From Tepidiforma thermophila (GTDB lineage: Bacteria; Chloroflexota; Dehalococcoidia; Tepidiformales; Tepidiformaceae), in NCBI RefSeq assembly GCF_002563855.1, contig NZ_PDJQ01000001.1, forward strand, positions 1,302,001 through 1,366,000: a stretch of 64,000 nucleotides of DNA, written 5' to 3'. The notes under the pieces were generated by a model. It had not been told where the DNA came from. It ran no database searches and was given only the letters and a program-made list of their open reading frames with translations. Below are positions 1 to 64,000 of this stretch, one piece after another. Every line of letters begins with the position of its first letter. Position 1 is the stretch's first letter. A program made the translations under genes and the position numbers.

Positions 1-183
1 CACCTGCCCGCGGCAGCCGAGCCCCCGGCCGATGCCCTGCGTCAGGCACGTCTTCCCGCTGCCGAGGTCCCCGCTGAGCAGCACAACGTCCCCGCGCCGC
101 AGGTGGCGCCCCAGCCGCTCCCCCAGCGCCCGCGTCTCCTCCTCGCTCGAAGAAGCCAGTTCGATTGCCACCTCTTCTGCCAT
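1..183 (-). CDS. tsaE: TsaE, tRNA N6-threonylcarbamoyladenosine ATPase subunit (partial, N-terminal 61 aa)
   Basis: This is the N-terminal part of a gene that runs off the left edge. The protein reads MAEEVAIELASSSEEETRAL and then a Walker A loop GDLGSGKT at residues 38-45, followed by a TQGI-R-LG segment. The GDLG(A/S)GKT loop and the TQGIARGLG-like continuation are typical of TsaE, the small ATPase that works with TsaB and TsaD to make the t6A modification on ANN-decoding tRNAs in the cytoplasm. The ATG at 181-183 is divergent from the XRE regulator, with about 194 bases between them. The C-terminal part cannot be seen, so intactness is unknown. Confidence 0.88.
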   Translation of the reverse strand, partial: MAEEVAIELASSSEEETRALGERLGRHLRRGDVVLLSGDLGSGKTCLTQGIGRGLGCRGQV

Positions 184-277
184 GAGGCCAGTATAGGCCC
201 CCGTTCGCTAACGCCCTAAGCCCGCCTTCGCTGCCATCAGCACCGCCATCCGCAATTGCGCAACCTTATGCGGCTGA

Positions 278-306
278 TTGACCACTAGGTAGCCGCTGGC
301 TACCTT
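278..306 (+). promoter_or_regulatory. Sigma-A-type promoter of the XRE regulator
   Basis: TTGACC at 278-283 and TACCTT at 301-306 are separated by exactly 17 bases. The same -10 sequence recurs in the T-box promoter at 7656-7661. It would start transcription near 313 and give a leader of about 65 bases before the regulator gene at 378. Confidence 0.7.
287..305. promoter_or_regulatory. Perfect inverted repeat inside the XRE promoter (probable operator)
   Basis: AGGTAGCC (287-294), a GCT spacer and GGCTACCT (298-305) form a perfect 8-3-8 palindrome. It fills the spacer between the -35 and -10 boxes and covers most of the -10. A dimeric HTH_3 protein such as the adjacent gene product would block polymerase when bound here. 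Autoregulation is an inference from position. Confidence 0.65.
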
Positions 307-377
307 GTCCCTGCAAACGCCTCGGCCACAGCCCACGGCGCCCCTATTCCACCGTCCCTACACGGAGTCCTGCACGC

Positions 378-761
378 ATGATGAGAACGTCCTCCGAAAC
401 CGGTAAGCCCCCTGTCTCCGCGAGCCTCGGGAGCCGCATCCGGGCAGCCCGCCGCGATGCCGGGATGAGCCAGGGCCAGCTCGCCCAGGCGCTCAACACC
501 ACCCAGAGCGCCATCAGCCTCTACGAAGCAGGCCAGCGCTCTGTCGGCATCGACATGCTCCTCAACGTCGCCCGCATCCTCAATCGCCCCCTCCACTACT
601 TCCTCGGCGAAGAGGGCGAGATGCTCTACGTCAAGGACAGCGAAATCGCCCAGCTCATCCAGGAACTGGAGCGCCACCCCGAAGACCTGCCCGAACTCCT
701 CCAGTACTGGAACTTCCTCCGCTGGCGCCGCATGTCCGCCAACGGCTCCGGCCGCCACTGA
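378..761 (+). CDS. XRE-family (HTH_3) transcriptional regulator
   Basis: A 127-residue DNA-binding protein. The Cro/CI-type helix-turn-helix covers about residues 17-72: LGSRIRAARRDAGMSQGQLA, then ALNTTQSAISLYEAGQR, where the recognition helix carries TQSAISLYE. The domain ends with a FLGEEGE motif, and a short acidic helical tail (about residues 85-120) may mediate dimerisation. There is no sensor or peptidase domain. Two ATG codons lie side by side at 378 and 381; I used the first. A promoter with an embedded palindrome lies upstream and a terminator hairpin follows at 790, so it looks like a single-gene unit that represses itself. Wider targets are unknown. Confidence 0.85.
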   Translation: MMRTSSETGKPPVSASLGSRIRAARRDAGMSQGQLAQALNTTQSAISLYEAGQRSVGIDMLLNVARILNRPLHYFLGEEGEMLYVKDSEIAQLIQELERHPEDLPELLQYWNFLRWRRMSANGSGRH

Positions 762-789
762 CCGACAGCCGGCTCACAACACCGCTGCG

Positions 790-815
790 ACAGCCGGGCC
801 CCTGCCCGGCTGTTT
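790..815 (+). terminator. Intrinsic terminator after the XRE gene
   Basis: ACAGCCGGGC (790-799), loop CCCT, GCCCGGCTGT (804-813), then TT. A perfect 10-bp stem with a short T-run, 29 bases past the stop codon. Confidence 0.7.
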
Positions 816-852
816 CGCCGTCCGGCCCAGTACCCTCACCGGAGGCCAACCC

Positions 853-1545
853 ATGCGCCGCCTCTGCGACCCCGCCGATGCCCGCCGTCTCCTCAACCCC
901 GGCCCCGTCGGCATCATCACCACCGCCTGGCGCGGCTATACCAACGCCGCCCCCATCGCCTGGATGACGCCGCTCTCCATCGACCCGCCCCGCCTCGGCG
1001 TCGTCGTCGCCCCCGAACGCCACACCGCCGCCATGATCCGCTTCAGCGGCGCCTTCGCCATCAACATCCCCGGCCCGTCCCTCCTCAAGCACACCGCCTT
1101 CCTCGGCTCCCTCACCGGCCTCGAAACCAACAAGCTCGAAGCCGCCGGCCTCGAGACCTTCGCCCCGCTCGTCATCGACGCGCCACTCATCCGCGACTGC
1201 CTCGCCTGGATCGAATGCCTCGTCCAGGACGCGATCAAGACCGGCGACCACACCCTCTTCGTCGCCGAGCCGGTCAAAGTCCAGGCCGACGACGAAGCCT
1301 ACGCCGGCCACTGGCTCCTCGCCTCCCGCGAGAAAAGCCCCCTCGTGTTCATCGGCGGCAACCGGTACGCCGTCATCGGTGACCCCCTCGAGGCCGTCAT
1401 CCACGTCGATGAACACGGCGCACTCATCGCCGAAACCCCCGAGGAGCGCGAAGCCCGCCTCGAGCGCGAAGCCCGGGAGGCCGAGCTCCGGCGCCTCGAA
1501 GGCGAGGAAGGCTACCGCCAGCGGCTCCAGGCAGAATCCGGGTGA
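853..1545 (+). CDS. Flavin reductase family (FMN-binding split barrel) protein
   Basis: A 230-residue protein of the flavin reductase/flavoredoxin type, which binds FMN and usually moves electrons from NAD(P)H to flavin or to a partner oxygenase. The N-terminal half carries the family pattern: GPVGIITTAW, then NAAPIAWMTPLSIDPPRLGV, then FAINIPGPSLL. The last 40 or so residues are a charged Glu/Arg helix rich in EERE-ARLERE repeats, probably a coiled coil beyond the core fold. GGAGG at 841-845 precedes the ATG by 7 bases. No partner monooxygenase is adjacent, so the substrate is unknown. It converges on citrate synthase across a hairpin. Confidence 0.8.
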   Translation: MRRLCDPADARRLLNPGPVGIITTAWRGYTNAAPIAWMTPLSIDPPRLGVVVAPERHTAAMIRFSGAFAINIPGPSLLKHTAFLGSLTGLETNKLEAAGLETFAPLVIDAPLIRDCLAWIECLVQDAIKTGDHTLFVAEPVKVQADDEAYAGHWLLASREKSPLVFIGGNRYAVIGDPLEAVIHVDEHGALIAETPEEREARLEREAREAELRRLEGEEGYRQRLQAESG

Positions 1546-1565
1546 GCCGTGCCCCGCAACAGCGA

Positions 1566-1597
1566 CGCGAGGCCGGCCGCATGCGACCGGCCTCGCG
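1566..1597. terminator. Bidirectional hairpin between the flavin reductase and citrate synthase genes
   Basis: CGCGAGGCCGG (1566-1576) and CCGGCCTCGCG (1587-1597) form an 11-bp perfect stem around a 10-base loop in the gap between two convergent genes. No T-run follows on either strand, so termination is inferred from stem strength and place. Confidence 0.55.
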
Positions 1598-1618
1598 GGC
1601 TGCTCGAAGTCTCCGGAG

Positions 1619-2752
1619 CTACCGCTGCTCGAGCGGCACGTACGGCCGCGGGTCCGCGCCCTCGTAGAGCGCGTTCGGCCGCACCAGCCGGTTGTCCGCA
1701 TACTGCTCCAGCAGGTGCGCCGTCCACCCCGCAATCCGCGACATCGCGAAGATCGGCGTGTACAGGTCGCTCGGGATGCCCAGCATCTTGTAAACCGACG
1801 CGCTGAAAAAGTCGACGTTCGGGTAGAGCGGCTTTCCCTCCAGCTTCTTCGCCAGGTAGTCCCGCAGCTTCAGCGAAAGGTCGAAGTACTTCCGGTCCGG
1901 CGATGTCGCCGCCAGCTTGTGCCCCAGCTGCTCGAGGATGATCGCCCGCGGGTCGGTCGTCTTGTACACGCGGTGCCCGATGCCCATCACCCGCTCGCCG
2001 CGGGCCAGCAGGTCGTCCACGTACCGCGGGATATTCTCCTCCGTGCCGATAGCCTCCAGCGTCCGGTAGACCGCCTCATTCGCGCCGCCGTGCAGCGGCC
2101 CCTTCAGCGTCCCAATCGCCGAGGCGATCGCCGAGTACATGTCGCTGAGCGTCGACGCGGTCACCAGCGCCGAGAAGGTCGAGGCATTCATCTCGTGCTC
2201 GGCGTGCAGGATCATCGCCACGTCGAACACCCGCGCCTCGAGCTCGTTCGGCTCCTCGCCCTTCAGCATCCAGAGGAAATTCGCCGCATGCCCGAGGTCA
2301 TCCCTCGGCGGCACAGGGTCGAGCCCCTGCCGGAGCCGGTGATACTGCGCCAGCACCGTCGGCATCCGCGCCGTCAGAAGCGCCGCTGTTTTCTTCAGCT
2401 GCTCCTGCGAAAGGTCGCTGGACTTCGGATCCAGCGCCCCCGCGATAATCACCGAGATCTCCAGCGCCCGCATCGGCCGGATTTTGCCGACGATCTCCCG
2501 CTGCACCCTGGCGTTCAGGTCCGAAAGCGGCCGCTCCCGCCGAAGGTCCGCCTTCAGCTGCTCCAGCTCATCCCGCGTCGGCAGCCGCAGGTTCCACAGG
2601 AGGAACGCCGTCTCCTCGAACGTCGAATGCTCTGCCAGGTCGAAAATGTTGTACCCGGCGTAGATCAGCTCGCCCTTCTGGCCGTCGATCCGGCACAGCT
2701 TCGTCGCTGTGACGTTGACGCCTTCGAGCCCCCGTGCAATCACCTCGGTCAC
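1619..2752 (-). CDS. gltA: Citrate synthase
   Basis: A 377-residue enzyme that condenses acetyl-CoA and oxaloacetate to citrate at the entry of the TCA cycle. The family landmarks are in order: GPLHGGANEAV with the first catalytic His, GIGHRVYKTTDPRA with the oxaloacetate-binding His and Arg, and NVDFFSASVYKMLGIP carrying the catalytic Asp. The C-terminus has the IFAMSRIAGWTAHLLEQ signature. The length matches the short type I dimeric citrate synthases of Gram-positive and thermophilic bacteria. A 2-methylcitrate synthase activity cannot be excluded by sequence alone. The start is GTG at 2750-2752 with GAGGGGG 8 bases upstream. NAD synthetase lies upstream on the same strand with a separate promoter-like element between them. 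Confidence 0.95.
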   Translation of the reverse strand: MTEVIARGLEGVNVTATKLCRIDGQKGELIYAGYNIFDLAEHSTFEETAFLLWNLRLPTRDELEQLKADLRRERPLSDLNARVQREIVGKIRPMRALEISVIIAGALDPKSSDLSQEQLKKTAALLTARMPTVLAQYHRLRQGLDPVPPRDDLGHAANFLWMLKGEEPNELEARVFDVAMILHAEHEMNASTFSALVTASTLSDMYSAIASAIGTLKGPLHGGANEAVYRTLEAIGTEENIPRYVDDLLARGERVMGIGHRVYKTTDPRAIILEQLGHKLAATSPDRKYFDLSLKLRDYLAKKLEGKPLYPNVDFFSASVYKMLGIPSDLYTPIFAMSRIAGWTAHLLEQYADNRLVRPNALYEGADPRPYVPLEQR

Positions 2753-2782
2753 GTGCCTACCCCCTCGCGGCGGAACCCGCAG

Positions 2783-2813
2783 ATTGTATACACTCGTTGC
2801 CGCACCGATCCTA
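2783..2813 (-). promoter_or_regulatory. Putative promoter of citrate synthase
   Basis: Read on the minus strand, an AT-rich TATACAAT run (plus 2783-2790) stands out in an otherwise GC-rich gap and gives a -10 about 30-35 bases before the start codon. The best -35 candidate is TAGGAT (plus 2808-2813), a weak match. Confidence 0.4.
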
Positions 2814-2844
2814 CCACGCCCGCACCCCGCCGTGCGTAATCCGC

Positions 2845-4575
2845 TCAGCGGTACTTCGCGGCCAGCGGAAGCCGCCGGTCCCGCCCGAACGCCCGCGGCG
2901 TGATCTTCACGCCCGGCGCCGCCTGCCGCCGCTTGTACTCATTCCGGTCCACCATCCGCACCACCCGCTCCACCGTCGCCCGCTCGAACCCCATCGCCAC
3001 AATCTCGTCCACCGTCCGGTCGTCCTCCACGTACGCCTCAAGGATTGGATCCAGCACCTCATACGGCGGCAGCGAATCCTGGTCGAGCTGCCCCGGCCGC
3101 AGCTCAGCGCTCGGCGGCTTCGTAATCGACCGCTCCGGGATCCACGGCTTCCCCGCCCGCGCGTTTCGCCACCGCGCCAGCCGGTACACCAGCGTTTTCG
3201 GCACATCCTTCAGCACCGCATAGCCGCCCGCCATGTCGCCATACAGCGTCGCGTACCCCGTCGCCATCTCGCTCTTGTTCCCGGTCGTCAGCACAATGGC
3301 GCCCGTCTTGTTCGAAAGCGTCATCAGCACATTCCCGCGCTGCCGCGCCTGCAGGTTCTCCTCCGCCGTCCCCGGGTCCGATCCTTCGAACACGTCCGCC
3401 AGCATCTCCAGCATTGCCGCATGGGCCGGCTCGATCGGGATCGTCAGGAACCGGATGCCGAGGTTCTCCGCCAGCGCCCGCGCATCCGCCTTGCTGTGCT
3501 CGCTCGAATACCGGCTCGGCATCGAAACGCCAATCACCCGCTCCGCCCCGATCGCATCAACTGCAACCGCCGCAACGACCGCCGAGTCAATCCCGCCCGA
3601 AAGGCCGACGATCGCCTCCCCGAAGCCCGTCTTCCGCAGGTAGTCGCGCGTCGCCAGCACCAGCGCCGACCACACCTCCTCCTCCTCACCCATCAGCTCC
3701 GCGACCGGCCCCCCGGCGGCGGGCTCACGGCTCGTCTCCAGCGCCGTCCGCAGGTCCACGAACTCCGCGCCTGTCTCCCAGTCCCGCGCCCGAAGCTCCA
3801 CGCGCCGCCGCGGGTCGTGCAGCCGCCGCTGCGCCACCTCGTCGAGGTCCACGTCCACCACCAGCAGCTCCTCCGCAAATTGCCGCGCCCGGGCCACCAC
3901 CCGCCCCTCCGCGTCCATCACCACCGACGCCCCATCGAATACCAGCTCGTCCTGCCCGCCCACTGCGTTCAGGTACGCCACCGCAATGCTGTTGTCGGCC
4001 GCCCGCGTGGCGAGCATCCGCTCCCGCTCCCGCGCCTTCCCCCGGTGATACGGCGAAGCGTTGATATTGATGCACAGCTCGGCGCCCGCCAGCGCCATCG
4101 CATCCAGCGGCGCCCCCGGGTACCAGATGTCCTCGCAGATGCTCACCCCGAACCGCACTCCGCCCGCCCGGTACACCGCCGTCCGCCGCCCGGCCCGGAA
4201 GTACCGTTCCTCGTCGAACACCCCGTAGTTCGGCAGCCGCTGCTTGTCGTACGTATCAACCCACCGCCCGTCTGCAAACACGGCCGCCGCGTTGTACGCG
4301 TCGTCGTCCCGCCAGTCCACAAACCCGACCACCGCCACCAGCCCGTGGGTCGCCTCCGCCAGCTCCGCCGCCGCCTCGCGCGACGCCTCGCAGAACGACC
4401 GCCGCAGCACCAGGTCCTCCGGCGGATACCCGGTGACCGCCAGCTCGGGGAACGCTACCACGTCGCAGCCCGCTGCCCGCGCCGCCGCCAGCTGCTCCCG
4501 GATCTTCGCCGTATTCCCCTCGAGGTCTCCCACCGTTGTGTTGATCTGCGCCAGTCCCAGCCGCAGCGCCTTCAT
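2845..4575 (-). CDS. nadE: Glutamine-dependent NAD+ synthetase
   Basis: A 576-residue two-domain enzyme that amidates deamido-NAD to NAD with glutamine-derived ammonia and ATP. The N-terminal nitrilase-type glutaminase (about 1-260) has the Glu at AFPELAVTGYPPEDLV, a Lys in the KQRLPNYGVFDEERYF segment and the nucleophilic Cys in GVSICEDIWYPG. The C-terminal synthetase has the PP-loop GLSGGIDSAVVAAV, then MPSRYSSEHS, and LTTGNKSEMATGYATLYGD. The ATG at 4573-4575 follows GGCGAGGAGGCGACG, so I rejected an upstream in-frame start at 4632 that would add 19 residues resembling no NadE N-terminus. It ends 92 bases before citrate synthase on the same strand. Confidence 0.95.
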   Translation of the reverse strand: MKALRLGLAQINTTVGDLEGNTAKIREQLAAARAAGCDVVAFPELAVTGYPPEDLVLRRSFCEASREAAAELAEATHGLVAVVGFVDWRDDDAYNAAAVFADGRWVDTYDKQRLPNYGVFDEERYFRAGRRTAVYRAGGVRFGVSICEDIWYPGAPLDAMALAGAELCININASPYHRGKARERERMLATRAADNSIAVAYLNAVGGQDELVFDGASVVMDAEGRVVARARQFAEELLVVDVDLDEVAQRRLHDPRRRVELRARDWETGAEFVDLRTALETSREPAAGGPVAELMGEEEEVWSALVLATRDYLRKTGFGEAIVGLSGGIDSAVVAAVAVDAIGAERVIGVSMPSRYSSEHSKADARALAENLGIRFLTIPIEPAHAAMLEMLADVFEGSDPGTAEENLQARQRGNVLMTLSNKTGAIVLTTGNKSEMATGYATLYGDMAGGYAVLKDVPKTLVYRLARWRNARAGKPWIPERSITKPPSAELRPGQLDQDSLPPYEVLDPILEAYVEDDRTVDEIVAMGFERATVERVVRMVDRNEYKRRQAAPGVKITPRAFGRDRRLPLAAKYR

Positions 4576-4709
4576 CGTCGCCTCCTCGCCGCGAGTATAT
4601 GCCCCGGCCACCCTGTGGGCCGGTGCGCGCATCCGGGTCTCTGCCGCCCCGAATCAGGGTTTCGCCTAGGCGCTCCTCCCGATTCACGCCGGCCCCCACC
4701 TCTGCCAAT

Positions 4710-4732
4710 CTCAAACCCGGCGGGGTTTCGAG
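4710..4732 (+). other. Small hairpin abutting the ribosome-binding site of the zinc-ribbon gene
   Basis: CTCAAACCC, loop GGCG, GGGTTT-C-GAG forms a stem with one bulged C. Its 3' GAG merges into the GAGGTAGGGAG ribosome-binding region at about 4730-4740. It could tune translation or be the end of an upstream leader; nothing beyond the fold supports either. Confidence 0.35.
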
Positions 4733-4740
4733 GTAGGGAG

Positions 4741-4932
4741 ATGACTCGAAACACCAGTTCCTTCAGCCCCTGCCCGCTCTGCGGGCGCCAGGCGCGCGCA
4801 CACTCGCGCATCCTCATCGCCGATGTCGAACCCATCGGCACGCGCCGGACCAGCTACGCGACCGTGATTTGTCGAGATTGCGCGTTCGCGATGGTCCTCC
4901 GCTCCGAGGCAGCAGCTATGCGCGCCAGCTAA
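4741..4932 (+). CDS. Small CxxC zinc-ribbon protein, function unknown
   Basis: A 63-residue protein with two metal-binding knuckles, CPLCG at residues 11-15 and CRDC at about 46-49, separated by a strand-rich segment ILIADVEPIG. This is the layout of a minimal zinc ribbon. It has a good ribosome-binding site, GAGGTAGGGAG directly before the ATG, and sits alone in a 450-base gap between nadE (opposite strand) and glgC. A hairpin follows the stop. I do not recognise a named family. Zinc binding is inferred from the four cysteines, and a nucleic-acid or adaptor role would be a guess. Confidence 0.55.
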   Translation: MTRNTSSFSPCPLCGRQARAHSRILIADVEPIGTRRTSYATVICRDCAFAMVLRSEAAAMRAS

Positions 4933-4947
4933 CCCGGGCCCCTCGCA

Positions 4948-4981
4948 GGCAGCCGGTCCCCGGTTTCGGGGGCCGGCTGCC
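4948..4981 (+). terminator. Strong hairpin after the zinc-ribbon gene
   Basis: GGCAGCCGG (4948-4956) pairs with CCGGCTGCC (4973-4981), with an inner CCCC/GGGG stem around GGTTTC. It lies 16 bases past the stop. No T-run follows. A TAGAAT box at 4987-4992 right after it may be the -10 of glgC. Confidence 0.55.
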
Positions 4982-5023
4982 GCCCGTAGAATGGGTCGTA
5001 ACCCCGGCGGCAGGAGGCAGCCC

Positions 5024-6313
5024 GTGAACGACGTCCTCGCGATGATCCTCGCCGGCGGACAGGGCGACCGGCTCTCCATCCTCTCCGAGCAGCGCGCCAA
5101 GCCTGCCGTCGTCTTCGGCGGCAACTACCGCATCATCGATTTCGTCCTCTCCAACTGCGCCAACAGCGACATCAGCAAGCTCGCCGTCCTCACCCAGTAC
5201 CGCCCGCGCTCGCTCTTCAACCATATCGGCGCCGGCAGGCCCTGGGGCTACGACACCCCCGAGGGCGGCATCCAGATCCTCCAGCCCTACCTCGGCAAAG
5301 CCGACGCCGACTGGTACCAGGGCACCGCCGACGCCGTCTACCAAAACCTCTACGTCATCGAAGAAGCCCGCGTCCGCGAAATCCTCATCCTCGCCGGCGA
5401 CCATATCTACCTCACCTCCTACCGCAACCTCGTCGCCTACCACCGCTCCCAGGGCGCCGACGCCACTGTCGCCGTCTACAGTGTCCCCCGCAGCGAAGCC
5501 CACCGCTTCGGCGTTCTCGACCTCGACCCCTCCGGCCGCGTCATCGACTTTCAGGAGAAGCCCAAAGAGCCTCGCGGCTCCTGGATCTCCATGGGCATCT
5601 ACGTCTTCAACAAAGATGTCCTCGTCGAACAGCTCCAGGCCGACGCCGACCTCGGCGAAGCCAGCTCCCACGACTTCGGCAAAGACATCATCCCCCGCAT
5701 GTTCCGCACCCACCGCGTCTTCGGCTACCAGTACCACGACTACTGGCGCGATGTCGGCACCATCGAATCCTACTGGGCCGCCCACATGGACCTCCTCCAG
5801 CCCAACCCCCCGCTCGACCTCGAAGACCCCGACCTGAAGCTCCGCACCGCCGGCTCCATCCCCCCGCCGGCGCGCTTCGGCCCCAACGCCCGCGTCACCG
5901 AGTCGCTCATCTCTCCCTCTGCCCGCATCGACGGCGAGGTCTACCGCTCCGTCATCTCCCCCGGCGTCGTCATCGAACCCGGCGCCGTCGTCCGCGAATC
6001 CATCATCCAGCACCGCTGCGTCATCCGCTCCGGCACCGTCATCGACCGCTGCATCCTCGATAAAGAGGTCTCCGTCGGCGCCGGCTGCGTCATCGGCACC
6101 GGCGACCCGAACATCCCCAACCGCGAGCGGCCCGATATCGTCAACACCGGCATCTCCATCATCGGGAAGCGCGCCACCATCCCCTCCGGCCTCCGCATCG
6201 GCCGCAACGTCGTCGTCGGCCCCGGCGTCCACGAAGAACTCGCCGACCTCAAAGAACTCGAATCCGGCGCCTCCGTCCACCCCACCCACATCCCCCTCCA
6301 CCTCTTCGTCTGA
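5024..6313 (+). CDS. glgC: Glucose-1-phosphate adenylyltransferase
   Basis: A 429-residue ADP-glucose pyrophosphorylase, the committing step of glycogen synthesis. The N-terminal nucleotidyltransferase domain has AMILAGGQGDRL at residues 6-17, then KPAVVFGGNYRIIDFVLSNC, and WYQGTADAVYQNL. The middle has the DFQEKPKEP sugar-phosphate Lys motif and YWRDVGTIESYW. The C-terminal third is a left-handed beta-helix of hexapeptide repeats (SPSARI, SPGVVI, PGAVV and so on), as in allosteric GlgC. The start is GTG at 5024 with AGGAGG seven bases upstream; the ATG at 4991 lies before that site and is rejected. No other glycogen gene is adjacent, and DUF2203 overlaps its stop by one base. Confidence 0.93.
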   Translation: MNDVLAMILAGGQGDRLSILSEQRAKPAVVFGGNYRIIDFVLSNCANSDISKLAVLTQYRPRSLFNHIGAGRPWGYDTPEGGIQILQPYLGKADADWYQGTADAVYQNLYVIEEARVREILILAGDHIYLTSYRNLVAYHRSQGADATVAVYSVPRSEAHRFGVLDLDPSGRVIDFQEKPKEPRGSWISMGIYVFNKDVLVEQLQADADLGEASSHDFGKDIIPRMFRTHRVFGYQYHDYWRDVGTIESYWAAHMDLLQPNPPLDLEDPDLKLRTAGSIPPPARFGPNARVTESLISPSARIDGEVYRSVISPGVVIEPGAVVRESIIQHRCVIRSGTVIDRCILDKEVSVGAGCVIGTGDPNIPNRERPDIVNTGISIIGKRATIPSGLRIGRNVVVGPGVHEELADLKELESGASVHPTHIPLHLFV

Positions 6314-6717
6314 TGCCGCCCGCCATGCGCCTCTTCACGCTCGAAGAAGCACGCGCCACCCTCCCTGAGGTCATCCCCATCCTCGAACGGCTCCGGCAGG
6401 CCTCCCTCGAACTCCGCGCCATCGCCGCCGCCCGGGCTGCCGCCGCCCGCGGCGCCACCGCCGACGGCCACGACCTCGCCGCGCCCTTTGCCGCCGCCGA
6501 GTCCGACCCCGCCGGTCCCCTCCGCGCCGCCATCCGCGCCGCCATCGAAGCGCTCGAAGCCCGCGGCATCGAACTCAAAGACCCCGCCCGCGGCCTCATC
6601 GACTTCCCCCACCGCCGCGGTGACCGCATCGTCTACCTCTGCTACGAGCTCGGCGAACCCACCATCACCAGCTGGCACGACGTCGACGCCGGCTACGCCG
6701 GCCGCCAGCCGCTCTGA
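6313..6717 (+). CDS. DUF2203 family protein
   Basis: A 134-residue protein matching the DUF2203 pattern: an N-terminal FTLEEARATLPEVIPILERL helix, a long Ala-rich helix, then GLIDFPHRRGDRIVYLCYELGEP and a closing WHDVDAGYAGRQPL. The GLIDFP, CWxLGEP-like and WHD-DAG-AGR-P blocks are the diagnostic parts. The function of the family is unknown. The start codon overlaps the glgC stop as TGATG, so it is translationally coupled to glgC; a second in-frame ATG four codons later (6325) is also possible. There are no signal peptide or metal-binding motifs. Pairing with glgC may be chance. Confidence 0.8.
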   Translation: MPPAMRLFTLEEARATLPEVIPILERLRQASLELRAIAAARAAAARGATADGHDLAAPFAAAESDPAGPLRAAIRAAIEALEARGIELKDPARGLIDFPHRRGDRIVYLCYELGEPTITSWHDVDAGYAGRQPL

Positions 6718-6741
6718 CCGTTCCCCCGGACTCCCTATAAT
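6714..6741 (+). promoter_or_regulatory. Promoter of the alpha/beta hydrolase gene
   Basis: A perfect TATAAT at 6736-6741 lies 16 bases after CTGACC at 6714-6719, overlapping the end of the DUF2203 gene. The start codon at 6771 follows a GGGAG site. Confidence 0.65.
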
Positions 6742-6770
6742 CCCGCCAACCACCCCGCGGGAGCCGCAGC

Positions 6771-7619
6771 ATGTCCACCGTCTACCCCGTGCGCGATATC
6801 TTCGTCCAGGCGAACGGCCTCCGGCATCACCTCCTCGCCCGCGGCGCCCCCGGCGCACCCGTCGTCCTCATGATCCACGGCCTCGCCGGCCAGGCCCACA
6901 CCTTCGACGCCATCGCCAACATCCTCGCCGCCCGCTACCACGTCTACTGCCTCGACGTCCGCGGCCGCGGCGAATCCGAATGGGGCCCGCCCGACCAGTA
7001 CAACATCGACACCTACGTCGAAGACCTCGAAGCCGTCCGCGAGGCCCTCGGCCTCCAGCGCTTCGCCCTCGTCGGCACCTCCATGGGCGGCCTCATCACC
7101 ATGCAGTACGCCCCACGCTTCCCCGAACGGGTTTCGCGCGCCGTCCTCAACGATATCGGCCCCGAAATCGACCCCGCCGGCCTCCAGCGCATCCTCGCCT
7201 ACGTCCAGAACGCCCCTGAGATGTTCGCCGACCTCAAAGCCGTCGTCCGCTACTACCGCGAACACTACGCCCCTATGGTCGCCCACCTCAACGACGACCA
7301 GCTCGCCGAGTTCGCCCGCTACAACGTCCGCCGCTCCGATTCCGGCGTTTACGTCTGGAAGATGGACCCCGCCGTCCGCACCGCCCCCCCGAAACCCCCG
7401 GCCCTCGACCCGTGGGACGCCTTCCGCGCCATGGAGTGCCCCGTGCTCATCATCCGCGGCGCCCAGAGCGACGTCCTCTCCGCCGAGACGGCCCGCAAAA
7501 TGCTCGAGGCGAACCCCCGCGCCCGCCTCGTTGAAGTCCCCGGCGTCGGCCACGCCCCGCTCCTTGTCGAGCCGGAGGCCCGGAAGGCCCTCGAAACCTT
7601 CCTCGCCGAAGGCGCCTGA
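6771..7619 (+). CDS. Alpha/beta-hydrolase fold protein
   Basis: A 282-residue hydrolase of the esterase/lipase or meta-cleavage-product group. It shows the oxyanion HGLAGQ segment near residue 38, the DVRGRGES strand-loop, the nucleophile elbow GTSMGG at about residues 103-108, an Asp-bearing strand near LIIRGAQSDVLS and a catalytic His in GVGHAPLL near the C-terminus, so the Ser-Asp-His triad appears complete. The lid region between residues 130 and 200 is helical with several Tyr. There is no signal peptide, so it is cytoplasmic. It has its own TATAAT promoter and directly precedes the trp T-box promoter. The substrate cannot be told from sequence. Confidence 0.85.
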   Translation: MSTVYPVRDIFVQANGLRHHLLARGAPGAPVVLMIHGLAGQAHTFDAIANILAARYHVYCLDVRGRGESEWGPPDQYNIDTYVEDLEAVREALGLQRFALVGTSMGGLITMQYAPRFPERVSRAVLNDIGPEIDPAGLQRILAYVQNAPEMFADLKAVVRYYREHYAPMVAHLNDDQLAEFARYNVRRSDSGVYVWKMDPAVRTAPPKPPALDPWDAFRAMECPVLIIRGAQSDVLSAETARKMLEANPRARLVEVPGVGHAPLLVEPEARKALETFLAEGA

Positions 7620-7632
7620 GGCCGCCCTCCCG

Positions 7633-7661
7633 TTGACAGCCGTCCGCCGCCGTCCTACCTT
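7633..7661 (+). promoter_or_regulatory. Consensus promoter of the trp supraoperon
   Basis: TTGACA at 7633-7638 and TACCTT at 7656-7661 are spaced by 17 bases, the best -35 in this window. Transcription would start near 7668, just before the T-box leader. Confidence 0.85.
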
Positions 7662-7667
7662 GAGCAC

Positions 7668-7965
7668 CTCAACTGAAGAGCAGGCGACGAACGGGAAAAG
7701 TACCCTGCGAAGCGAGCCTCCAGAGAGCCGGGGCAGCTGAAAACCGGCGGCGGCGCAGCAGGCGAATGGGCCCGGGAGCCCCGCAGCCCAACCCTCGCAC
7801 CCCGCGGGGCAGTAGGTTGCGGCGGAGTGGCACCGTTATCACAGCCATGGCCCTCGCGGGCATTCGCCCGCGGCGGCTGAAGAGTGCCCCGCCGGCGCAA
7901 GCCGCGGGGAACAAAGGTGGCACCGCGAGCGACCCCTCGTCCTTTGGCTGACGAGGGGTCGTTTT
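7668..7965 (+). ncRNA. T-box riboswitch, tryptophan-specific
   Basis: The roughly 300-base leader has the T-box landmarks in order. These are an AGTA turn near 7697, the AGAGAGCCGGGGCAGCTGAAAACCGG stem I segment (about 7713-7746, quoted here only by its start GAGAGCC and its GCTGAAA), and the specifier context GCGAATGGG with TGG, the Trp codon, at 7767-7769. The conserved antiterminator AACAAAGGTGGCACCGCG follows at about 7910-7927. The bulge reads TGGC (7918-7921), complementary to a GCCA acceptor end, and bacterial tRNA-Trp normally has discriminator G, so both contacts agree on Trp. A terminator with a T-run follows at 7930-7965. Uncharged tRNA-Trp would favour read-through into trpB2 and the downstream trp genes. 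Confidence 0.93.
7930..7965 (+). terminator. T-box regulated intrinsic terminator
   Basis: CGACCCCTCGTC (7930-7941), loop CTTTGGCT, GACGAGGGGTCG (7950-7961), then TTTT. A 12-bp perfect stem whose 5' arm directly follows the conserved T-box sequence, as expected for attenuation. Confidence 0.92.
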
Positions 7966-8017
7966 GCTTCGCAGGCCTCCGCCTGCATCCCGCATCACCC
8001 GCATGGAGGGGACTCCC

Positions 8018-9373
8018 ATGGCAACCCGCAAATTCCTCCTCAGCGACGACCGCATCCCCACCCACTGGTACAACATTGCGGCCGACCTCCCCACGCCGCC
8101 CCCTCCGCCGCTCCACCCCGCCACCCACCAGCCCATCGGCCCCGAAGCGCTCGCCCCGCTCTTCCCCATGGAGCTCATCAAGCAGGAAGTCAGCACCGAG
8201 CGCTACATCGAAATCCCCGAAGAAGTGCGCCGCATCTACAGCATCTGGCGCCCCTCGCCGCTCTTCCGCGCCACCTTCCTTGAGCAGGCGCTCCAGACCC
8301 CGGCCCACATCTATTACAAATACGAAGGCGTCTCCCCCTCCGGCTCCCACAAGCCCAACACCGCCGTCGCCCAGGCCTACTACAACAAACAGGAAGGCGT
8401 GAAGCGCATCGCCACCGAAACCGGCGCCGGCCAGTGGGGGTCCTCCCTCGCATTCGCCTGCCAGATCTTCGGCCTCGAATGCAAGGTCTACATGGTCCGC
8501 GTCTCCTACAACCAGAAACCCTACCGCCGCTCCCTCATGCAGGTCTGGGGCGGCACCGTTGTCCCCAGCCCCAGCCCCGACACCGAAGCCGGCCGCAGAA
8601 TCCTCGCCGAAGACCCCGAAAACTCCGGCTCCCTCGGCATCGCCATCTCCGAGGCCGTCGAAGACGCCGCCATGCGCGAAGACACGAAGTACTCCCTCGG
8701 CAGCGTCCTCAACCACGTCCTCCTCCACCAGACCGTCATCGGCCAGGAGGCCATCGCCCAGATGGAGATGGCCGGCGAATACCCCGACGTCGTCATCGGC
8801 TGCGCCGGCGGCGGCTCAAATGCTGCCGGACTCATCTTCCCCTTCATGAAGGACCGCCTCGCCGGCAAAACCGCCACCCGCTTCCTCGCCGTTGAGCCCG
8901 CCTCCTGCCCCTCTCTTACCAAGGGTGAATACCGCTACGACTTCGGTGATACCGCCGGGCTCACCCCGCTCATGAAGATGTACACCCTCGGCCACACCTT
9001 CATGCCCCCGGGCATCCACGCCGGCGGCCTGCGGTACCACGCCATGGCCCCGCTCATCTGCCACCTCTACGACCAGGGCTACATCGAAGCCCGCGCCTAC
9101 CCCCAGAATGCCTGCTTCGAAGCCGCCACCCTCTTCGCCCGCACCGAAGGTATCGTTCCCGCCCCCGAAAGCTCCCACGCTATCCGCGCCGCCATCGACG
9201 AAGCCATCCAGGCCCGCGAGGAGGGCCGCTCCCGCGTCATCCTCTTCAACCTCTCCGGCCACGGCCTCCTCGACCTCCAGGCCTACGACGACTACCTCGC
9301 CGGCAAACTCATCGACGACTTCTACCCTGAAGAGAAGGTCCGCGAGGCGATGAAGGACCTCCCCGTCATCTAA
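8018..9373 (+). CDS. trpB2: TrpB2-type tryptophan synthase beta-like enzyme
   Basis: A 451-residue PLP enzyme of the TrpB2 group, distinct from the canonical TrpB encoded at 18531. It has the family's long N-terminal extension ([10 protein letters not shown]...), the PLP lysine in SGSHKPNTA at residue 112, [14 protein letters not shown], and the phosphate-binding [11 protein letters not shown]. TrpB2 enzymes make tryptophan from indole and serine without needing TrpA contact, or salvage indole. GGAGGGG precedes the ATG at 8018; the in-frame codon at 7964 lies in the terminator and is rejected. It is the first gene after the Trp T-box, so it is the one most directly tied to tRNA-Trp charging. 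Confidence 0.93.
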
Positions 9374-9431
9374 CGCCCGCGCCAGCTATCCTGAAAGCAC
9401 CACACCCCAGACCACACCCGGAGTACCCGCC

Positions 9432-10103
9432 GTGTCCATGCTCGCCGTCTCCACCGAATTCGAAGCCCGCCTCAAGGCCGTCCTCGAGGCCAAGTCCATG
9501 CTCAAGCACCCCTTCTACGTCGAGTGGACCCAGGGCACCCTCCCCATGCACAAAATGCAGGAGTACGCCCGCCAGTACTACCACTTCGAGGCCGCCTTCC
9601 CGCGCTTCCTCTCCGCCATCCACACCCGCACCGAGAGCCCCAAGATCCGCCAGCTCATCCTCGATAACCTCTGGGACGAAGAGCACGGCGAACGGAACCA
9701 CCCAACCCTCTGGCTCGAATTCGCCCGCGCCGTCGGCGTCGAACCGGACGAGGTCATCACCGCCGAGCTTCGCCCCGAAACCCGCGCCCTCGTCGACCAC
9801 TTCCGCCAGGTGACCTCCACCGCCCCCATCGCCGAGGCGCTCGGCACCCTCTTCGCCTACGAAGGGCAGGTCCCCGCCATCGCCTGGCAGAAGATCAAAG
9901 GCCTCACGGAGTTCTACGGCTTCGAGCCGAAGCAGTTCGAATTCTTCTCCGTCCATCTCGTCGCCGATATCGCCCACTCCGGCGCCGAAATGGAGGCCAT
10001 CGCCGAGGCCTGCACCGATGAAGACGCCGTCATCCGCGCCGTCGACACCGCCTGCGACCGCCTCCTCGCCTTCCTCGACGGCTGCTACGCCGCTGCCGCC
10101 TGA
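9432..10103 (+). CDS. CADD-family protein, putative self-sacrificing p-aminobenzoate synthase
   Basis: A 223-residue, all-helical haem-oxygenase-like di-metal protein. Landmarks are HPFYVEW (Tyr29), a YARQYYHFEAAFPRFLSAIH block, DEEHGERNH (Glu83, His90), YEGQVP (Glu144), QKIKGLTEFYGF (Lys154) and VHLVADIAH (His175, Asp179, His182). Chlamydial CADD (CT610) uses an Fe/Mn site to turn its own tyrosine (Tyr27 there) into pABA with a lysine (Lys152 there) as amino donor. Both residues appear here at a constant +2 offset, with the metal ligands. A TenA/PqqC-like role is the alternative. GTG at 9432 is chosen because GGAG lies 8 bases upstream. It sits 58 bases after trpB2 in the T-box transcription unit. 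Confidence 0.82.
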   Translation: MSMLAVSTEFEARLKAVLEAKSMLKHPFYVEWTQGTLPMHKMQEYARQYYHFEAAFPRFLSAIHTRTESPKIRQLILDNLWDEEHGERNHPTLWLEFARAVGVEPDEVITAELRPETRALVDHFRQVTSTAPIAEALGTLFAYEGQVPAIAWQKIKGLTEFYGFEPKQFEFFSVHLVADIAHSGAEMEAIAEACTDEDAVIRAVDTACDRLLAFLDGCYAAAA

Positions 10104-10104
10104 T

Positions 10105-10555
10105 ATGACGTCCGCCGACCACCACGACATCGAGGCCTGGAACACGGCCATCCGGCTCGCCGCGTCCATCGGCCGCCTGAAGATCGGCTCGAACTTGCGC
10201 GCCTCCCAGGAGGCCCACGAGCGCGCCTTCGAGGCCGCAGGCGAAGCCGCCGCCCGCATCGCCGAAGCCGGCGCCCGCGAGGGGCAGGCCCAGGCCGCCA
10301 TCCTCCGCGAGGCGCGCGGTGCGCTTGCCGCTTGCCGCTCCTGGCTCCACGTCCTCGCCGCGCTCACCAACGAGCCCGAAACCGTCTTCGCCGATGAGCT
10401 CGAACTCATCGAACAGGCCGGCAAACAGATCAACGCCTACCTGCGCGTCGCCGAGCGCGCCGGCGCTGCCGGCGCTCCCGCGCGTCAGCCCGCCGCCGGC
10501 CGCCCGGCCCCCAGTCCGGCACGGGCCGCCCGCCCGGCCGCCTCGGAGGCCCCCG
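10105..10555 (+). CDS. Four-helix-bundle (S23/IVP-like) protein, 3' end undefined
   Basis: The ATG follows the CADD stop by one base. The first 120 or so residues are convincing helices: DIEAWNTAIRLAASIGRL, then ASQEAHERAFEAAGEAAARI, ILREARGALAACRSWLHVL and LELIEQAGKQINAYLR. This matches the pattern of four-helix-bundle proteins related to the 23S rRNA intervening-sequence family, then gives way to an Ala/Pro/Arg-rich tail. The frame has no stop codon before trpS begins at 10556. It stays open through all of trpS and enters the trpE frame. The end given here is simply the base before the trpS start. A TGA exists at 10557-10559, overlapping the trpS GTG, but in another frame, so an indel near the tail is likely. 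Confidence 0.55.
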
Positions 10556-11581
10556 GTGACCGACCGCAAGCGGATCCTCACCGGCATCCGCCCCACCGGC
10601 GCCCTCCACCTCGGCCACTACGCCGGCGCCCTCGAAAACTGGGTGCGGCTCCAGCACGACTACGAGTGCTACTTCCTCATCGCCGACTACCAGGTCTCCG
10701 ACTACGCCGACGACATCCCCCGCGTCCGCGAGGCCGTCTGGGAGGTCGCCCTCGACTGGCTCGCCGTCGGCCTCGACCCCGAAGGCTCCGCCTTTGTCAT
10801 CGAAAGCCTCGTCCCCGAACACGCCGAGCTTGCCACCCTCCTCGGCTGGTTCCTCCCCGTCTCCATGCTCGAGCGCAACCCCACCCTCAAGGCCGAAATG
10901 GCCGCCATGGAGAACCCCGAGGACGGCTCCACCGAGCGCAAGTCCGTGCCCGTCGCCTTCTACACCTACCCGGTCATGCAGGTGGCCAACATCCTCATGC
11001 CCCGCGCCCACCTCGTGCCTGTCGGCGAAGACCAGCTCCCCCACATCGAACTCACCCGCGAAACCGCCCGCCGCTTCAACCGCCGCTTCAAAGAGGTTTT
11101 CCCCGAGCCCGAAGCCCTCGTCGGCCGCGTCCCCCGCCTCGTCGGCATCGACGGCAGCGCCAAGATGAGCAAATCGCGCGGCAACACCATCGACCTCAAA
11201 GACGACGCCGAAACCGTCGCCCGCAAGGTCCGCGCCATGTACGGCGGCCCGCCCCGCGCTGCCAACGAACCCGGCCGCTGCGACGACAACCCCATCTTCC
11301 TCTACCTCCGCGCCTTCGACCCCGACACCGAGGGCCTCGCCGAACTCGAGCGCGAGTACGAAACTCGCGGCGTCCCCAACAAAGTCCTCAAAGATCGCCT
11401 CACGAAGGTCCTCAACGACCTCCTCGACCCCTTCCGCGAGCGCCGCGCCTACTACCAGGCGCACATGCGGCTCGTCCGCGATGCCCTCGCCTCCGGCTCC
11501 GAGCGGATGCGCCGTATCGCCCGCGAAACGATGGACATGGTCCACGACGCCCTCGACCTCAACTACCTCGAGAAGTACTGA
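10556..11581 (+). CDS. trpS: Tryptophanyl-tRNA synthetase
   Basis: A 341-residue class I aminoacyl-tRNA synthetase that charges tRNA-Trp. The HIGH motif is HLGH in GIRPTGALHLGHYAGAL (near residue 17), the KMSKS loop reads KMSKSRGN at about residues 203-210, and the GEDQLPHIELTRE segment is typical of bacterial TrpRS. The start is GTG at 10556 with CGGAGG upstream; the frame remains open further upstream, but no similarity begins before VTDRKRILTGIRPTG. Placing trpS in a unit governed by a Trp T-box is logical, because low charged tRNA-Trp would then raise both tryptophan supply and charging. Its TGA overlaps the trpE ATG (TGATG). Confidence 0.96.
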   Translation: MTDRKRILTGIRPTGALHLGHYAGALENWVRLQHDYECYFLIADYQVSDYADDIPRVREAVWEVALDWLAVGLDPEGSAFVIESLVPEHAELATLLGWFLPVSMLERNPTLKAEMAAMENPEDGSTERKSVPVAFYTYPVMQVANILMPRAHLVPVGEDQLPHIELTRETARRFNRRFKEVFPEPEALVGRVPRLVGIDGSAKMSKSRGNTIDLKDDAETVARKVRAMYGGPPRAANEPGRCDDNPIFLYLRAFDPDTEGLAELEREYETRGVPNKVLKDRLTKVLNDLLDPFRERRAYYQAHMRLVRDALASGSERMRRIARETMDMVHDALDLNYLEKY

Positions 11582-13068
11582 TGCTCCGCCCAACGCTCGA
11601 CGAGGTCCGCCAGCTCGCCCAATCCGGCCAGGGCAACCTCGTGGCCGTTTACCGCGAGGTCACGGCCGACCTCGAGACGCCCGTCTCCGCCTACCTGAAG
11701 GTCGCGAACGGCCCCTACTCCTTCCTCCTCGAATCGGTCGAGGGCGGTGAGCGGCTCGCCCGCTACTCCTTCATCGGCACCCAGCCCTACCGCGTGCTCC
11801 GTACCGGCCCCGGCCAGGAGTGGGAGGGCGACCCCCTCATCCCCGTCGAGCAGGAGCTCGCCCGCTTCCGCCAGGTCGTCACCCCCGGCATCCCCGCCTT
11901 CACCGGCGGAGCCATCGGCTACGTCGCCTACGATGCCGTCCGCCACTTCGAGCCGCGCGTCCGCCCGCCCGAGGTAGATGAAATCGGCATCCCCGAGTCC
12001 ATGTGGCTCTTCACCGATGCCATGGTCGTCTTCGACCACATCCACCACACCATCAAGGTCATCGCCCACTGCCGCCTCGACGGTGACGTCGAGAGCGCCT
12101 ACCGCCAGGCCGCCTTCCGGATCGACGCCATCGTCGAGCGCCTCGAAAACCCCACCGTCCCTCTCCCCCACCAGGACATCGCCGCCGTCCTCCGCACCAA
12201 CGGCCAGGCCGAGTCCAACGTTGGCCGCGAAGGCTACGAGCTGATGGTCGAGAAGATCCGGGAGTACATCATCGCCGGCGACGCCATCCAGGTCGTCCCC
12301 TCCCAGCGCCTCCGCCGCCCCACTGCCGTCCACCCCTTCAACATCTACCGCCAGCTCCGGACCATCAACCCCTCGCCCTACATGTTCTACCTCGACCTCG
12401 GCGGCTTCCAGGTCGTCGGCGCCTCGCCTGAGCTCCTCGTCCGCGTCGAAGACGGCATCGTCACCACTCACCCTATCGCCGGCACCCGCCCCCGCGGTGC
12501 AACCCCCGAAGAGGACGAACGCCTCGCCGCCGAACTCCTCGCCGACGAAAAGGAGCGCGCTGAGCACATCATGCTCGTCGACCTCGGCCGCAACGATATC
12601 GGCCGCGTCGCCCGCCCCGGCACCGTGCGCGTCGATAGCCTGATGCACATCGAGAAGTACTCCCACGTCATGCACATCGTCTCCAACGTCTCCGGCCAGC
12701 TCGCCCCCGACAAAACCCGCTTCGATGCCTTCCGCTCGGTCTTCCCCGCCGGGACCCTCTCCGGCGCCCCCAAGGTCCGCGCCATGGAGATCATCGCCGA
12801 GCTCGAACCCTCCCGCCGCGGCATCTACGGCGGCGCCGTCGGCTATGCCAGCTTCGCCGGCAGCCTCGATACCTGCATCGCCATCCGCACCATGGTCGTC
12901 AAGGACGGCGTCGCCTACCTCCAGGCCGGCGGCGGCATCGTCTACGACTCCGTCCCCGCAACCGAATACATGGAAACCGTCAACAAGATGCGCGCCCTCA
13001 TGCGCGCCATCGACCAGGCCGAAGTCGCCGCCGCCCAGCTCAAAACCGGGAGTATCGGCTACGGCTGA
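11581..13068 (+). CDS. trpE: Anthranilate synthase component I
   Basis: A 495-residue chorismate-binding enzyme that, with TrpG, converts chorismate and glutamine to anthranilate. The N-terminal domain carries SFLLES with a Ser ten residues later (LLES-V-GGERLARYS), the motif tied to feedback inhibition by tryptophan. The catalytic half has TTHPIAGTRPRGAT, the DLGRNDIGRVA segment, FPAGTLSGAPKVRAMEII and RRGIYGGAVGY, all diagnostic of the family. Full-length TrpE size and the Trp-binding motif favour trpE over pabB. It overlaps the trpS stop by one base and has a 16-base gap to the first Nudix-like gene. Its frame is the same as the open frame of the four-helix-bundle gene. Confidence 0.96.
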   Translation: MLRPTLDEVRQLAQSGQGNLVAVYREVTADLETPVSAYLKVANGPYSFLLESVEGGERLARYSFIGTQPYRVLRTGPGQEWEGDPLIPVEQELARFRQVVTPGIPAFTGGAIGYVAYDAVRHFEPRVRPPEVDEIGIPESMWLFTDAMVVFDHIHHTIKVIAHCRLDGDVESAYRQAAFRIDAIVERLENPTVPLPHQDIAAVLRTNGQAESNVGREGYELMVEKIREYIIAGDAIQVVPSQRLRRPTAVHPFNIYRQLRTINPSPYMFYLDLGGFQVVGASPELLVRVEDGIVTTHPIAGTRPRGATPEEDERLAAELLADEKERAEHIMLVDLGRNDIGRVARPGTVRVDSLMHIEKYSHVMHIVSNVSGQLAPDKTRFDAFRSVFPAGTLSGAPKVRAMEIIAELEPSRRGIYGGAVGYASFAGSLDTCIAIRTMVVKDGVAYLQAGGGIVYDSVPATEYMETVNKMRALMRAIDQAEVAAAQLKTGSIGYG

Positions 13069-13084
13069 CCAACGGAGCCGCCCC

Positions 13085-13477
13085 ATGTCCGACCGCCGCC
13101 CCGACCGCGTCTACGGCATCCTCGTCCGCCCCGGGCAGGTCTTCCTGCGCGACGTCAACGGCGCGCTCGGCCTCCCCGGCGGCGTCTTCCGTCCCCTCGC
13201 CGAAGACCGCAAGGTTGAGCTCCGTGCTCACCTCTGGGACCAGCTCGGCATCGAAGCCTCCGCCATCTGGGCCCAGGGCGCCTTCGACTACCGCGACCCC
13301 GCCGAAGAGCGCCCCTGGTTCTCGGGCTTCTACACCGTCTGGCAGTGGCAGCCCGACCCGCCCCCTTCCGCCGGCCGCTGGCTCGGCCGCGACGACGTCC
13401 TCCGCGCCGACCTCCCCCCACCGCTCCGCATCCTCCTCCTCTCCGTCCTCGATACGATCGCAATCAAAACCACATGA
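13085..13477 (+). CDS. Degenerate Nudix-fold protein
   Basis: A 130-residue protein with the layout of a Nudix domain: VYGILVRPGQVFL, a GLPGGVF loop, then an ELRAHLWDQLGI helix where the canonical REUxEExGU should lie. The metal-binding glutamates of that helix are replaced (RAHLWDQLGI), so hydrolysis of a nucleoside diphosphate is doubtful. The rest (GFYTVWQWQ, GRWLGRDDVL) still fits the fold. It lies 16 bases after trpE and overlaps the next, related gene by ATGA, suggesting an old tandem duplication. A binding or sensing role is possible, but nothing in the sequence identifies a ligand. Confidence 0.6.
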   Translation: MSDRRPDRVYGILVRPGQVFLRDVNGALGLPGGVFRPLAEDRKVELRAHLWDQLGIEASAIWAQGAFDYRDPAEERPWFSGFYTVWQWQPDPPPSAGRWLGRDDVLRADLPPPLRILLLSVLDTIAIKTT

Positions 13478-14343
13478 AACAGCACATCACCATGGCCGCC
13501 ATCCTCGAGCGCGGCGGACGCATCTTCCTCGTCCGGCCGCAGCCCGGCGCGCCCTGGGAGCTCCCCTCCGGCCCCCTCCCGCCCGGCGTCGACGACGTCG
13601 ACGAAGAAATGGACCGCATCCTCCAGCGGCTCGGCGTGCACGCTCCCGCCGTCGAAGAAGACTTCCTCCAGACCCACTACTTCCCCGCCGAGGACGGCCA
13701 GGTCGTCTACAACCTCTACGCCCCCACCGGCTGGCAGGGCGAACCGGCCCCCCCGCCCGGTGTCGGCAGCGGCTGGTTCACCCTCGACGAGCTCGACGCC
13801 ATCGACCTCCTGCCCGGCGTCCGCCAGGCCATCCTCGAAGCCTTCGGCCTCGTCCAGCCGCCCGACCGCACCGGCGAAATCCTCGCAGCCCTCGGCGCAG
13901 AGCTCGCCGAAGCCGTGCGCGAACCAGCAGCCCCCGCCTCCTCCGCAGCACGGGCTGCGGGCCTCGACGTCCTCCGGACTCTCGGCGGCCGCGACCCGGG
14001 CGCCGCCTTCCAGGACCTCCGGCGCACCGCCCCCGAACTCGCCGAGGACATCGTCGACTTCGCCCTCGCCCGCGGCTGGTCCAGCCCCGTCCTCGACCGC
14101 CGCACCCGCAGCCTGCTCGTCATCGCCATGCTCGCCGCCCAGGGCCGTACGGGCAGCCCGCTCCGCTCACACGTCGAAGGCGCCCTCAACCATGGCGCAT
14201 CCCCGGCCCAGGTCATCGAAGTACTCCGTATGGTCGCCGTCTACGCCGGCTTCCCGGCAGCCCTCGAAGCCTGGCCGGTCATGGAAGAGGTCTTCGCCCG
14301 CCGCGGCATCCCCCGGCCCGGCCGCACGGAGGCCGCCCCGTGA
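13474..14343 (+). CDS. Nudix-like domain fused to a carboxymuconolactone-decarboxylase (CMD) domain
   Basis: A 289-residue two-domain protein. Residues 1-120 resemble the preceding protein: MAAILERGGRIFLVRPQPG, WELPSGPLPPG, a divergent DEEMDRILQRLGV helix in place of the Nudix box, and GWFTLDELDAIDLLPGV. Residues from about 190 onward are a CMD/AhpD-type helical domain: LDRRTRSLLVIAMLAAQGR, HVEGALNHGASPAQVIEVLR and VYAGFPAALEAW. The CMD part lacks a CxxC pair, so it is closer to decarboxylases than to AhpD peroxidases. The start ATG overlaps the previous TGA. I know of no described Nudix-CMD fusion in a trp operon, and the function is unknown. Confidence 0.65.
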   Translation: MKQHITMAAILERGGRIFLVRPQPGAPWELPSGPLPPGVDDVDEEMDRILQRLGVHAPAVEEDFLQTHYFPAEDGQVVYNLYAPTGWQGEPAPPPGVGSGWFTLDELDAIDLLPGVRQAILEAFGLVQPPDRTGEILAALGAELAEAVREPAAPASSAARAAGLDVLRTLGGRDPGAAFQDLRRTAPELAEDIVDFALARGWSSPVLDRRTRSLLVIAMLAAQGRTGSPLRSHVEGALNHGASPAQVIEVLRMVAVYAGFPAALEAWPVMEEVFARRGIPRPGRTEAAP

Positions 14344-14993
14344 GCGCCATCCTCTGGGACCTCGACGATACCCTCCTCGAGACCCTCCCCGCCCGGATGG
14401 CCTCGCTCGCCCACGCCCACCAGGTCGTCCTCGGCGAACCCGTCGACCCCGTCGAGCTCTGGCGCTCCAACCGCGGCGGCACCCTCGAAGACCTCGCCCG
14501 CCGCCTCCTCGGCGACGACTACCAGCGCTTCACCCGCGCCTACCGCGAGCATTACTACGCCCCCGGCCGCCCTGCGCCCCGCCCCTTCGAGGGCATCGAA
14601 GCCGTCCTCCGCTCCCTCCACGCCGCCGGCATCCCCATGGCCGTCGTCACCTCAAAGGTCTCGTACGGCGCCGTCGAAGAACTCGAGGCCGCCGGCCTCC
14701 TCCCATACTTCCGCGCCGTTATCGGCTTCGACGATACCGAACGCCACAAACCCGACCCCGAGCCGGTCTACGCCGCGCTCGACCGCCTCCTCGCCGACTA
14801 CCCCGAACGCGCCGTCATCGTCGGCGACAGCCCCGCCGACATCTGGGCCGCCCGCAATGCCGGAATCCGCTCCGTCGCAGCCCTCTGGGGCAGCATCGAT
14901 GCCGCCGCCACCCTCGATGCCCTCCCCGACTTCACCGCCCGCACCCCGGGACACGTCCTCGAGCTCGTCGTCGAACAGGGGTTCGGCCGATGA
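14340..14993 (+). CDS. HAD-superfamily hydrolase (phosphatase-like)
   Basis: A 217-residue subclass IA HAD protein. Motif I is WDLDDTLLE with the nucleophile Asp7 and acid Asp9, motif II is VVTSK, motif III is the Lys in ERHKPDPEPV, and motif IV is VGDSPADIWAARNAG with the metal-binding acidic pair. The helical cap lies between residues 20 and 85. This arrangement resembles phosphoglycolate phosphatase-like or pyrophosphatase-like enzymes. The start is GTG at 14340, overlapping the previous stop as GTGA, with ACGGAGG upstream. The substrate is unknown; a phosphorylated intermediate of the trp pathway is conceivable from context only. Confidence 0.85.
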   Translation: MSAILWDLDDTLLETLPARMASLAHAHQVVLGEPVDPVELWRSNRGGTLEDLARRLLGDDYQRFTRAYREHYYAPGRPAPRPFEGIEAVLRSLHAAGIPMAVVTSKVSYGAVEELEAAGLLPYFRAVIGFDDTERHKPDPEPVYAALDRLLADYPERAVIVGDSPADIWAARNAGIRSVAALWGSIDAAATLDALPDFTARTPGHVLELVVEQGFGR

Positions 14994-15328
14994 GCGCCCC
15001 CTATCCGCCCCTCCAGAAGTACATCGCCCATGTCGCCGTCCGCTTCTACCGTTCCGGCGGCGTCGAGCTCGCCCTCGTGCCGCTCCTCCGCGAATCCGCA
15101 CCCTTCACCCGCTCCGCCGGCGACGGCTACTTCCTCGTCGCCCTCATCGGCGAGCCCGGGACCGCCTACCCCCTCGACCTCCGTTCGCCGGCCGCGCTCG
15201 ACCCCGCCTACCTCGCCGCCAAGTTCCGCCTCGACCGCCGCGGCTACGGCTACACGCCCGAAGAGCTCGCCGCCGTCCTCCGCCTCATCGCCGATGATCT
15301 CCACCGGGAGGAAGCCCTCGACCAGTGA
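14990..15328 (+). CDS. Conserved-looking small protein of unknown function
   Basis: A 112-residue soluble protein I do not recognise. It starts [20 protein letters not shown], has a beta-rich core ([28 protein letters not shown]) and ends with a helix [21 protein letters not shown]. There are no cysteines, membrane segments or catalytic motifs. The ATG overlaps the HAD stop (ATGA) and its stop overlaps the trpG GTG, so it is translated as part of the operon and is unlikely to be spurious. The strand-helix layout would fit a small regulatory or binding domain, which is inference only. Confidence 0.6.
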
Positions 15329-15912
15329 CCACCCTGCTCATCGATAACTACGACTCCTTCACCTACAACCTCTACCAGTACCTCTGCGAACTCGGCGCCG
15401 ATGTCCGCGTCTTCCGCAACGACCAGGTCACCCTCGAGGAGTGCCTCGCGCTCGAGCCCGACCACGTCGTCATCTCCCCCGGCCCCGGCGACCCCGACGA
15501 CGCCGGTATCTCCCGCGATGTCATCCGCGCCTTCGCCGGCAGGGTCCCCGTCCTCGGCGTCTGTCTCGGCCACCAGTGCATCTACGACGTCTACGGCGGC
15601 ACCATCGCCGGCGCCGGCGAAATCAAGCACGGCAAAACCTCGCAAATCACCCACGATGGCCGCGGCGTCTTCGCCGGCATCCCCTCGCCCTTCGAAGCCG
15701 TCCGCTACCACTCCCTCTGCGGCACCCCCGAGACGCTCCCGCCCGAGCTCGAAGTAACCGCCCGCTCTGAATCCGGCATCATCATGGGCGTCCGCCACCG
15801 CCGCTACACCGTCGAAGGCGTCCAGTTCCACCCCGAGTCGATCGCCACGCAATACGGCAAGGAGCTCCTCGCGAACTTCCTCCGCATGGAGGGTGGCGAA
15901 TGGCCCGCCTGA
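15325..15912 (+). CDS. trpG: Anthranilate synthase component II (glutamine amidotransferase)
   Basis: A 195-residue class I glutaminase that supplies ammonia to TrpE. It has [13 protein letters not shown] at the N-terminus, the oxyanion [10 protein letters not shown] loop, the nucleophile Cys in GVCLGHQCI and the His-Glu pair in [10 protein letters not shown]. The TrpG/PabA type may serve anthranilate and p-aminobenzoate synthesis alike. That bears on the CADD protein upstream, because a PabB partner is not seen in this window. The start is GTG at 15325, overlapping the previous TGA. It is separated from trpE by four accessory genes, which is unusual, as trpE and trpG are normally adjacent or fused. 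Confidence 0.95.
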
Positions 15913-15955
15913 TTCGCCACACTGGAACCTGCATCCCTGCCCGGGGTCCCGCCTG

Positions 15956-16975
15956 ATGGCCGTCCAGGAAGCAATCAAGTCCCTCGTCGACGCTGGAGAC
16001 CTCCCCCCGGCGCTCGCCGCCGCCGCCCTCGAGGAGCTCATGACCGGCGCCGCCACCCCCGCCCAGGTCGGCGCCTTCCTCGCCGCATGGCGCATCCGCG
16101 GCGAATCAGCCCCCGCAATCGCCGCCTGCCTCGAGGTCATGCTCCGCCATGCCGAGCCCGTGCCCGCCGCCGGCACCATCGACATCTGCGGCACCGGCGG
16201 CGACGGCATCGATACCATCAACGTCTCAACCGCCGCCGGATTCATCGTCGCCGCCTGCGGCGTCCGCGTCGCCAAGCACGGCAACCGTGCCGCCAGCTCG
16301 AAGTGCGGCAGCGCCGATGTCCTCGAAGCCCTCGGCGCCCGCATCGACCTCGATGGGCAGGCCATCGCCCGCATCATCGATGCCTGCAACTTCTGCTTCC
16401 TCTTCGCCCAGCGCATGCACCCCGCCATGCGCCACGTCGGCGGCGCCCGCCGCGAAATCGGCATCCGCACCGTCTTCAACATCCTCGGCCCGCTCTCCAA
16501 CCCAACCGCGCCCGCCCGCCAGCTCGTCGGCGTCGGCGCCGCCCCCCTCGGCCCGCTCGTCGCCGAGGCCCTCGCCCTCCGCGGCGTTGAATACGCCCTT
16601 GTCGTTCACTCCGAAGACGGCCTCGATGAAATCAGCCCCGCGGCCCCGACCCGCGCATGGGTCGTCGCCGATGGCGCCGTCGCCGAGCGCACCATCAGCC
16701 CTGCCGATTTCGGCCTGCCCACCGCCCCACTGTCCGCCGTCGCCGGGGGCGACGCCGCAGCCAACGCCGGCGACATCCTCGCCATCCTCGATGGCGCTGA
16801 AGGCCCGAAGACCGACTTCACCCTCATGAACGCCGCCGCCGCCCTCGTAGTCGCCAGCCGCGCCGCCGATTTCCGCGAAGGCGTCCGCCTCGCCCGCGAG
16901 GCCGTCGCCTCGGGCCGCGCCCGCGAAGTCCTCGATACCTACATCGCGCTCTCCCGGGAGGCCGCCGGTGGGTAG
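15956..16975 (+). CDS. trpD: Anthranilate phosphoribosyltransferase
   Basis: A 339-residue enzyme that joins anthranilate and PRPP. Diagnostic blocks are DICGTGGDGIDTINVSTAA (PRPP pyrophosphate loop), KHGNRAASSKCGSADVLEALG, FLFAQRMHPAMRHV, RTVFNILGPLSNP and the metal-binding region HSEDGLDEIS. Length and domain order are normal for TrpD. I used the ATG at 15956, in frame with a longer upstream reading frame that overlaps trpG and gives no family similarity. The ribosome-binding site is weak (CGGGG). The 3' end overlaps trpC by 8 bases. Confidence 0.96.
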   Translation: MAVQEAIKSLVDAGDLPPALAAAALEELMTGAATPAQVGAFLAAWRIRGESAPAIAACLEVMLRHAEPVPAAGTIDICGTGGDGIDTINVSTAAGFIVAACGVRVAKHGNRAASSKCGSADVLEALGARIDLDGQAIARIIDACNFCFLFAQRMHPAMRHVGGARREIGIRTVFNILGPLSNPTAPARQLVGVGAAPLGPLVAEALALRGVEYALVVHSEDGLDEISPAAPTRAWVVADGAVAERTISPADFGLPTAPLSAVAGGDAAANAGDILAILDGAEGPKTDFTLMNAAAALVVASRAADFREGVRLAREAVASGRAREVLDTYIALSREAAGG

Positions 16976-17801
16976 CCCCACCATCCTCGACACCATCCTC
17001 GCCCGCCGCGAACGCGACGTCGCCGAGGCGAAGGCCGCCGTGCCCCCGTCCGAGCTCGAAGCCCGCCTCGCCGAGGCTCCGCCCGCCATCGACTTCATCG
17101 CCCGCCTCCGCCGCGACGCCCCCATCGCCGTCATCGCCGAGGTCAAGCGCGCCTCCCCCAGCAAGGGCGACATCGCCCCCGGCATGGATGCCGCCGCCCA
17201 GGCCCTCCGCTACGCCCGCGGCGGCGCAAGCGCTATCTCCGTCCTCACCGAACCCACCTGGTTCAAGGGAACCCTCGCCGATATGGCCGCGGTCCGCGCC
17301 GCCGTCGAAGAACTCGGTCCGGACCGTCCCGCAATCCTCCGCAAGGACTTCATCATCGACGACTACCAGCTGCTCGAAGCCCGCGTCCACGGCGCCGATG
17401 CCGTCCTCCTCATCGTCGCCGCGCTCGACGACGCCCGGCTCCGGCACCTGTACGCCGCAGCCGTCCGGCTGGGCATGCAGGCCCTCGTGGAGGTCAACAA
17501 CGCCGACGAAATGTCCCGCGCCGCCGAACTCGGCGCCGCCCTGGTCGGCATCAACAACCGCGACCTCCGCAGCTTCCGGGTCGACCTCGCAACCACCGAC
17601 CGCCTCGCCAGCCTCGCCCCGCCCGGTGCCACGCTCGCCGCCCTCAGCGGCATCAGCTCCCGCGCCGATGTCGAACGCTTCGCCGCCGTAGGCGCCGCAG
17701 CTGTCCTCGTCGGCGAATCCCTCATGGTTGCGCCGGACCCCGCCGCAAAGATCCGCGAACTCCGCGGCGTCCCTGCAGCCGCCCCCGGGGCCGCCCCATG
17801 A
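16968..17801 (+). CDS. trpC: Indole-3-glycerol phosphate synthase
   Basis: A 277-residue TIM-barrel enzyme that cyclises CdRP to indole-3-glycerol phosphate. It shows the N-terminal TILDTILARRERDVAEAK helix, IAVIAEVKRASPSKGDI (catalytic Lys), SVLTEPTWFKGTL, ILRKDFIIDDYQLLEAR, VEVNNADEM, GINNRDLRSF and SGISSRADVE, in the expected order. The GTG start at 16968 lies inside the end of trpD. It overlaps trpF by ATGA. It is monofunctional, unlike the TrpC-TrpF fusion of enterobacteria. Confidence 0.96.
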   Translation: MGSPTILDTILARRERDVAEAKAAVPPSELEARLAEAPPAIDFIARLRRDAPIAVIAEVKRASPSKGDIAPGMDAAAQALRYARGGASAISVLTEPTWFKGTLADMAAVRAAVEELGPDRPAILRKDFIIDDYQLLEARVHGADAVLLIVAALDDARLRHLYAAAVRLGMQALVEVNNADEMSRAAELGAALVGINNRDLRSFRVDLATTDRLASLAPPGATLAALSGISSRADVERFAAVGAAAVLVGESLMVAPDPAAKIRELRGVPAAAPGAAP

Positions 17802-18530
17802 CCCTCGTCAAAATCTGCGGCATCCGCGACGCAGCCACCGCCCTCGCCGCCGCCGATGCCGGCGCCGACTTCATCGGCCTCGTCTTCGCCGAGTCCCGCC
17901 GCCAGGTTACCCCGCAGGACTGCCACGACATCGTCGAGGCTATCGCCGGCCGCCGCCGCACTGAAACCCCGCTCGCCCTTTCGGGCCCCGCCCTCGGCGA
18001 AGTCTCGGCCCGCAGCTGGTTCCCCGCCTGGGCCGACGCCATCGAACTCGCCCTCGCCCGCGCCCGGCCCCTCCTCGTCGGCGTCTTCGCCCGCATGACC
18101 TCCGACGAGGTCAACGACATCGCCGAGGCCGCCCGCATCGACCTCGTCCAGCTCTCCGGCGGAGAAGATAACGCCTTCGTCCGCGCCATCCGCCGCCCGG
18201 TCCTCCGCACCATCCACGTCCGCCAGGGCGATGACCCCGCCGACATCACCGAGCGCATCGTGCCCGGCCTCGCCGCCGGAACCCTGCTCGATACCGCCCA
18301 CGACACCGCCCTCGGTGGTACCGGCCTCGCCTTCGACTGGTCCATCGCCGAAGACGTTGCCGCCCGCTTCCCCATCATCCTCGCGGGCGGCCTCACCCTC
18401 GAAAACGTCGCCGAGGCGGTCCGCACCGTCCGCCCCTGGGCGGTCGATGTCTCCTCCGGCGTCGAAACCGGCCGCGTCAAAGACCCCGAGAAAATCCGCG
18501 CCTTCATCCGCGCGGCGAAAGGTGCCAGCC

Positions 18531-18541
<11 letters not shown>
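17798..18541 (+). CDS. trpF: Phosphoribosylanthranilate isomerase, with an insertion
   Basis: A 247-residue TIM barrel for the Amadori rearrangement of PRA to CdRP. The catalytic Cys lies in VKICGIRD at residues 4-11, followed by [22 protein letters not shown] where the family usually has [22 protein letters not shown] and [11 protein letters not shown]. Most bacterial TrpF proteins are near 200 residues. Here roughly 40 extra residues lie between [12 protein letters not shown] and the LLVGVFARM strand (about residues 52-90), rich in Ala/Trp and hydrophobic. The insertion is in frame and the catalytic residues are intact, so the enzyme should be active. Confidence 0.92.
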
Positions 18542-19723
<1,182 letters not shown>

Positions 19724-19727
<4 letters not shown>

Positions 19728-20548
19728 GCACTGGGGCCCGCCGGTCCCTCATCCCCTGGGGGCCCCGCCAGGCCGTCGCCGGCCTCGCCGCGTTCATCGC
19801 CCTCATGGTGCTGACCAACGTCGTCGCCCTCGGCGTCGCGCTCGCCCTCGACCTCGACTTCCGCACCCGCGACGTCGGCGACACCTTCGAAAAGGCCGCC
19901 CGTATCGCCGCCTACGCCGATGAGCGCCTCGCGGCCTCCTCCCGCGGCGACCCCCTGCCCGCCCCGCCGAACCTCCTCGCCGACCAGGCCAGCCTCCAGG
20001 TGCTCTTTATCGTCACCGCCGTCTCCCAGGCCGCCGTCATCGCCATCGTCGGCATCAGCACCGGCCGCTCCGCCCGCGACCTCGCCCGCGCGCTCGGCCT
20101 CCATCGCTTCGACTGGCCCGGGGCCTGGCTCCCGCTGGCGGCCGTCTTCTTCGCCTACGCCGGCACCTATGCCTGGGTCCAGTTCGTCGACCGCCTCGGC
20201 ATCACCTGGCTCGAACCCCGCAGCACCGTCCCCATCGAGATCACCCGCGACGACCTCACCCTCAGCATCGCCGCCGCCGTCACCCTCGTCGGCGCCCCCT
20301 TCACCGAAGAGCTCTTCTTCCGCGGCCTCGTCTTTGGCGGCTTCAGCCGCTGGGGATTCTGGCCTGCCGCCGCCATATCCGGCATTCTCTTCTCCCTCGT
20401 CCACTTTGATCCCGGCAGCGTCGTCCCCTTCTTCGCCATCGGCGTCGCCCTCGCCTGGCTTTTCTCTCGCAGCGGTACGCTCTGGTACCCCATCCTCTTC
20501 CACTTCGTCTTCAACGCCGTGAGCTTCTCCATCCTCGCCTTCGGATGA
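19724..20548 (+). CDS. CPBP-family intramembrane glutamic/metallo-protease 1
   Basis: A 274-residue membrane protein with the Rce1/CPBP (abortive-infection family) motifs: TEELFFRG with the EExxxR catalytic core, SLVHFD with a His, and FHFVFNA with the third motif. I chose a CTG start at 19724. It overlaps the trpB stop as CTGA, has GGAG seven bases upstream, and restores a first hydrophobic segment ([20 protein letters not shown]) that aligns with the neighbouring paralogue. The first ATG, at 19805, would cut that segment in half. A soluble stretch [12 protein letters not shown] is shared with the paralogue. Substrate unknown; family members process prenylated proteins or peptide toxins. Confidence 0.78.
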
Positions 20549-21375
20549 CCACCAACCGCCTTCGCCCCGCGCCCTGGAACGAACTCAGTGTCCTGCTCGG
20601 CCTCTGGGCCGCTGTTGCCGCCTACCTCCTTCCGCTCGCCCTCATCGACCCTATCGCCCGCCTGCTCGGCGCCGAAGCCAGCTTCCGCGACGCCGGCGAC
20701 GCCTTCGAAAAAGCCTCCCGCATTGCCGCCTACGCCGACCTCGCCCTCGCCCGCGCCGTCGCCGGGAACCCCCTCCCCGCGCCGCCGCGCCTCCTCGCCG
20801 ACCCGGTCGCCGTCCGCGTCGCCTGGGCCATGGCCCTCGTCAGCTCTGCCCTCTTCCTCGGCGCCCTCCTGCTCGGCGCGCGTCAGCATCCGCGTCAGCT
20901 TGCCCGCACCCTCGGCCTCGACCGCTTCGACGCCGGGCGCCTCTGGCTCCCCGCCCTCTGCGTCGCCATCAGCTACCCCCTCACCGGGGTCTACGCCGCC
21001 GCCGTCGAGGCGCTCGGTATCGGCCCCCTCGTCCCGGTGCCGTCCCCCGCCACCGTCGAACCAGTCCTCCGCGACCCTGCAGCCCTCGCCCTCTACGGGC
21101 TCGCCACCGTCATCGCCGCCCCGCTCAGCGAAGAGGCCGTCTATCGCGGCCTCGCCTTCACCGGCACCCTCCGCTGGGGCTTCTGGCCCGCCGCCGCCTT
21201 CAGCGCCGCACTCTTCGCCCTCAGCCACCGCGACCCCGCCACCCTCCTCCCCTTCTTCGCCATCGGGCTCGTGCTCGCCTGGCTCTACTGGCGCGCCGGC
21301 AGCCTCTGGGATGCCGTCGCCTTCCATGTGCTCTTCAACGGGCTCAGCTTTATCCTGCTCCTCGCGAGGTCCTGA
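20545..21375 (+). CDS. CPBP-family intramembrane protease 2 (tandem paralogue)
   Basis: A 276-residue membrane protein, paralogous to the preceding one. It has an N-terminal hydrophobic segment (LLGLWAAVAAYLLPL), the shared soluble stretch FEKASRIAAYAD, then several membrane helices holding SEEAVYRGL (EExxxR), ALSHRD and FHVLFNG. Its ATG overlaps the previous stop (ATGA) and trpA begins 8 bases after its end, so it is cotranscribed. Motif preservation suggests both copies are active. Why a membrane protease pair should sit inside a tryptophan operon is unexplained. Confidence 0.82.
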   Translation: MTTNRLRPAPWNELSVLLGLWAAVAAYLLPLALIDPIARLLGAEASFRDAGDAFEKASRIAAYADLALARAVAGNPLPAPPRLLADPVAVRVAWAMALVSSALFLGALLLGARQHPRQLARTLGLDRFDAGRLWLPALCVAISYPLTGVYAAAVEALGIGPLVPVPSPATVEPVLRDPAALALYGLATVIAAPLSEEAVYRGLAFTGTLRWGFWPAAAFSAALFALSHRDPATLLPFFAIGLVLAWLYWRAGSLWDAVAFHVLFNGLSFILLLARS

Positions 21376-21383
21376 AACCGCCC

Positions 21384-22175
21384 ATGTCCCAGCGTCTCCG
21401 CGAAACCTTCGCCCGCGCCCGCGAAACCGGCCGCAAGCTCTTCGTTGGCTACATCACCGCGGGCTACCCGCGCCGCGCCGATACCGTCCCCATCCTCCTC
21501 GCCATGCAGGAAGGCGGCGCCGACGTCATCGAACTCGGCGTGCCCTTCACCGACCCCCTCGCCGACGGCGCCACCATCCAGCACGCCAACCAGGTCGCCC
21601 TCCAGCAGGGCGTCACCCTCGCCGATTGCTTCGCCTTTGTCCGTGCCGCCCGCGAGCAGGGTCTCACCGTCCCCGTACTGCTCATGGGCTACTACAACCC
21701 CATCCTCGCCCGCGGCGAAGCACGCGCCTGCGCCGAAGCCGCCGCCGCCGGCGCCGACGGCTGGATCGTCGTCGACCTCCCGCCCGAAGAGGCCGGCAGC
21801 TTCCTCCAGGCCTGCCGCGCCCACGACCTCAGCTTCGTCCCCCTCGTCGCCCCCACAACCCGCGACGAGCGCATTACCCGCATCGCCAGCGTTGCCGATG
21901 CTTTCCTCTACTGCGTCTCCGTCACCGGAACCACCGGCAAAGGCAACGTCGCCCTCGATACCCTCCCCGAGTTCATCAGCCGCGTCCGCGCCCGGACCAG
22001 CCTCCCGCTCGCCGTCGGCTTCGGCATCAACACCCGCGAGCAGGCCGAGGCCGTCCGCCGGGTCGCCGATGCCGCCGTCGTCGGCTCTGCTATAATCACC
22101 GCCATCGACGCTGCGGAGGAAAACCACCGCGCCCAGCGCGTCAGGGAGTTCGTGGAGGATGTCTCCGGCCGGTAG
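21384..22175 (+). CDS. trpA: Tryptophan synthase alpha chain
   Basis: A 263-residue TIM barrel that cleaves indole-3-glycerol phosphate to indole. Landmarks are FVGYITAGYP, DVIELGVPFTDPLADGATIQ with the catalytic Glu and Asp, LLMGYYNPI, ADGWIVVDLPPEE and the phosphate-binding CVSVTGTTGKGN and VGFGINTREQ. The length is standard. It follows the CPBP pair by 8 bases. An extended -10 element (TGCTATAAT) lies near its 3' end and may drive the aromatic genes downstream. Confidence 0.95.
   Translation: MSQRLRETFARARETGRKLFVGYITAGYPRRADTVPILLAMQEGGADVIELGVPFTDPLADGATIQHANQVALQQGVTLADCFAFVRAAREQGLTVPVLLMGYYNPILARGEARACAEAAAAGADGWIVVDLPPEEAGSFLQACRAHDLSFVPLVAPTTRDERITRIASVADAFLYCVSVTGTTGKGNVALDTLPEFISRVRARTSLPLAVGFGINTREQAEAVRRVADAAVVGSAIITAIDAAEENHRAQRVREFVEDVSGR
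22088..22096 (+). promoter_or_regulatory. Extended -10 element inside trpA
   Basis: TGCTATAAT at 22088-22096 is a perfect extended -10 hexamer in a stretch where AT runs are rare. There is no good -35 at 17 bases, as extended -10 promoters may lack one. It would serve aroH and aroF, which lie beyond a 166-base gap. Confidence 0.4.
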
Positions 22176-22189
22176 CGGACAGGTGATCG

Positions 22190-22247
22190 CGGCCCACAGA
22201 CGGCCGGCTGCGCCTCAACAGGCGTGGCCGCGTCCACCTGTGGGCCG
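22190..22247 (+). other. Long nested hairpin in the trpA-aroH gap
   Basis: CGGCCCACAG (22190-22199) pairs with CTGTGGGCCG (22238-22247), and within it GGCC and CGCCT/AGGCG continue the stem around a CAAC loop. The 166-base gap (22176-22341) holds this structure and a CCCCGGCCGGGG palindrome near 22262, but no gene. There is no T-run, so it may slow or terminate transcription or stabilise an mRNA end. Confidence 0.5.
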
Positions 22248-22341
22248 TGCATATGGCAGTCCCCCGGCCGGGGCCTTTGGCGCCCGCCCGTCCTGAAGCC
22301 TGCCATCCCACCCCCAGGAACACCCAGGAGGACCTGCGCGT

Positions 22342-22713
22342 ATGCCCGTCCGCGGCGTCCGCGGCGCGACGACCGTCGACCGCAACCAGAAAGAAGAGAT
22401 CCTCGAGCGCACCCGCGAACTCCTCATCCACATGGTCGAGGCCAACGGAATCCGCATCGAGGACATCGCTTCCGCCTGGCTCACCACCACCCCCGACGTC
22501 TACGCCGAATTCCCCGCCGTGGCCGCACGCCAGCTCGGCTGGACCCTCGTCCCCCTCATGCAGAGCCACGAGATGTCCGTCCCCGGCATGCTCCCGCGCT
22601 GTATCCGGGTGCTCCTCCACTGGAATACCGACAAAGCCCAGAGTGAAATCCGCCACATCTACCTGCGCGAGGCCGCTCGGCTTCGCCCCGACCTCGCGTC
22701 CAACGTCCCCTAG
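22342..22713 (+). CDS. aroH: Chorismate mutase, AroH type
   Basis: A 123-residue monofunctional chorismate mutase of the Bacillus AroH fold, a trimer that converts chorismate to prephenate for phenylalanine and tyrosine. It starts [19 protein letters not shown], which holds the active-site Arg, has [20 protein letters not shown], and the active-site block [21 protein letters not shown]. The ATG at 22342 follows AGGAGG at 22328-22333. It competes with TrpE for chorismate, so its place downstream of the trp genes puts the branch-point enzymes under partly shared control. Confidence 0.92.
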
Positions 22714-22747
22714 CACAACCCCAACCACAAACGGAGCAGCCTTACCC

Positions 22748-23791
22748 GTGATCATCGTCGTCTCCCCCGAAGCCACCCCCGATGACATCGACGTCATCAT
22801 CAAGCGCATCGAAGAAACCGGCCGCCAGGCCCACCTCTCCGTCGGCCAGGAGCGCACCATCATCGGCGTCATCGGGTCCGATGAACCCGGCCTCGAAGAC
22901 ATCTTCCAGGCGCTCCCCCGCGTCGAATCGGTCCACCGCGTCACCCGCCCCTACAAACTCGCCTCCCGCGAGTTCCACCCTGCTGACTCCGTCATCGATG
23001 TCGGTTACGGCGTCAAAGTCGGCGGCACCGAACTCGCCATCATGGCCGGGCCTTGCTCCATCGAAAACGAAGAGCACATCTTCGATTCCGCCCGCGCCGT
23101 CAAAGCCGCTGGCGCCAACATCCTCCGCGGCGGCGCCTTCAAGCCCCGCACCTCCCCCTACACCTTCCGCGGCCTCGGCGAAGAGGGCCTCCGCTACCTC
23201 CACGCCGCCGGCAAGGCGCATGGCCTCCCCGTCATCACCGAGCTCATGAGCGTCCGCGACATCGACGCCGTCTGCCAGTACGCCGACATCATCCAGATCG
23301 GCGCACGCAACATGCAGAACTTCATCCTGCTCGATGAAGTCGGCCGCGCAAAGAAACCCGTCATGCTGAAGCGCGGCCTCTCCGGCCAGATCGAAGAGTG
23401 GCTCCTCGCCGCCGAGTACATCATGGCCCAGGGCAACCCCAACGTGATCCTCTGCGAGCGCGGCATCCGCACCTTCGAAACCGCCTACCGCAACACCTTC
23501 GACGTCAACGCCATCCCGCTCGTCCGCGAGCTCAGCCACCTCCCCATCATCGCCGACCCCTCCCACGGCACCGGCAAGGCCTCCCTCGTCACACCCGTCG
23601 CCATGGCAGCCATCGCCGCCGGCGCCGACGGCCTCATGATCGAAGTCCACAACAACCCCGACCACGCCCTCTCCGACGGCGCCCAGTCGTTGACATACGA
23701 ACGCTTCGCTTCCATGATGCGCTCGGTCGGTGCTGTCGCCGCTGCAGTCGAGCGGACGCTCCCGGGGGTGTGGGCGCCTGCCAGCGCGTAA
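22748..23791 (+). CDS. aroF: 3-deoxy-7-phosphoheptulonate synthase (DAHP synthase, type I-beta)
   Basis: A 347-residue enzyme for the first shikimate-pathway step, from PEP and erythrose-4-phosphate. An N-terminal ferredoxin-like regulatory domain (about 1-75, [20 protein letters not shown]) precedes the catalytic barrel, as in the Thermotoga enzyme that is inhibited by aromatic amino acids. The core shows [59 protein letters not shown] and ADPSHGTG. The start is GTG at 22748 with CGGAG upstream. It is 34 bases after aroH, so mutase and DAHP synthase are coexpressed, which mirrors the fused AroH/Q-DAHPS arrangements of some Gram-positives. Confidence 0.95.
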
Positions 23792-23799
23792 CAGCACAC

Positions 23800-23850
23800 A
23801 CGGTCGCAAGACCGTACCGGCGCCGCCTCAGCGGGGGGGCATCGCGCCGG
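23800..23850 (+). other. Two small hairpins in the aroF-scpA gap
   Basis: ACGGTC-GCAA-GACCGT (23800-23815) has a GNRA-type loop, and CCGGCGC (23817-23823) pairs with GCGCCGG (23844-23850) directly before the CAGGAG ribosome-binding site of scpA. Neither is followed by a T-run. Confidence 0.35.
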
Positions 23851-23858
23851 CAGGAGCT

Positions 23859-24584
23859 ATGGCAGAAATCTCGCTGCCCGTCTTCCAGGGGCCGCTCGAC
23901 CTCCTTCTCCACCTCATCGAGAAGGACGACCTCGATATTACCGCCGTTTCCCTCGTCGCGGTGACCGACCAGTACCTCGCCGCCATCCACAACGGCGAAG
24001 GCTTCGACCCCTCCGCACTCGCAGAGTTCGTCGCCGTCGGCGCACGCCTCGTCTACCTCAAATCGCGTGCCCTCCTCCCCCGCCCCCAGGGGGAGGAGGC
24101 GCCCTCCCTCGAAGACGACGACGTCGGCGCCGAGCTCGTCGAACTCCTCCGCGAATACCGCCGCTTCCTCCAGGTCGTCGAACTCCTCGAAGAGCGCCAG
24201 GAAGCCGGCCTCCGCATCTACACCCGCCTCGCTCCCCCGCCCGCCCTGCCCGAAGCCTCCCCCCTCGAAGGCGTCAGCATCGAGCGCCTCCACGCCCTCA
24301 TGCTCAAGCTCCTTCAGCGCCGCCCCCGCGAAGCACGCCCGCGCGCCATCCTCCCCCGCGATACCACCATCACCCTCGCCCAGCGCCTCGAACAGTTCCG
24401 CGAACGGCTCCGCCGGCGCGGCCGCTTCTCCTTCCGCCGCGCCATCCTCGAGTGCGCCACCCGCGTCGAAGTCGTCGTCTCCTTCCTCGCCGTCCTCGAA
24501 CTCCTCCGAACCGGCGAAGCCGATGCCCTCCAGGAAACCCCCTGGGGCGATATCCAGGTCCTCGCCCTCGCCCCCGCCGCCTGA
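23859..24584 (+). CDS. scpA: Segregation and condensation protein A
   Basis: A 241-residue kleisin that bridges SMC heads in chromosome segregation. The signature N-terminus FQGPLDLLLHLIEKDDLDIT is present, followed by QYLAAIHNGEGFDPSALAEFVAVGARLVYLKSRALLP, a long central linker and a C-terminal winged-helix end that contacts SMC (SFLAVLELLRTGEADALQE). The ATG at 23859 follows CAGGAG. Its usual partner scpB is not next to it here. It appears to be the last gene of the trp/aro transcription unit, 67 bases after aroF, and precedes a riboswitch-controlled metK. Confidence 0.92.
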   Translation: MAEISLPVFQGPLDLLLHLIEKDDLDITAVSLVAVTDQYLAAIHNGEGFDPSALAEFVAVGARLVYLKSRALLPRPQGEEAPSLEDDDVGAELVELLREYRRFLQVVELLEERQEAGLRIYTRLAPPPALPEASPLEGVSIERLHALMLKLLQRRPREARPRAILPRDTTITLAQRLEQFRERLRRRGRFSFRRAILECATRVEVVVSFLAVLELLRTGEADALQETPWGDIQVLALAPAA

Positions 24585-24637
24585 CGCTCTCCCCCGCATC
24601 TTCCGCGACGACAGCCCGCCTGCTACCCTTGCTGCAA

Positions 24638-24698
24638 GCGTCAAGAGGGCGTTCGTGCCCGGCAACCTGGTTATGCCTCCAAGGTGCCAAACCGACGC
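24638..24698 (+). ncRNA. Compact S-box-like (SAM-I clan) riboswitch aptamer
   Basis: GCGTC (24638-24642) pairs with GACGC (24694-24698) as P1. Inside lie AAGAG, a short GGGC/GCCC stem, the core GCCCGGCAACC (24657-24667), a CCTGG/CCAAGG helix, then GGTGCCAAACC, which correspond to the S-box core (AAGAG, GCCCGGCAACC, GGTGCTAAntCC). P2 has only a small loop and no room for the usual pseudoknot partner, so this is a shortened variant. A -10-like TACCCT at 24624-24629 would start transcription right at P1. It lies upstream of metK, the SAM synthetase gene, with a terminator between. SAM binding is inferred. Confidence 0.75.
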
Positions 24699-24753
24699 GG
24701 CCCCGCGGCCTCGGCCGCACGGGCAACAAAAGGCGGGCTTGCGGGAAGGCCCG

Positions 24754-24791
24754 CCCCTCGCCGCCAATCCCACCGGCGCGAGGGGATTTTT
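24754..24791 (+). terminator. Riboswitch-linked intrinsic terminator before metK
   Basis: CCCCTCGC (24754-24761) pairs with GCGAGGGG (24778-24785), extended by a GCC/GGC inner stem, and is followed by ATTTTT (24786-24791). A competing stem GGCGGGC/GCCCGCC (24732-24738 with 24749-24755) overlaps its 5' arm and could act as antiterminator. Confidence 0.85.
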
Positions 24792-24833
24792 CATGCCCGC
24801 GCGAAGGCAACTCCATCACCGAAAGGGCAGCAC

Positions 24834-25997
<1,164 letters not shown>

Positions 25998-26002
25998 CCA
26001 CC

Positions 26003-27016
26003 GTGGACGCCATCCTCTTGGTCGGCGGCCAGGGCACCCGCCTCCGCCCCCTCACCGCACGGCGCCACAAAAGTCTCGTGCCCGTCTGCAACCGGCCCGC
26101 CATCGAATACCTCTTCGACTGGCTCACCCGGTCCGGCATCCAGCGCGTCGTCCTCGCTCTCGGCCTCGCCAACGAAGACCTCGCCCGCTGCTACCCCGCC
26201 GGCCCCCGCGGGCCCCTCGAACTCCTGCCAGTCATCGAAACCACCCGTCTCGAATCAGGAGGCGCCATCCGCAACGCCGTCCAGGTCGCCGGCATCAATG
26301 ACCGCTTCCTCGTCCTCAACGGCGACGTCTACCTCGATTTCGATTTCTCCGCTGCGCTCGCTGCCCACCTCGCCCGCCGCGCCGACCTCACCGTCGCCCT
26401 CCACGAAGTCGACGACCCCTCCCAGTTCGGCGTCGCCGTCTGCGACGCAGACGGCTTCATCACCGGCTTCGTCGAAAAACCGCCCCCCGGCGAGGCCCCC
26501 GGCCGCCTCGTCAACGCCGGCGCCTGGATCTTCGAGCGCCGCATCGTCGACGAGATCCCCCCGGGCGCCGTCCGCGTCGAGGAAACCCTCTTCCCCTCCC
26601 TCGTCGCACGGCGCCGCCCCGTCCTCGGCTATCGCTTCGAAGGCCATTGGGCCGACCTCGGCACCCCGGCGCGCTACCTCGCCCTCCATCGCGCCCTGCT
26701 CGGCGCAGCCAACGCCATCGACCCCGCCGCCCGCATCGCGCCCGGCGCGCGCATCACGGGCACCGCCGTCGGCCCCGGCTGCGACATCGCCCCCGGCGCC
26801 GAACTCTCTGCCTCCGTCCTCTGGGAGAACGTCCGCATCGGCCCCGGCGCCGTCGTCCGCGACTCCGTCATCGCCGATGGCGCCACCGTCGGCGAAGGCG
26901 CCATCCTCGACCGGTGCGTCCTTGGCCCCGGTGGGGCCATCGCCCCCGGCAGCCGGCCCCCCGCGGGGACGATCGTTGACGCAGGTGCCAGCTATCATGA
27001 GCCCCATGCCGGATAA
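26003..27016 (+). CDS. NDP-sugar pyrophosphorylase (GlmU/mannose-1-phosphate guanylyltransferase-like)
   Basis: A 337-residue nucleotidyltransferase with an N-terminal Rossmann-like domain, VGGQGTRLRPLTARRHKSLVPVCNRP at residues 7-32 (shown here by the GGQGTRLRPLT core), NGDVYLDFDF with the metal-binding Asp, GFVEKPP, NAGAWIFERR and GHWADLGTPARYL. The C-terminus is a hexapeptide-repeat beta-helix (PAARIAPGARI, GPGCDIAPGAEL and so on). The family covers mannose-1-phosphate guanylyl-, glucose-1-phosphate uridylyl- and thymidylyl-transferases, and the sugar cannot be fixed from sequence. The PMM/PGM and PGI/PMI neighbours favour GDP-mannose or a related hexose. The start is GTG at 26003, 5 bases after metK, and the end overlaps the next gene. 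Confidence 0.85.
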   Translation: MDAILLVGGQGTRLRPLTARRHKSLVPVCNRPAIEYLFDWLTRSGIQRVVLALGLANEDLARCYPAGPRGPLELLPVIETTRLESGGAIRNAVQVAGINDRFLVLNGDVYLDFDFSAALAAHLARRADLTVALHEVDDPSQFGVAVCDADGFITGFVEKPPPGEAPGRLVNAGAWIFERRIVDEIPPGAVRVEETLFPSLVARRRPVLGYRFEGHWADLGTPARYLALHRALLGAANAIDPAARIAPGARITGTAVGPGCDIAPGAELSASVLWENVRIGPGAVVRDSVIADGATVGEGAILDRCVLGPGGAIAPGSRPPAGTIVDAGASYHEPHAG

Positions 27017-28430
27017 CCCCGTTCGCTTCGGCACCGATGGCTGGCGCGCCATCATCGCCGATACCTTCACCTTCGAAAACGTCCGCGCCTGCGCCCGCGC
27101 CGTCGCCGAGCACTTCGCCGAACACGGCGGCACATCCCGACCCCTCGTCGTCGGGTTCGATACCCGCTTCCTCTCGGACCACTTCGCCCGCGAAGTCGCT
27201 CGCGTCCTCGCCGGCGCCGGGTTCACCGTCCAGCTCGCCGCCCGCCCCGCCCCCACCCCAGCCATCAGCTACCGCATCATCGAAATCGGCGCCGCAGGCG
27301 GCGTCGTCGTCACCAGCTCCCACAATCCGTTCAACTGGAACGGCATCAAAGTCAAACCGCACTACGGCGGCAGCGCCAGCCCCGAAATCGTCGCCGACAT
27401 CGAGCGCCGCGTCCCCGAAATCCTCACCGACCCTGCGCGCATCCGCCTCGCGCCATCCGCTTCCGACGCCATCACGCCTTTCGATCCCCTGCCCGGCTAC
27501 CTCACCGCACTCGGCCGGCAGGTCAACCTCCAGCGCATCCGCGCCGCCGGCCTCAGCGTCGCCGTCGACCCCATGTACGGCGCCGGCGCCGGCCTCTTCG
27601 GCGAACTGCTCTCCGGCGGCTCCACCACCGTCCGTGAAATCCACAGCGAACGGAACCCTCTCTTCCCCGGAATCCGCGCACCAGAGCCGATCGAAAGCAA
27701 CCTCTCCGAATTCCTGCTCCTCATGTCCACCGGCCGCTACGCCATCGGCATCGCCAACGACGGTGACGCCGACCGCGTCGGCCTCGTCGACGAACAGGGC
27801 CGCTACGTCGACCAGCTCCGCACCTTCGCCCTCCTCATCAACCACCTCCTCGGCGAACGCGGGCTCCGCGGCCCCATCGTCCGCTCCATCACCACCACCC
27901 GCATGGCCAACCTCCTCGCCGCCCACTATGGCGTCGAATGCTTCGAGACCCCCGTCGGCTTCAAATTCATCGGCCCGCTCATGATGGAGAAAGACGCGCT
28001 CATCGGCGGCGAAGAATCTGGCGGCTACGGCTTCCGCGGCCACCTGCCCGAGCGCGATGGCATCCTCGCCGGCCTCTTCCTCCTCGATTACGTCGCCGCC
28101 ACAGGCAAACCGCCCTCCGAACTGCTTGAAAACGTCTTCGCCATCACCGGCCCCCATTTCTACGCCCGCGACGATTACGAGCTCGAACCCGGCCAGCGCG
28201 AGCTGGTCCGCGCCGCCCTCGATGCCGCCGCACCCGCCGAGATCGCCGGCCGTCGGGTCACCGCCTCCGACCGCACCGATGGCTGGCGCTATCTCTTCGA
28301 TGGCGGCTGGCTCCTCTTCCGCCTCTCCGGCACCGAGCCGCTCCTCCGCATCTACACCGAAGTGACCGACGAAGCCCTCGTCCGGCCCGTGCTTGAAGCC
28401 GGCCGCGCGATCGCCGGGGTCCCTGCGTGA
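26997..28430 (+). CDS. Phosphoglucomutase/phosphomannomutase
   Basis: A 477-residue alpha-D-phosphohexomutase interconverting hexose 1- and 6-phosphates. Domain order is intact: FGTDGWRAI at the N-terminus, the phosphoserine loop TSSHNPFNWNGIKVKP, the metal loop NDGDADRVG, the sugar-binding GGEESGGYGF and the phosphate loop RLSGTEPLLRIY. ATG at 26997 (preceded by GCAGGTG) and ATG at 27006 are both possible, and I used the first. It overlaps the nucleotidyltransferase by 20 bases and the PGI/PMI gene by 4, a tight unit that would take fructose-6-phosphate to an activated sugar. Confidence 0.93.
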   Translation: MSPMPDNPVRFGTDGWRAIIADTFTFENVRACARAVAEHFAEHGGTSRPLVVGFDTRFLSDHFAREVARVLAGAGFTVQLAARPAPTPAISYRIIEIGAAGGVVVTSSHNPFNWNGIKVKPHYGGSASPEIVADIERRVPEILTDPARIRLAPSASDAITPFDPLPGYLTALGRQVNLQRIRAAGLSVAVDPMYGAGAGLFGELLSGGSTTVREIHSERNPLFPGIRAPEPIESNLSEFLLLMSTGRYAIGIANDGDADRVGLVDEQGRYVDQLRTFALLINHLLGERGLRGPIVRSITTTRMANLLAAHYGVECFETPVGFKFIGPLMMEKDALIGGEESGGYGFRGHLPERDGILAGLFLLDYVAATGKPPSELLENVFAITGPHFYARDDYELEPGQRELVRAALDAAAPAEIAGRRVTASDRTDGWRYLFDGGWLLFRLSGTEPLLRIYTEVTDEALVRPVLEAGRAIAGVPA

Positions 28431-29485
28431 GCCGGCCCGCCGGCCAGCCCCACGCCGACCCCTCGCCCATGTGGCGGCACATCGCCGCCTTTGGCGATGT
28501 CCTCCGCGCCGAATGGCGCCGCGCCGCCGACCTCGAACTCCCGACCAACCGCGAGCCCGACCACCTCGTCATCGCAGCAACCGGCGGTTCCGCCGCCGCC
28601 GGCGATATCGTCGCCGGCCTCGCAGCCGCGACCAGCGAGATCCCTGTCTGCGTCGTCCGCGGCCGCCAGCTCCCCAACTTCGTCGGCGAACGCTCCCTCG
28701 TCGTCGCCGTCTCCTGCTCAGGCAACACCGCCGAAACCCTCGCCCTCTACGACGACGCATGGCGGCGCGATGCCAGCCTCCTCGCCATCACCCGTGGCGG
28801 CCGCCTCGGCGAACGCTGCGCCGACGACGGCATCCCGGTCTGGGCCTTCACTACTGATGCCCCGCCCCGCGCGGCCGTCGCCCACATCCTCGCGCCCCTC
28901 CTCCGCATCCTCGAACGGCTCGGTCTCTACGTCGTCACCACCCCCGCCGTCGATGCCGCCGGCGCCCTGTGCACCAGCTACGCCGAAGCGCTCGCCCCCC
29001 GCATCCCGGCAGACCGCAACCCGGTGCGCGCCGCCGCCAAAGCACTGGCCGGCCGGGTGCCGCTCGTCCTTGCCGGCGCACGCCTCGCCCCGGTCGCCGA
29101 GCGCGCCCGCAACCAGCTCGCCGAAAACGCCAAGACCCTCGCCGCAGCCGCCATCCTCCCCGAAGCCGCCCACAACCTCGTCGTCGGATTCGACCCCCTG
29201 GCTGCCAGGCACTGGGCCATCATCGCCCTCGCCGCTGCCGGCGACCCCGCCGCACCCTACCTCGACGCCGTCGCCGACCTCGCCGCCGACCGAGGCATCC
29301 CCTGGCAGCAACTCGACATACCTGGTGCCGATCCCTTCGAGCAGGTCCTCGCCGGCCTTGTTGCAGTCGACGCCCTCTCCCTCCACCTCGCCATCGCACG
29401 CGGCGTCGACCCCCTCCCCATCCCCGAGATTGACGCCATCCGCGCACGCCTCGGCGGCCTTCCCTCCGCCGAAATATCGACGTAA
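28427..29485 (+). CDS. Bifunctional phosphoglucose/phosphomannose isomerase
   Basis: A 352-residue two-SIS-domain protein of the dual PGI/PMI family known from archaea and some bacteria. It shows IAATGGSAAAGDIV, VVAVSCSGNTAETL (phosphate-binding Ser/Thr) in the first SIS domain, and LPEAAHNLVVGF with the conserved Glu and His in the second; the C-terminal PLPIPEIDAIRARL closes the family pattern. The GTG start overlaps the mutase stop. Together with the mutase and the nucleotidyltransferase it links fructose-6-phosphate to mannose- or glucose-1-phosphate and then to an activated sugar. Confidence 0.88.
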   Translation: MSRPAGQPHADPSPMWRHIAAFGDVLRAEWRRAADLELPTNREPDHLVIAATGGSAAAGDIVAGLAAATSEIPVCVVRGRQLPNFVGERSLVVAVSCSGNTAETLALYDDAWRRDASLLAITRGGRLGERCADDGIPVWAFTTDAPPRAAVAHILAPLLRILERLGLYVVTTPAVDAAGALCTSYAEALAPRIPADRNPVRAAAKALAGRVPLVLAGARLAPVAERARNQLAENAKTLAAAAILPEAAHNLVVGFDPLAARHWAIIALAAAGDPAAPYLDAVADLAADRGIPWQQLDIPGADPFEQVLAGLVAVDALSLHLAIARGVDPLPIPEIDAIRARLGGLPSAEIST

Positions 29486-29586
29486 TCTCGTATTCTGCGG
29501 AACGAACGGAGGGCAATCGGCTTACCGGCCACCCCTCCCGCCAGCGCCCACCCCACGGGCAGCCGCGACCGCACGGCGCGGCAGGC

Positions 29587-29616
29587 AGCCGGCTTCCCCA
29601 CCGGGTTCAGCCGGCT
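29587..29616 (+). other. Hairpin in the ilvB leader
   Basis: AGCCGGCT at 29587-29594 and again at 29609-29616 (the sequence is its own complement), with CCC/GGG inside. The 161-base gap 29486-29646 also has a GAGC-GTTC-GCTC mini-hairpin before the GGAAAGGG ribosome-binding site, but no leader peptide, T-box core or T-run that I can see. Confidence 0.35.
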
Positions 29617-29646
29617 TGAGCGTTCGCTCCGCGGAAAGGGTTTCCC

Positions 29647-31338
29647 ATGGCGCGCATGACAGGCGCACAAATGGTGCTGGAAGGCCTCCAGCGCGAAGGA
29701 GTCGAAGTCATCTTCGGCTACCCCGGAGGCGTCGTCCTCCCCCTCTACGACACCCTCCCCCAGTACCCCGGCATCCGCCACGTCCTCGTCCGCCACGAGC
29801 AGGGTGCGGCCCACATGGCTGATGGCTACGCCCGCGCCAGCGGCAAGATGGGCGTCTGCCTCGGCACCAGCGGCCCCGGCGCAACCAACCTCGTCACCGG
29901 CATCTGCACCGCCTGGATGGACTCCGTCCCCGTCTTCGCGCTCACCGGCAACGTCAGCCGCACCCTCCTCGGCAAAGACGGCTTCCAGGAAGCCGACATC
30001 ACCGGCATCACCCACTCCATCACCAAGCACAACTACCTGGTGATGCGCGCCGAGGAAATCCCCCTCACCATCCGCGAGGCCGCCCACATCTGCCGCACCG
30101 GCCGCCCTGGCCCCGTCCTTGTCGATATCCCCAAAGACGTCTTCCAGGAAACCGCCGAGTTCGACTGGCCCGAAAAGATCCACCTCCGCGGCTACCGGCC
30201 CACCTACGAAGGCCACGCCGGCATGATCCGCCGCGCCGCCGAACTCATCGACCAGTCCCGCCGGCCCATCATCATCGCCGGCCACGGCGTCATCTGGTCC
30301 GATGCCCAGGCCGAACTCGTCGCCCTCGCCGAAAAAGCTGAAATCCCCGTCATCACCACCTTCCTCGGCATCGGCGCCTTCCCCGAAGCGCACCGCCTCT
30401 CCTACGGCTGGCTCGGCATGCACGGCATGTTCTACGCCAACATGGCCGCCGATAACGCCGACCTCGTCATCGGCGTCGGCATGCGCTTCGACGACCGCGC
30501 CATGGGCCGGTTCAAGGACTTCAACCCCGGCGTCAAAATCATCCACATCGACATCGACCCCGCCGAAATCGGCAAGAACTTCCCAACCGCCGTCCCCATC
30601 GTCGGCAGCGCCAAGAACGTCCTCCCTCGCCTTACCGAGCACGTCCGCGAGGCGAAGCACACCGAGTGGCTCAACTGGATCGACCAGGTCCGCGAGGAGC
30701 ACCCCAGCCTCCATATCCGCGAAAGCCGCCGCATGCTGCCCCAGTACGTCGTCCGCACCCTCTACGAAGAGACCGAGGGCAACGCCACCATCGTCACCGG
30801 CGTCGGCCAGCACCAGATGTGGGCCGGCCAGCACTACTTCTTCAAGCGCCCCCGGCAGCTCATCTCCTCCGGCGGCCTCGGCACCATGGGCTTCGAACTC
30901 CCCGGCGCCATCGGCGCCCAGATCGCCGTCCCCGATGCCGAAGTCTGGGCCATCTGCGGCGATGGCGGCTTCCAGATGACCATGCAGGAGCTCGCCGTCG
31001 TCGTCGACGAGAACCTCCCGCTCAAAATCGCCATCTTCAACAACGGCTACCTCGGCATGGTCCGCCAGTGGCAGCAGCTCTTCTACGACCGCAACTTCGT
31101 CGCTGTTGCCATGACCCAGCCCGACTTCTGCAAAATCGCCGAGGCCTACGGCATCCGCGCCATCCGCGTCGAAACCAAAGCCGAGGTCGCACCCGCCATC
31201 CGCGAAGCCCGCGCGTACCGCGGCCCTATCCTCCTCGACTTCATGATCGACCAGGAGGAAAACGTCTGGCCGATGGTCCCCGCCGGCGCCGCCCTCTCCG
31301 AAACCATCGAAGCCCCCGCTGAGGAGCTCGCACGGTGA
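29647..31338 (+). CDS. ilvB: Acetolactate synthase large (catalytic) subunit
   Basis: A 563-residue ThDP/FAD enzyme that makes acetolactate or acetohydroxybutyrate for branched-chain amino acids. It has VIFGYPGGVVLPLYD with VRHEQGAAHMADGYAR (catalytic Glu), GTSGPGATNLVTGI, DVPVFALTGNVS-type text (here DSVPVFALTGNVS), and the ThDP-binding ICGDGGFQMTMQEL followed by IFNNGYLGMVRQWQ. The ATG at 29647 follows GGAAAGGG. The small subunit overlaps by 4 bases. The leader has a hairpin of unknown role, so regulation by attenuation is possible but unproved. Confidence 0.95.
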   Translation: MARMTGAQMVLEGLQREGVEVIFGYPGGVVLPLYDTLPQYPGIRHVLVRHEQGAAHMADGYARASGKMGVCLGTSGPGATNLVTGICTAWMDSVPVFALTGNVSRTLLGKDGFQEADITGITHSITKHNYLVMRAEEIPLTIREAAHICRTGRPGPVLVDIPKDVFQETAEFDWPEKIHLRGYRPTYEGHAGMIRRAAELIDQSRRPIIIAGHGVIWSDAQAELVALAEKAEIPVITTFLGIGAFPEAHRLSYGWLGMHGMFYANMAADNADLVIGVGMRFDDRAMGRFKDFNPGVKIIHIDIDPAEIGKNFPTAVPIVGSAKNVLPRLTEHVREAKHTEWLNWIDQVREEHPSLHIRESRRMLPQYVVRTLYEETEGNATIVTGVGQHQMWAGQHYFFKRPRQLISSGGLGTMGFELPGAIGAQIAVPDAEVWAICGDGGFQMTMQELAVVVDENLPLKIAIFNNGYLGMVRQWQQLFYDRNFVAVAMTQPDFCKIAEAYGIRAIRVETKAEVAPAIREARAYRGPILLDFMIDQEENVWPMVPAGAALSETIEAPAEELAR

Positions 31339-31952
31339 ACCCCTCCAGCAACGGCCACGCCTCCCGCAAACGCGCCAACCACCACACCGTCGTCGCCATT
31401 GTCGAAGACAAGCCCGGTGTCCTCATGCGCGTCGCCTCCCTCTTCCGCCGGCGCGGCTTCAACATCGAATCGCTCACCGTCGGCCACTCCGAAATGCCCG
31501 GCCTCAGCCGCATGACCATCGTCGTCGATGGCGACAGCGCCCCCGTCGAGCAGGTTGAAAAACAGCTCTACAAACTCATCGACGTCGTCAAAGTCAGCGA
31601 CCTCAGCCAGGAAGACATCGTCGCCCGCGAACTCGCCATGATTAAGGTTCGCTGCAACAACGTGAACCGACACGAGCTCCTCGACATCGCCAACGTCTTC
31701 CGCGCCGACGTCGTCGATATCGCCACCAACTCCATCATCCTCCAGGTCGTCGGCGACGAAGACAAAATCGACGGCCTCATCAAGATGTGCGAGCCGTACG
31801 GCATCCGCGAACTCTCCCGCACCGGCCGCATCGCCATGGTCCGCGGCACCAAGACCACCACGGTCCACGAGCCCGTGCCCGAGCCCATCGCCCGCATCCA
31901 CGAAAAGCAGGGCCGCCGCGTCGAGGGCGAACTCCCGTTCTCCAGCGACTGA
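31335..31952 (+). CDS. ilvH: Acetolactate synthase small (regulatory) subunit
   Basis: A 205-residue regulatory subunit. An N-terminal ACT domain (about 17-90) has HTVVAIVEDKPGVLMRVASL and RRRGFNIESLTVGHSE, followed by MTIVVDGD, and the second ACT-like domain starts ELAMIKVRCN. Valine feedback acts through the ACT dimer interface in this family. The start is GTG at 31335, overlapping ilvB. The N-terminal 15 residues are a polar extension, and the C-terminal tail after LSRTGRIAMVRG is longer than in many homologues. A strong terminator follows. Confidence 0.94.
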   Translation: MNPSSNGHASRKRANHHTVVAIVEDKPGVLMRVASLFRRRGFNIESLTVGHSEMPGLSRMTIVVDGDSAPVEQVEKQLYKLIDVVKVSDLSQEDIVARELAMIKVRCNNVNRHELLDIANVFRADVVDIATNSIILQVVGDEDKIDGLIKMCEPYGIRELSRTGRIAMVRGTKTTTVHEPVPEPIARIHEKQGRRVEGELPFSSD

Positions 31953-31984
31953 GCGCCGGCACCGCCATTCGCCCGGGTCCACGC

Positions 31985-32014
31985 CGAGGGCCCCCGGACT
32001 GCCGGGGGCCCTCG
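31985..32014. terminator. Strong hairpin between ilvH and the DinB gene
   Basis: CGAGGGCCCCCGG (31985-31997), loop ACTG, CCGGGGGCCCTCG (32002-32014): a 13-bp perfect stem between convergent genes. No T-run, but the stem is the strongest in the window and could serve both strands. Confidence 0.7.
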
Positions 32015-32037
32015 CTGCGTCATCGCCCCCGCGCACG

Positions 32038-32583
32038 TCAGAGCGGATGGCCCGGCCCGCTCACCCCGTGCTTCGCCCGCTCCTGCTCCTGCAGCGCGCC
32101 GATCGTCTCCGCTGCCCGGTTGTAAATCTGCGGCACCTCCCAGCCGTTCAGTCCCGCATACGTGTCAATCTGGCTGCGGTGGTGGATGTCATGCTCAACC
32201 ATCATCATCAGGATGCGCCATCCCGAAAGCGTCCCGTCGCTGTCGATCATCGGAATGCGCCGCTCGAGCCACGCGTCCGGCGTTCCTGCCAGCAGCTCCC
32301 TGAACTCCGCGAAGCTCGCCTCCAGCGCCGGTACCCACAGCTCCCGCCGGCTGACATCCGGCGGTGGCGGGCTGATCCACCCCCGGCCAAGGTAGGCGCT
32401 GGCAAAGTACAGCCGCGAACCGCACATGTGCCCCACCAGCTTGTTGATGCTCCACGCCCGCTCGCCGTCCCCCGTCCGTGGCGTCCAGCCGTCCGCCTCG
32501 GGCGGCAGCGCGCCGATATCGCGCACGGCGCGGCGGTGCACCCCCTCGAAGTACCGCAGAAACGCATCGACCGATCGGAACAC
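32038..32583 (-). CDS. DinB/DUF664-type four-helix metalloprotein
   Basis: A 181-residue DinB-like protein. The C-terminal EHDIHHRSQIDTY helix supplies the His cluster of the family's metal site, with a further His in NKLVGHMCGSR (about residue 53). Such proteins include thiol transferases and bacillithiol S-transferases, and many remain uncharacterised. I chose GTG at 32583, because GGAGGA lies 7 bases upstream within a longer frame that starts with ATG at 32604. It diverges from the AI-2E permease gene across about 77 bases. The role is unknown. Confidence 0.8.
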   Translation of the reverse strand: MFRSVDAFLRYFEGVHRRAVRDIGALPPEADGWTPRTGDGERAWSINKLVGHMCGSRLYFASAYLGRGWISPPPPDVSRRELWVPALEASFAEFRELLAGTPDAWLERRIPMIDSDGTLSGWRILMMMVEHDIHHRSQIDTYAGLNGWEVPQIYNRAAETIGALQEQERAKHGVSGPGHPL

Positions 32584-32660
32584 TCCCTCTCCTCCAGTTC
32601 GCATTGCACAGTTCCCCGCTGCCCCCGCATCCTACGCTACATCCCCGCCCTGGCGGCGCC

Positions 32661-33728
32661 ATGATTCGCCTCGAACTCTCCTTCCGCGGCATCCTCGCCA
32701 TCGCCCTCGTTCTGGTTGGCCTCTGGTTCCTCGTCCAGCTCTGGCCGCTCCTCCTCATCGTCACCACCTCCTTCATCTTCATGGCCGCCCTCCTGCCCTA
32801 CGTCGAGTGGATGGTCAGGCGCGGCATCAACCGGGTGGCCGCCGTCGTCATCATCCTCGTCGCCATCCTCGCCGTGCTCGGCTCCATGATTGCCATCGTC
32901 GCACCGGCCGTCGTCGACGAATTCCGCGACCTCCGCAACAACCTCCCCGAGTACGCCCGCGACGTCGAGACCTTCGCCTCCGACCTCGGCTTTAACACCG
33001 AACGCTGGGACCTCCCCGAGCGCGCCGCCGAGATCAACTGGAACCGCATCATCTCCGGCAGCCAGGTCGTCGACTATGGCCAGCGCGTCCTCGTTGGCAT
33101 CCTCACCGGCCTCACCGTTGCCGTCATCACCGCCTACCTCCTCGTCGAAACCCACCGCCTCCGCACCTTCCTCTTCCGCTTCATTCCCCCGGACCGCGAG
33201 GCCGATGCCCACCACTTCCTCCGCGCCCTCGAGCGCGTCGTCGGCGGCTACGTCCGCGGCCAGCTGATTACCTCGCTCATCATCGGCGTCTACACCACCG
33301 TCGTCATGCTCCTCGTCGGGGTCCCGAACGCCATCGCCTTCGGCGTCCTCGCGGCCTTCGCCGATATCATCCCGCTCGTCGGAGGCATCATCGCCGTCGT
33401 CCCCGCCTCCATCGCCGCCTTCCAGGAATCTCCCACCCAGGCCCTCATCGTCCTCGTCGCCCTGCTCGTCTACCAGCAGTTCGAAGACCGCCTTCTCGTG
33501 CCCCGGATCTACGGGCAAACCCTCAATCTCCCCGCCCTCGTGGTCCTCCTTGCGGTGCTCGCCGGCGCCGAGCTGATGGGCGTCGTCGGCGTCCTCCTGG
33601 CACTCCCCGCCGCCGCCGCTGGCAGGGTCGTCCTCGACTATTACCTCGACCGCCGCGCCAATGGCCGGCCCGCCCCCGACGAAACCGTCGAGGTCCTCGC
33701 CCCGGACGAGCCCTCGGCTACCCGGTGA
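32661..33728 (+). CDS. AI-2E family transporter (PerM/TqsA-like permease)
   Basis: A 355-residue membrane protein with about eight hydrophobic segments and the family layout. Two or three N-terminal helices (GILAIALVLVGLWFLV, LLLIVTTSFIFMAALLPYVEW, VAAVVIILVAILAVLGSM) are followed by a soluble loop (residues 85-135), then the conserved VGGYVRGQLITSLIIGVYT and ADIIPLVGGIIAVVPA, and QFEDRLLVPRIYGQTLNLPAL. The family exports diverse small molecules or ions, and autoinducer transport is not implied. It diverges from the DinB gene and overlaps the end of the downstream convergent gene by 11 bases. Confidence 0.9.
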   Translation: MIRLELSFRGILAIALVLVGLWFLVQLWPLLLIVTTSFIFMAALLPYVEWMVRRGINRVAAVVIILVAILAVLGSMIAIVAPAVVDEFRDLRNNLPEYARDVETFASDLGFNTERWDLPERAAEINWNRIISGSQVVDYGQRVLVGILTGLTVAVITAYLLVETHRLRTFLFRFIPPDREADAHHFLRALERVVGGYVRGQLITSLIIGVYTTVVMLLVGVPNAIAFGVLAAFADIIPLVGGIIAVVPASIAAFQESPTQALIVLVALLVYQQFEDRLLVPRIYGQTLNLPALVVLLAVLAGAELMGVVGVLLALPAAAAGRVVLDYYLDRRANGRPAPDETVEVLAPDEPSATR

Positions 33729-34746
33729 CGTTCGCCCGCAGCATCCCCAGCTCCAGCGCGTACCGCTCAAACGCCGGGAAACGCTCCTCCATCGTGTGCA
33801 CAACCCCGGCCGGGTCCCCGCCCGCCAGCCGCCAGCCGATGAGCAGCACCGTCACCTGCCACAGCAGCCACGCCCGCACCAGCGCAGGCAGCAGGCCGAA
33901 CTCCTGGTTCGAAACCGGTCGAACGGTCGCGTACCCCTCGAACAGTGCCTGCGCAAAGGGCAGCTCCAGCGGCCCATCCGGCATCAGCAGCGGCGCCAGG
34001 TCACACATCGCCGCGTCGCGTCGTGCGAACTCCCAGCCAATGACGCCGGTCAGTTCACCCCCGGTCCAGAGCAAGTGCCCCGGCGAAAAGCTCCCGTGGA
34101 TCGGCTGCTCCGGAAGGTCCGGATAGCCCAGCCGAGCCAGCTCCCGCAGGTTCCGGTACCGCTCCCGCCGGACCGCTGCCGCAACCTCGGGATACGCGTG
34201 CCCAAACGCCGCCACCAGCCGGTTGAATGTCCCGGCTCCCGCCGCCTCGGTCAAAACGTCCAGCTCCCAGGCCTTGCCGAGCCCCGGCCGTTGCGTCCCC
34301 GGGTCCGCCCGTGCAAGGTCGCTGTGCAGCCGCCCCAGCAGCCGGCCGACAATCCGCCAGCCCGCCACCGACCGCACCTCTCGCCGCTTTCCGGGCAGCC
34401 ACGTTTCGCACGTCCAGGTCGCGCCCCCGGCTGCTGCCGTCACTGCTGCCGCGCCATCGACTGTTCGAATGATCTCCCCGGCAGGCCAGCCGGCCGCTGC
34501 AGCCAGCCGCCGCAGTTCCGCCTCCCACTCCGTGCCGGCGCCGTTCGCGGGCAGCCGGCGCCGTTTCACCACCACCGGCGGCTCCGCACGGACCGCCCAC
34601 GCGTCGCCGCCGTCCAGCGGCGTCGAGGGTGCCCCGGCGAGCCCGTAAGCGGCGAGCACCACGTCCGGCGGTTCATTCGCTGTCACAGGGACTATGGTGC
34701 GGCCCACGCGCCGCCCCGTCGACCGCGGCGCCCACCACTTCCGCAT
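33718..34746 (-). CDS. APH/choline kinase-fold protein with a degenerate active site
   Basis: A 342-residue protein with the aminoglycoside phosphotransferase fold. The ATP-lobe Lys is in PPVVVKRRRLP, and the pre-catalytic helix region LGRLHSDL is recognisable. The catalytic loop that should read HGDxxxxN reads HGSFSPGH (about residues 216-223), so both the base Asp and the metal Asn are lost. The IDWE motif reads IGWE, losing the metal Asp. It is therefore probably a pseudokinase. The frame opens at ATG 34746, directly after the terminator of the thiolase gene; GTG codons at 34707 and 34686 are alternative starts. Function unknown. Confidence 0.7.
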   Translation of the reverse strand: MRKWWAPRSTGRRVGRTIVPVTANEPPDVVLAAYGLAGAPSTPLDGGDAWAVRAEPPVVVKRRRLPANGAGTEWEAELRRLAAAAGWPAGEIIRTVDGAAAVTAAAGGATWTCETWLPGKRREVRSVAGWRIVGRLLGRLHSDLARADPGTQRPGLGKAWELDVLTEAAGAGTFNRLVAAFGHAYPEVAAAVRRERYRNLRELARLGYPDLPEQPIHGSFSPGHLLWTGGELTGVIGWEFARRDAAMCDLAPLLMPDGPLELPFAQALFEGYATVRPVSNQEFGLLPALVRAWLLWQVTVLLIGWRLAGGDPAGVVHTMEERFPAFERYALELGMLRANVTG

Positions 34747-34753
34747 ACGGAAC

Positions 34754-34778
34754 GGGCCCCTCGCACAGCGAGGGGCCC
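34754..34778 (-). terminator. Terminator of the thiolase transcription unit
   Basis: GGGCCCCTCG (34754-34763), loop CACAG, CGAGGGGCCC (34769-34778): a 10-bp perfect stem 28 bases past the thiolase stop codon, read on the minus strand. Confidence 0.6.
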
Positions 34779-34805
34779 GAGCGTGGCGCGTCGTGCAGAG
34801 CGCGC

Positions 34806-36002
34806 TTACTTCTGCAGGATGTGAATCGTGCAGGCCGAGCAGAGGCCGATAACGTGGGCCAGGCCCACCTTCGAGCCCTCAACCTGCCGCGCCCCGGCCT
34901 GGCCGCGCAGGTGGAAGACAATCTCCGCGATGTTCGCGACACCGGTCGCCCCCAGCGGGTGCCCCTTCGAGAGCAGCCCGCCGGAAACATTGACCACCGC
35001 CTTCGTCTTCGGCTGGTAGGTCTTGTCCCGGAACGGCGCCACGTCCTCCTCGTACTTCGTCGGGACCTTGTTCCCGAGCCACGGGATGCCGCTGGCGACA
35101 TGGGCCGCCGCCTCGCCCTCGCCGCAGAGGCCGAGGTTCTCGTAGTGCAGCAGCTCCGCCGTCGCGAAGCAGTCGTGCAGCTCGACCTGGTCCAGGTCCT
35201 CCGGCCCAATCCCGGCCTGCTCGTACGCCAGCTTCGCCGCGTTCCGGGTCAGCGTATTGATGTCCGGCAGCGTCAGGTCCCGCTCCGTGAACGGGTCGCT
35301 GGTCAGCACGCTCGCCGCAATCTTAATCGGCTGCGTCGTGAACTGCCGCGCCTTCTCCATCGTGGTCAGGATCGCCGCCGCTGCGCCGTCGCCCGTCGGG
35401 CAGCACATCAGCAGCGTGTTCGGGTAGGCGATCATCCGGGAGTTCAGCACTTCATCCAGCGGCGATTCCTTCTGGTACTGCGCCAGCGGGTTCATCGTGC
35501 TGTGCCAGTGGTTCTTCACGCTCGCCAGCGCGAAGTGCTCCTGCTTCGTACCGTACTTGCGGGAATGCTCCATGCCCGCCATGCCGAACACCGCCGGCAT
35601 CATGTACGAGCCGACGCGCCCCTCCAGGCTCGTCGCAGGGTCGCCCCGCGAGCCCAGCAGGCCCTGCTTCCCCATCTGCTCCGAGCCGACCGCCATCACC
35701 ACGTCGTACGCGCCCGAGGCCACCGCGAAGTACGCCTCGCGGAAGGCCGTCGAACCCGTCGCGCAGGCGTTCGCCACGTTCACCACCGGGATGCCCGTCT
35801 GCCCCACCTGCTGCAGGATCCGCTGCCCGGAGCCCGAGGTCTGGTACAGGTTGCCGCTGTACAGCGCCTCAATCTGCTTCATCTCCATGCCCGCGTCCTT
35901 CAGCGCCTCCAGAACGGCCTGCGCCGAAAGCTGGGCAAAGTCCCGGTCCGCATAGCGGCCGAACTTGATCATCGAAACGCCAACAATTGCTACTTCGCGC
36001 AT
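34806..36002 (-). CDS. Thiolase family protein (SCP2-thiolase type)
   Basis: A 398-residue thiolase-fold enzyme. It begins VAIVGVSMIKFGRY, has the nucleophile Cys in VANACATGSTAFREA near residue 81, HDCFATAEL in place of the usual HDAFA, and the catalytic His in GGLLSKGHPLGATG; the last Cys motif is LCSACTIHILQK. This is the SCP2/lipid-transfer subgroup, which includes steroid side-chain and beta-ketoacyl-CoA thiolases and aldolases that need a DUF35 partner. A DUF35 protein is encoded 27 bases upstream, consistent with such a pair. AAGGAGGT precedes the ATG. Acyl-CoA metabolism is likely; the substrate is unknown. Confidence 0.88.
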   Translation of the reverse strand: MREVAIVGVSMIKFGRYADRDFAQLSAQAVLEALKDAGMEMKQIEALYSGNLYQTSGSGQRILQQVGQTGIPVVNVANACATGSTAFREAYFAVASGAYDVVMAVGSEQMGKQGLLGSRGDPATSLEGRVGSYMMPAVFGMAGMEHSRKYGTKQEHFALASVKNHWHSTMNPLAQYQKESPLDEVLNSRMIAYPNTLLMCCPTGDGAAAAILTTMEKARQFTTQPIKIAASVLTSDPFTERDLTLPDINTLTRNAAKLAYEQAGIGPEDLDQVELHDCFATAELLHYENLGLCGEGEAAAHVASGIPWLGNKVPTKYEEDVAPFRDKTYQPKTKAVVNVSGGLLSKGHPLGATGVANIAEIVFHLRGQAGARQVEGSKVGLAHVIGLCSACTIHILQK

Positions 36003-36029
36003 CCTCGTACCTCCTTCGCGCGCCCGGGC

Positions 36030-36470
36030 CTACTGGCCCTCCTCGATCGGCTTGAACCGGTAGGCAATATACGAATTGCCCTCTTTATCCTCCGAAACCT
36101 TTTCGGTGAACATCTTCACCCGCATGCCGAATCGCATGTTCTCCGGCTTCGGCTCGATCCCCACGATGTTCGTATTGACGCTGCCGCCCCCGTCCAGGTC
36201 GACCACCGCTGCGATGTACGGCACCTGAACGTACGGCGTCGCCTGGTGAATGATCGTCCAGACGTACACGCTGCCCGTGTCCGCCAGCCGAACCGTCTCG
36301 AACGGCCCGTCGCTGCTGCACACCCCGCAGAACAGCCGCGGCCCCACGTACTTCGTCCCGCACTTTTTGCAGACGGAGCCGTTCAGGTAATCCTGATCGC
36401 GGGTCTCACCGAGCGTCAGGTGTGGCACCAGTGGGCGAATCTCGCCCTGCGTTGCTGTCGCTTCTGCCAA
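36030..36470 (-). CDS. DUF35 OB-fold/zinc-ribbon partner protein (ChsH2-like)
   Basis: A 146-residue protein with a rubredoxin-like zinc ribbon (CKKCG at about 34-38, CGVC at about 48-51) followed by an OB fold (SVYVWTIIHQATPYVQVPYIAAVVDL ... GMRVKMFTEKV). Such proteins form complexes with SCP2-type thiolases or aldolases, as in actinobacterial steroid degradation and archaeal HMG-CoA synthesis. The start codon is TTG at 36468-36470 with AAGGAGGTCGAGGA before it; no ATG is better placed. It is the first gene of a two-gene unit with the thiolase and has a consensus promoter. Confidence 0.87.
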   Translation of the reverse strand: MAEATATQGEIRPLVPHLTLGETRDQDYLNGSVCKKCGTKYVGPRLFCGVCSSDGPFETVRLADTGSVYVWTIIHQATPYVQVPYIAAVVDLDGGGSVNTNIVGIEPKPENMRFGMRVKMFTEKVSEDKEGNSYIAYRFKPIEEGQ

Positions 36471-36554
36471 TCCTCGACCTCCTTCTTCTGCGCTGCCCGT
36501 GAGTCCTTCCGCTCACAGCGAACACGCCCCGGGGCCAGGGCCTCGCCGCACCGT

Positions 36555-36583
36555 ATTGTTCGCCTGCCGAAAAACGCTGTCAA
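36555..36583 (-). promoter_or_regulatory. Promoter of the DUF35-thiolase unit
   Basis: On the minus strand TTGACA (plus 36578-36583) and AACAAT (plus 36555-36560) are 17 bases apart. Transcription would begin near 36549, about 80 bases before the TTG start codon. It lies in the gap after mfd. Confidence 0.7.
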
Positions 36584-36590
36584 CGAAGCT

Positions 36591-39500
36591 TCACGAACTC
36601 CCCGCCGCCGCCCGCTCCCCGGCCGGCGCCATCGCCCGCAAAATCCGCACCAATAGCGGCATCCATCCCTCCCCCGCGCCCACCCGGTCCACCCGGACCT
36701 GCCGCGGACCTACCAGCACCGAGCGCAGCCCCAGCCGTTCCACCCGCGCCCGCAGCTCCGGCGTCGTCCCGCCCCGCACGTAGAGGTGGAACATCTGCTC
36801 ATCCGTCTTGATCGCTTCGACCCCCGCCCGCCGGGCAAGGTTGCGCACCAGCGCGACGTACAGCAGGTTCTCAACCGCCGGCGGCAGCGGCCCGAACCGG
36901 TCCCGCAGCTCGTCGTGCATCTCCGCCACCTGCTCCGCCGTCTGCAGGTTCGCCACCCGCTGGTAGATGTTCAGCCGCGCATGGACGTCGGCCACGTAGC
37001 TCTCCGGGATGTGCGCGCTCACCGGCAGGTCGACCACCGGCGCCGGCGGCTCCGGCTCCGCAGCCGGCGCGACAGCCTCGCCCATCCCCCGCTTGAGCGC
37101 CGCCACCGCCTCAGCCACTAGCTTCGTATACAGCTCGAACCCCACCTCCGCGATGTGCCCGCTCTGCTCCGTGCCAAGCACATTCCCGGCGCCCCGGATC
37201 TCCAGGTCGCGCAGCGCCAGCTGGAACCCCGCACCCAGGTCCGATGCCTCGAAAATCGCCTCCAGCCGCTTCTGCGCCGCCTCGCTCAGCACCCGGTCCC
37301 GGTCGTACAGCAGGTACGCATACGCCCGGTTCGCCGACCGCCCGACCCGCCCGCGCAGCTGGTACAGCTGGGCAAGCCCCAGCCGGTCCGCCTGGTCGAT
37401 GATGATCGTGTTCGCATTCGGGATGTCCAGCCCGCTCTCGATGATCGTCGTGCAGACCAGCACGTCATGCTCCCCTGCCTGGAACTCCAGCATCACACGC
37501 TCCAGCTGCTCCTCCGGCATCTGCCCGTGGCCGATCGCCACCCGCGCCTCCGGCACCAGCTCCCGCACCCGCCGCGCCACCCGCTCAATGTCCTGCACCC
37601 GGTTATGGACGAAGAACACCTGCCCGCCGCGCTGCAGTTCCCGCTCGATCGCCTCCCGCAGGATGGTGTCATCCCACGCGAGCACATATGTCCGGATCGG
37701 CTGCCGCTCCTCCGGCGGCGTCATGATCGTGCTCATGTCCCTGATGCCCACGAGCGACATCTGCAGCGTCCGCGGGATCGGCGTCGCCGAGAGCGTCAGC
37801 GTGTCCACCTCGGCCCGCATCTGGCGCAGCCGCTCCTTGTGGCTCACCCCGAACCGCTGCTCCTCGTCAATGATCACCAGCCCAAGGTCCTTGAACGCCA
37901 CGTCCTTCTGCAGCAGCCGGTGCGTCCCAATCACGATGTCTACCTCGCCCGCTGCCAGATCCTCCAGGATCCGTCGCTGCTCCTCCGCCGACCGGAACCG
38001 CGACAGCACCTCCACGCGCACCGGAAAGCCCGCCATCCGCTCCCGGAACGTCGCCCCGTGCTGCTCGGCCAGCACCGTCGTCGGCACCAGCACCGCCACC
38101 TGCTTCCCATCTATCACCGCCTTGAACGCCGCCCGGACCGCCACCTCCGTCTTCCCGTAGCCCACGTCCCCGCAGATCAGCCGATCCATCGGCCGGGCCC
38201 GCTCCATGTCCGCCTTCACCTCCGCAATCGCCGCCAGCTGGTCATTCGTCTCGACGTACGGGAACGACGCCTCCATCTCCATCTGCCACGGCGTATCCGG
38301 CTTGAACGCGTGCCCCGGCACGAGCTGCCGCTTCGCGTACAGCTCCAGCAGGTCGTGGGCCATCTCCACAACCGCCTGCTTCACCCGCCGCTTGGAACGC
38401 GCCCAGTCCTGCGTCCCCAGCCGCGTCAGCGCCGGCGGATGGTCGCTCGGGCCGACGTACCGGCTCAGCGCCTCCAGCTGGTCCGCCGGCACATACAGCC
38501 GGTCGCCCTCGGCGTACTGCAGCTCGAGGTACTCCCGCTCGACGCCGTCCATCGAGCGCCGCACCAGCCCCCCGTACCGCGCAATCCCGTGGTCGGCATG
38601 GACGACATAATCGCCGACCTCCAGCGTCTCCAGCAGGTCTGACTTCACCGCGTGGTGGGGGCGCGTCGGCTTCCGCCGCTTCCGGAATCCGAAGATCTCC
38701 GCATCGGTTAGCACTACCGTCCCGGCCGCCGTCACGATGCCGCCCGAAACCGCTGCCGGCACGAGCGTCACGCTCCCGCTCTCCGGCGCGCTTGCCAGCC
38801 TGCGCGTCTTCGCACAGGCGACGCCCTCCTCTTCGAGCACGTCAGCCAGCCGCAGCGCCTGCAGGGAGGCCGCCACCACCCGCCGCCCCTCCCGCCGCCA
38901 CGCCTCCGCCTGCTGCGCCACCACCCGCAGCTTCCCGCCGAACCCCGGCGCCGTGCTTACCGGCAGCTCGCGCGCACCCCGTTCCGATGTCCCAAACCGC
39001 TCCAGCACGTACGCTGCCCGCTCGAGCAGCCCGGCAGCCGCCGCCCCAGGCTCCGCCCGCAGGTCCGGAAGTCCCCGTGGAATCGCCCCGCGTGCCTCCA
39101 TTTCGGCCCGGGCCCGCCGCTCGTACTCCAGCGCCTGCTCGAGCGCCTGCCTCCCGTCCTCCGGGTCGATGACCACGACCAGCGCGCCCGGTCCGAGGTG
39201 GTCGAGCACTGTCGACGTATACAGCATCGGCTCGAGGAACTGGTGGTACTCCGTCCTGCCGCCGGCGGCCACCGCCTCCACCTGCTCGATCACCGCCTCC
39301 GACTCCGCCCCGGTCGCCTCCAGCCGCTCCGCGAGCGCGCGCGCGGCCGCCTTCCCCGCGCCCAGCGAGGTCGACACCGGCGGCACGAGGAGCACATCGA
39401 GCCGCCCCGCGCTCCGCTGCGTGGCGAGGTCGACCAGCCGGATGCTCTCCACGGTGTCGCCGAAGAACTCAATGCGCACCGGCCGCTCGAACCCGGCCGG

Positions 39501-40079
39501 GAAGATGTCGATCAGCCCGCCCCGCCGCGCCGCGGTCCCCGGCGCATCCGCCAGCGGCTCCATGGCATACCCGGCGGCCTCGAGCCACGCCGCCACCTCG
39601 CCCGGCTTCGCTGCCGCGCCAGCCTCCAGCCGGAGGTCCTCGGCTTCAGGGGCCGGCGGCGCTACGTGCTCCGTCACCCCGGCCCACGAGCCCGTCACGA
39701 TCGCCGGCGCATCACCGGCCAGCGCCCGCAGCGCCCGCGCCCGCTCGACGCCCGCCGAAGCGTCGTCCCGCACGAACTCATACGGCAGGGCGTCCCGCTG
39801 CGGCAGCCGCAGCACCGGGCGGTCGCTCAGCAGTTCGAGGTCGTCCGCAAGCGATTGCGCCGCCAGCGGCGTCGGCGCCACGACCAGCACCGGCCCCGGG
39901 TGACCACTCGCCAGCGCCGCCGCGATGTACGCGCGCGCCCCCTCCGGGACCGAAAGGCGCACGCTCCCCTCCCCGCGGCGGAGCAGCGGGGCCAGCTCCT
40001 CGGCGACCGCGGCCGTCACGCCCGCGAGTTCACCAGCCAGTGACGAACCCTCGGCGGCAGCTGCCGCCTCCACCTCCAC
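36591..40079 (-). CDS. mfd: Transcription-repair coupling factor Mfd
   Basis: A 1162-residue ATPase that removes stalled RNA polymerase and recruits UvrA. Order of parts: an N-terminal UvrB-like module (about 1-330), the RNA polymerase-interacting domain around residue 490 (GDYVVHADHGIARYGGL, YVPADQLEALSRYVG), the translocase with Walker A CGDVGYGKTEVAVRAA near residue 636 and DEEQRFGVSHKE near 735, HNRVQDIERV and GRVGRSANRAYAYLL, then the C-terminal UvrA-masking domain (LNIYQRVANLQTAEQ). Start GTG at 40079 or GTG at 40073; GGGAGGT spacing slightly favours the second. The printed window places it divergent from the CDF transporter. Confidence 0.96.
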   Translation of the reverse strand: MEVEAAAAAEGSSLAGELAGVTAAVAEELAPLLRRGEGSVRLSVPEGARAYIAAALASGHPGPVLVVAPTPLAAQSLADDLELLSDRPVLRLPQRDALPYEFVRDDASAGVERARALRALAGDAPAIVTGSWAGVTEHVAPPAPEAEDLRLEAGAAAKPGEVAAWLEAAGYAMEPLADAPGTAARRGGLIDIFPAGFERPVRIEFFGDTVESIRLVDLATQRSAGRLDVLLVPPVSTSLGAGKAAARALAERLEATGAESEAVIEQVEAVAAGGRTEYHQFLEPMLYTSTVLDHLGPGALVVVIDPEDGRQALEQALEYERRARAEMEARGAIPRGLPDLRAEPGAAAAGLLERAAYVLERFGTSERGARELPVSTAPGFGGKLRVVAQQAEAWRREGRRVVAASLQALRLADVLEEEGVACAKTRRLASAPESGSVTLVPAAVSGGIVTAAGTVVLTDAEIFGFRKRRKPTRPHHAVKSDLLETLEVGDYVVHADHGIARYGGLVRRSMDGVEREYLELQYAEGDRLYVPADQLEALSRYVGPSDHPPALTRLGTQDWARSKRRVKQAVVEMAHDLLELYAKRQLVPGHAFKPDTPWQMEMEASFPYVETNDQLAAIAEVKADMERARPMDRLICGDVGYGKTEVAVRAAFKAVIDGKQVAVLVPTTVLAEQHGATFRERMAGFPVRVEVLSRFRSAEEQRRILEDLAAGEVDIVIGTHRLLQKDVAFKDLGLVIIDEEQRFGVSHKERLRQMRAEVDTLTLSATPIPRTLQMSLVGIRDMSTIMTPPEERQPIRTYVLAWDDTILREAIERELQRGGQVFFVHNRVQDIERVARRVRELVPEARVAIGHGQMPEEQLERVMLEFQAGEHDVLVCTTIIESGLDIPNANTIIIDQADRLGLAQLYQLRGRVGRSANRAYAYLLYDRDRVLSEAAQKRLEAIFEASDLGAGFQLALRDLEIRGAGNVLGTEQSGHIAEVGFELYTKLVAEAVAALKRGMGEAVAPAAEPEPPAPVVDLPVSAHIPESYVADVHARLNIYQRVANLQTAEQVAEMHDELRDRFGPLPPAVENLLYVALVRNLARRAGVEAIKTDEQMFHLYVRGGTTPELRARVERLGLRSVLVGPRQVRVDRVGAGEGWMPLLVRILRAMAPAGERAAAGSS

Positions 40080-40159
40080 TCTACCTCCCGGTCGGCCGCC
40101 CGGCCATGCCGGCCTCGGCCGAGGCCAACCGGCGCCGCGGCCGGTGCTACCATGGGGTC

Positions 40160-41089
40160 GTGGCAGCCGCGCACACCAGCCGCCGGGCGCTCCTCCTCGG
40201 GCTCTCGCTCACCCTGCTCTTCGCCGCCGCACAGGCCGTGGTCGGCGTCGCCTTCGGCTCCATCGCCCTCGTCTCCGATGCCGGCCACATGCTCACCGAT
40301 GCCCTCGGGCTGGGCCTCGCCTTCGCTGCCGCGACCATCGCCGCGCGCCCGCCCGATGCCCGCCGCACCTTCGGCTATGCCCGCGCCGAGGTCCTCGCCG
40401 TCCCGCTCCACGTTGCCCTCCTCGCCGGGATCGCCGCCTTCATCATCTACGAGTCCCTTGGCCGGCTCGACGGCGCGCACGACATCCGCACCGGTCCGGT
40501 CCTCGCTACCGCCGTGGCCGGCCTCGCCGTCAACCTTCTTGTCCTCCGCATCCTCCATGGCCACAGCCACGACAACCTCAACATCCGCGGCGCCGCCCTC
40601 GAAGCGATGGCCGATGCCCTCGGCTCGGTCCTCGTCATCCTCTCCGCCGCCGCCATCGCCCTCGGCGCCACCCCTGCGCTCGATGCCATCGCGGCCCTCC
40701 TCATCGCGGCCCTAATCCTCCCCCGCGCCATCAGTCTCCTCCGGCAGGCAGCCGCCATCCTCCTCGAGAGTGCGCCTCCCGGCCTCGACCCCCGCGCCAT
40801 CGCCGAAGCCGCGCGCGATGTGCGCGGCGTGCTCGACCTCCACGACGTCCACGTCTGGAGCATCGCCCCCTCCTTCCCCGCCCTCAGCGCCCACGTCGAA
40901 CTCGCCGATGCCGGCTGCACCGAGCACGTCCTTACCGACCTCGCCGCACTCCTGCGCGAGCGGTTCGGCATCGTCCACGTCACCCTCCAGCCCGAGACCC
41001 CGGCGCTCCACCTCGCCATGGAATGTTGCTCCGCCCCCGACGCGGCCCTCTTCGACCCCGGCCACTCCCACGAACTCGCCCGCCGATGA
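40160..41089 (+). CDS. Cation diffusion facilitator (CDF) family transporter
   Basis: A 309-residue metal/proton antiporter that exports Zn2+ or related ions. Six membrane segments start with LLLGLSLTLLFAAAQAVVGV, and the metal-site helices show VSDAGHMLTDALGLGLAF (HxxxD) and LEAMADALGSVLVIL. A His-containing loop HGHSHDN lies between segments IV and V, and a cytoplasmic C-terminal domain covers about 205-290. Start GTG at 40160 is chosen because family similarity begins at HTSRRALL; an ATG at 40106 would add a Gly/Arg-rich stretch. Its stop overlaps the next gene by ATGA. Confidence 0.9.
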   Translation: MAAAHTSRRALLLGLSLTLLFAAAQAVVGVAFGSIALVSDAGHMLTDALGLGLAFAAATIAARPPDARRTFGYARAEVLAVPLHVALLAGIAAFIIYESLGRLDGAHDIRTGPVLATAVAGLAVNLLVLRILHGHSHDNLNIRGAALEAMADALGSVLVILSAAAIALGATPALDAIAALLIAALILPRAISLLRQAAAILLESAPPGLDPRAIAEAARDVRGVLDLHDVHVWSIAPSFPALSAHVELADAGCTEHVLTDLAALLRERFGIVHVTLQPETPALHLAMECCSAPDAALFDPGHSHELARR

Positions 41090-42759
41090 CCCGGCTCTCC
41101 CGCCGCGCGCTCCTCATCAGCGCCGGCTCGCTCGCCGGGGCCGGGGCTGTCGCCGGCGCGGTCGCAAAGTCGCGCCGGCGCCGCCCCGGAGCCCCGCCGC
41201 CCCGGCCCTCGGCCGCGCCGCCCGCCTCCGGCGCCACAGCCGCCACACCCGCCCATACGCCGCTTCCCCGCGGCGGCCGCCTGTCCATCGCTGCCCCGGC
41301 CAGCTTCGATTTCGACACCTTCGACGCTGCCCGCTCCGGCGAACCCTCCGTCGTCGAACTGCTCGGCCGGGCGCACGCCCGGCTCATTCAGTGGGCCGAC
41401 CCCGCCGCTGCGGTCCTCGGCCCCGACCTCGCCGCGGCCTGGGAGCAGCCCGACCCCCTTACCCTCGTCCTCCGTCTCGACCCCCGCGCCCGCTGGCACG
41501 ACGTCCCGCCCCTGGCCGGCCGCCCCGTGACGGCCGCCGAGGTGCAGGCCCACCTCGCACGGGTCATCGCCATCGCCCGCGCGGGCGATGCCCCCCGGGC
41601 GCATCGCTCCGCTGCCCTGCTCGACGTCGCCCGCGTCGAAACGCCCGGCCCCGCCGCCGTCCGCCTCGCCCTCGACCGCCCGTCCCCGCTCCTGCTCCCC
41701 GCCCTCGCCGGAGAATTCGCCCTCGTTCAGCCGCCGGACGTCCTCGAAGGCCCGTCGGCCCCCTCCGACCCGCTCGACCCATCTCTCCTCGCTGGATGCG
41801 GCCCGTGGGTCTTCGCCGGCTTCGATGGCCCCGCGGCCCGCTTCCGCGCCCACGCCTCCGGCCACCGTTCGCCCCTCCTCGATGAGCTGGCAATCAGCCC
41901 GCCGCTGAACGTCCTCGAACGCTACCGCGCCGGCGAACTCGACGAATTCCCCGCCATCGACCCCCGCGACGCCGCTGCCGCGCGCGCCCTCCCCGGCATT
42001 CAGGAGCTTCCCCGCTACCATCGAGAACTCGTCCTCTCCACCTTCACCATCGCCGGGCCGCCGTGGTCCGACCCCCGCCTCGTCGAGGCCGTCTCGGCTG
42101 CGCTCAACCGCGGCTGGCTCACTCAAGCGCTTTTCGCCGGGCGAGCCAGCCCCTCCGGTCCTCTTCCCCCATGCTGCACCGCTGCACTTCAGCCCTCCGG
42201 CCTCGCGCCCTTCCCCGGCTACGCCGCCGACCCCGCTGCTGATGCCCGGGCCGCCCGCGAGCGCTGGGAGGCAGCCGGCGGGCCGTCGCTGGGCACCGTC
42301 ACGGTCGACATCCCCTCCATCTTCGACCCCCGCTATGCCGCCAGCGCCATCGTCATCACCCGCCTGAACGACGTGCTCGGGCCGCAGTTCCGCCCCGCAA
42401 TCGAGACCTACACCACCATCGCCCGCCGCGTGCAGGAGGGTGCCTACGGCAACGGCCGCGCCGCCTTCTGGTTCGGCTGGAGCCCGCCGCTCCCCTCCCC
42501 CGACCCGCGCGAACTCCTCCTCCACCTCTACGGCCACGCCCTGGCTCTCGCCGAGCGCTCGAACCTCCTGGCAGCCGACCCCGCCGACTCCGCCGCCTTC
42601 GCCGGGCTCCAGCAGGCCATCCTCCGCGGCGGCTTCCGCGGCGTCGTCCCCTGGGTCCAGCAGGTCGGCGAAACCTTCCGTCGGCCCGGCACCGTCGGCC
42701 CCGTCCCATCCCCGTTCTGGGATGGCTACCGCGACGTTCAGCGCTACCGGCTCCCCTGA
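41086..42759 (+). CDS. Tat-exported substrate-binding protein (SBP_bac_5-like), no partner permease here
   Basis: A 557-residue protein with a twin-arginine signal (LSRRALLISAGSLAGAGAVAG, residues 4-24), a Pro/Ala-rich linker and a solute-binding fold. The recognisable parts are RLSIAAPASFDFDTFDAA, WEQPDPLTLVLRLDPRARWHD, GPWVFAGFDGPAARFRAH and a C-terminal SDAAF-like segment ending FWDGYRDVQRYRLP. This matches family 5 peptide/nickel-binding proteins, although the sequence is divergent. No ABC permease or ATPase is adjacent, so it may be an orphan or share permeases encoded elsewhere. It is coupled to the CDF gene by ATGA, hinting at a metal-related ligand. Confidence 0.78.
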   Translation: MTRLSRRALLISAGSLAGAGAVAGAVAKSRRRRPGAPPPRPSAAPPASGATAATPAHTPLPRGGRLSIAAPASFDFDTFDAARSGEPSVVELLGRAHARLIQWADPAAAVLGPDLAAAWEQPDPLTLVLRLDPRARWHDVPPLAGRPVTAAEVQAHLARVIAIARAGDAPRAHRSAALLDVARVETPGPAAVRLALDRPSPLLLPALAGEFALVQPPDVLEGPSAPSDPLDPSLLAGCGPWVFAGFDGPAARFRAHASGHRSPLLDELAISPPLNVLERYRAGELDEFPAIDPRDAAAARALPGIQELPRYHRELVLSTFTIAGPPWSDPRLVEAVSAALNRGWLTQALFAGRASPSGPLPPCCTAALQPSGLAPFPGYAADPAADARAARERWEAAGGPSLGTVTVDIPSIFDPRYAASAIVITRLNDVLGPQFRPAIETYTTIARRVQEGAYGNGRAAFWFGWSPPLPSPDPRELLLHLYGHALALAERSNLLAADPADSAAFAGLQQAILRGGFRGVVPWVQQVGETFRRPGTVGPVPSPFWDGYRDVQRYRLP

Positions 42760-42810
42760 AGCTCCGCCGCGGTTCCCCGTCGACGGCTGCCCGGTGATAC
42801 TGGGGTACGG

Positions 42811-43911
42811 ATGGACCTCCTTTCCCTGCTGACGTTCGTCGCCGGCATCGCCATGCTCATCGTCGGCGCCGAAGGACTCGTGCGTGGCGCCGGCCACCTC
42901 GCCGTCGCCATGGGAATTTCGCCCCTCGTTGTCGGCCTCACCGTCGTTGCCTTCGGCACCAGCTCCCCCGAGCTCGCTGTCAGCGTCTCCTCCTCCCTCG
43001 GCGGTACGCCTGACCTGGCAATCGGCAACGTCGTCGGCAGCAACATCTTCAACATCCTCGTCATCCTCGGCGCCTCCGCCCTCGCTGCACCGCTCATCGT
43101 CCACCAGCAGCTCGTCCGCTTCGAAGTCCCGCTCATGATCGCCGTCTCGTTCATCGTCATGCTCTTCGCCCTCGATGGCAGCATCCAGCGGTACGAAGGC
43201 GCCCTCCTCTTCGCCGGCGTCGTGGCCTACACCTGGTGGGCCATCCGGAAGAGCCGCAACGAGTCACGGGAGGTCCAGGACGAATACGAAGCCGAAATCG
43301 GGCGCCGCCCCGTCACGCCGCGCACCGTTGCGCTCGACATCGTCCTCGTCGTCGCCGGCTTCGGGCTGCTCGTCCTTGGCTCCGAATGGTTCACCGCCGG
43401 CGCCGTCGACATCGCTGAAGCCCTTGGCGTGAGCGAACTGGTCATCGGCCTCACGATCGTCGCCGCCGGCACCTCCATGCCCGAGCTCGCAACCTCCGTC
43501 GTCGCAGCCGCCCGCGGCGAGCGCGACATCGCCGTCGGCAACGCCGTCGGCAGCAACCTGTTCAACCTCATGGCGGTGCTCGGCGCTACCGCAACGGTGT
43601 CCTCTGGCGGCATCCCCGTCGCCGATTCCGCCGCCAGCTTCGACCTCCCCGTCATGACCGCCGTCGCGGTCGCCGCCCTCCCCATCTTCTTCACCGGCTA
43701 CATCATTACCCGCGCCAACGGCGCGCTCCTCCTCGGCCTCTACGCCGCCTACGCCCTCTACCTCTTCCTCGACGCCAGCGGCCACGACGCCCTCGACACC
43801 TACAGCCTCGTCATGCTCGGGGTCATCCTCCCCATCATTACCGCAGGAACGCTCGTCCTCGCCCTCCGCTACTACCTCCGCGAACGGAAACGCCAAAACG
43901 CCGGGGCCTGA
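42811..43911 (+). CDS. Calcium/sodium antiporter (CaCA family, YrbG-like)
   Basis: A 366-residue membrane exchanger with the paired alpha-repeats of the family. The first repeat has VGLTVVAFGTSSPELAVS and GNVVGSNIFNILVIL; the second has IGLTIVAAGTSMPELATS and GNAVGSNLFNLMAVLG. The PELA and GNxxGSN motifs carry the ion-binding Glu and Asn. About ten hydrophobic segments are present, with a charged loop (RNESREVQDEYEAEIGRRP) between the halves. A palindromic hairpin overlaps its stop codon. Confidence 0.93.
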   Translation: MDLLSLLTFVAGIAMLIVGAEGLVRGAGHLAVAMGISPLVVGLTVVAFGTSSPELAVSVSSSLGGTPDLAIGNVVGSNIFNILVILGASALAAPLIVHQQLVRFEVPLMIAVSFIVMLFALDGSIQRYEGALLFAGVVAYTWWAIRKSRNESREVQDEYEAEIGRRPVTPRTVALDIVLVVAGFGLLVLGSEWFTAGAVDIAEALGVSELVIGLTIVAAGTSMPELATSVVAAARGERDIAVGNAVGSNLFNLMAVLGATATVSSGGIPVADSAASFDLPVMTAVAVAALPIFFTGYIITRANGALLLGLYAAYALYLFLDASGHDALDTYSLVMLGVILPIITAGTLVLALRYYLRERKRQNAGA

Positions 43912-43920
43912 GCCCCGGCG
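43899..43920. terminator. Hairpin across the stop codon of the CaCA gene
   Basis: CGCCGGGGC (43899-43907), loop CTGA containing the stop, GCCCCGGCG (43912-43920). A 9-bp stem between convergent genes, with a GTTCGTT run soon after. Confidence 0.5.
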
Positions 43921-43950
43921 GCCGTTCGTTGACCGTCTCGCAGCGTGGCG

Positions 43951-44376
43951 CTACGGGACCTCGACGACCTCCAGCCCCCACACCGGCCGGAACCGCCACG
44001 TCCGGATGCCCGCCACCGAAATCTTGTGCTTCTTCAGCAGCTTCTTCGTCTCCGGCACCATGCCGACCGGCACGTACAGGTAGAGCGGCCCAATCTTCGA
44101 CATCGGCAGCCAGTCCTGCACCGCCGATTCATCGTTCACCGTGTCCGGCATCTCCACTTCCGCCATCATCCGCAGGAAGAGGCCCGGCTTGTGCACCACC
44201 ACGATGTCCGGCACCAGCTCACGGCCGTTCGCCTCGCCCACCGAAAGCCGCGGCGTCGGCACATTCACGATCGTCTCGTAGTCCGGGAACTCATCGTTCG
44301 GATACGGGAACTTGACCTTCGCAATCTCCGCCACCGTCCCCTGGTGGCGCAGCCGGCTGAGCTCCTTGACGGTCAC
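43951..44376 (-). CDS. Uncharacterised protein, possible PD-(D/E)XK fold
   Basis: A 141-residue soluble protein I cannot assign. It opens VTVKELSRLRHQGTVAEIAK, has PDYETIVNVPTPRLSV and then PDIVVVHKPGLFLRMMAEVEM, followed by YLYVPVGMVPETKKLLKKHKI and a C-terminal strand-rich end. The PD ... (E)VE spacing and the downstream Lys-rich helix resemble restriction-endonuclease-like folds, which is a weak inference. GTG at 44376 is chosen because GGAGG lies about 10 bases upstream; longer frames overlap pckA and look non-coding. It lies between pckA and the CaCA gene with no partner methylase, so restriction activity is not implied. Confidence 0.55.
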   Translation of the reverse strand: MTVKELSRLRHQGTVAEIAKVKFPYPNDEFPDYETIVNVPTPRLSVGEANGRELVPDIVVVHKPGLFLRMMAEVEMPDTVNDESAVQDWLPMSKIGPLYLYVPVGMVPETKKLLKKHKISVAGIRTWRFRPVWGLEVVEVP

Positions 44377-44450
44377 GCGATACCGACCTCCGCTGTGGCG
44401 CTGCCTCGATTCTACGGAGGCTCCCTCCCTCGGTCGAACCGCCCCGCCGC

Positions 44451-46037
44451 TCACGGCCCGGCCGCCGCAACCTCCGGCCGCACCAGCGAACGGAACTGCT
44501 CGAAGTTCGCTGCAAACCGCTCCGCCAGCCCCCGGTACACCCGGTCGTACTCCTCCGGGTCGGCCCACGCCGCCCGCGGGTCCAGCAGCCGCGTATCCAC
44601 ACCCGGCACCCGCAGCGGCACCTCGAACCCGAACACCGGGTCCTTCCGAAACTCTGCGCCGGCCAGCAGGTCGTTCAGCACGGCCCGCACCATCTTCCGC
44701 GTCTCCTGGATCGCAATCCGCTTGCCGACCCCGTACTTCCCGCCGGTCCAGCCCGTGTTGATCAGCCACGTCTGCGCCCCCGTCATCCGCAGCCGCTGCT
44801 CCAGCAGCTCCGCGTATACCGTCGGGTTCAGCGCCATGAACGGAGCGCCGTAACACGGGCTGAACGTGACCTCCGGGTCCTTCAGGCCCACCTCCGTCCC
44901 GGCCAGCTTGCACGTATACCCCGAGAGGAAGTGGTAGAGCGCCTGCTCCGGCGTCAGCCGCGCCACCGGCGGCAGCACCCCGAAGGCGTCCGCCGTCAGA
45001 AGAATCACGTGCGACGGGTGCGGCGCGACCGGCTCCAGGTAGACATGCTTCAGCGATTCCAGCGGGTAGCTGCCCCGCGTGTTCTCCGTGATGCTGTCAT
45101 CGTTCAGGTCGACCTCGCGCGTCTCCTCGTCGAAGATGACGTTCTCCAGGATCGTCCCGAACTCGTGCGTCTGCTCGAAAATGTCCGGCTCCGCCTCTTT
45201 CGAAAGCCGGATCGTCTTCGCGTAGCACCCGCCCTCGATGTTGAAAATCCCCCGCTCCGTCCAGGCGTGCTCGTCGTCCCCAACCAGCAGCCGCTCCGGG
45301 TCCGTGCTCAGCGTCGTCTTCCCCGTGCCCGAAAGCCCGAAAAACAGCGCCGACTTCCCCGTCCGCGGGTCCACGTTCGCCGCCGAGTGCAGCGAGAGGA
45401 TCCCCTCCAGCGGCAGGTAGTAGTTCATCGCCGTGAACACGGCCTTCTTCATCTCCCCCGCGTATGCCGTCCCGGCGATCAGGATGATCCCTTCCGTCAG
45501 GTTCAGCGCCACCACCGCATCGCTCCGCACACCATCGGCCTCCCCTCCAAGATGCAGGAACGGGCAGTGAATGATCGTGATGTCCGCCTTCTCGTCGAAC
45601 GGCCGCTTCTCCGATGGAATGAACATCGTCCGCGCAAACAGCGAGTGGTACGCCTGCTCCGTAATCACCCGCACCGTCTTCCGGTGCGCCGGGTCCTGCG
45701 AGACCACCGTGTCCTGCACGAAAATCTCGCGGCCCCGCAGGTACTGCATCGCCTTCGCAAGCAGCCGCTCAAACGTCTCCACCGGCAGCGGCTGATTGTG
45801 CTTCCCCCACCACACGTGCTCCGAAATCTCCGGCGTCTTCACCACGAACTTGTCCTGCGGGCTCCGCCCCGTTCGTTCGCCGCTGAACACCGCGAACGAC
45901 CCGCCCTGGAGCAGCTTCCCCTCCCGCCGCCGCACGGCGTATTCGTACAGCACCGGGACCGAAAGGTTGTGATGGACCTCGGCAGCGTTCCCGATGATTG
46001 CGCTGCCTGCATTGCTGGGTGCCGGGGAAATCGCCAT
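44451..46037 (-). CDS. pckA: Phosphoenolpyruvate carboxykinase (ATP)
   Basis: A 528-residue ATP-dependent PEP carboxykinase that makes PEP from oxaloacetate for gluconeogenesis. Diagnostic blocks are GERTGRSPQDKF near residue 55, AGTAYAGEMKK, the P-loop GLSGTGKTTLSTDP and the metal-binding GDDEHAW, ENTRGSYPLE, and NTGWTGGKYGVGKR. ATG at 46037 is used; an in-frame TTG at 46052 could add five residues. A promoter with an AT-rich palindrome lies upstream. Together with citrate synthase it marks a standard TCA/gluconeogenic carbon metabolism. Confidence 0.95.
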   Translation of the reverse strand: MAISPAPSNAGSAIIGNAAEVHHNLSVPVLYEYAVRRREGKLLQGGSFAVFSGERTGRSPQDKFVVKTPEISEHVWWGKHNQPLPVETFERLLAKAMQYLRGREIFVQDTVVSQDPAHRKTVRVITEQAYHSLFARTMFIPSEKRPFDEKADITIIHCPFLHLGGEADGVRSDAVVALNLTEGIILIAGTAYAGEMKKAVFTAMNYYLPLEGILSLHSAANVDPRTGKSALFFGLSGTGKTTLSTDPERLLVGDDEHAWTERGIFNIEGGCYAKTIRLSKEAEPDIFEQTHEFGTILENVIFDEETREVDLNDDSITENTRGSYPLESLKHVYLEPVAPHPSHVILLTADAFGVLPPVARLTPEQALYHFLSGYTCKLAGTEVGLKDPEVTFSPCYGAPFMALNPTVYAELLEQRLRMTGAQTWLINTGWTGGKYGVGKRIAIQETRKMVRAVLNDLLAGAEFRKDPVFGFEVPLRVPGVDTRLLDPRAAWADPEEYDRVYRGLAERFAANFEQFRSLVRPEVAAAGP

Positions 46038-46103
46038 GGCTGCTGGATCCAAACTCGCGTCGGAGGAATGAGACCCCTAGCCTAGCCGAAGGTCTCGAGA
46101 ATG

Positions 46104-46132
46104 TGAATAGCTCAACCTCGAGCTATAGTCGA
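46104..46132 (-). promoter_or_regulatory. Putative pckA promoter with an inverted repeat in its spacer
   Basis: On the minus strand, TCGACT (plus 46127-46132) and TATTCA (plus 46104-46109) are 17 bases apart. ATAGCTC (46107-46113) and GAGCTAT (46120-46126) form a perfect 7-6-7 inverted repeat filling the spacer. The layout matches the palindrome-in-promoter arrangement of the XRE gene, but the sequence differs. Confidence 0.5.
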
Positions 46133-46166
46133 AACTGATGCATTTCCCCGCATCACCCGATGCAGC

Positions 46167-47009
46167 CTATGCCGCCCGCACTCCCACCGGCTCCCCGGTG
46201 ACAAGCTCCATCAGGGCATCGACCTGCTTCATCAGCTGCGCAAACTCCGGCGCCGGGACCCGCACCGTCCCCGGCTCCGGCGGCAACACGTATCCCGGCA
46301 GCAGGCCGTGCTCCACGACATACCGGTCCGCCATCGCCACGCAGCCCGCCAGCGTCTGGTTCGTATCCAGCGGCTCATGGTGCCGCCCGATCGCCTCGCA
46401 GATCGCCTCCGGCAGCTTCCACTTCCGCGCCAGCAGCTCGCCCGCCGCCGCATGGTCGAACCCGAGCTCCGCCTCCACCTCCTCGAGCGTCCGCCCTTCG
46501 GCCATCGCCCGCGCAACCGCCTGGTCGACCAGCGCCGGGTCGCGGTAGAACAGCGCCAGCCTCCCCATGTTGTGCACAATCCCCGCGGTAAACGCGCTCG
46601 GCACATCCACCCGCCGCCCCTGCCCTGCCAGTTCCGCGGCCTTGAACGCCACCGCTAGCGAATGCCGCCAGAACGTCTCGATCCGGAAGAGCGCGTTCAG
46701 CGCATCCGGCGCGTATGCGCCCGCAATCGCCCCGCTCAGTGCCAGGTTGCGCGCCTGGACGAACCCCAGCGTCACCAGCGCCTGCTGCACCGACGTGACT
46801 TCCCGCATTCGCCGGTACGCCGCCGAGTTCACCACCCGCAGAATGCGGCTGCTCAGCCCGGGGTCCGCCGAAACCACCAGCGCCAGGTCCGAAGCCGACG
46901 CTTTCGGGTCCTGCGCCACCTGCATCACCCGCAGTGCCACCGCTGGCAGCGGCGGCAGCGCTTCAATAGCGGCAACCACATCCACGCCCACCTGGCGAGC
47001 CTCCGGCAT
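46167..47009 (-). CDS. HDOD-domain protein
   Basis: A 280-residue single-domain HDOD protein, a degenerate HD-type helical fold used in signalling rather than hydrolysis. It shows IEALPPLPAVALRVMQVAQDP near the N-terminus, LSSRILRVVNSAAYRR, VTSVQQALVTLGFVQARNLAL, FWRHSLAVAF, AGIVHNMGRLALFY and CEAIGRHHEP. Several metal-binding residues of true HD phosphohydrolases are retained in part (HN, RHHEP), but the HD doublet is absent. AGGAGG precedes the ATG. No output domain or neighbour reveals the pathway; it sits between pckA and the acyl-CoA carboxylase gene. Confidence 0.88.
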   Translation of the reverse strand: MPEARQVGVDVVAAIEALPPLPAVALRVMQVAQDPKASASDLALVVSADPGLSSRILRVVNSAAYRRMREVTSVQQALVTLGFVQARNLALSGAIAGAYAPDALNALFRIETFWRHSLAVAFKAAELAGQGRRVDVPSAFTAGIVHNMGRLALFYRDPALVDQAVARAMAEGRTLEEVEAELGFDHAAAGELLARKWKLPEAICEAIGRHHEPLDTNQTLAGCVAMADRYVVEHGLLPGYVLPPEPGTVRVPAPEFAQLMKQVDALMELVTGEPVGVRAA

Positions 47010-47138
47010 GGCGTACCTCCTGCGACGGACCCGTTCTCGCCACAGTGTCGGGGCCCGGCCACCCCGCCGGCATCGGGGAGTTCCCCGCTTCTCGCGCTGG
47101 AGCTTCCCCCAAAACCCGTCCCGGCAGCCTGCCTAGGC

Positions 47139-48686
47139 CTACAGCGGAATGTTCCCGTGCTTCTTCGGCGGGTTCCGGTCTGCCTTGTTCTGGAGCATCT
47201 CCAGCGCACGGATGATCTTCGGCCGCGTCTGCCGCGGGTCAATCACATCATCGATGAACCCGCGCCCCGCCGGGATGTACGGGTTCGCGAACTTCTGCCG
47301 GTACTCCTCGATCAGCTCTTTCCGCTTCGCCTCCGGGTCCGGCGCGTTCGCAATCTCGTCCCGGTAGACCACGTTCGCCGCGCCGTCCGGCCCCATCACC
47401 GCAATCTCCCCGGTCGGCCAGGCAAAGTTCATATCGCCGCGCAGGTGCTTCGAAGACATAACGACATATGCCCCGCCGTACGCCTTCCGCAGCACCACCG
47501 CCACCTTCGGCACCGTCGCCTCGCTGTACGCATACAGCAGCTTGGCGCCGTGCGTGATGATCCCGTTGTACTCCTGCGACGTGCCCGGCAGGTAGCCCGG
47601 CACGTCGACCAGCGTCACCAGCGGGATATTGAAACAATCGCAGAAACGCACGAACCGCGCCGCCTTCCGGCTCGCATTGATGTCGAGCGAACCCGCCAGG
47701 TGCATCGGCTGGTTCGCCACAAACCCCACACTCCGCCCGCCCATCCGGGCAAAGCCGATCACAATGTTCGGCGCGAACGCCTGCTGCACTTCCATGAAGT
47801 CGCCGTCGTCAACAATCCGCTCGATCACATCCCGCACGTCATAGGGCCGGTTCGGCTCCGCCGGCACGATGGTCAGCAGATCCTCCTCCGTGCGGTTCAC
47901 GTCATCATTCGTCGGCACAAACGGCGGGTCCTCCGCATTGTTCGATGGCAGGAACGACAGCAGCCGCCGCACCTCCGCCAGCGTCGCCTCCTCGCCCGCG
48001 ATGGCGAAATGCGCCACACCGCTCCGCGATGCATGCACGTCGGCGCCGCCAAGCGTCTCCTGCGTTACCTCCTCCCCGGTCACCGACTTCACCACGTCGG
48101 GGCCCGTAATGAACATGTAGCTCGAGCCCTCGGCCATGAACACGAAGTCCGTGATCGCCGGGCTGTACACCGCGCCGCCCGCGCACGGCCCCATAATCAC
48201 GCTAATCTGCGGAACTACCCCGCTCGCCAGCGTATTCATCGCAAAGATCTCGCCGAACCCCCGCAGGCTGTCCGGCCCATCCTGGATGCGCGCCCCGCCC
48301 GAGTCCTGGACCCCCACGATCGGCGCGCCGGTCATCATCGCGAGGTCCATCACTTTCAGAATCTTCTCGGCAACCGCTTCGCTCAGCGACCCGCCGGCCA
48401 CCGTAAAGTCGTACGAGAACACGTACACCGGCCGCCCGTCGACTTTGCCCCAGCCCGTCACCACCGCCTCCACGTTGCCGCCCGCCAGCGAACCCCGCGG
48501 CCGCATCAGCATGTCCAGCTCTTCGAACGTCCCCGGGTCCAGCAACAGGTCGATGCGCTCCCGCGCCGTCAGCTTCCCGCGCGCGTGTTGCGCTTCGATC
48601 CGCTTCGGGCCGCCGCCCAGCGCGGCAGCTTCCTTCAGGGCGATCAACTGCTGGAGCTTCTGCTCAGCGGTCAACTGTTCGGTCAT
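47139..48686 (-). CDS. Acyl-CoA carboxylase beta chain (propionyl-/methylmalonyl-CoA carboxyltransferase type)
   Basis: A 515-residue biotin-dependent carboxyltransferase subunit. It starts TAEQKLQQLIALKEAAALGG, with HARGKLTARERIDLLLDPGTFEE, then VTGWGKVDGRPVYVFSYDFTV, VGVQDSGGARIQDG (oxyanion pocket), VMGPCAGGAVYSPAITDF, VTLVDVPGYLPG and YGGAYVVMSSKHLRGD, ending DVIDPRQTRP. ATG at 48686 follows GAGGCCAGG; an earlier in-frame ATG at 48734 is rejected. The biotin carboxylase and carrier subunits are not in this window, so the exact acyl-CoA (acetyl, propionyl) is open. Confidence 0.93.
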   Translation of the reverse strand: MTEQLTAEQKLQQLIALKEAAALGGGPKRIEAQHARGKLTARERIDLLLDPGTFEELDMLMRPRGSLAGGNVEAVVTGWGKVDGRPVYVFSYDFTVAGGSLSEAVAEKILKVMDLAMMTGAPIVGVQDSGGARIQDGPDSLRGFGEIFAMNTLASGVVPQISVIMGPCAGGAVYSPAITDFVFMAEGSSYMFITGPDVVKSVTGEEVTQETLGGADVHASRSGVAHFAIAGEEATLAEVRRLLSFLPSNNAEDPPFVPTNDDVNRTEEDLLTIVPAEPNRPYDVRDVIERIVDDGDFMEVQQAFAPNIVIGFARMGGRSVGFVANQPMHLAGSLDINASRKAARFVRFCDCFNIPLVTLVDVPGYLPGTSQEYNGIITHGAKLLYAYSEATVPKVAVVLRKAYGGAYVVMSSKHLRGDMNFAWPTGEIAVMGPDGAANVVYRDEIANAPDPEAKRKELIEEYRQKFANPYIPAGRGFIDDVIDPRQTRPKIIRALEMLQNKADRNPPKKHGNIPL

Positions 48687-48785
48687 CCTGGCCTCGGCTC
48701 GTAGGGGGATTCGGCCCGCTCTCCGCGGCAGCACGGGCCGCGGGCCTCGTGGCCGAAGATACCATCCCCGGCTTTCCCGGGCGAT

Positions 48786-50228
48786 TTACCGGGCCCCGGC
48801 AGCCTCAGCAGGCGCAGGCTCCGCCCAGAACCGCCCGTTGTTCCGTGCGTTCCGGCCCGGCCGACGCGGCCCTTCCGCCAGGATCCGCACCACCTCCGAC
48901 CACGCGCTCGCGAACCCCAGCGGCGCCCCCAGCCCCGCCTCCGCCTCCTCCACCGTCATCGAATCAAGGAACTTCTCCCCAAAGTAGTCCAGGCTCGGCC
49001 GCGGCAAAATGTAGCAGTCCGGCGCCCGCTCGCTGCGGACCTGCTCCACATAATCCTGGCCGCACACCAGCCCGCTCACGTTCACCCGCTCCCCGAACAC
49101 CCGGTTCGTCACCCCTCGCACCTCCACCGCTGCCCCCGTCAGCTCGGAGAACTCCCGCGCGATCGCCGCCAGCGTCGGCGCCATCAGCCGCGCCGTTCCC
49201 ACCACCGCCCGGCGGCCTGCCACCCCCGGGGGCACGCCCCGCACCTGCAATCGCCGGCGCGTCCGCGCCCAGTCATCCAGCATCCGCCGCACCATGCCGA
49301 TCCCGTTCTCGTACTGCGGAAACCCGTCGTAGGCCCGCGCCGGCGGCACCGGCAGCCCGGCGGTCATGTAGTACTCGTCGCTGCACTGCACAATCGTCGC
49401 GCCGAACCTCCGCCGAAACTCCCGCTGGAATGGGCGGATCAGCTCGATCACCTGCCGGGCATAGCCCGGCGTGGGCCGCTCGAGCGGGATGCCGTCGCGC
49501 TCCAGCGCCCACTCCTCCAGCCGCGGGCTCGCCCCCACAGGCACCACGCTGATCGTCAGCACCGTCGGGTACAGCGCCCCAAGCTCCGCAATCGACCGTG
49601 CGAGGTGCTCCCCGTCGTTCACCCCCGGGCAGAGAACAATCTGCGTGTGCGCCTGGATGCCCAGCTCCCCGAGCCGCCGCAGCTGCCCGAGGATGTCCGG
49701 GGCATCGGGGTTCGCCAGCATCCGCCGCCGCAGCTCCAGGTCGGTCGCGTGCACCGACACATTGAGCGGGCTCAGCCGCTGCTCCTCCAGGCGCGCCCAG
49801 TCGTCCTCGGTCAGGTTGGTCAGCGTCACAAAATTGCCGTGCAGGAACGACAGCCGGTAGTCGTCGTCCTTCACGTACAGCGTCTTCCGCATCCCTTTCG
49901 GCAGCCCCTTGAGGAAGCAGAAGAAGCAGTTGTTGTTGCAGAGGATCACCTCGTCCCAGGTCGCCCGCTCGAACTCCCACCCGATGTCCTCATCAATCTC
50001 CTTCTCGAACACAATCAGGTCGTCGAGGCCGTTCGCCTTCCGAACGAGCACCTCCACCTCCGCCTCGGCAGCGTAGAACTGCACATCCACCACGTCGCGC
50101 GGCACCCGCCCGTTAACTCGCACCACCGCGTCGCCCGGCTCGAGCCCGGCGAGGTCCGCCAGGGAACCCGGCCGAACGCCGCTGATGATCCCCGGCGCTG
50201 GTGTGTTCCTCACAACACGATTATGCAC
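48786..50228 (-). CDS. PDZ-radical SAM-DUF512 protein
   Basis: A 480-residue protein with an N-terminal PDZ-like domain (ISGVRPGSLADLAGLEPGDAVV, residues 15-40), a radical SAM core with the unusual cluster motif CNNNCFFCF (CxxxCxxC, about 97-105) and the C-terminal DUF512 region. Further blocks are NVSVHATDLELRRRML, QIVLCPGVNDG and QVIELIRPFQREFRRRFG. The family is widespread in Firmicutes, Cyanobacteria and Chloroflexota and its reaction is unknown. The reading starts at GTG 50228; GTG at 50213 is also possible. It lies 26 bases downstream of ispH and is probably in the same unit. Confidence 0.88.
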   Translation of the reverse strand: MHNRVVRNTPAPGIISGVRPGSLADLAGLEPGDAVVRVNGRVPRDVVDVQFYAAEAEVEVLVRKANGLDDLIVFEKEIDEDIGWEFERATWDEVILCNNNCFFCFLKGLPKGMRKTLYVKDDDYRLSFLHGNFVTLTNLTEDDWARLEEQRLSPLNVSVHATDLELRRRMLANPDAPDILGQLRRLGELGIQAHTQIVLCPGVNDGEHLARSIAELGALYPTVLTISVVPVGASPRLEEWALERDGIPLERPTPGYARQVIELIRPFQREFRRRFGATIVQCSDEYYMTAGLPVPPARAYDGFPQYENGIGMVRRMLDDWARTRRRLQVRGVPPGVAGRRAVVGTARLMAPTLAAIAREFSELTGAAVEVRGVTNRVFGERVNVSGLVCGQDYVEQVRSERAPDCYILPRPSLDYFGEKFLDSMTVEEAEAGLGAPLGFASAWSEVVRILAEGPRRPGRNARNNGRFWAEPAPAEAAGAR

Positions 50229-50254
50229 GGTGCCCTGGCGAGGCCGCCTGCTCC

Positions 50255-51184
50255 CTACGCTCCGACCAGCTCGCGAATGCGCGCCTCAACCGCGTCGACC
50301 GAGAAATCGGGCGTCGAAGCCCCTGCCGTTAGCCCGATTCGCTCCACGCCCGCGAACCAGTCGGCCTGCAGCTCCTCCGGCCCCTCAATGTGGTAGGCGC
50401 GCGTCCCCTGCTCCTCCGCCACCTCCCGCAGGTGCCGCGTGTTCGCGCTCTTCTTGCCGCCCACCACGATCATCACATCCACCTCCTTCGCCAGCGCCGC
50501 GGCCGCCTCCTGCTGCCCCGTCGTTGCATGGCAGAGCGTATTCACCACGTGCAGCTCGAAGTTGAAATCCCGCCGCAGCAGCATCAGGTTCGCGACAAAC
50601 CGGGCGAAGTCCTCCATCTTGTGCGTCGTCTGCGCCATCACCCCGATCTTGTTCGGGAACCCCCCGGGAAACTCCTCCACCAGCCGGCGCAGGCTCTCGT
50701 AATCCGACTGTGGCACGACGGTCGCTCCCGGCTCACCGTCCTGTCCGAACGTCCACCCCAGGATCCCGCGGACCTCCTTGTGCCCCGGGTCGCCGTAAAT
50801 CAGCACGTGCCACCCTTCGCGGGCGAACTTCTGCCCGTAGCGCTGCGCTCGCGTCACAATCGGGCACGTCGTGTCGATAATCTCCAGCCCGCTCGCCTCC
50901 AGCTCCCGCACCACCCGCTCGCCCACGCCGTGCGCCGTAATCGCAACCCTGCCGGCCTTCACCCGCTCGGCCGTCGCCTTGCCGATATCCCCCTCGACCT
51001 CGTCCGGGCCCGGGAGCTGCACGACGCCGCTCCGCTCCAGCGCCCGCACCACGTGCGGGTTGTGCACGATCTCCCCCACGCTGAACACCGGGCGTTCCGG
51101 CGACGCTTCGCTCTCCATAATCTGCACGGCGCGCCGCACCCCCATGCAGAACCCCATGTCACTCGCGCGGATGATCTGGACCAT
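50255..51184 (-). CDS. ispH: 4-hydroxy-3-methylbut-2-enyl diphosphate reductase
   Basis: A 309-residue 4Fe-4S reductase, last step of the MEP isoprenoid pathway. The three cluster cysteines are in MGFCMGVRRAV near residue 12, DTTCPIVTRA, and NTLCHATTGQQ; AHGVGERVVRE and VIVGGKKSANTRHL are further signatures. ATG at 51184 with GGGGAGA upstream is preferred over an in-frame ATG at 51211. Its 5' end overlaps plsC by 26 bases. The order cmk, plsC, ispH is a conserved neighbourhood in many bacteria. Confidence 0.95.
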   Translation of the reverse strand: MVQIIRASDMGFCMGVRRAVQIMESEASPERPVFSVGEIVHNPHVVRALERSGVVQLPGPDEVEGDIGKATAERVKAGRVAITAHGVGERVVRELEASGLEIIDTTCPIVTRAQRYGQKFAREGWHVLIYGDPGHKEVRGILGWTFGQDGEPGATVVPQSDYESLRRLVEEFPGGFPNKIGVMAQTTHKMEDFARFVANLMLLRRDFNFELHVVNTLCHATTGQQEAAAALAKEVDVMIVVGGKKSANTRHLREVAEEQGTRAYHIEGPEELQADWFAGVERIGLTAGASTPDFSVDAVEARIRELVGA

Positions 51185-51878
51185 CGGTCTCCCCGGGTGC
51201 TGAACCCTCACCGCCAGTATAGGGACCGCGGTACCCGGGCGGTAAGAGCGACCGGATCGCCTCCGCGATCCGCTCCGTGAGGGCGCTCACCTGCTCCTCC
51301 GTCGGCCGCTTCACCGCCTCCACCCGGATCGGCTCACCAATCGTCACGGTGAACCGCGGCCGCCGCAGCAGCACCAGCGGATTCCGCAACTTCTCGGTTC
51401 CCGTCACCGCACACGGCAGGACCGGCGCCCCCGTCCGCAGCGCAATGAGCGCCGTCCCCGGGTGCAGCGTGCCGAAGTATCCCGTCTTCGACCGCGTCCC
51501 CTCCGGGAACATCCCCAGCACGCCGCCCTGCCGAAGGATGCGCTCCGCAGTGAGCATCGCCCCGAGGTCTGCTTCGAACCGCCGCACCGGGAAGGCGCCC
51601 CACAGCCGCGGGATCACCCCGAACGGATACCGAAACAACTCCACCTTCGCCATCCACCGGATCCGCCGCTTCGCGACGCCGGCCCCCACGATCGGCGGGT
51701 CCGCATTGTTCAGGTGGTTCGACACTACAATCAGCCCGCCCTCCATCGGCACGTGCTCCCGGCCGCGCACCTCCCAGCGCACCACCAGCCAGAGCGCGCC
51801 CCGCAGCAGGTACGTGCACGCCCAGTAGAACGGCGGGACAAACGTCTCCCAGCGCAGTTTCGGCAGCTTCAGTCGCAT
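51159..51878 (-). CDS. plsC: 1-acyl-sn-glycerol-3-phosphate acyltransferase
   Basis: A 239-residue membrane-associated acyltransferase making phosphatidic acid. An N-terminal hydrophobic helix (FVPPFYWACTYLLRGALWLVV) leads to motif I NHLNNADP (the H(x)4D catalytic dyad), motif II around FPVRRFEADLG and motif III MFPEGTRSKTG, then PVLPCAVTGTEKL. Domain length is standard. It overlaps cmk by 10 bases and ispH by 26. A Pro/Gly-rich tail (SLLPPGYRGPYTGGEGSA) extends past the fold. Confidence 0.93.
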   Translation of the reverse strand: MRLKLPKLRWETFVPPFYWACTYLLRGALWLVVRWEVRGREHVPMEGGLIVVSNHLNNADPPIVGAGVAKRRIRWMAKVELFRYPFGVIPRLWGAFPVRRFEADLGAMLTAERILRQGGVLGMFPEGTRSKTGYFGTLHPGTALIALRTGAPVLPCAVTGTEKLRNPLVLLRRPRFTVTIGEPIRVEAVKRPTEEQVSALTERIAEAIRSLLPPGYRGPYTGGEGSAPGETDGPDHPRE

Positions 51879-52543
51879 CCCAGCAGCTCCAGCGCAAACC
51901 GGATGACCTCCTCCAGCGTGAGGTCCGTGGTGTCAATCACAACGGCATCCGCGGCGGGACGCAGCGGGCTCGCCGCCCGCGAACTGTCCAGCCGGTCCCG
52001 CTGCTCGATGTCGCGCCGGGCCTCCGCCGCTTCCTGCGCCATCCCCCACTCGTGCGCCTGCCGGCTCCGGCGCGCCGCCCGCGCCTCCGGCGACGCCTCG
52101 AGAAACAGCTTCACCGGCGCATCCGGGAGAACCACCGTGCCAATATCCCGCCCCGCAAGAATCGACGGCCCCTGCGCCGCAATCGCCCGTTGCGCCGCCA
52201 CCATCGCCGCCCGCACCGACGGCAGCGCGCTGTAGGCACTCACGTGGTGCTCCACCTCGGGCTCGCGCAGCCGGCCGGTCACATCCCGCCCGCCGACGAA
52301 AATCCGCGTCTCGGCCCCTGCCTCCGCCCGGATGTCGAGCGACCGCGCAAATTCGCCCGCGGCTGCATCTTCCGGCGGCACGCCCGCCTCGAGCGCCGCC
52401 AGCGTCACCGCCCGGTACATCAGTCCCGTATCGAGGAACAGGTAGCCGAACCGTCGCGCCAGCGCCATCCCGAGCGAACTCTTGCCCGAGGCGGCCGGCC
52501 CATCGATGGCGATCGGCCACGGGATACATGCGTCCTGCTTCAT
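51869..52543 (-). CDS. cmk: Cytidylate kinase
   Basis: A 224-residue nucleoside monophosphate kinase that phosphorylates CMP and dCMP. It has IAIDGPAASGKSSLGMALA (Walker A, about residues 11-29), DTGLMYRAVTLAAL, the CMP-binding insert VEHHVSAYSALPSVR, ILAGRDIGTVVLPDAPVKLFL and RDRLDSSRAASPL near the end. ATG at 52543 overlaps the rluB stop (ATGA) and lacks a clear ribosome-binding site, consistent with coupling. Longer in-frame starts overlap rluB and look non-coding. Confidence 0.94.
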   Translation of the reverse strand: MKQDACIPWPIAIDGPAASGKSSLGMALARRFGYLFLDTGLMYRAVTLAALEAGVPPEDAAAGEFARSLDIRAEAGAETRIFVGGRDVTGRLREPEVEHHVSAYSALPSVRAAMVAAQRAIAAQGPSILAGRDIGTVVLPDAPVKLFLEASPEARAARRSRQAHEWGMAQEAAEARRDIEQRDRLDSSRAASPLRPAADAVVIDTTDLTLEEVIRFALELLGCD

Positions 52544-53349
52544 CGCCGCGATGGTAGACGACCGCTCCGTTCCGGCCCATCGGCCGCCCGCTCGCCGGCC
52601 GCCTGCGCCGCCCGCCCTGCCCGGTAGAGCGCCGCCACCTCGTCTGCCGTCAGCTCCCGGAACGCCCCGCTCCCGAGGTCGCCCAGCCGCAGCGGCCCCA
52701 CCCGCAGCCGCCGCAGGACCACTACCTTCCGTCCCAGCGCAGCGAGCATCCGCCGGATCTCCCGGTTCTTCCCCTGCCGCAGCGTCACCAGCAGCCACGC
52801 GCCGGCCCCGGCATCGGGCTCCGCGTCGCCGGGCGGTTCCGCCGGCCTAACCGACGCCGCGCGCAGCCGCTCGCCGTCGACCGTGATGCCCCGCACCATC
52901 CGCTCGATGTCCTTCGCCGGCACCGGCGCATCTACCCCAACGAGGTATTCCTTCTCGACCCCGTAGCGCGGGTGCGTGAGCAGGTCCGTCAGGTGCCCGT
53001 CGTTCGTCACAATCACCAGCCCTTCGCTCTCCCGGTCGAGCCGCCCCACCGGGTGGAGCTGCACGTCCCCGATCGGCACCAGGTCCAGCACCGTCTCCCG
53101 GCCCTGCTCATCCCGCGCCGTCGTCACGATGCCCCGCGGCTTGTTCAGCATGAAGTACCGGTACCGGTCCCGCCGCACCGGCTCCCCGTCAACCAGCACC
53201 TCATCGACGTCGAGGTCCGCCCGCGCGCCGAGCGTCGTCACCACCTGCCCGTTCACCTGCACCCGCCCGGCGAGGATCAGCTCCTCGGCCTTGCGCCGCG
53301 ACGCCACGCCCGCGTTCGAAAGGATCTTCTGGAGCCGTTCCTGCACCAT
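52540..53349 (-). CDS. rluB: Ribosomal large subunit pseudouridine synthase (RluB family)
   Basis: A 269-residue pseudouridine synthase with an N-terminal S4 RNA-binding domain (LQKILSNAGVASRRKAEELI, residues 5-24, then GRVQVNGQVV) and a catalytic domain with VGRLDRESEGLVIVTNDG, where the Asp in RLD is the nucleophile. The C-terminus has LRQGKNREIRRMLAALGRKVVVLRRLRVGPL. Target is inferred as U2605 of 23S rRNA from family membership. ATG at 53349 with GTGGAG upstream is used over a longer frame. It starts the chain rluB, cmk, plsC, ispH. Confidence 0.93.
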   Translation of the reverse strand: MVQERLQKILSNAGVASRRKAEELILAGRVQVNGQVVTTLGARADLDVDEVLVDGEPVRRDRYRYFMLNKPRGIVTTARDEQGRETVLDLVPIGDVQLHPVGRLDRESEGLVIVTNDGHLTDLLTHPRYGVEKEYLVGVDAPVPAKDIERMVRGITVDGERLRAASVRPAEPPGDAEPDAGAGAWLLVTLRQGKNREIRRMLAALGRKVVVLRRLRVGPLRLGDLGSGAFRELTADEVAALYRAGRAAQAAGERAADGPERSGRLPSRR

Positions 53350-53402
53350 GGCTCCACTCCACACTGCTTTCGGGCGCGGCGCAAGCGGGCGCCGACCCTG
53401 CG

Positions 53403-54188
53403 TCACCGCGCGATGAGCGGCGCCGCGCCAAGGTGCGCCCCGGCATCCACAATCAGCAGCTCACCGGTCACCAGGTCGGCCCCCTCAATGAACCAGACCG
53501 CCGCCTGCGCCATATCCTCCGGCGTCCCCGCCCGCCGCAGCGGTGTCGTGCGCTCCTGCTGCGCCAGCGCCGCTTCGTACGCCGCATCGCCGAGCCCGCC
53601 CCGCAGCCACCGCCCCTGGATGAACCCCGGGCAGATCGCGTTCACCCGGATCTCCGGACCCAGCGCCCGCGCCAGCGAGAGCGTCATGGTGTTCAGCGCC
53701 CCTTTCGAGGCCGCATACGCAATCGAACTCCCAATCCCCATCACCCCCGCAATCGACGAAATGTTCACGATGGCGCCCCGTCCCTGTGCCTTCATCTGCG
53801 GCGCCACCGCCCGGGTCATCTGATACGCACCAACCACGTTCACCGCGTAGATCCGCAGGAAATCCTCCGCTGTCAGCCCCTCCAGGTCGGTGTGGTTTAC
53901 GAACTTGGTCGTCCCGGCGTTGTTGATCAGCCCGTCGATCCGCCCCCAGCGGTCGATCGCTGCCTGCGCCATCCGACGGCAGTCCACGTCGTTCGCGACA
54001 TCCGCCTGCACCAGCAGCGTCTCGACCCCGAGCGCCTCACAGGCCGCCTGCGTCTCCCGCGCCTCCGCCTCCGACTTCGTGTAGTTGATGACCACGTTGC
54101 AGCCCTTGCTCGCCAGCAGCTTCGCACACGCCGCCCCGACCCCTGTGGCCGACCCCGTGACGATCACCACGCCCCCGCGGATATCCAT
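53403..54188 (-). CDS. Short-chain dehydrogenase/reductase
   Basis: A 261-residue classical SDR. TGSATGVGAACA is the NAD(P)-binding TGxxxGxG, NNAG follows, and the Ser-Tyr-Lys triad is formed by NISSIAGVMGIGSS with YAASKGA. The C-terminus has IRVNAICPGFIQGRW and VTGELLIVDAGAHLG, common to the FabG-like group. ATG at 54188 follows CAGGAGGAGCTGGC, a strong site, so the longer in-frame start at 54323 is rejected. Only 53 bases separate it from rluB. The substrate is unknown; the group often acts on ketoacyl thioesters or sugars. Confidence 0.9.
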   Translation of the reverse strand: MDIRGGVVIVTGSATGVGAACAKLLASKGCNVVINYTKSEAEARETQAACEALGVETLLVQADVANDVDCRRMAQAAIDRWGRIDGLINNAGTTKFVNHTDLEGLTAEDFLRIYAVNVVGAYQMTRAVAPQMKAQGRGAIVNISSIAGVMGIGSSIAYAASKGALNTMTLSLARALGPEIRVNAICPGFIQGRWLRGGLGDAAYEAALAQQERTTPLRRAGTPEDMAQAAVWFIEGADLVTGELLIVDAGAHLGAAPLIAR

Positions 54189-54391
54189 GCCAGCTCCTCC
54201 TGCGTTTCCGGTCCCGGCACGCCAGTGCGCCCGGCCGCCGAAGTCTACCGGCGCCAGCTGCCTCCGGGGAAGCCGCCCGGCACCCCGGTCCCCGCCGCGG
54301 GCCCGCACGCCGCTCGCCGGCACCGGCTTGTCGCCGTTCCCGCTGTTCTCCTACAGTTCCCCCACCTCTTCTCGTGGCGGGAGGAACCCGG

Positions 54392-56524
54392 ATGCCGCGG
54401 AGCGGACGAACCATCCTTCTCCTGCTGGCGTGCCTCGCATTCGTCACCGCCTCGCTGCTGCCTGCCGGCCCCGGCGCCCGGCGCGCCGCAGCCGGGGGCA
54501 ACCTGCTCGAAAACCCCGCCTTCCAGCCGCCCGTCGATGACGCCTGGAGCCTGAACGGGCTCGAACCGGACGGCGACGCCTTCCGCCTCACCCTCGACCG
54601 GGCCACCGTCTCCCAGGTCGCGCCTGCCGAGCCCGGCAACCGCTACGACGCCGCTGTCCGCCTCTCCGGCCAAACCGGCGTCACGGCCCGCCTCCGCCTC
54701 GAGTTCTGGAAAACCGAAGGCCCAATCGCCGCGGCGACCGTTTCCTCCCCCGAGTACCAGCTCAGCGCGAATCTCCGCCTCGATGTCATGACGCCGTCCG
54801 CGCCCCCCGGCACCCTTTTCGCAATCTTCGTCATCGAGCTGCGCGGCCAGGTCGGCGCACCCGTCGGTCTCGTCGAAGCCAGCCTTGTCGAATCAGCCGG
54901 CAGCCCGACACCGACGCCGACGGCAACCCCGACGCCCACCGCTACCCCAACCCCGACCCCCGCGGGTGATGCCGGTACCGGCGCCGGGGACGGCGCGTCC
55001 GGCGGCACCCCGCGCGCTCCAACCCCGACCCGGACGCCAACGCCGACGAAAACCCCGACCCCCACCAAAACCCCGACGCCGCCCCGCCTGAGCACGCCCC
55101 GGCCGACGCCCACCCTGCCCCCAACCGCCACCCCCACCCTGCCGCCCGGCTCCGCCTCCGGGGGCCTCCTCCGCAACGGCGACTTCGAGGTGGTCCAGTC
55201 CGGCAGGCCGGCCTACTGGTCCAAAGTCGGCGGCGAGCTCCGCGCCTCCTCCGATGCCTACGAAGGCCGCTACGCCGGCTGCCTCGATTCCGATACCTCC
55301 TCGACCAAGTGGCTCTACCAGTCCGTACCCGTCGAGGGCGGCGCCTGGTACGAAGCTGCCGCCTGGGCCTCGGCCACCGGCGGCGATGCCTTCATCCGGG
55401 TCACCTGGTACACCTCCGCCGACGGCTCCGGCACCGGCGGCGACCAGTCCGATAGCGAGCCCGCCTCGGGCAGCTGGGTACGTCTCGCGACCGGCCCGCT
55501 CCAGGCGCCCGCCGACGCCCGCTCCGCCCGCGTCCGGCTCATGCTCCGCCCCGGCAGCGCTGCCGCAACCGCCTGCTTCGACGACGCGTGGTTCGGCGAG
55601 GTCGACGAACCCCCGCCCACGCCAACGCCCGCGCCGCGCGCAACCGCCGCTCCGACGAAGGCGGCTTCTGGCGCGGCCTCGACCCCGAAACCCTCCCCGA
55701 CCCCACGGCCCTCGAGCCGGGGCCAGTCCCCCGCGCCGCCGCCCGCCCAGGCCCAGGCTGCCGGTCCGTCGCTCGGCTCGGTGCGCATTACCGAGTTCAT
55801 GAGCGACTCGCCCGAATCCGGCCGCGACGCGCCCTACGAATGGGTCGAGCTGTTCAACCCCGGCCCCGGCGACGTCGACCTCGCCGGCTGGGTCATCGCC
55901 GACGCGGCCTCGTCCGATACCCTCCCCTCCCTCGTCATCCCTGCCGGCGGCTACGCCGTCGTTGCCGGTTCCGCCGCAACGTTCGACCCGGCGGTTCCCG
56001 TCGTGCGTGTCCCCGACGGCGAAATCGGCAACGGCCCCGGCAATGCCGGCGATGTCCTCCGCCTCCGGGACCCCTCCGGCCGCATCGTCGACGAACTCTC
56101 TTTCGGAAGCCGTACCGACGTCTTCGACCCCGCGCCGCCCGCGCCGGAAGCCGGAGAGACGCTCGGCCTCCGCGATCCCCTTGCCGAACCCGACCCAGGG
56201 CTCTGGGCGGTTACCTCCCGCCCGACTCCCGGCGAGCCGAACGCCTTTCCGGCCCGGCGGACCGGGGCGGTCGCCGGCGCGTCCTCGGCCGGCACCGCCG
56301 CCGGCACGACGTCCCCTCCAGGCGCGCGCCCGGCGTCCAGCATCCAGGTCGACGAAAGCGGCGACGGCGGCTCCGTCGTTCCCTGGATGGTCCTCGGCGG
56401 CCTCGCAGGTGTCTCCGTTGGGATGATCGGCGCCGCCCTCGCCCGCCCCATCCGCCGCTTCCTCGAGCGCCGGCGGAAATCGCCGCCCCCGCCGGGGTCC
56501 GGCGACCCGCCCGCGGCCACCTGA
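54392..56524 (+). CDS. Large surface protein with Pro-Thr linkers and a lamin-tail domain, C-terminally anchored
   Basis: A 710-residue secreted protein. Parts in order: a signal peptide (TILLLLACLAFVTASLLPAG), a first carbohydrate-binding-like beta domain (about 40-175), a Pro-Thr linker of TPTPT-type repeats, a second beta domain (GLLRNGDFEVVQSGRPAYWSK, about 255-405) of the CBM/NPCBM-like kind, a second Pro-rich linker, a lamin-tail domain with ITEFMSDSP ... YEWVELFNPG and LAGWVIADAAS (about 455-560), and a hydrophobic anchor (VVPWMVLGGLAGVSVGMIGAAL) with an Arg-rich tail. No enzyme motif is seen. The ATG at 54392 follows GGGAGGAACCCGG. A cell-surface structural or adhesion role is inferred. 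Confidence 0.8.
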   Translation: MPRSGRTILLLLACLAFVTASLLPAGPGARRAAAGGNLLENPAFQPPVDDAWSLNGLEPDGDAFRLTLDRATVSQVAPAEPGNRYDAAVRLSGQTGVTARLRLEFWKTEGPIAAATVSSPEYQLSANLRLDVMTPSAPPGTLFAIFVIELRGQVGAPVGLVEASLVESAGSPTPTPTATPTPTATPTPTPAGDAGTGAGDGASGGTPRAPTPTRTPTPTKTPTPTKTPTPPRLSTPRPTPTLPPTATPTLPPGSASGGLLRNGDFEVVQSGRPAYWSKVGGELRASSDAYEGRYAGCLDSDTSSTKWLYQSVPVEGGAWYEAAAWASATGGDAFIRVTWYTSADGSGTGGDQSDSEPASGSWVRLATGPLQAPADARSARVRLMLRPGSAAATACFDDAWFGEVDEPPPTPTPAPRATAAPTKAASGAASTPKPSPTPRPSSRGQSPAPPPAQAQAAGPSLGSVRITEFMSDSPESGRDAPYEWVELFNPGPGDVDLAGWVIADAASSDTLPSLVIPAGGYAVVAGSAATFDPAVPVVRVPDGEIGNGPGNAGDVLRLRDPSGRIVDELSFGSRTDVFDPAPPAPEAGETLGLRDPLAEPDPGLWAVTSRPTPGEPNAFPARRTGAVAGASSAGTAAGTTSPPGARPASSIQVDESGDGGSVVPWMVLGGLAGVSVGMIGAALARPIRRFLERRRKSPPPPGSGDPPAAT

Positions 56525-56574
56525 ACCCTCCGCTCCCTGCTACACTCCCCGCCATCTCCACCCGGAGGCCCCAG

Positions 56575-57795
56575 ATGGCAGCGCTCGACGGCATCAAAGT
56601 CCTCGACCTCACCCAGTACGAAGCCGGGACCACCTGCACCCAGTACCTCGCCTGGCTCGGCGCCGAGGTCGTCAAAGTGGAGCGCCCTGGCGTCGGCGAC
56701 CCCGGCCGCAATGTCGCCGGGAAGGGCCGCGACTCCTACTACTTCCTCTCCTTCAACAACAACAAGAAGAGCGTCGCCATCGCCCTCGATACCCCCGAAG
56801 GCCGCGACCTCTTCCTTCGCCTCGTGCCGAAGTTCGATGTCGTCGTCGAAAACTTCACGCTCGGCACCATGGAGAAGCTCGGCCTCGGCTACGACGTCCT
56901 CAGCGCACGCAACCCCGGCATCATCTACGCCACCATCAAAGGCTTCGGGACCTCCGGCCCGTACGCCGGCTACAAGTGTTTCGACATGATCGCCCAGGCC
57001 GCCGGCGGTGCCTTCAGCGTGACCGGCGACCCCGACGGCCCGCCTATGCGCCCCGGCGCCACCTTCGGCGATACCGGCTCCGGCGTCCACGCTGCCCTCG
57101 GTATCCTCGCTGCCTACGTCCAGCGCCAGCGCACCGGCCGCGGCCAGGTCGTCGAAATCGCCATGCAGGAGGTCATCGCCAACTTCATGCGCGAGCCCAT
57201 GTCCCAGCGCGAGTGGCGCTCCAGCCCCATCCAGCGCCGCGGCAACCGCACCGTCGTCCCCACCGACCTCTACCCCTGCGCCCCCGGCGGCCCGAACGAC
57301 TACATCTACATAATGGTCGTCACCACCCGCATGTGGGACGCCCTGGTCGCCGCCATCGACATGCCCGAGCTCGGCATGGACCCCCGCTTCGCCACCGTCC
57401 GCGACCGCCACGCCAACGGCGACGCCCTCTGGGAGATCATCGCCGGCTGGACGCGCCAGCGCACCAAGTTCGAAGCCATGCAGCACCTCGCCGCCGCCGG
57501 CGTCCCCTGCAGCGCCGTCTACGACACCGAAGACCTCCTCGCCGACCCCCACCTCCGCGCCCGCAACATGATCCGGACCATCCAGCACCCCACCGTCGGC
57601 GAGTTCCAGCTCCTCGCACCGCCGATCCACCTGAGCGATTCCGAGGTCGAGCTCCAGCGCGCTCCGCTCCTCGGTGAGCACACCCGCGAAACCCTCGCCG
57701 CGGAACTCGGTCTCAGTGAGGCCGAAATCGAAGCCCTCGCAGCCCGCGGCGTCATCCAGCTCGGCGCCCCGGCAGCCAGCCCCCTGGCGCCCTGA
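56575..57795 (+). CDS. Class III (CaiB/BaiF) CoA-transferase
   Basis: A 406-residue family III CoA-transferase that moves CoA between acyl carriers through an aspartyl-CoA intermediate. It has IKVLDLTQYEAGTTCTQYLAWLGAEVVKVE, NNNKKSVAIAL, VENFTLGTMEKLGLGYD, ATIKGFGTSGPYA, and the catalytic Asp in TFGDTGSGVHAALGI. The C-terminal half holds HLRARNMIRTIQHP. A ribosome-binding site CGGAGG precedes the ATG. Substrates are unknown. Chloroflexota carry many paralogues, some in the 3-hydroxypropionate-related pathways. Confidence 0.92.
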   Translation: MAALDGIKVLDLTQYEAGTTCTQYLAWLGAEVVKVERPGVGDPGRNVAGKGRDSYYFLSFNNNKKSVAIALDTPEGRDLFLRLVPKFDVVVENFTLGTMEKLGLGYDVLSARNPGIIYATIKGFGTSGPYAGYKCFDMIAQAAGGAFSVTGDPDGPPMRPGATFGDTGSGVHAALGILAAYVQRQRTGRGQVVEIAMQEVIANFMREPMSQREWRSSPIQRRGNRTVVPTDLYPCAPGGPNDYIYIMVVTTRMWDALVAAIDMPELGMDPRFATVRDRHANGDALWEIIAGWTRQRTKFEAMQHLAAAGVPCSAVYDTEDLLADPHLRARNMIRTIQHPTVGEFQLLAPPIHLSDSEVELQRAPLLGEHTRETLAAELGLSEAEIEALAARGVIQLGAPAASPLAP

Positions 57796-57840
57796 AACAG
57801 CCCGCTGGCGGCATGCCGCCGCCTCGGCGAAGATCACCCC

Positions 57841-58392
57841 GTGGCCGAATCCGTCGCCGGAAAGCTCCTCGTCGCCTCCCTCTCCCTTGTCGACCCTAAC
57901 TTCTTCCGCACCGTCGTCCTTGTCTGCATGCACGACGATGATGGCGCCATGGGCCTCGTCCTCAACCGCCCCGTGATGGAGGCCCCCGTCGCCGACCACC
58001 TCCCCCAGTTCGCCGGTCTCGCCGCCGACCCGCCCGTCGTCTTCCAGGGCGGCCCGGTCGAACCCACCGCCGCCATCGCACTCGGCCGCTTCCGCCCCGG
58101 GGCAGCCCCGGCCAATCGCGTCGTCGGCGACGCCGCCCTGCTCGACCTCTCCCGCCCCCTCGACGACTACCAGGCCGACCTCGCATCGGTCCGCGTCTTC
58201 GCCGGCTACTCCGGCTGGAGCCCCGGCCAGCTCGACCGCGAAATCGCCGAAGAAGCCTGGTTCGTTGTCCCCGCCCTCGAAGGCGATGCCTTCGACCCCG
58301 ACCCCGCCACCCTCTGGCGCCGCGTCCTTCAGCGCCAGCCCGGGAGGCTCAAGCTCTTCGCCTGGGCCCCCGCCGACCCCCGCGTCAACTGA
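57841..58392 (+). CDS. YqgE/AlgH family protein
   Basis: A 183-residue protein with the UPF0301/YqgE layout: GKLLVASLSLVDPNFFRTVVLVCMHDDDGAMGLVLNRP at the start, VFQGGPVEP in the middle and VRVFAGYSGWSPGQLDREI near the end. Its molecular role is unsettled; it has been linked to transcription control (AlgH) and to stress responses. The start is GTG at 57841. It follows the CoA-transferase by 45 bases. No membrane segment or catalytic motif is visible. Confidence 0.92.
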   Translation: MAESVAGKLLVASLSLVDPNFFRTVVLVCMHDDDGAMGLVLNRPVMEAPVADHLPQFAGLAADPPVVFQGGPVEPTAAIALGRFRPGAAPANRVVGDAALLDLSRPLDDYQADLASVRVFAGYSGWSPGQLDREIAEEAWFVVPALEGDAFDPDPATLWRRVLQRQPGRLKLFAWAPADPRVN

Positions 58393-58434
58393 CCTGCCGT
58401 TGACGTCCGCGTCGCGCCGTCGCACGCTCCCTCC

Positions 58435-59004
58435 ATGAGCAGCGAACGCATCTCCTGGTTCCCCGTCCTCGAGCGCGACCAGCTTTCCGATGAAGCCCGC
58501 GCCCTATTCGACCAGATGGAAGAGCGCATGGGCTTCGTCCCCAACGTCTTCCGCGCCCTCGCCTGGCGCGGCGACCGGATGCTCAAGTGGTACGCCCACT
58601 ACCAGTCCGTCATGGAGCCCACCCCCGGCCTCGGCAGGGCCGAGCGCGAAATGATCGCTGTCGTCGTCTCGATGCAGAACCAGTGCCTCTACTGCCTCAC
58701 CACCCACGGCTTCGCCCTCCGCGCCATCCTCAAGGACCCCGTCCAGGGCGACCGCATCACCCTCGACTACCGCAAGGCCGGCCTCTCCGAAAAGCACATG
58801 GCCATGCTCGACTTTGCCGTGAAACTTACCCTCGACCCCGTCACCGTCACCGAAGACGACATCGACGAACTCCGCGCCCTCGGTTTCTCCGACGAAGATT
58901 GCTGGGACATCGTCGAAGTTACAGCCATGTTCAACTTCACCAATCGGCTGATGAGCGGCGCCGGCGTCCTGCCCAATCCGGAGTTCCACGGCATGGCCCG
59001 CTGA
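58435..59004 (+). CDS. AhpD-like peroxidase-related protein (CMD superfamily)
   Basis: A 189-residue protein of the peroxidase-related group. The redox pair and proton-relay residue are in NQCLYCLTTHGFAL (CxxC with His three residues later, about residues 82-90). The N-terminus FPVLERDQLSDEARALFDQM and C-terminal MFNFTNRLMSGAGVLPNPEF fit the family of trimeric or hexameric alkylhydroperoxidases. Unlike the CMD domain at 13474, the CxxC is intact. Its reductant partner is not nearby. The start ATG at 58435 follows weak AG-rich text; a terminator lies 30 bases past the stop. Confidence 0.9.
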   Translation: MSSERISWFPVLERDQLSDEARALFDQMEERMGFVPNVFRALAWRGDRMLKWYAHYQSVMEPTPGLGRAEREMIAVVVSMQNQCLYCLTTHGFALRAILKDPVQGDRITLDYRKAGLSEKHMAMLDFAVKLTLDPVTVTEDDIDELRALGFSDEDCWDIVEVTAMFNFTNRLMSGAGVLPNPEFHGMAR

Positions 59005-59034
59005 CGCCGGCGCCCCCCACAGGGCAAACCAAAC

Positions 59035-59060
59035 GCGGGGGCTCCGGACGGAGCCCCCGC
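59035..59060. terminator. Bidirectional terminator between the AhpD-like and fasciclin genes
   Basis: GCGGGGGCTCC (59035-59045), loop GGAC, GGAGCCCCCGC (59050-59060): 11-bp perfect stem. On the minus strand it is followed by GTTTGGTTT, a T-rich tract for the fasciclin gene. Confidence 0.75.
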
Positions 59061-59084
59061 TGTGTGCTTCCGGGAAACCGGGCC

Positions 59085-59618
59085 TTACTCCGGGATGAGC
59101 ACCCGGTCGATCACATGGATGACGCCGTTCGTGGCCATAACGTCCGCGGTCGTCACCGTTGCGTCGTTGATCATCACCGTGCCGCCCTCGACCTTGATCT
59201 GGAGCTTCGAGCCCTCGACCGTCGTCGCCTCAGTCAGCTTCGCCACGTCCGCCGAGGTGACCTTCCCCGCCACCACGTGGTAGGTCAGCACCTTCGTCAG
59301 CTCATCCTTGTTCGCCAGCAGCTGGTCAAGCGTCCCGGCCGGCAGCGCAGCGAACGCCTCATCTGTGGGCGCAAACACCGTGAACGGCCCTTCGCCCTTG
59401 AGCGTCTCCACAAGGCCGGCCGCTTCGAGGGCGCGCGCCAGCGTCGTGAAGTTCCCGGTGGCGACTGCCGTCTCGACGATGTCCCCGGCCGCTGCCGGCG
59501 CGGTCGGCAACGGCGTCGGCTCCGCATCGTCATCGTCGCCGCCGCACGCGGCAATACCGGCCGCAGCGACTGCCGCACCCGCCAGCAGCATCAGCGACCG
59601 CCATCGAAAGACCTTCAT
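59085..59618 (-). CDS. Fasciclin-domain lipoprotein
   Basis: A 177-residue secreted lipoprotein. The signal ([20 protein letters not shown], lipid-modified Cys at residue 25) is followed by an Asp-rich linker [12 protein letters not shown] and one FAS1 domain with [28 protein letters not shown] and [18 protein letters not shown]. Fasciclin domains mediate adhesion and are typically cell-surface. ATG at 59618 follows GGGGG; an upstream in-frame ATG at 59669 would put the signal peptide out of place. A hairpin (59643-59664) lies in its leader. Confidence 0.9.
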
Positions 59619-59642
59619 GAGAACCCCCTGTACAGGTAACTT

Positions 59643-59664
59643 CCGGCCCCGGTCTCCGGGCCGG
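59643..59664 (-). other. Hairpin in the fasciclin gene leader
   Basis: CCGGCCC (59643-59649) pairs with GGGCCGG (59658-59664) about 25 bases upstream of the ATG. It may influence translation, but there is no other evidence. Confidence 0.3.
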
Positions 59665-59767
59665 TACACTCAGTACGGAACACAGGTGCAAATTCGATCC
59701 CCAGAGCAGCCAGCCTGCTCCGGGTTCCCTTACCCGGCCTTTCCCGTCAGGCGCAGCGGCCGGCGCC

Positions 59768-59773
59768 TATAAT
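59768..59773 (+). promoter_or_regulatory. -10 element of htpX
   Basis: A perfect TATAAT at 59768-59773. The -35 is not recognisable (CCGTCA at best). Transcription from about 59780 would put AGGAGG (59781-59786) at the very 5' end of the mRNA. Confidence 0.55.
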
Positions 59774-59803
59774 TTGATCGAGGAGGTTAGCCATTTCTCG
59801 AAA

Positions 59804-60649
59804 ATGAACTTCCTGAAAACCACCATCCTGCTCGCTGCCCTCACCGGTCTCCTCGTGGCCGTAGGCGGATTCATCGGCGGCACAGGCGGAGCCATCTTCT
59901 TCCTGCTCCTTGCCGGCGTCATGAACTTCTTCGCCTACTGGTTCAGCGACCGCGTCGCACTCGCCATGGCCGGCGCCCGCGAAATTACCGAAGCCGAACA
60001 CCCGCGCCTCTTCCAGATCGTCCGCGAGGTCGCCCGCGCCGCGGGCATGCCCATGCCCCGCGTCTACATCGTCGAAAACGCCTCGCCGAACGCCTTCGCA
60101 ACAGGCCGCGACCCCCAGCACGCTGTCGTCGCTGTCACCACCGGCATCCTCCGCCTCCTGAACGAGCGCGAGCTGCGCGCCGTCATCGGCCATGAGATGG
60201 GTCACGTCAAGAACCGCGACATCCTCACAAGCTCTATCGTCGCCACCATCGCCGGCGCCATCTCCATGATCGCCCAGGTCCTCATGTGGTCCTCCATCTT
60301 CGGCGGCCGCGACCGCGACCAAAACCCGCTCGTCGCTCTGCTCGTCATCCTGGTTGCACCCATCGCCGCAACCCTGCTGCAGCTCGGCATCAGCCGCTCC
60401 CGTGAATACGCCGCCGATGAGACCGGCGCCCGCGTCACCCGCGACCCCCTCGCGCTCGCCAGCGCACTCGAAAAGCTGAAGATGGGCATCGCTGCCGTGC
60501 CGATGGAGCCTACCCCTGCCCAGGAGGCCGTCTCCGCGCTCTACATCGCCAACCCGTTCCGCGGCGAAGGGCTCGCCAACCTCTTCAGCACCCACCCGCC
60601 GCTGGATGAGCGGATCCGCCGCCTCCGCGCCATGGCGGGCCGCATCTAG
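59804..60649 (+). CDS. htpX: Membrane zinc metalloprotease HtpX
   Basis: A 281-residue M48 peptidase that degrades misfolded membrane proteins. It has two N-terminal membrane segments (TTILLAALTGLLVAVGGFIGG, GGAIFFLLLAGVMNFFAYW), VYIVENASPNAFATGRDP, the zinc motif HEMGH in VIGHEMGHVKNRD, and the third ligand in SREYAADETGA. The FSTHPPLDERIRRL C-terminus is typical. ATG at 59804 is used; the AGGAGG lies 17 bases upstream, unusually far, and an upstream TTG at 59774 precedes that site so is less likely. An intrinsic terminator follows. Confidence 0.94.
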   Translation: MNFLKTTILLAALTGLLVAVGGFIGGTGGAIFFLLLAGVMNFFAYWFSDRVALAMAGAREITEAEHPRLFQIVREVARAAGMPMPRVYIVENASPNAFATGRDPQHAVVAVTTGILRLLNERELRAVIGHEMGHVKNRDILTSSIVATIAGAISMIAQVLMWSSIFGGRDRDQNPLVALLVILVAPIAATLLQLGISRSREYAADETGARVTRDPLALASALEKLKMGIAAVPMEPTPAQEAVSALYIANPFRGEGLANLFSTHPPLDERIRRLRAMAGRI

Positions 60650-60677
60650 CCCCTCCTCCGCGAATCAGCTGTGCAGC

Positions 60678-60712
60678 CCGCCCGGCATCCCTCGCCGGGC
60701 GGTTCGCGTTTT
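60678..60712 (+). terminator. Intrinsic terminator after htpX
   Basis: CCGCCCGGC (60678-60686), loop ATCCCTC, GCCGGGCGG (60694-60702), then TTCGCGTTTT. A 9-bp stem with a short T tract, about 30 bases past the stop. Confidence 0.7.
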
Positions 60713-60731
60713 CCCGGGCCGCTCCGGCACC

Positions 60732-61460
60732 ATGCAGACCATGGAATCGCACCACCGCATCCCGCTCGCCGGCGCCGGGGCCATGCCCGCCTTCCTCGCC
60801 GCGCCCGATGACCCGTCCCCGGCGCCGCGCCCGGGCATCCTCGTCATCCACGAGGTCTTCGGCCTCAACGACGACATCCGCGCCCAGGCCCGCCGCGCCG
60901 CCTCCCTCGGCTGGGTGGCCCTCGCCCCCGACCTGCTCGCCGCCCTCGGCCCCCGGCCGCTCTGCATCATGCGCGCCTTCCGCGACCTCTCCCGCGGCGC
61001 CGGCCCTGCCTTCGAAGCCCTCGAAGCTGCCCGCGCCTGGCTCGCCGCCCGCCCCGGGGTCGACCCGGCCCGCCTCGGCGTCATCGGCTTCTGCATGGGC
61101 GGCGGCTTCGCCCTCCTCCTTGCTGCCCGCGCGCCGTACCGCGCCGCAGCCGTCTTCTACGGTTCCGTCCCGAAGGACCCTTCCGCCCTCGACGACGCCT
61201 GCCCCATCGTCGCCGGCTACGGCGGCCGCGACCGCCTCTTCGCGCCGCAGGGCCGCCGGCTGCAGGAGCACCTCGAACACCTCGGCATCCCCCACGACGT
61301 TGTCATCTACCCCGACGCTGGCCACTCGTACATGAACCGCCACAGCGGTCTCATCGCGAAACTCGGTGCCTGGGGCCCCATGAAGGTCGCGTACAATCCC
61401 GTCGCCGCTGAGGACAGCTGGCGCCGCATCGCCGACTTCTTCCGGGAACACCTCGGCTAG
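60732..61460 (+). CDS. Dienelactone hydrolase family protein
   Basis: A 242-residue alpha/beta hydrolase. The strand PGILVIHEVFGLNDDIRAQARR is diagnostic, with the nucleophile Cys in GFCMGGGFALL, the Asp probably in the GRDRLFAP segment and the catalytic His in DAGHSYMN. Such enzymes open dienelactones in chlorocatechol degradation, but many act on other esters. ATG at 60732 is used, with ATG at 60741 as an alternative; no clear ribosome-binding site. It ends 5 bases from the convergent ROK gene. Confidence 0.9.
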   Translation: MQTMESHHRIPLAGAGAMPAFLAAPDDPSPAPRPGILVIHEVFGLNDDIRAQARRAASLGWVALAPDLLAALGPRPLCIMRAFRDLSRGAGPAFEALEAARAWLAARPGVDPARLGVIGFCMGGGFALLLAARAPYRAAAVFYGSVPKDPSALDDACPIVAGYGGRDRLFAPQGRRLQEHLEHLGIPHDVVIYPDAGHSYMNRHSGLIAKLGAWGPMKVAYNPVAAEDSWRRIADFFREHLG

Positions 61461-61465
61461 CCGGC

Positions 61466-62419
61466 TTAATCCCCCTCCAGCCGCTCGAACGCGACGGCCG
61501 CCGCGCCCAGCAAGCCCGTGTTCTCCCCCAGCTCGCCGATGCGCACCAGCGCCCCCGATGCCGGCCCGTACGCCATCGACCCCATCGCCTCCCGCATCGG
61601 CCCCAGCAGCATCTCGCCCATCGCCAGCAGTCCGCCCGAGAGCGTCACCGCGTCCGGGTTCAGCACGTTCACGAGGCTCCCCAGCCCCAGCCCGAGGATG
61701 TGCCCGCCGTTCCGGATCTCCGCCTCGCAGGTGCGGTCCCCCCGTTTCGCAGCTTCGAACAGGTGCACCGCGGTCGGCTCCGCGTACCCCACCAGCTCCT
61801 TCAGCACCGCCGACTTCCCCTGTTCCAGCAGCTTCCGCGCCCGCGCCGCGAACGCCACGCCGCTCACCAGCGCCTCGAGGCAGCCGCGCGACCCGCACGT
61901 GCACCGCGGCCCCGCCGGGTCGATGATGATGTGCCCGATCTCCCCCGCCAGCCCCTGCGCGCCGCGGTACAGCCGCCCATCGATGACGATGCCGCCCCCG
62001 ATGCCTGTCCCGAGCGTCGCGTGGAGCAGGTGCCGCGTCCCTCGTCCCGCCCCAAACCGGTACTCCCCGAGCGCCGCCGCCGACGCGTCGTTCTCGATGT
62101 ACGCCGGGATACCCAGCCGCTGCGCTACCGGCGTCGTCAGCACCACGTTCCGGAACCCCGCGATGTTCGGGGCGAAGATGACCTTCCCCTCGTTCGCGTT
62201 GATCAGCCCCGCCGTCGCGATGCAGGCCGCCGCCGGCGCTGCACCTGACGCCTCCACGGTCCGCGCCAGCAGGTCCACCACCAGCTGAACGGCTTCCCCA
62301 GGGCTTGCCTGCGGCGGTGTCGGGTGGTCCTCCCGGAACAGCACCTCGCCCCGCTCATCCACAATCGCCGCCCGCAGGTGCGTGCCTCCGAAATCCGCCG
62401 CAAGCACTAGGCGCGTCAT
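61466..62419 (-). CDS. ROK-family sugar kinase (glucokinase-like)
   Basis: A 317-residue ROK protein. The ATP-phosphate loop is LAADFGGTHLRAAIVD at residues 5-20, the sugar site ENDASAAALGEY carries the catalytic Asp, GTGIGGGIVIDG follows, and the zinc motif CTCGSRGCLEAL is intact. No DNA-binding domain is present, so it is a kinase rather than a repressor. Glucose is the common substrate, but the sugar is not certain. Its neighbour at the right edge is a beta-glucosidase. Confidence 0.92.
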   Translation of the reverse strand: MTRLVLAADFGGTHLRAAIVDERGEVLFREDHPTPPQASPGEAVQLVVDLLARTVEASGAAPAAACIATAGLINANEGKVIFAPNIAGFRNVVLTTPVAQRLGIPAYIENDASAAALGEYRFGAGRGTRHLLHATLGTGIGGGIVIDGRLYRGAQGLAGEIGHIIIDPAGPRCTCGSRGCLEALVSGVAFAARARKLLEQGKSAVLKELVGYAEPTAVHLFEAAKRGDRTCEAEIRNGGHILGLGLGSLVNVLNPDAVTLSGGLLAMGEMLLGPMREAMGSMAYGPASGALVRIGELGENTGLLGAAAVAFERLEGD

Positions 62420-62472
62420 GCCCGCACTCTACCCCATCGCCCTCATTGACCGCATTTCGCTACCCTTCCGCC

Positions 62473-62913
62473 ATGCCCGGCGCCCGCCTCGGCCCGCGCG
62501 AGCGCGCCCTCCTCGCATCCGAACCGGTCGCCCGGCTCGCCACCATCAGCAGTGACGGCCGCCCGCACCTCGTCCCGGTCTGCTTCGCGCTGCTCGATGA
62601 GCCGGCCGGGCACGTTCTCGCCATGTCCGTCGACGAAAAGCCGAAGCGCCCCGGCAGGCTCGCCCGCATCGCTAACCTCCGGCGCGACCCCCGCGCGGCC
62701 CTCCTCGTCGACCGCTACGATGCCGACTGGTCGCGCCTCGCGTGGGTCCGCCTCGATGTCGACGCCGTCGTCCTCGAACGGGGTGACTGCTGGCCCGAAG
62801 CGCTCGCGGCCCTCCGCGCGCGCTATCCGCAGTACCGCACGATGGACCTCGAGGCCCTGCCCCTCGTCCGGTTTGTCCCCGTTCGCATCGTCTCCTGGTT
62901 CGCCTCCGGCTGA
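62473..62913 (+). CDS. PPOX-class F420-dependent oxidoreductase-like protein
   Basis: A 146-residue split-barrel protein of the PPOX/F420 group. Landmarks are RERALLASEPVARLATIS with RPHLVPVCFALLD, a KPKRPGRLARIANLRRDPRAALLVDRYD block and a conserved WVRLDVDAVVL. The family binds FMN or deazaflavin F420, and the particular fold pattern (DEKPKR) resembles F420 members. That fits Chloroflexota, several of which carry F420. ATG at 62473; no strong ribosome-binding site. It is divergent from the ROK gene. Confidence 0.82.
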   Translation: MPGARLGPRERALLASEPVARLATISSDGRPHLVPVCFALLDEPAGHVLAMSVDEKPKRPGRLARIANLRRDPRAALLVDRYDADWSRLAWVRLDVDAVVLERGDCWPEALAALRARYPQYRTMDLEALPLVRFVPVRIVSWFASG

Positions 62914-62983
62914 GCCCCGCAGGCGCCGTTCCCGAGCGCCCTGTTACGATCGCCGGGGCACGTTCGCCCGCGGAGGTTGTTCG

Positions 62984-63457
62984 ATGGTCCTGGAGTTCAC
63001 CATGCAGCGCATCGACGGCACGGAAGAGCCGCTCGAACGGTATCGCGGCAATGTCCTCATGCTCGTCAATGTCGCCAGCAAGTGCGGCCTCACCCCCCAG
63101 TACGCCGCCCTCCAGGCCATCTACGAACGCTACCGCGACCGCGGCTTCGAAATCCTCGGCTTCCCAGCCAACGACTTTATGGGCCAGGAGCCCGGCACCA
63201 ACGAGGAGATCGCCGCCTTCTGCGACCTCAACTACGGCGTCACCTTCCCCCTCTTCGCGAAGATCTCCGTCAAGGGCGAAGGCATGCACCCGCTCTACCG
63301 GGCTCTCACCTCGCTCCCCGCGCCGCTGGGCGGCGACGTCCTCTGGAACTTCCAGAAGTACCTCGTCGACCGCGACGGCAACGTCGTCGCGAAGTTCGAC
63401 CCGCGCACCCCGCCCGACGCGCCCGAGGTCATCGAAGCGATTGAGCAGCTCCTCTGA
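62984..63457 (+). CDS. Glutathione peroxidase family protein (Cys type)
   Basis: A 157-residue thiol peroxidase. The peroxidatic Cys is in VNVASKCGLTPQY, and the family's Gln and Trp are in GFPANDFMGQEPGTNEEI and WNFQKYLVDRDG. It is a selenium-free enzyme that usually uses thioredoxin. FPCNQF of most homologues reads FPANDF, so the resolving-Cys region differs and a different resolution mechanism may apply. GGAGG precedes the ATG by 7 bases. Confidence 0.92.
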   Translation: MVLEFTMQRIDGTEEPLERYRGNVLMLVNVASKCGLTPQYAALQAIYERYRDRGFEILGFPANDFMGQEPGTNEEIAAFCDLNYGVTFPLFAKISVKGEGMHPLYRALTSLPAPLGGDVLWNFQKYLVDRDGNVVAKFDPRTPPDAPEVIEAIEQLL

Positions 63458-63469
63458 GCGGGGCTGGTC

Positions 63470-64000
63470 TCAGACTTCCACGCCGTTCCTGAGGATGATC
63501 TGCGCGTACAGCTCCGCCGACTTCTTGGGGATCCGCGCCAGCGTCCGGTAGTCCGTGTACACGATGCCGAACCGCTTGCTGTAGCCGAACGCCCACTCGA
63601 AGTTGTCCATCAGCGACCACTGGTAGTAGGCCCGCACGTCGCAGCCGTCGGCAATCGCCCCGTGCAGCCCCGCCAGGAAGCCGCGCAGCAGCTCCTGTCG
63701 CGTGGTGTCGTCGATCACGCCGCTGGCGTCCGGCTCCGTGTTGTCGCAGACCCCGTTCTCGGTGATGGAGATCCGCGGCCGGTCGTACTCCCGCGAAACC
63801 CACCGCACGAACGCCCCGAGCGCATGGGGCGCCGCCTCATACCCCATCGGCAGGAGCGGCAGCCGCGGCGGCGCGTACGTGAACCCCACGCTGTTGTTCG
63901 CCGGCTGGATGAGCCCGCGCGAGTACAGGTTCACCCCGAGGAAGTCCGTCGGCGTCGCGATGACCTCCATGTCGCCCGGCTCAATCGGCAGCGGAACGCC
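63470..64000 (-). CDS. Beta-glucosidase, GH1 family (partial, C-terminal part)
   Basis: The C-terminal 176 residues of a GH1 glycosidase that continues beyond the right edge. It starts GVPLPIEPGDMEVIATPTDFLGVN and has the nucleophile Glu in ISITENGVCD, the AYYQWSLMDNFEWAFGY segment with the aglycone-site Trp and Glu, and RFGIVYTDYRTLARIPKKSAELY at the end. Length from the ITENG motif to the stop is normal. The acid/base NEP motif lies outside the window. It converges on the GPx gene with 12 bases between stops. Confidence 0.9.
   Translation of the reverse strand, partial: GVPLPIEPGDMEVIATPTDFLGVNLYSRGLIQPANNSVGFTYAPPRLPLLPMGYEAAPHALGAFVRWVSREYDRPRISITENGVCDNTEPDASGVIDDTTRQELLRGFLAGLHGAIADGCDVRAYYQWSLMDNFEWAFGYSKRFGIVYTDYRTLARIPKKSAELYAQIILRNGVEV

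Follow-up and report, generated by a model that had tools for sequence, protein, structure and literature searches.

Within the trp operon of Tepidiforma thermophila lies a gene that an earlier note on this DNA had read as a CADD-type, self-sacrificing p-aminobenzoate (pABA) synthase. The locus raises two questions, whether this gene is the source of the organism's pABA and whether its product does anything else. We addressed them with the window (the whole stretch of 64,000 nucleotides that was analysed), the complete genome and the genomes of relatives. The features concerned are collected in Table 1.

Table 1. Features of the window (first eight lines), of its genome and of related genomes
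Feature	Position	Strand	Basis or remark
TrpB-like PLP enzyme (trpB2), upstream of CADD	8003..9373	+	PRK12391 766 bits, TIGR01415 694 bits
GGAG, likely ribosome-binding site	9420..9423	+	sequence; 8 nt upstream of GTG 9432
Gene of the CADD/NePabS-type self-sacrificing pABA synthase family	9432..10103	+	TIGR04305, PDB matches, fold, residues
Small helical ORF between CADD and trpS	10105..10569 (end approximate)	+	conserved in most relatives
trpS, tryptophan--tRNA ligase	10556..11581	+	TIGR00233 249 bits, cut-off 177
trpE, anthranilate synthase component I	11581..13068	+	TIGR00564 588.5 bits, cut-off 518
trpG, glutamine amidotransferase	15325..15912	+	TIGR00566 238 bits, cut-off 121
trpD, trpC, trpF, trpB	15893..19727	+	ORFs recognised from sequence; order conserved in relatives
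DHPS-like genes (G000)	C1:1175544-1176311 and C1:1238200-1238946		
Lys-less CADD orthologues	L035 1627-2295; L036 10001-10669; L037 8591-9259; L015; L230; L016		same trp-operon place
Fused PabB-PabC, Val-clade genomes	L182 7346-9094; L184 7624-9510	-	

Family membership and active-site residues

The open reading frame runs from a GTG start to a TGA stop over 223 codons (223 amino acids). Its product scored 228.5 bits against NCBIfam TIGR04305 (fol_rel_CADD), for which the curated cut-off is 200, and a phmmer search of the PDB returned as best match 9pj4, '4-aminobenzoate synthase' (7.8e-50), whose sequence fits NePabS, together with CT610/CADD 1rcw (7e-46); both matches are far beyond chance. 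The AlphaFold2 model (pLDDT 93) matched 1rcw with a Z of 32.4 and an rmsd of 1.2 over 212 residues, and the model and the ligand residues together indicated an HDO fold with a dimetal site of three His and three carboxylates. Judged by its sequence, this is a real gene for a member of the CADD/NePabS-type self-sacrificing pABA synthase family, in agreement with the earlier note.

Alignment revealed that Tyr29 (codon 9516-9518) corresponds to the sacrificial tyrosine, CADD Tyr27 and NePabS Tyr25, and that Lys154 (codon 9891-9893) corresponds to the amino donor, CADD Lys152 and NePabS Lys159, as had been proposed for both. Tyr45, Tyr49 and Trp94 are the counterparts of the NePabS relay residues Tyr41, Tyr45 and Trp99, whose mutation abolished or lowered pABA formation (PMC11965152). 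No Lys-bearing relative departs from Tyr29, Lys154 or the relay residues, and all six metal ligands, Glu83, His90, Glu144, His175, Asp179 and His182, are conserved in the alignments, in line with the earlier note's mention of the ligands. The offset to CADD numbering, said to be constant, is +2 through Lys154 and drops to +1 at His175, Asp179 and His182 owing to a one-residue gap near position 165.

The same Tyr, Lys, relay residues and ligands are found in NePabS (NE1434 of Nitrosomonas europaea; PMC11965152; PDB 9pj4), whose host is likewise aerobic, free-living and not using PabB/PabC, but NePabS contains an additional loop, some 10 residues long, and its gene adjoins a glyA-like gene while the window gene lies in the trp operon. 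CADD of Chlamydia trachomatis (CT610; Mn/Fe; PDB 1rcw, 8va9) has the same three His and three carboxylate ligands and is about 39% identical to the window protein; its gene clusters with folate genes rather than with trp genes, and the protein is reported to act on host apoptosis. At the two metal-tuning sites the window protein carries Tyr143 and Phe171, CADD carries Tyr141 and Tyr170, and NePabS carries Phe148 and Phe177. The window pair is the pattern of NePabS F148Y, which is reported to work about equally well with Fe/Fe and Mn/Fe (PMC11965152), so that by analogy a cambialistic enzyme working with Fe/Fe or Mn/Fe is predicted, in contrast to the Fe/Fe preference of NePabS.

The trp operon and the pABA and folate genes of the genome

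The location in the trp operon was confirmed, with the order TrpB-like gene, CADD, small ORF, trpS and trpE, then trpG, trpD, trpC, trpF and trpB. Both scores of the trpB2 product are over their cut-offs, and this gene is kept 5' of CADD in much of Tepidiformaceae. Wherever a Tepidiformaceae locus was intact and of sufficient length, trpS and trpE come after CADD, and the small ORF usually lies between CADD and trpS. The small ORF, for which no Pfam or NCBIfam match was found, begins 2 bases past the CADD stop. Most relatives show an overlap of the CADD stop with the start of the next gene, in the motif TGATGG, which suggests translational coupling. In the window genome the frame of the small ORF, which is not that of trpS, stays open for 988 codons to the trpE stop (10105-13068). 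Its counterparts in relatives close after about 142-170 codons; the long open frame may reflect an indel or a GC-rich open frame. Its place in the operon probably lets CADD be expressed together with the genes of aromatic biosynthesis. Elsewhere in Chloroflexota, CADD genes lack trp neighbours, and outside Tepidiformaceae the sampled flanking genes showed no common theme and included no folate gene.

A search for pabB and pabC throughout the genome, as the earlier note had advised, was made by family in the 2.74 Mb single contig of Tepidiforma. Exactly two proteins with a chorismate-binding domain were found, TrpE of the window and MenF. TrpE scored 588 bits to trpE_most (cut-off 518) and 300 bits to pabB (cut-off 328), and so fails the latter. 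MenF scored 281 bits to isochor_syn (cut-off 225) and adjoins MenD, in a gene run that we take to be a menaquinone operon, and it was rejected as PabB. The sole class-IV aminotransferase is IlvE (380 bits, cut-off 279) and was rejected as PabC. Neither a PabB distinct from TrpE nor a PabC lyase was found in the 64-kb window or in the whole genome, so that there is no complete pabABC set, and the lack of a PabB partner that had been remarked on for the window extends to the genome.

Two DHPS-like genes are present, one of them adjoining an ORF that is presumably FolK. The pABA-using step is therefore there and the canonical pABA-making pathway is not, as in a host that makes folate without that route. 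Most genomes of the order likewise have two DHPS-like genes; genus g3 (G077, G189), in which PabB and PabC-like genes are separate, shows only one. The literature search turned up nothing that treats folate in Tepidiforma.

Distribution of Lys154, PabB and PabC among relatives

In the class sample of 119 genomes, from which two Lys-less genomes were left out of the comparison, PabC-like genes, defined by a score of 140 bits or more against a class PabC, occurred in none of the 13 genomes with a Lys-bearing CADD over the cut-off and in 43 of the 104 others (Fisher p 0.002). Many genomes have neither gene, and CADD is thus one of several ways to lack PabC.

The order sample comprised 38 genomes. 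An intact Lys-bearing CADD was found in 23 of them, and all 23 lacked PabB and also PabC, their chorismate-binding proteins being only TrpE, or TrpE and MenF. Six genomes carry a Lys-less copy, with Val at position 154 in G160, G162 and G164 and Thr in G077, G189 and G107, and five of these six have PabB. In the sixth, G107, whose assembly consists of 230 contigs, a contig end truncates the Lys-less gene to a fragment, and no PabB was found. The contrast between Lys-bearing genomes and Lys-less genomes with PabB gave a Fisher p of 5e-5, although the genomes are related and the real sample is therefore two lineages. One genus holds both kinds, Val copies with PabBC and Lys-bearing copies without PabB (G161, G163).

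The Val genomes carry a PabB-PabC fusion, which in the two that were scanned scored 340 and 333 bits to pabB (cut-off 328) and in the third was recognised by BLAST match. In G077 a PabB of 369 bits to pabB is separate from the PabC-like gene. The fused type (L182, L184) as against the separate genes of the Thr-clade genome (L185) suggests separate acquisitions.

Alignment of the Lys-less orthologues revealed Val or Thr at position 154 (L035, L036, L037, L015, L230) in place of the amino-donor lysine. Both clades also carry Y49F and Y143F, and the Val clade has Y45F in addition. The 67 Lys-bearing proteins share 30 invariant columns, Lys154 being one of them as the criterion of selection. Of these columns the Val clade has changed only Tyr45, Tyr49 and Lys154, and the Thr clade four, Trp32, Tyr49, Lys154 and Gly157; Tyr29 and every metal ligand are unchanged in both. 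Lys156 found no support as a replacement donor, since it is kept in the Lys-less copies yet is unconserved in the Lys-bearing ones.

The CADD gene tree alone cannot decide how often Lys154 was lost; a quick tree separated the Val and Thr clades and a careful tree joined them at 50/53 support. The tree of the linked trpB2-trpS-trpE genes rejected a single Lys-less clade (AU p 8e-5 without G107 and 5e-10 with it) and thereby argues against a single loss. Lys154, Tyr49 and Tyr143 thus appear to have changed in parallel, and the trp-gene trees appear to imply at least two losses of Lys154; transfer of the CADD gene between lineages instead of parallel change is less likely.

The Lys-less genes are single copies with dN/dS of 0.03-0.13 in the same operon place, and a model of such a copy retains the fold (Z 32.2 to 1rcw). 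They are under purifying selection and are not decaying. They score 201-209 bits to TIGR04305, just above the cut-off of 200, and automatic annotation would therefore name them CADD.

In the deposited genome of Tepidiforma flava (L049, L232) the gene is broken, and since the trpB2 and hydrolase genes beside it are broken too, a true pseudogene is unlikely and assembly indels, not decay, are likely. G166 (97% complete) is without CADD, PabB and PabC but has DHPS. At its trp locus (L233 about 5021-5103) CADD is cleanly absent, with about 80 bp between the TrpB-like gene and the small ORF. Genomes of Tepidiformaceae can therefore lack every known pABA route, and arguments from absence are not proof.

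Function of the window protein

The window gene very probably encodes a single-turnover, O2- and metal-dependent pABA synthase that would be the organism's pABA source for folate. The strongest evidence for the pABA role is that relatives with canonical pabB/pabC lost Lys154. By analogy with CADD and NePabS, the dimetal site would react with O2 and a radical would pass via aromatic residues to Tyr29, whose side chain would be cut off to give the pABA ring and its carboxyl carbon, while Lys154 would supply the amino group. The yield would be one pABA per protein molecule, at the cost of one 223-residue protein each. Tepidiforma species are strictly aerobic (PMC10284905), which is what an O2-dependent enzyme requires. 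The NePabS orthologue complements an E. coli pabABC mutant, and Chloroflexi had already been listed, by prediction from sequence, among the likely carriers of self-sacrificing pABA synthases (PMC11965152).

The earlier note had further proposed a route that avoids chorismate and thereby uncouples folate from tryptophan supply. This was overstated and holds only for the last step. Bacterial tyrosine is normally made from chorismate via prephenate, and with the pABA ring drawn from a protein tyrosine the draw on chorismate would be moved, not removed.

Since the Lys-less orthologues are under purifying selection, the window protein may have another role too. They may have gained a new function or kept an old second one, and if it was kept the window protein would share it. 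That the self-sacrificing enzyme was switched off at least twice beside PabB/PabC while the dimetal protein was kept, with a second, non-sacrificial function possible and the window protein included, we hold as plausible but tentative. The more specific reading that the protein is a pABA synthase with a second, trp-linked role as catalytic oxidase, chaperone or regulator, of which the Lys-less orthologues keep only the latter, is possible though doubtful. The constraint on the Lys-less copies, their single number and fixed operon place, and their retention of all ligands, Tyr29 and the fold are in its favour, as is the reported moonlighting of C. trachomatis CADD (PMC11965152), but these facts would also follow, with no second role for the window protein, if the Lys-less copies took on a new function once Lys154 had gone, and no partner or substrate is known.

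Alternatively, pABA could come from TrpE/TrpG doubling as aminodeoxychorismate synthase together with a lyase that escaped recognition, and the HDO protein would have a different task. TrpG-type subunits are often common to the tryptophan and pABA pathways, and G166 shows no other visible pABA route. Nevertheless we consider this improbable, because TrpE passes trpE_most and falls under pabB, the genome has no PabC, and the coupling of Lys154 to the absence of PabB would be left unexplained. It is most improbable that the protein is instead another type of HDO enzyme, like PqqC, TenA or BesC, with a free small molecule as substrate. PqqC, BesC, UndA and TenA share the heme-oxygenase-like fold, and the HDO oxidases among them the dimetal site, but the window protein scored 59.5 bits to the PqqC model (cut-off 240), 54.7 to BesC (cut-off 500) and 16.9 to TenA (cut-off 130), all listed non-CADD structures had Z below 27 against about 32 for CADD, and Tyr29, Lys154 and the relay residues do not vary among Lys-bearing relatives.

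To our knowledge the self-sacrificing pABA synthases characterised so far number only two. The window protein is likely a third, from aerobic thermophiles, and no other pABA source is apparent in its complete genome. In the papers searched we found neither the trp-operon setting nor Lys-less orthologues accompanied by PabB/PabC. As far as those papers show, the setting and the repeated loss of the sacrificial machinery beside PabB/PabC have not been described. The sister genomes with PabB/PabC amount to natural mutagenesis, having lost residues found essential in vitro, a loss that provides evolutionary evidence for a role of these residues in pABA synthesis in vivo. A match to TIGR04305 alone is no ground for the label pABA synthase, and the lysine needs checking. 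The Lys-less orthologues are ready tools for asking about further roles of CADD-type proteins. If a second, non-sacrificial function is true of these proteins, it would be one that outlives pABA synthesis.
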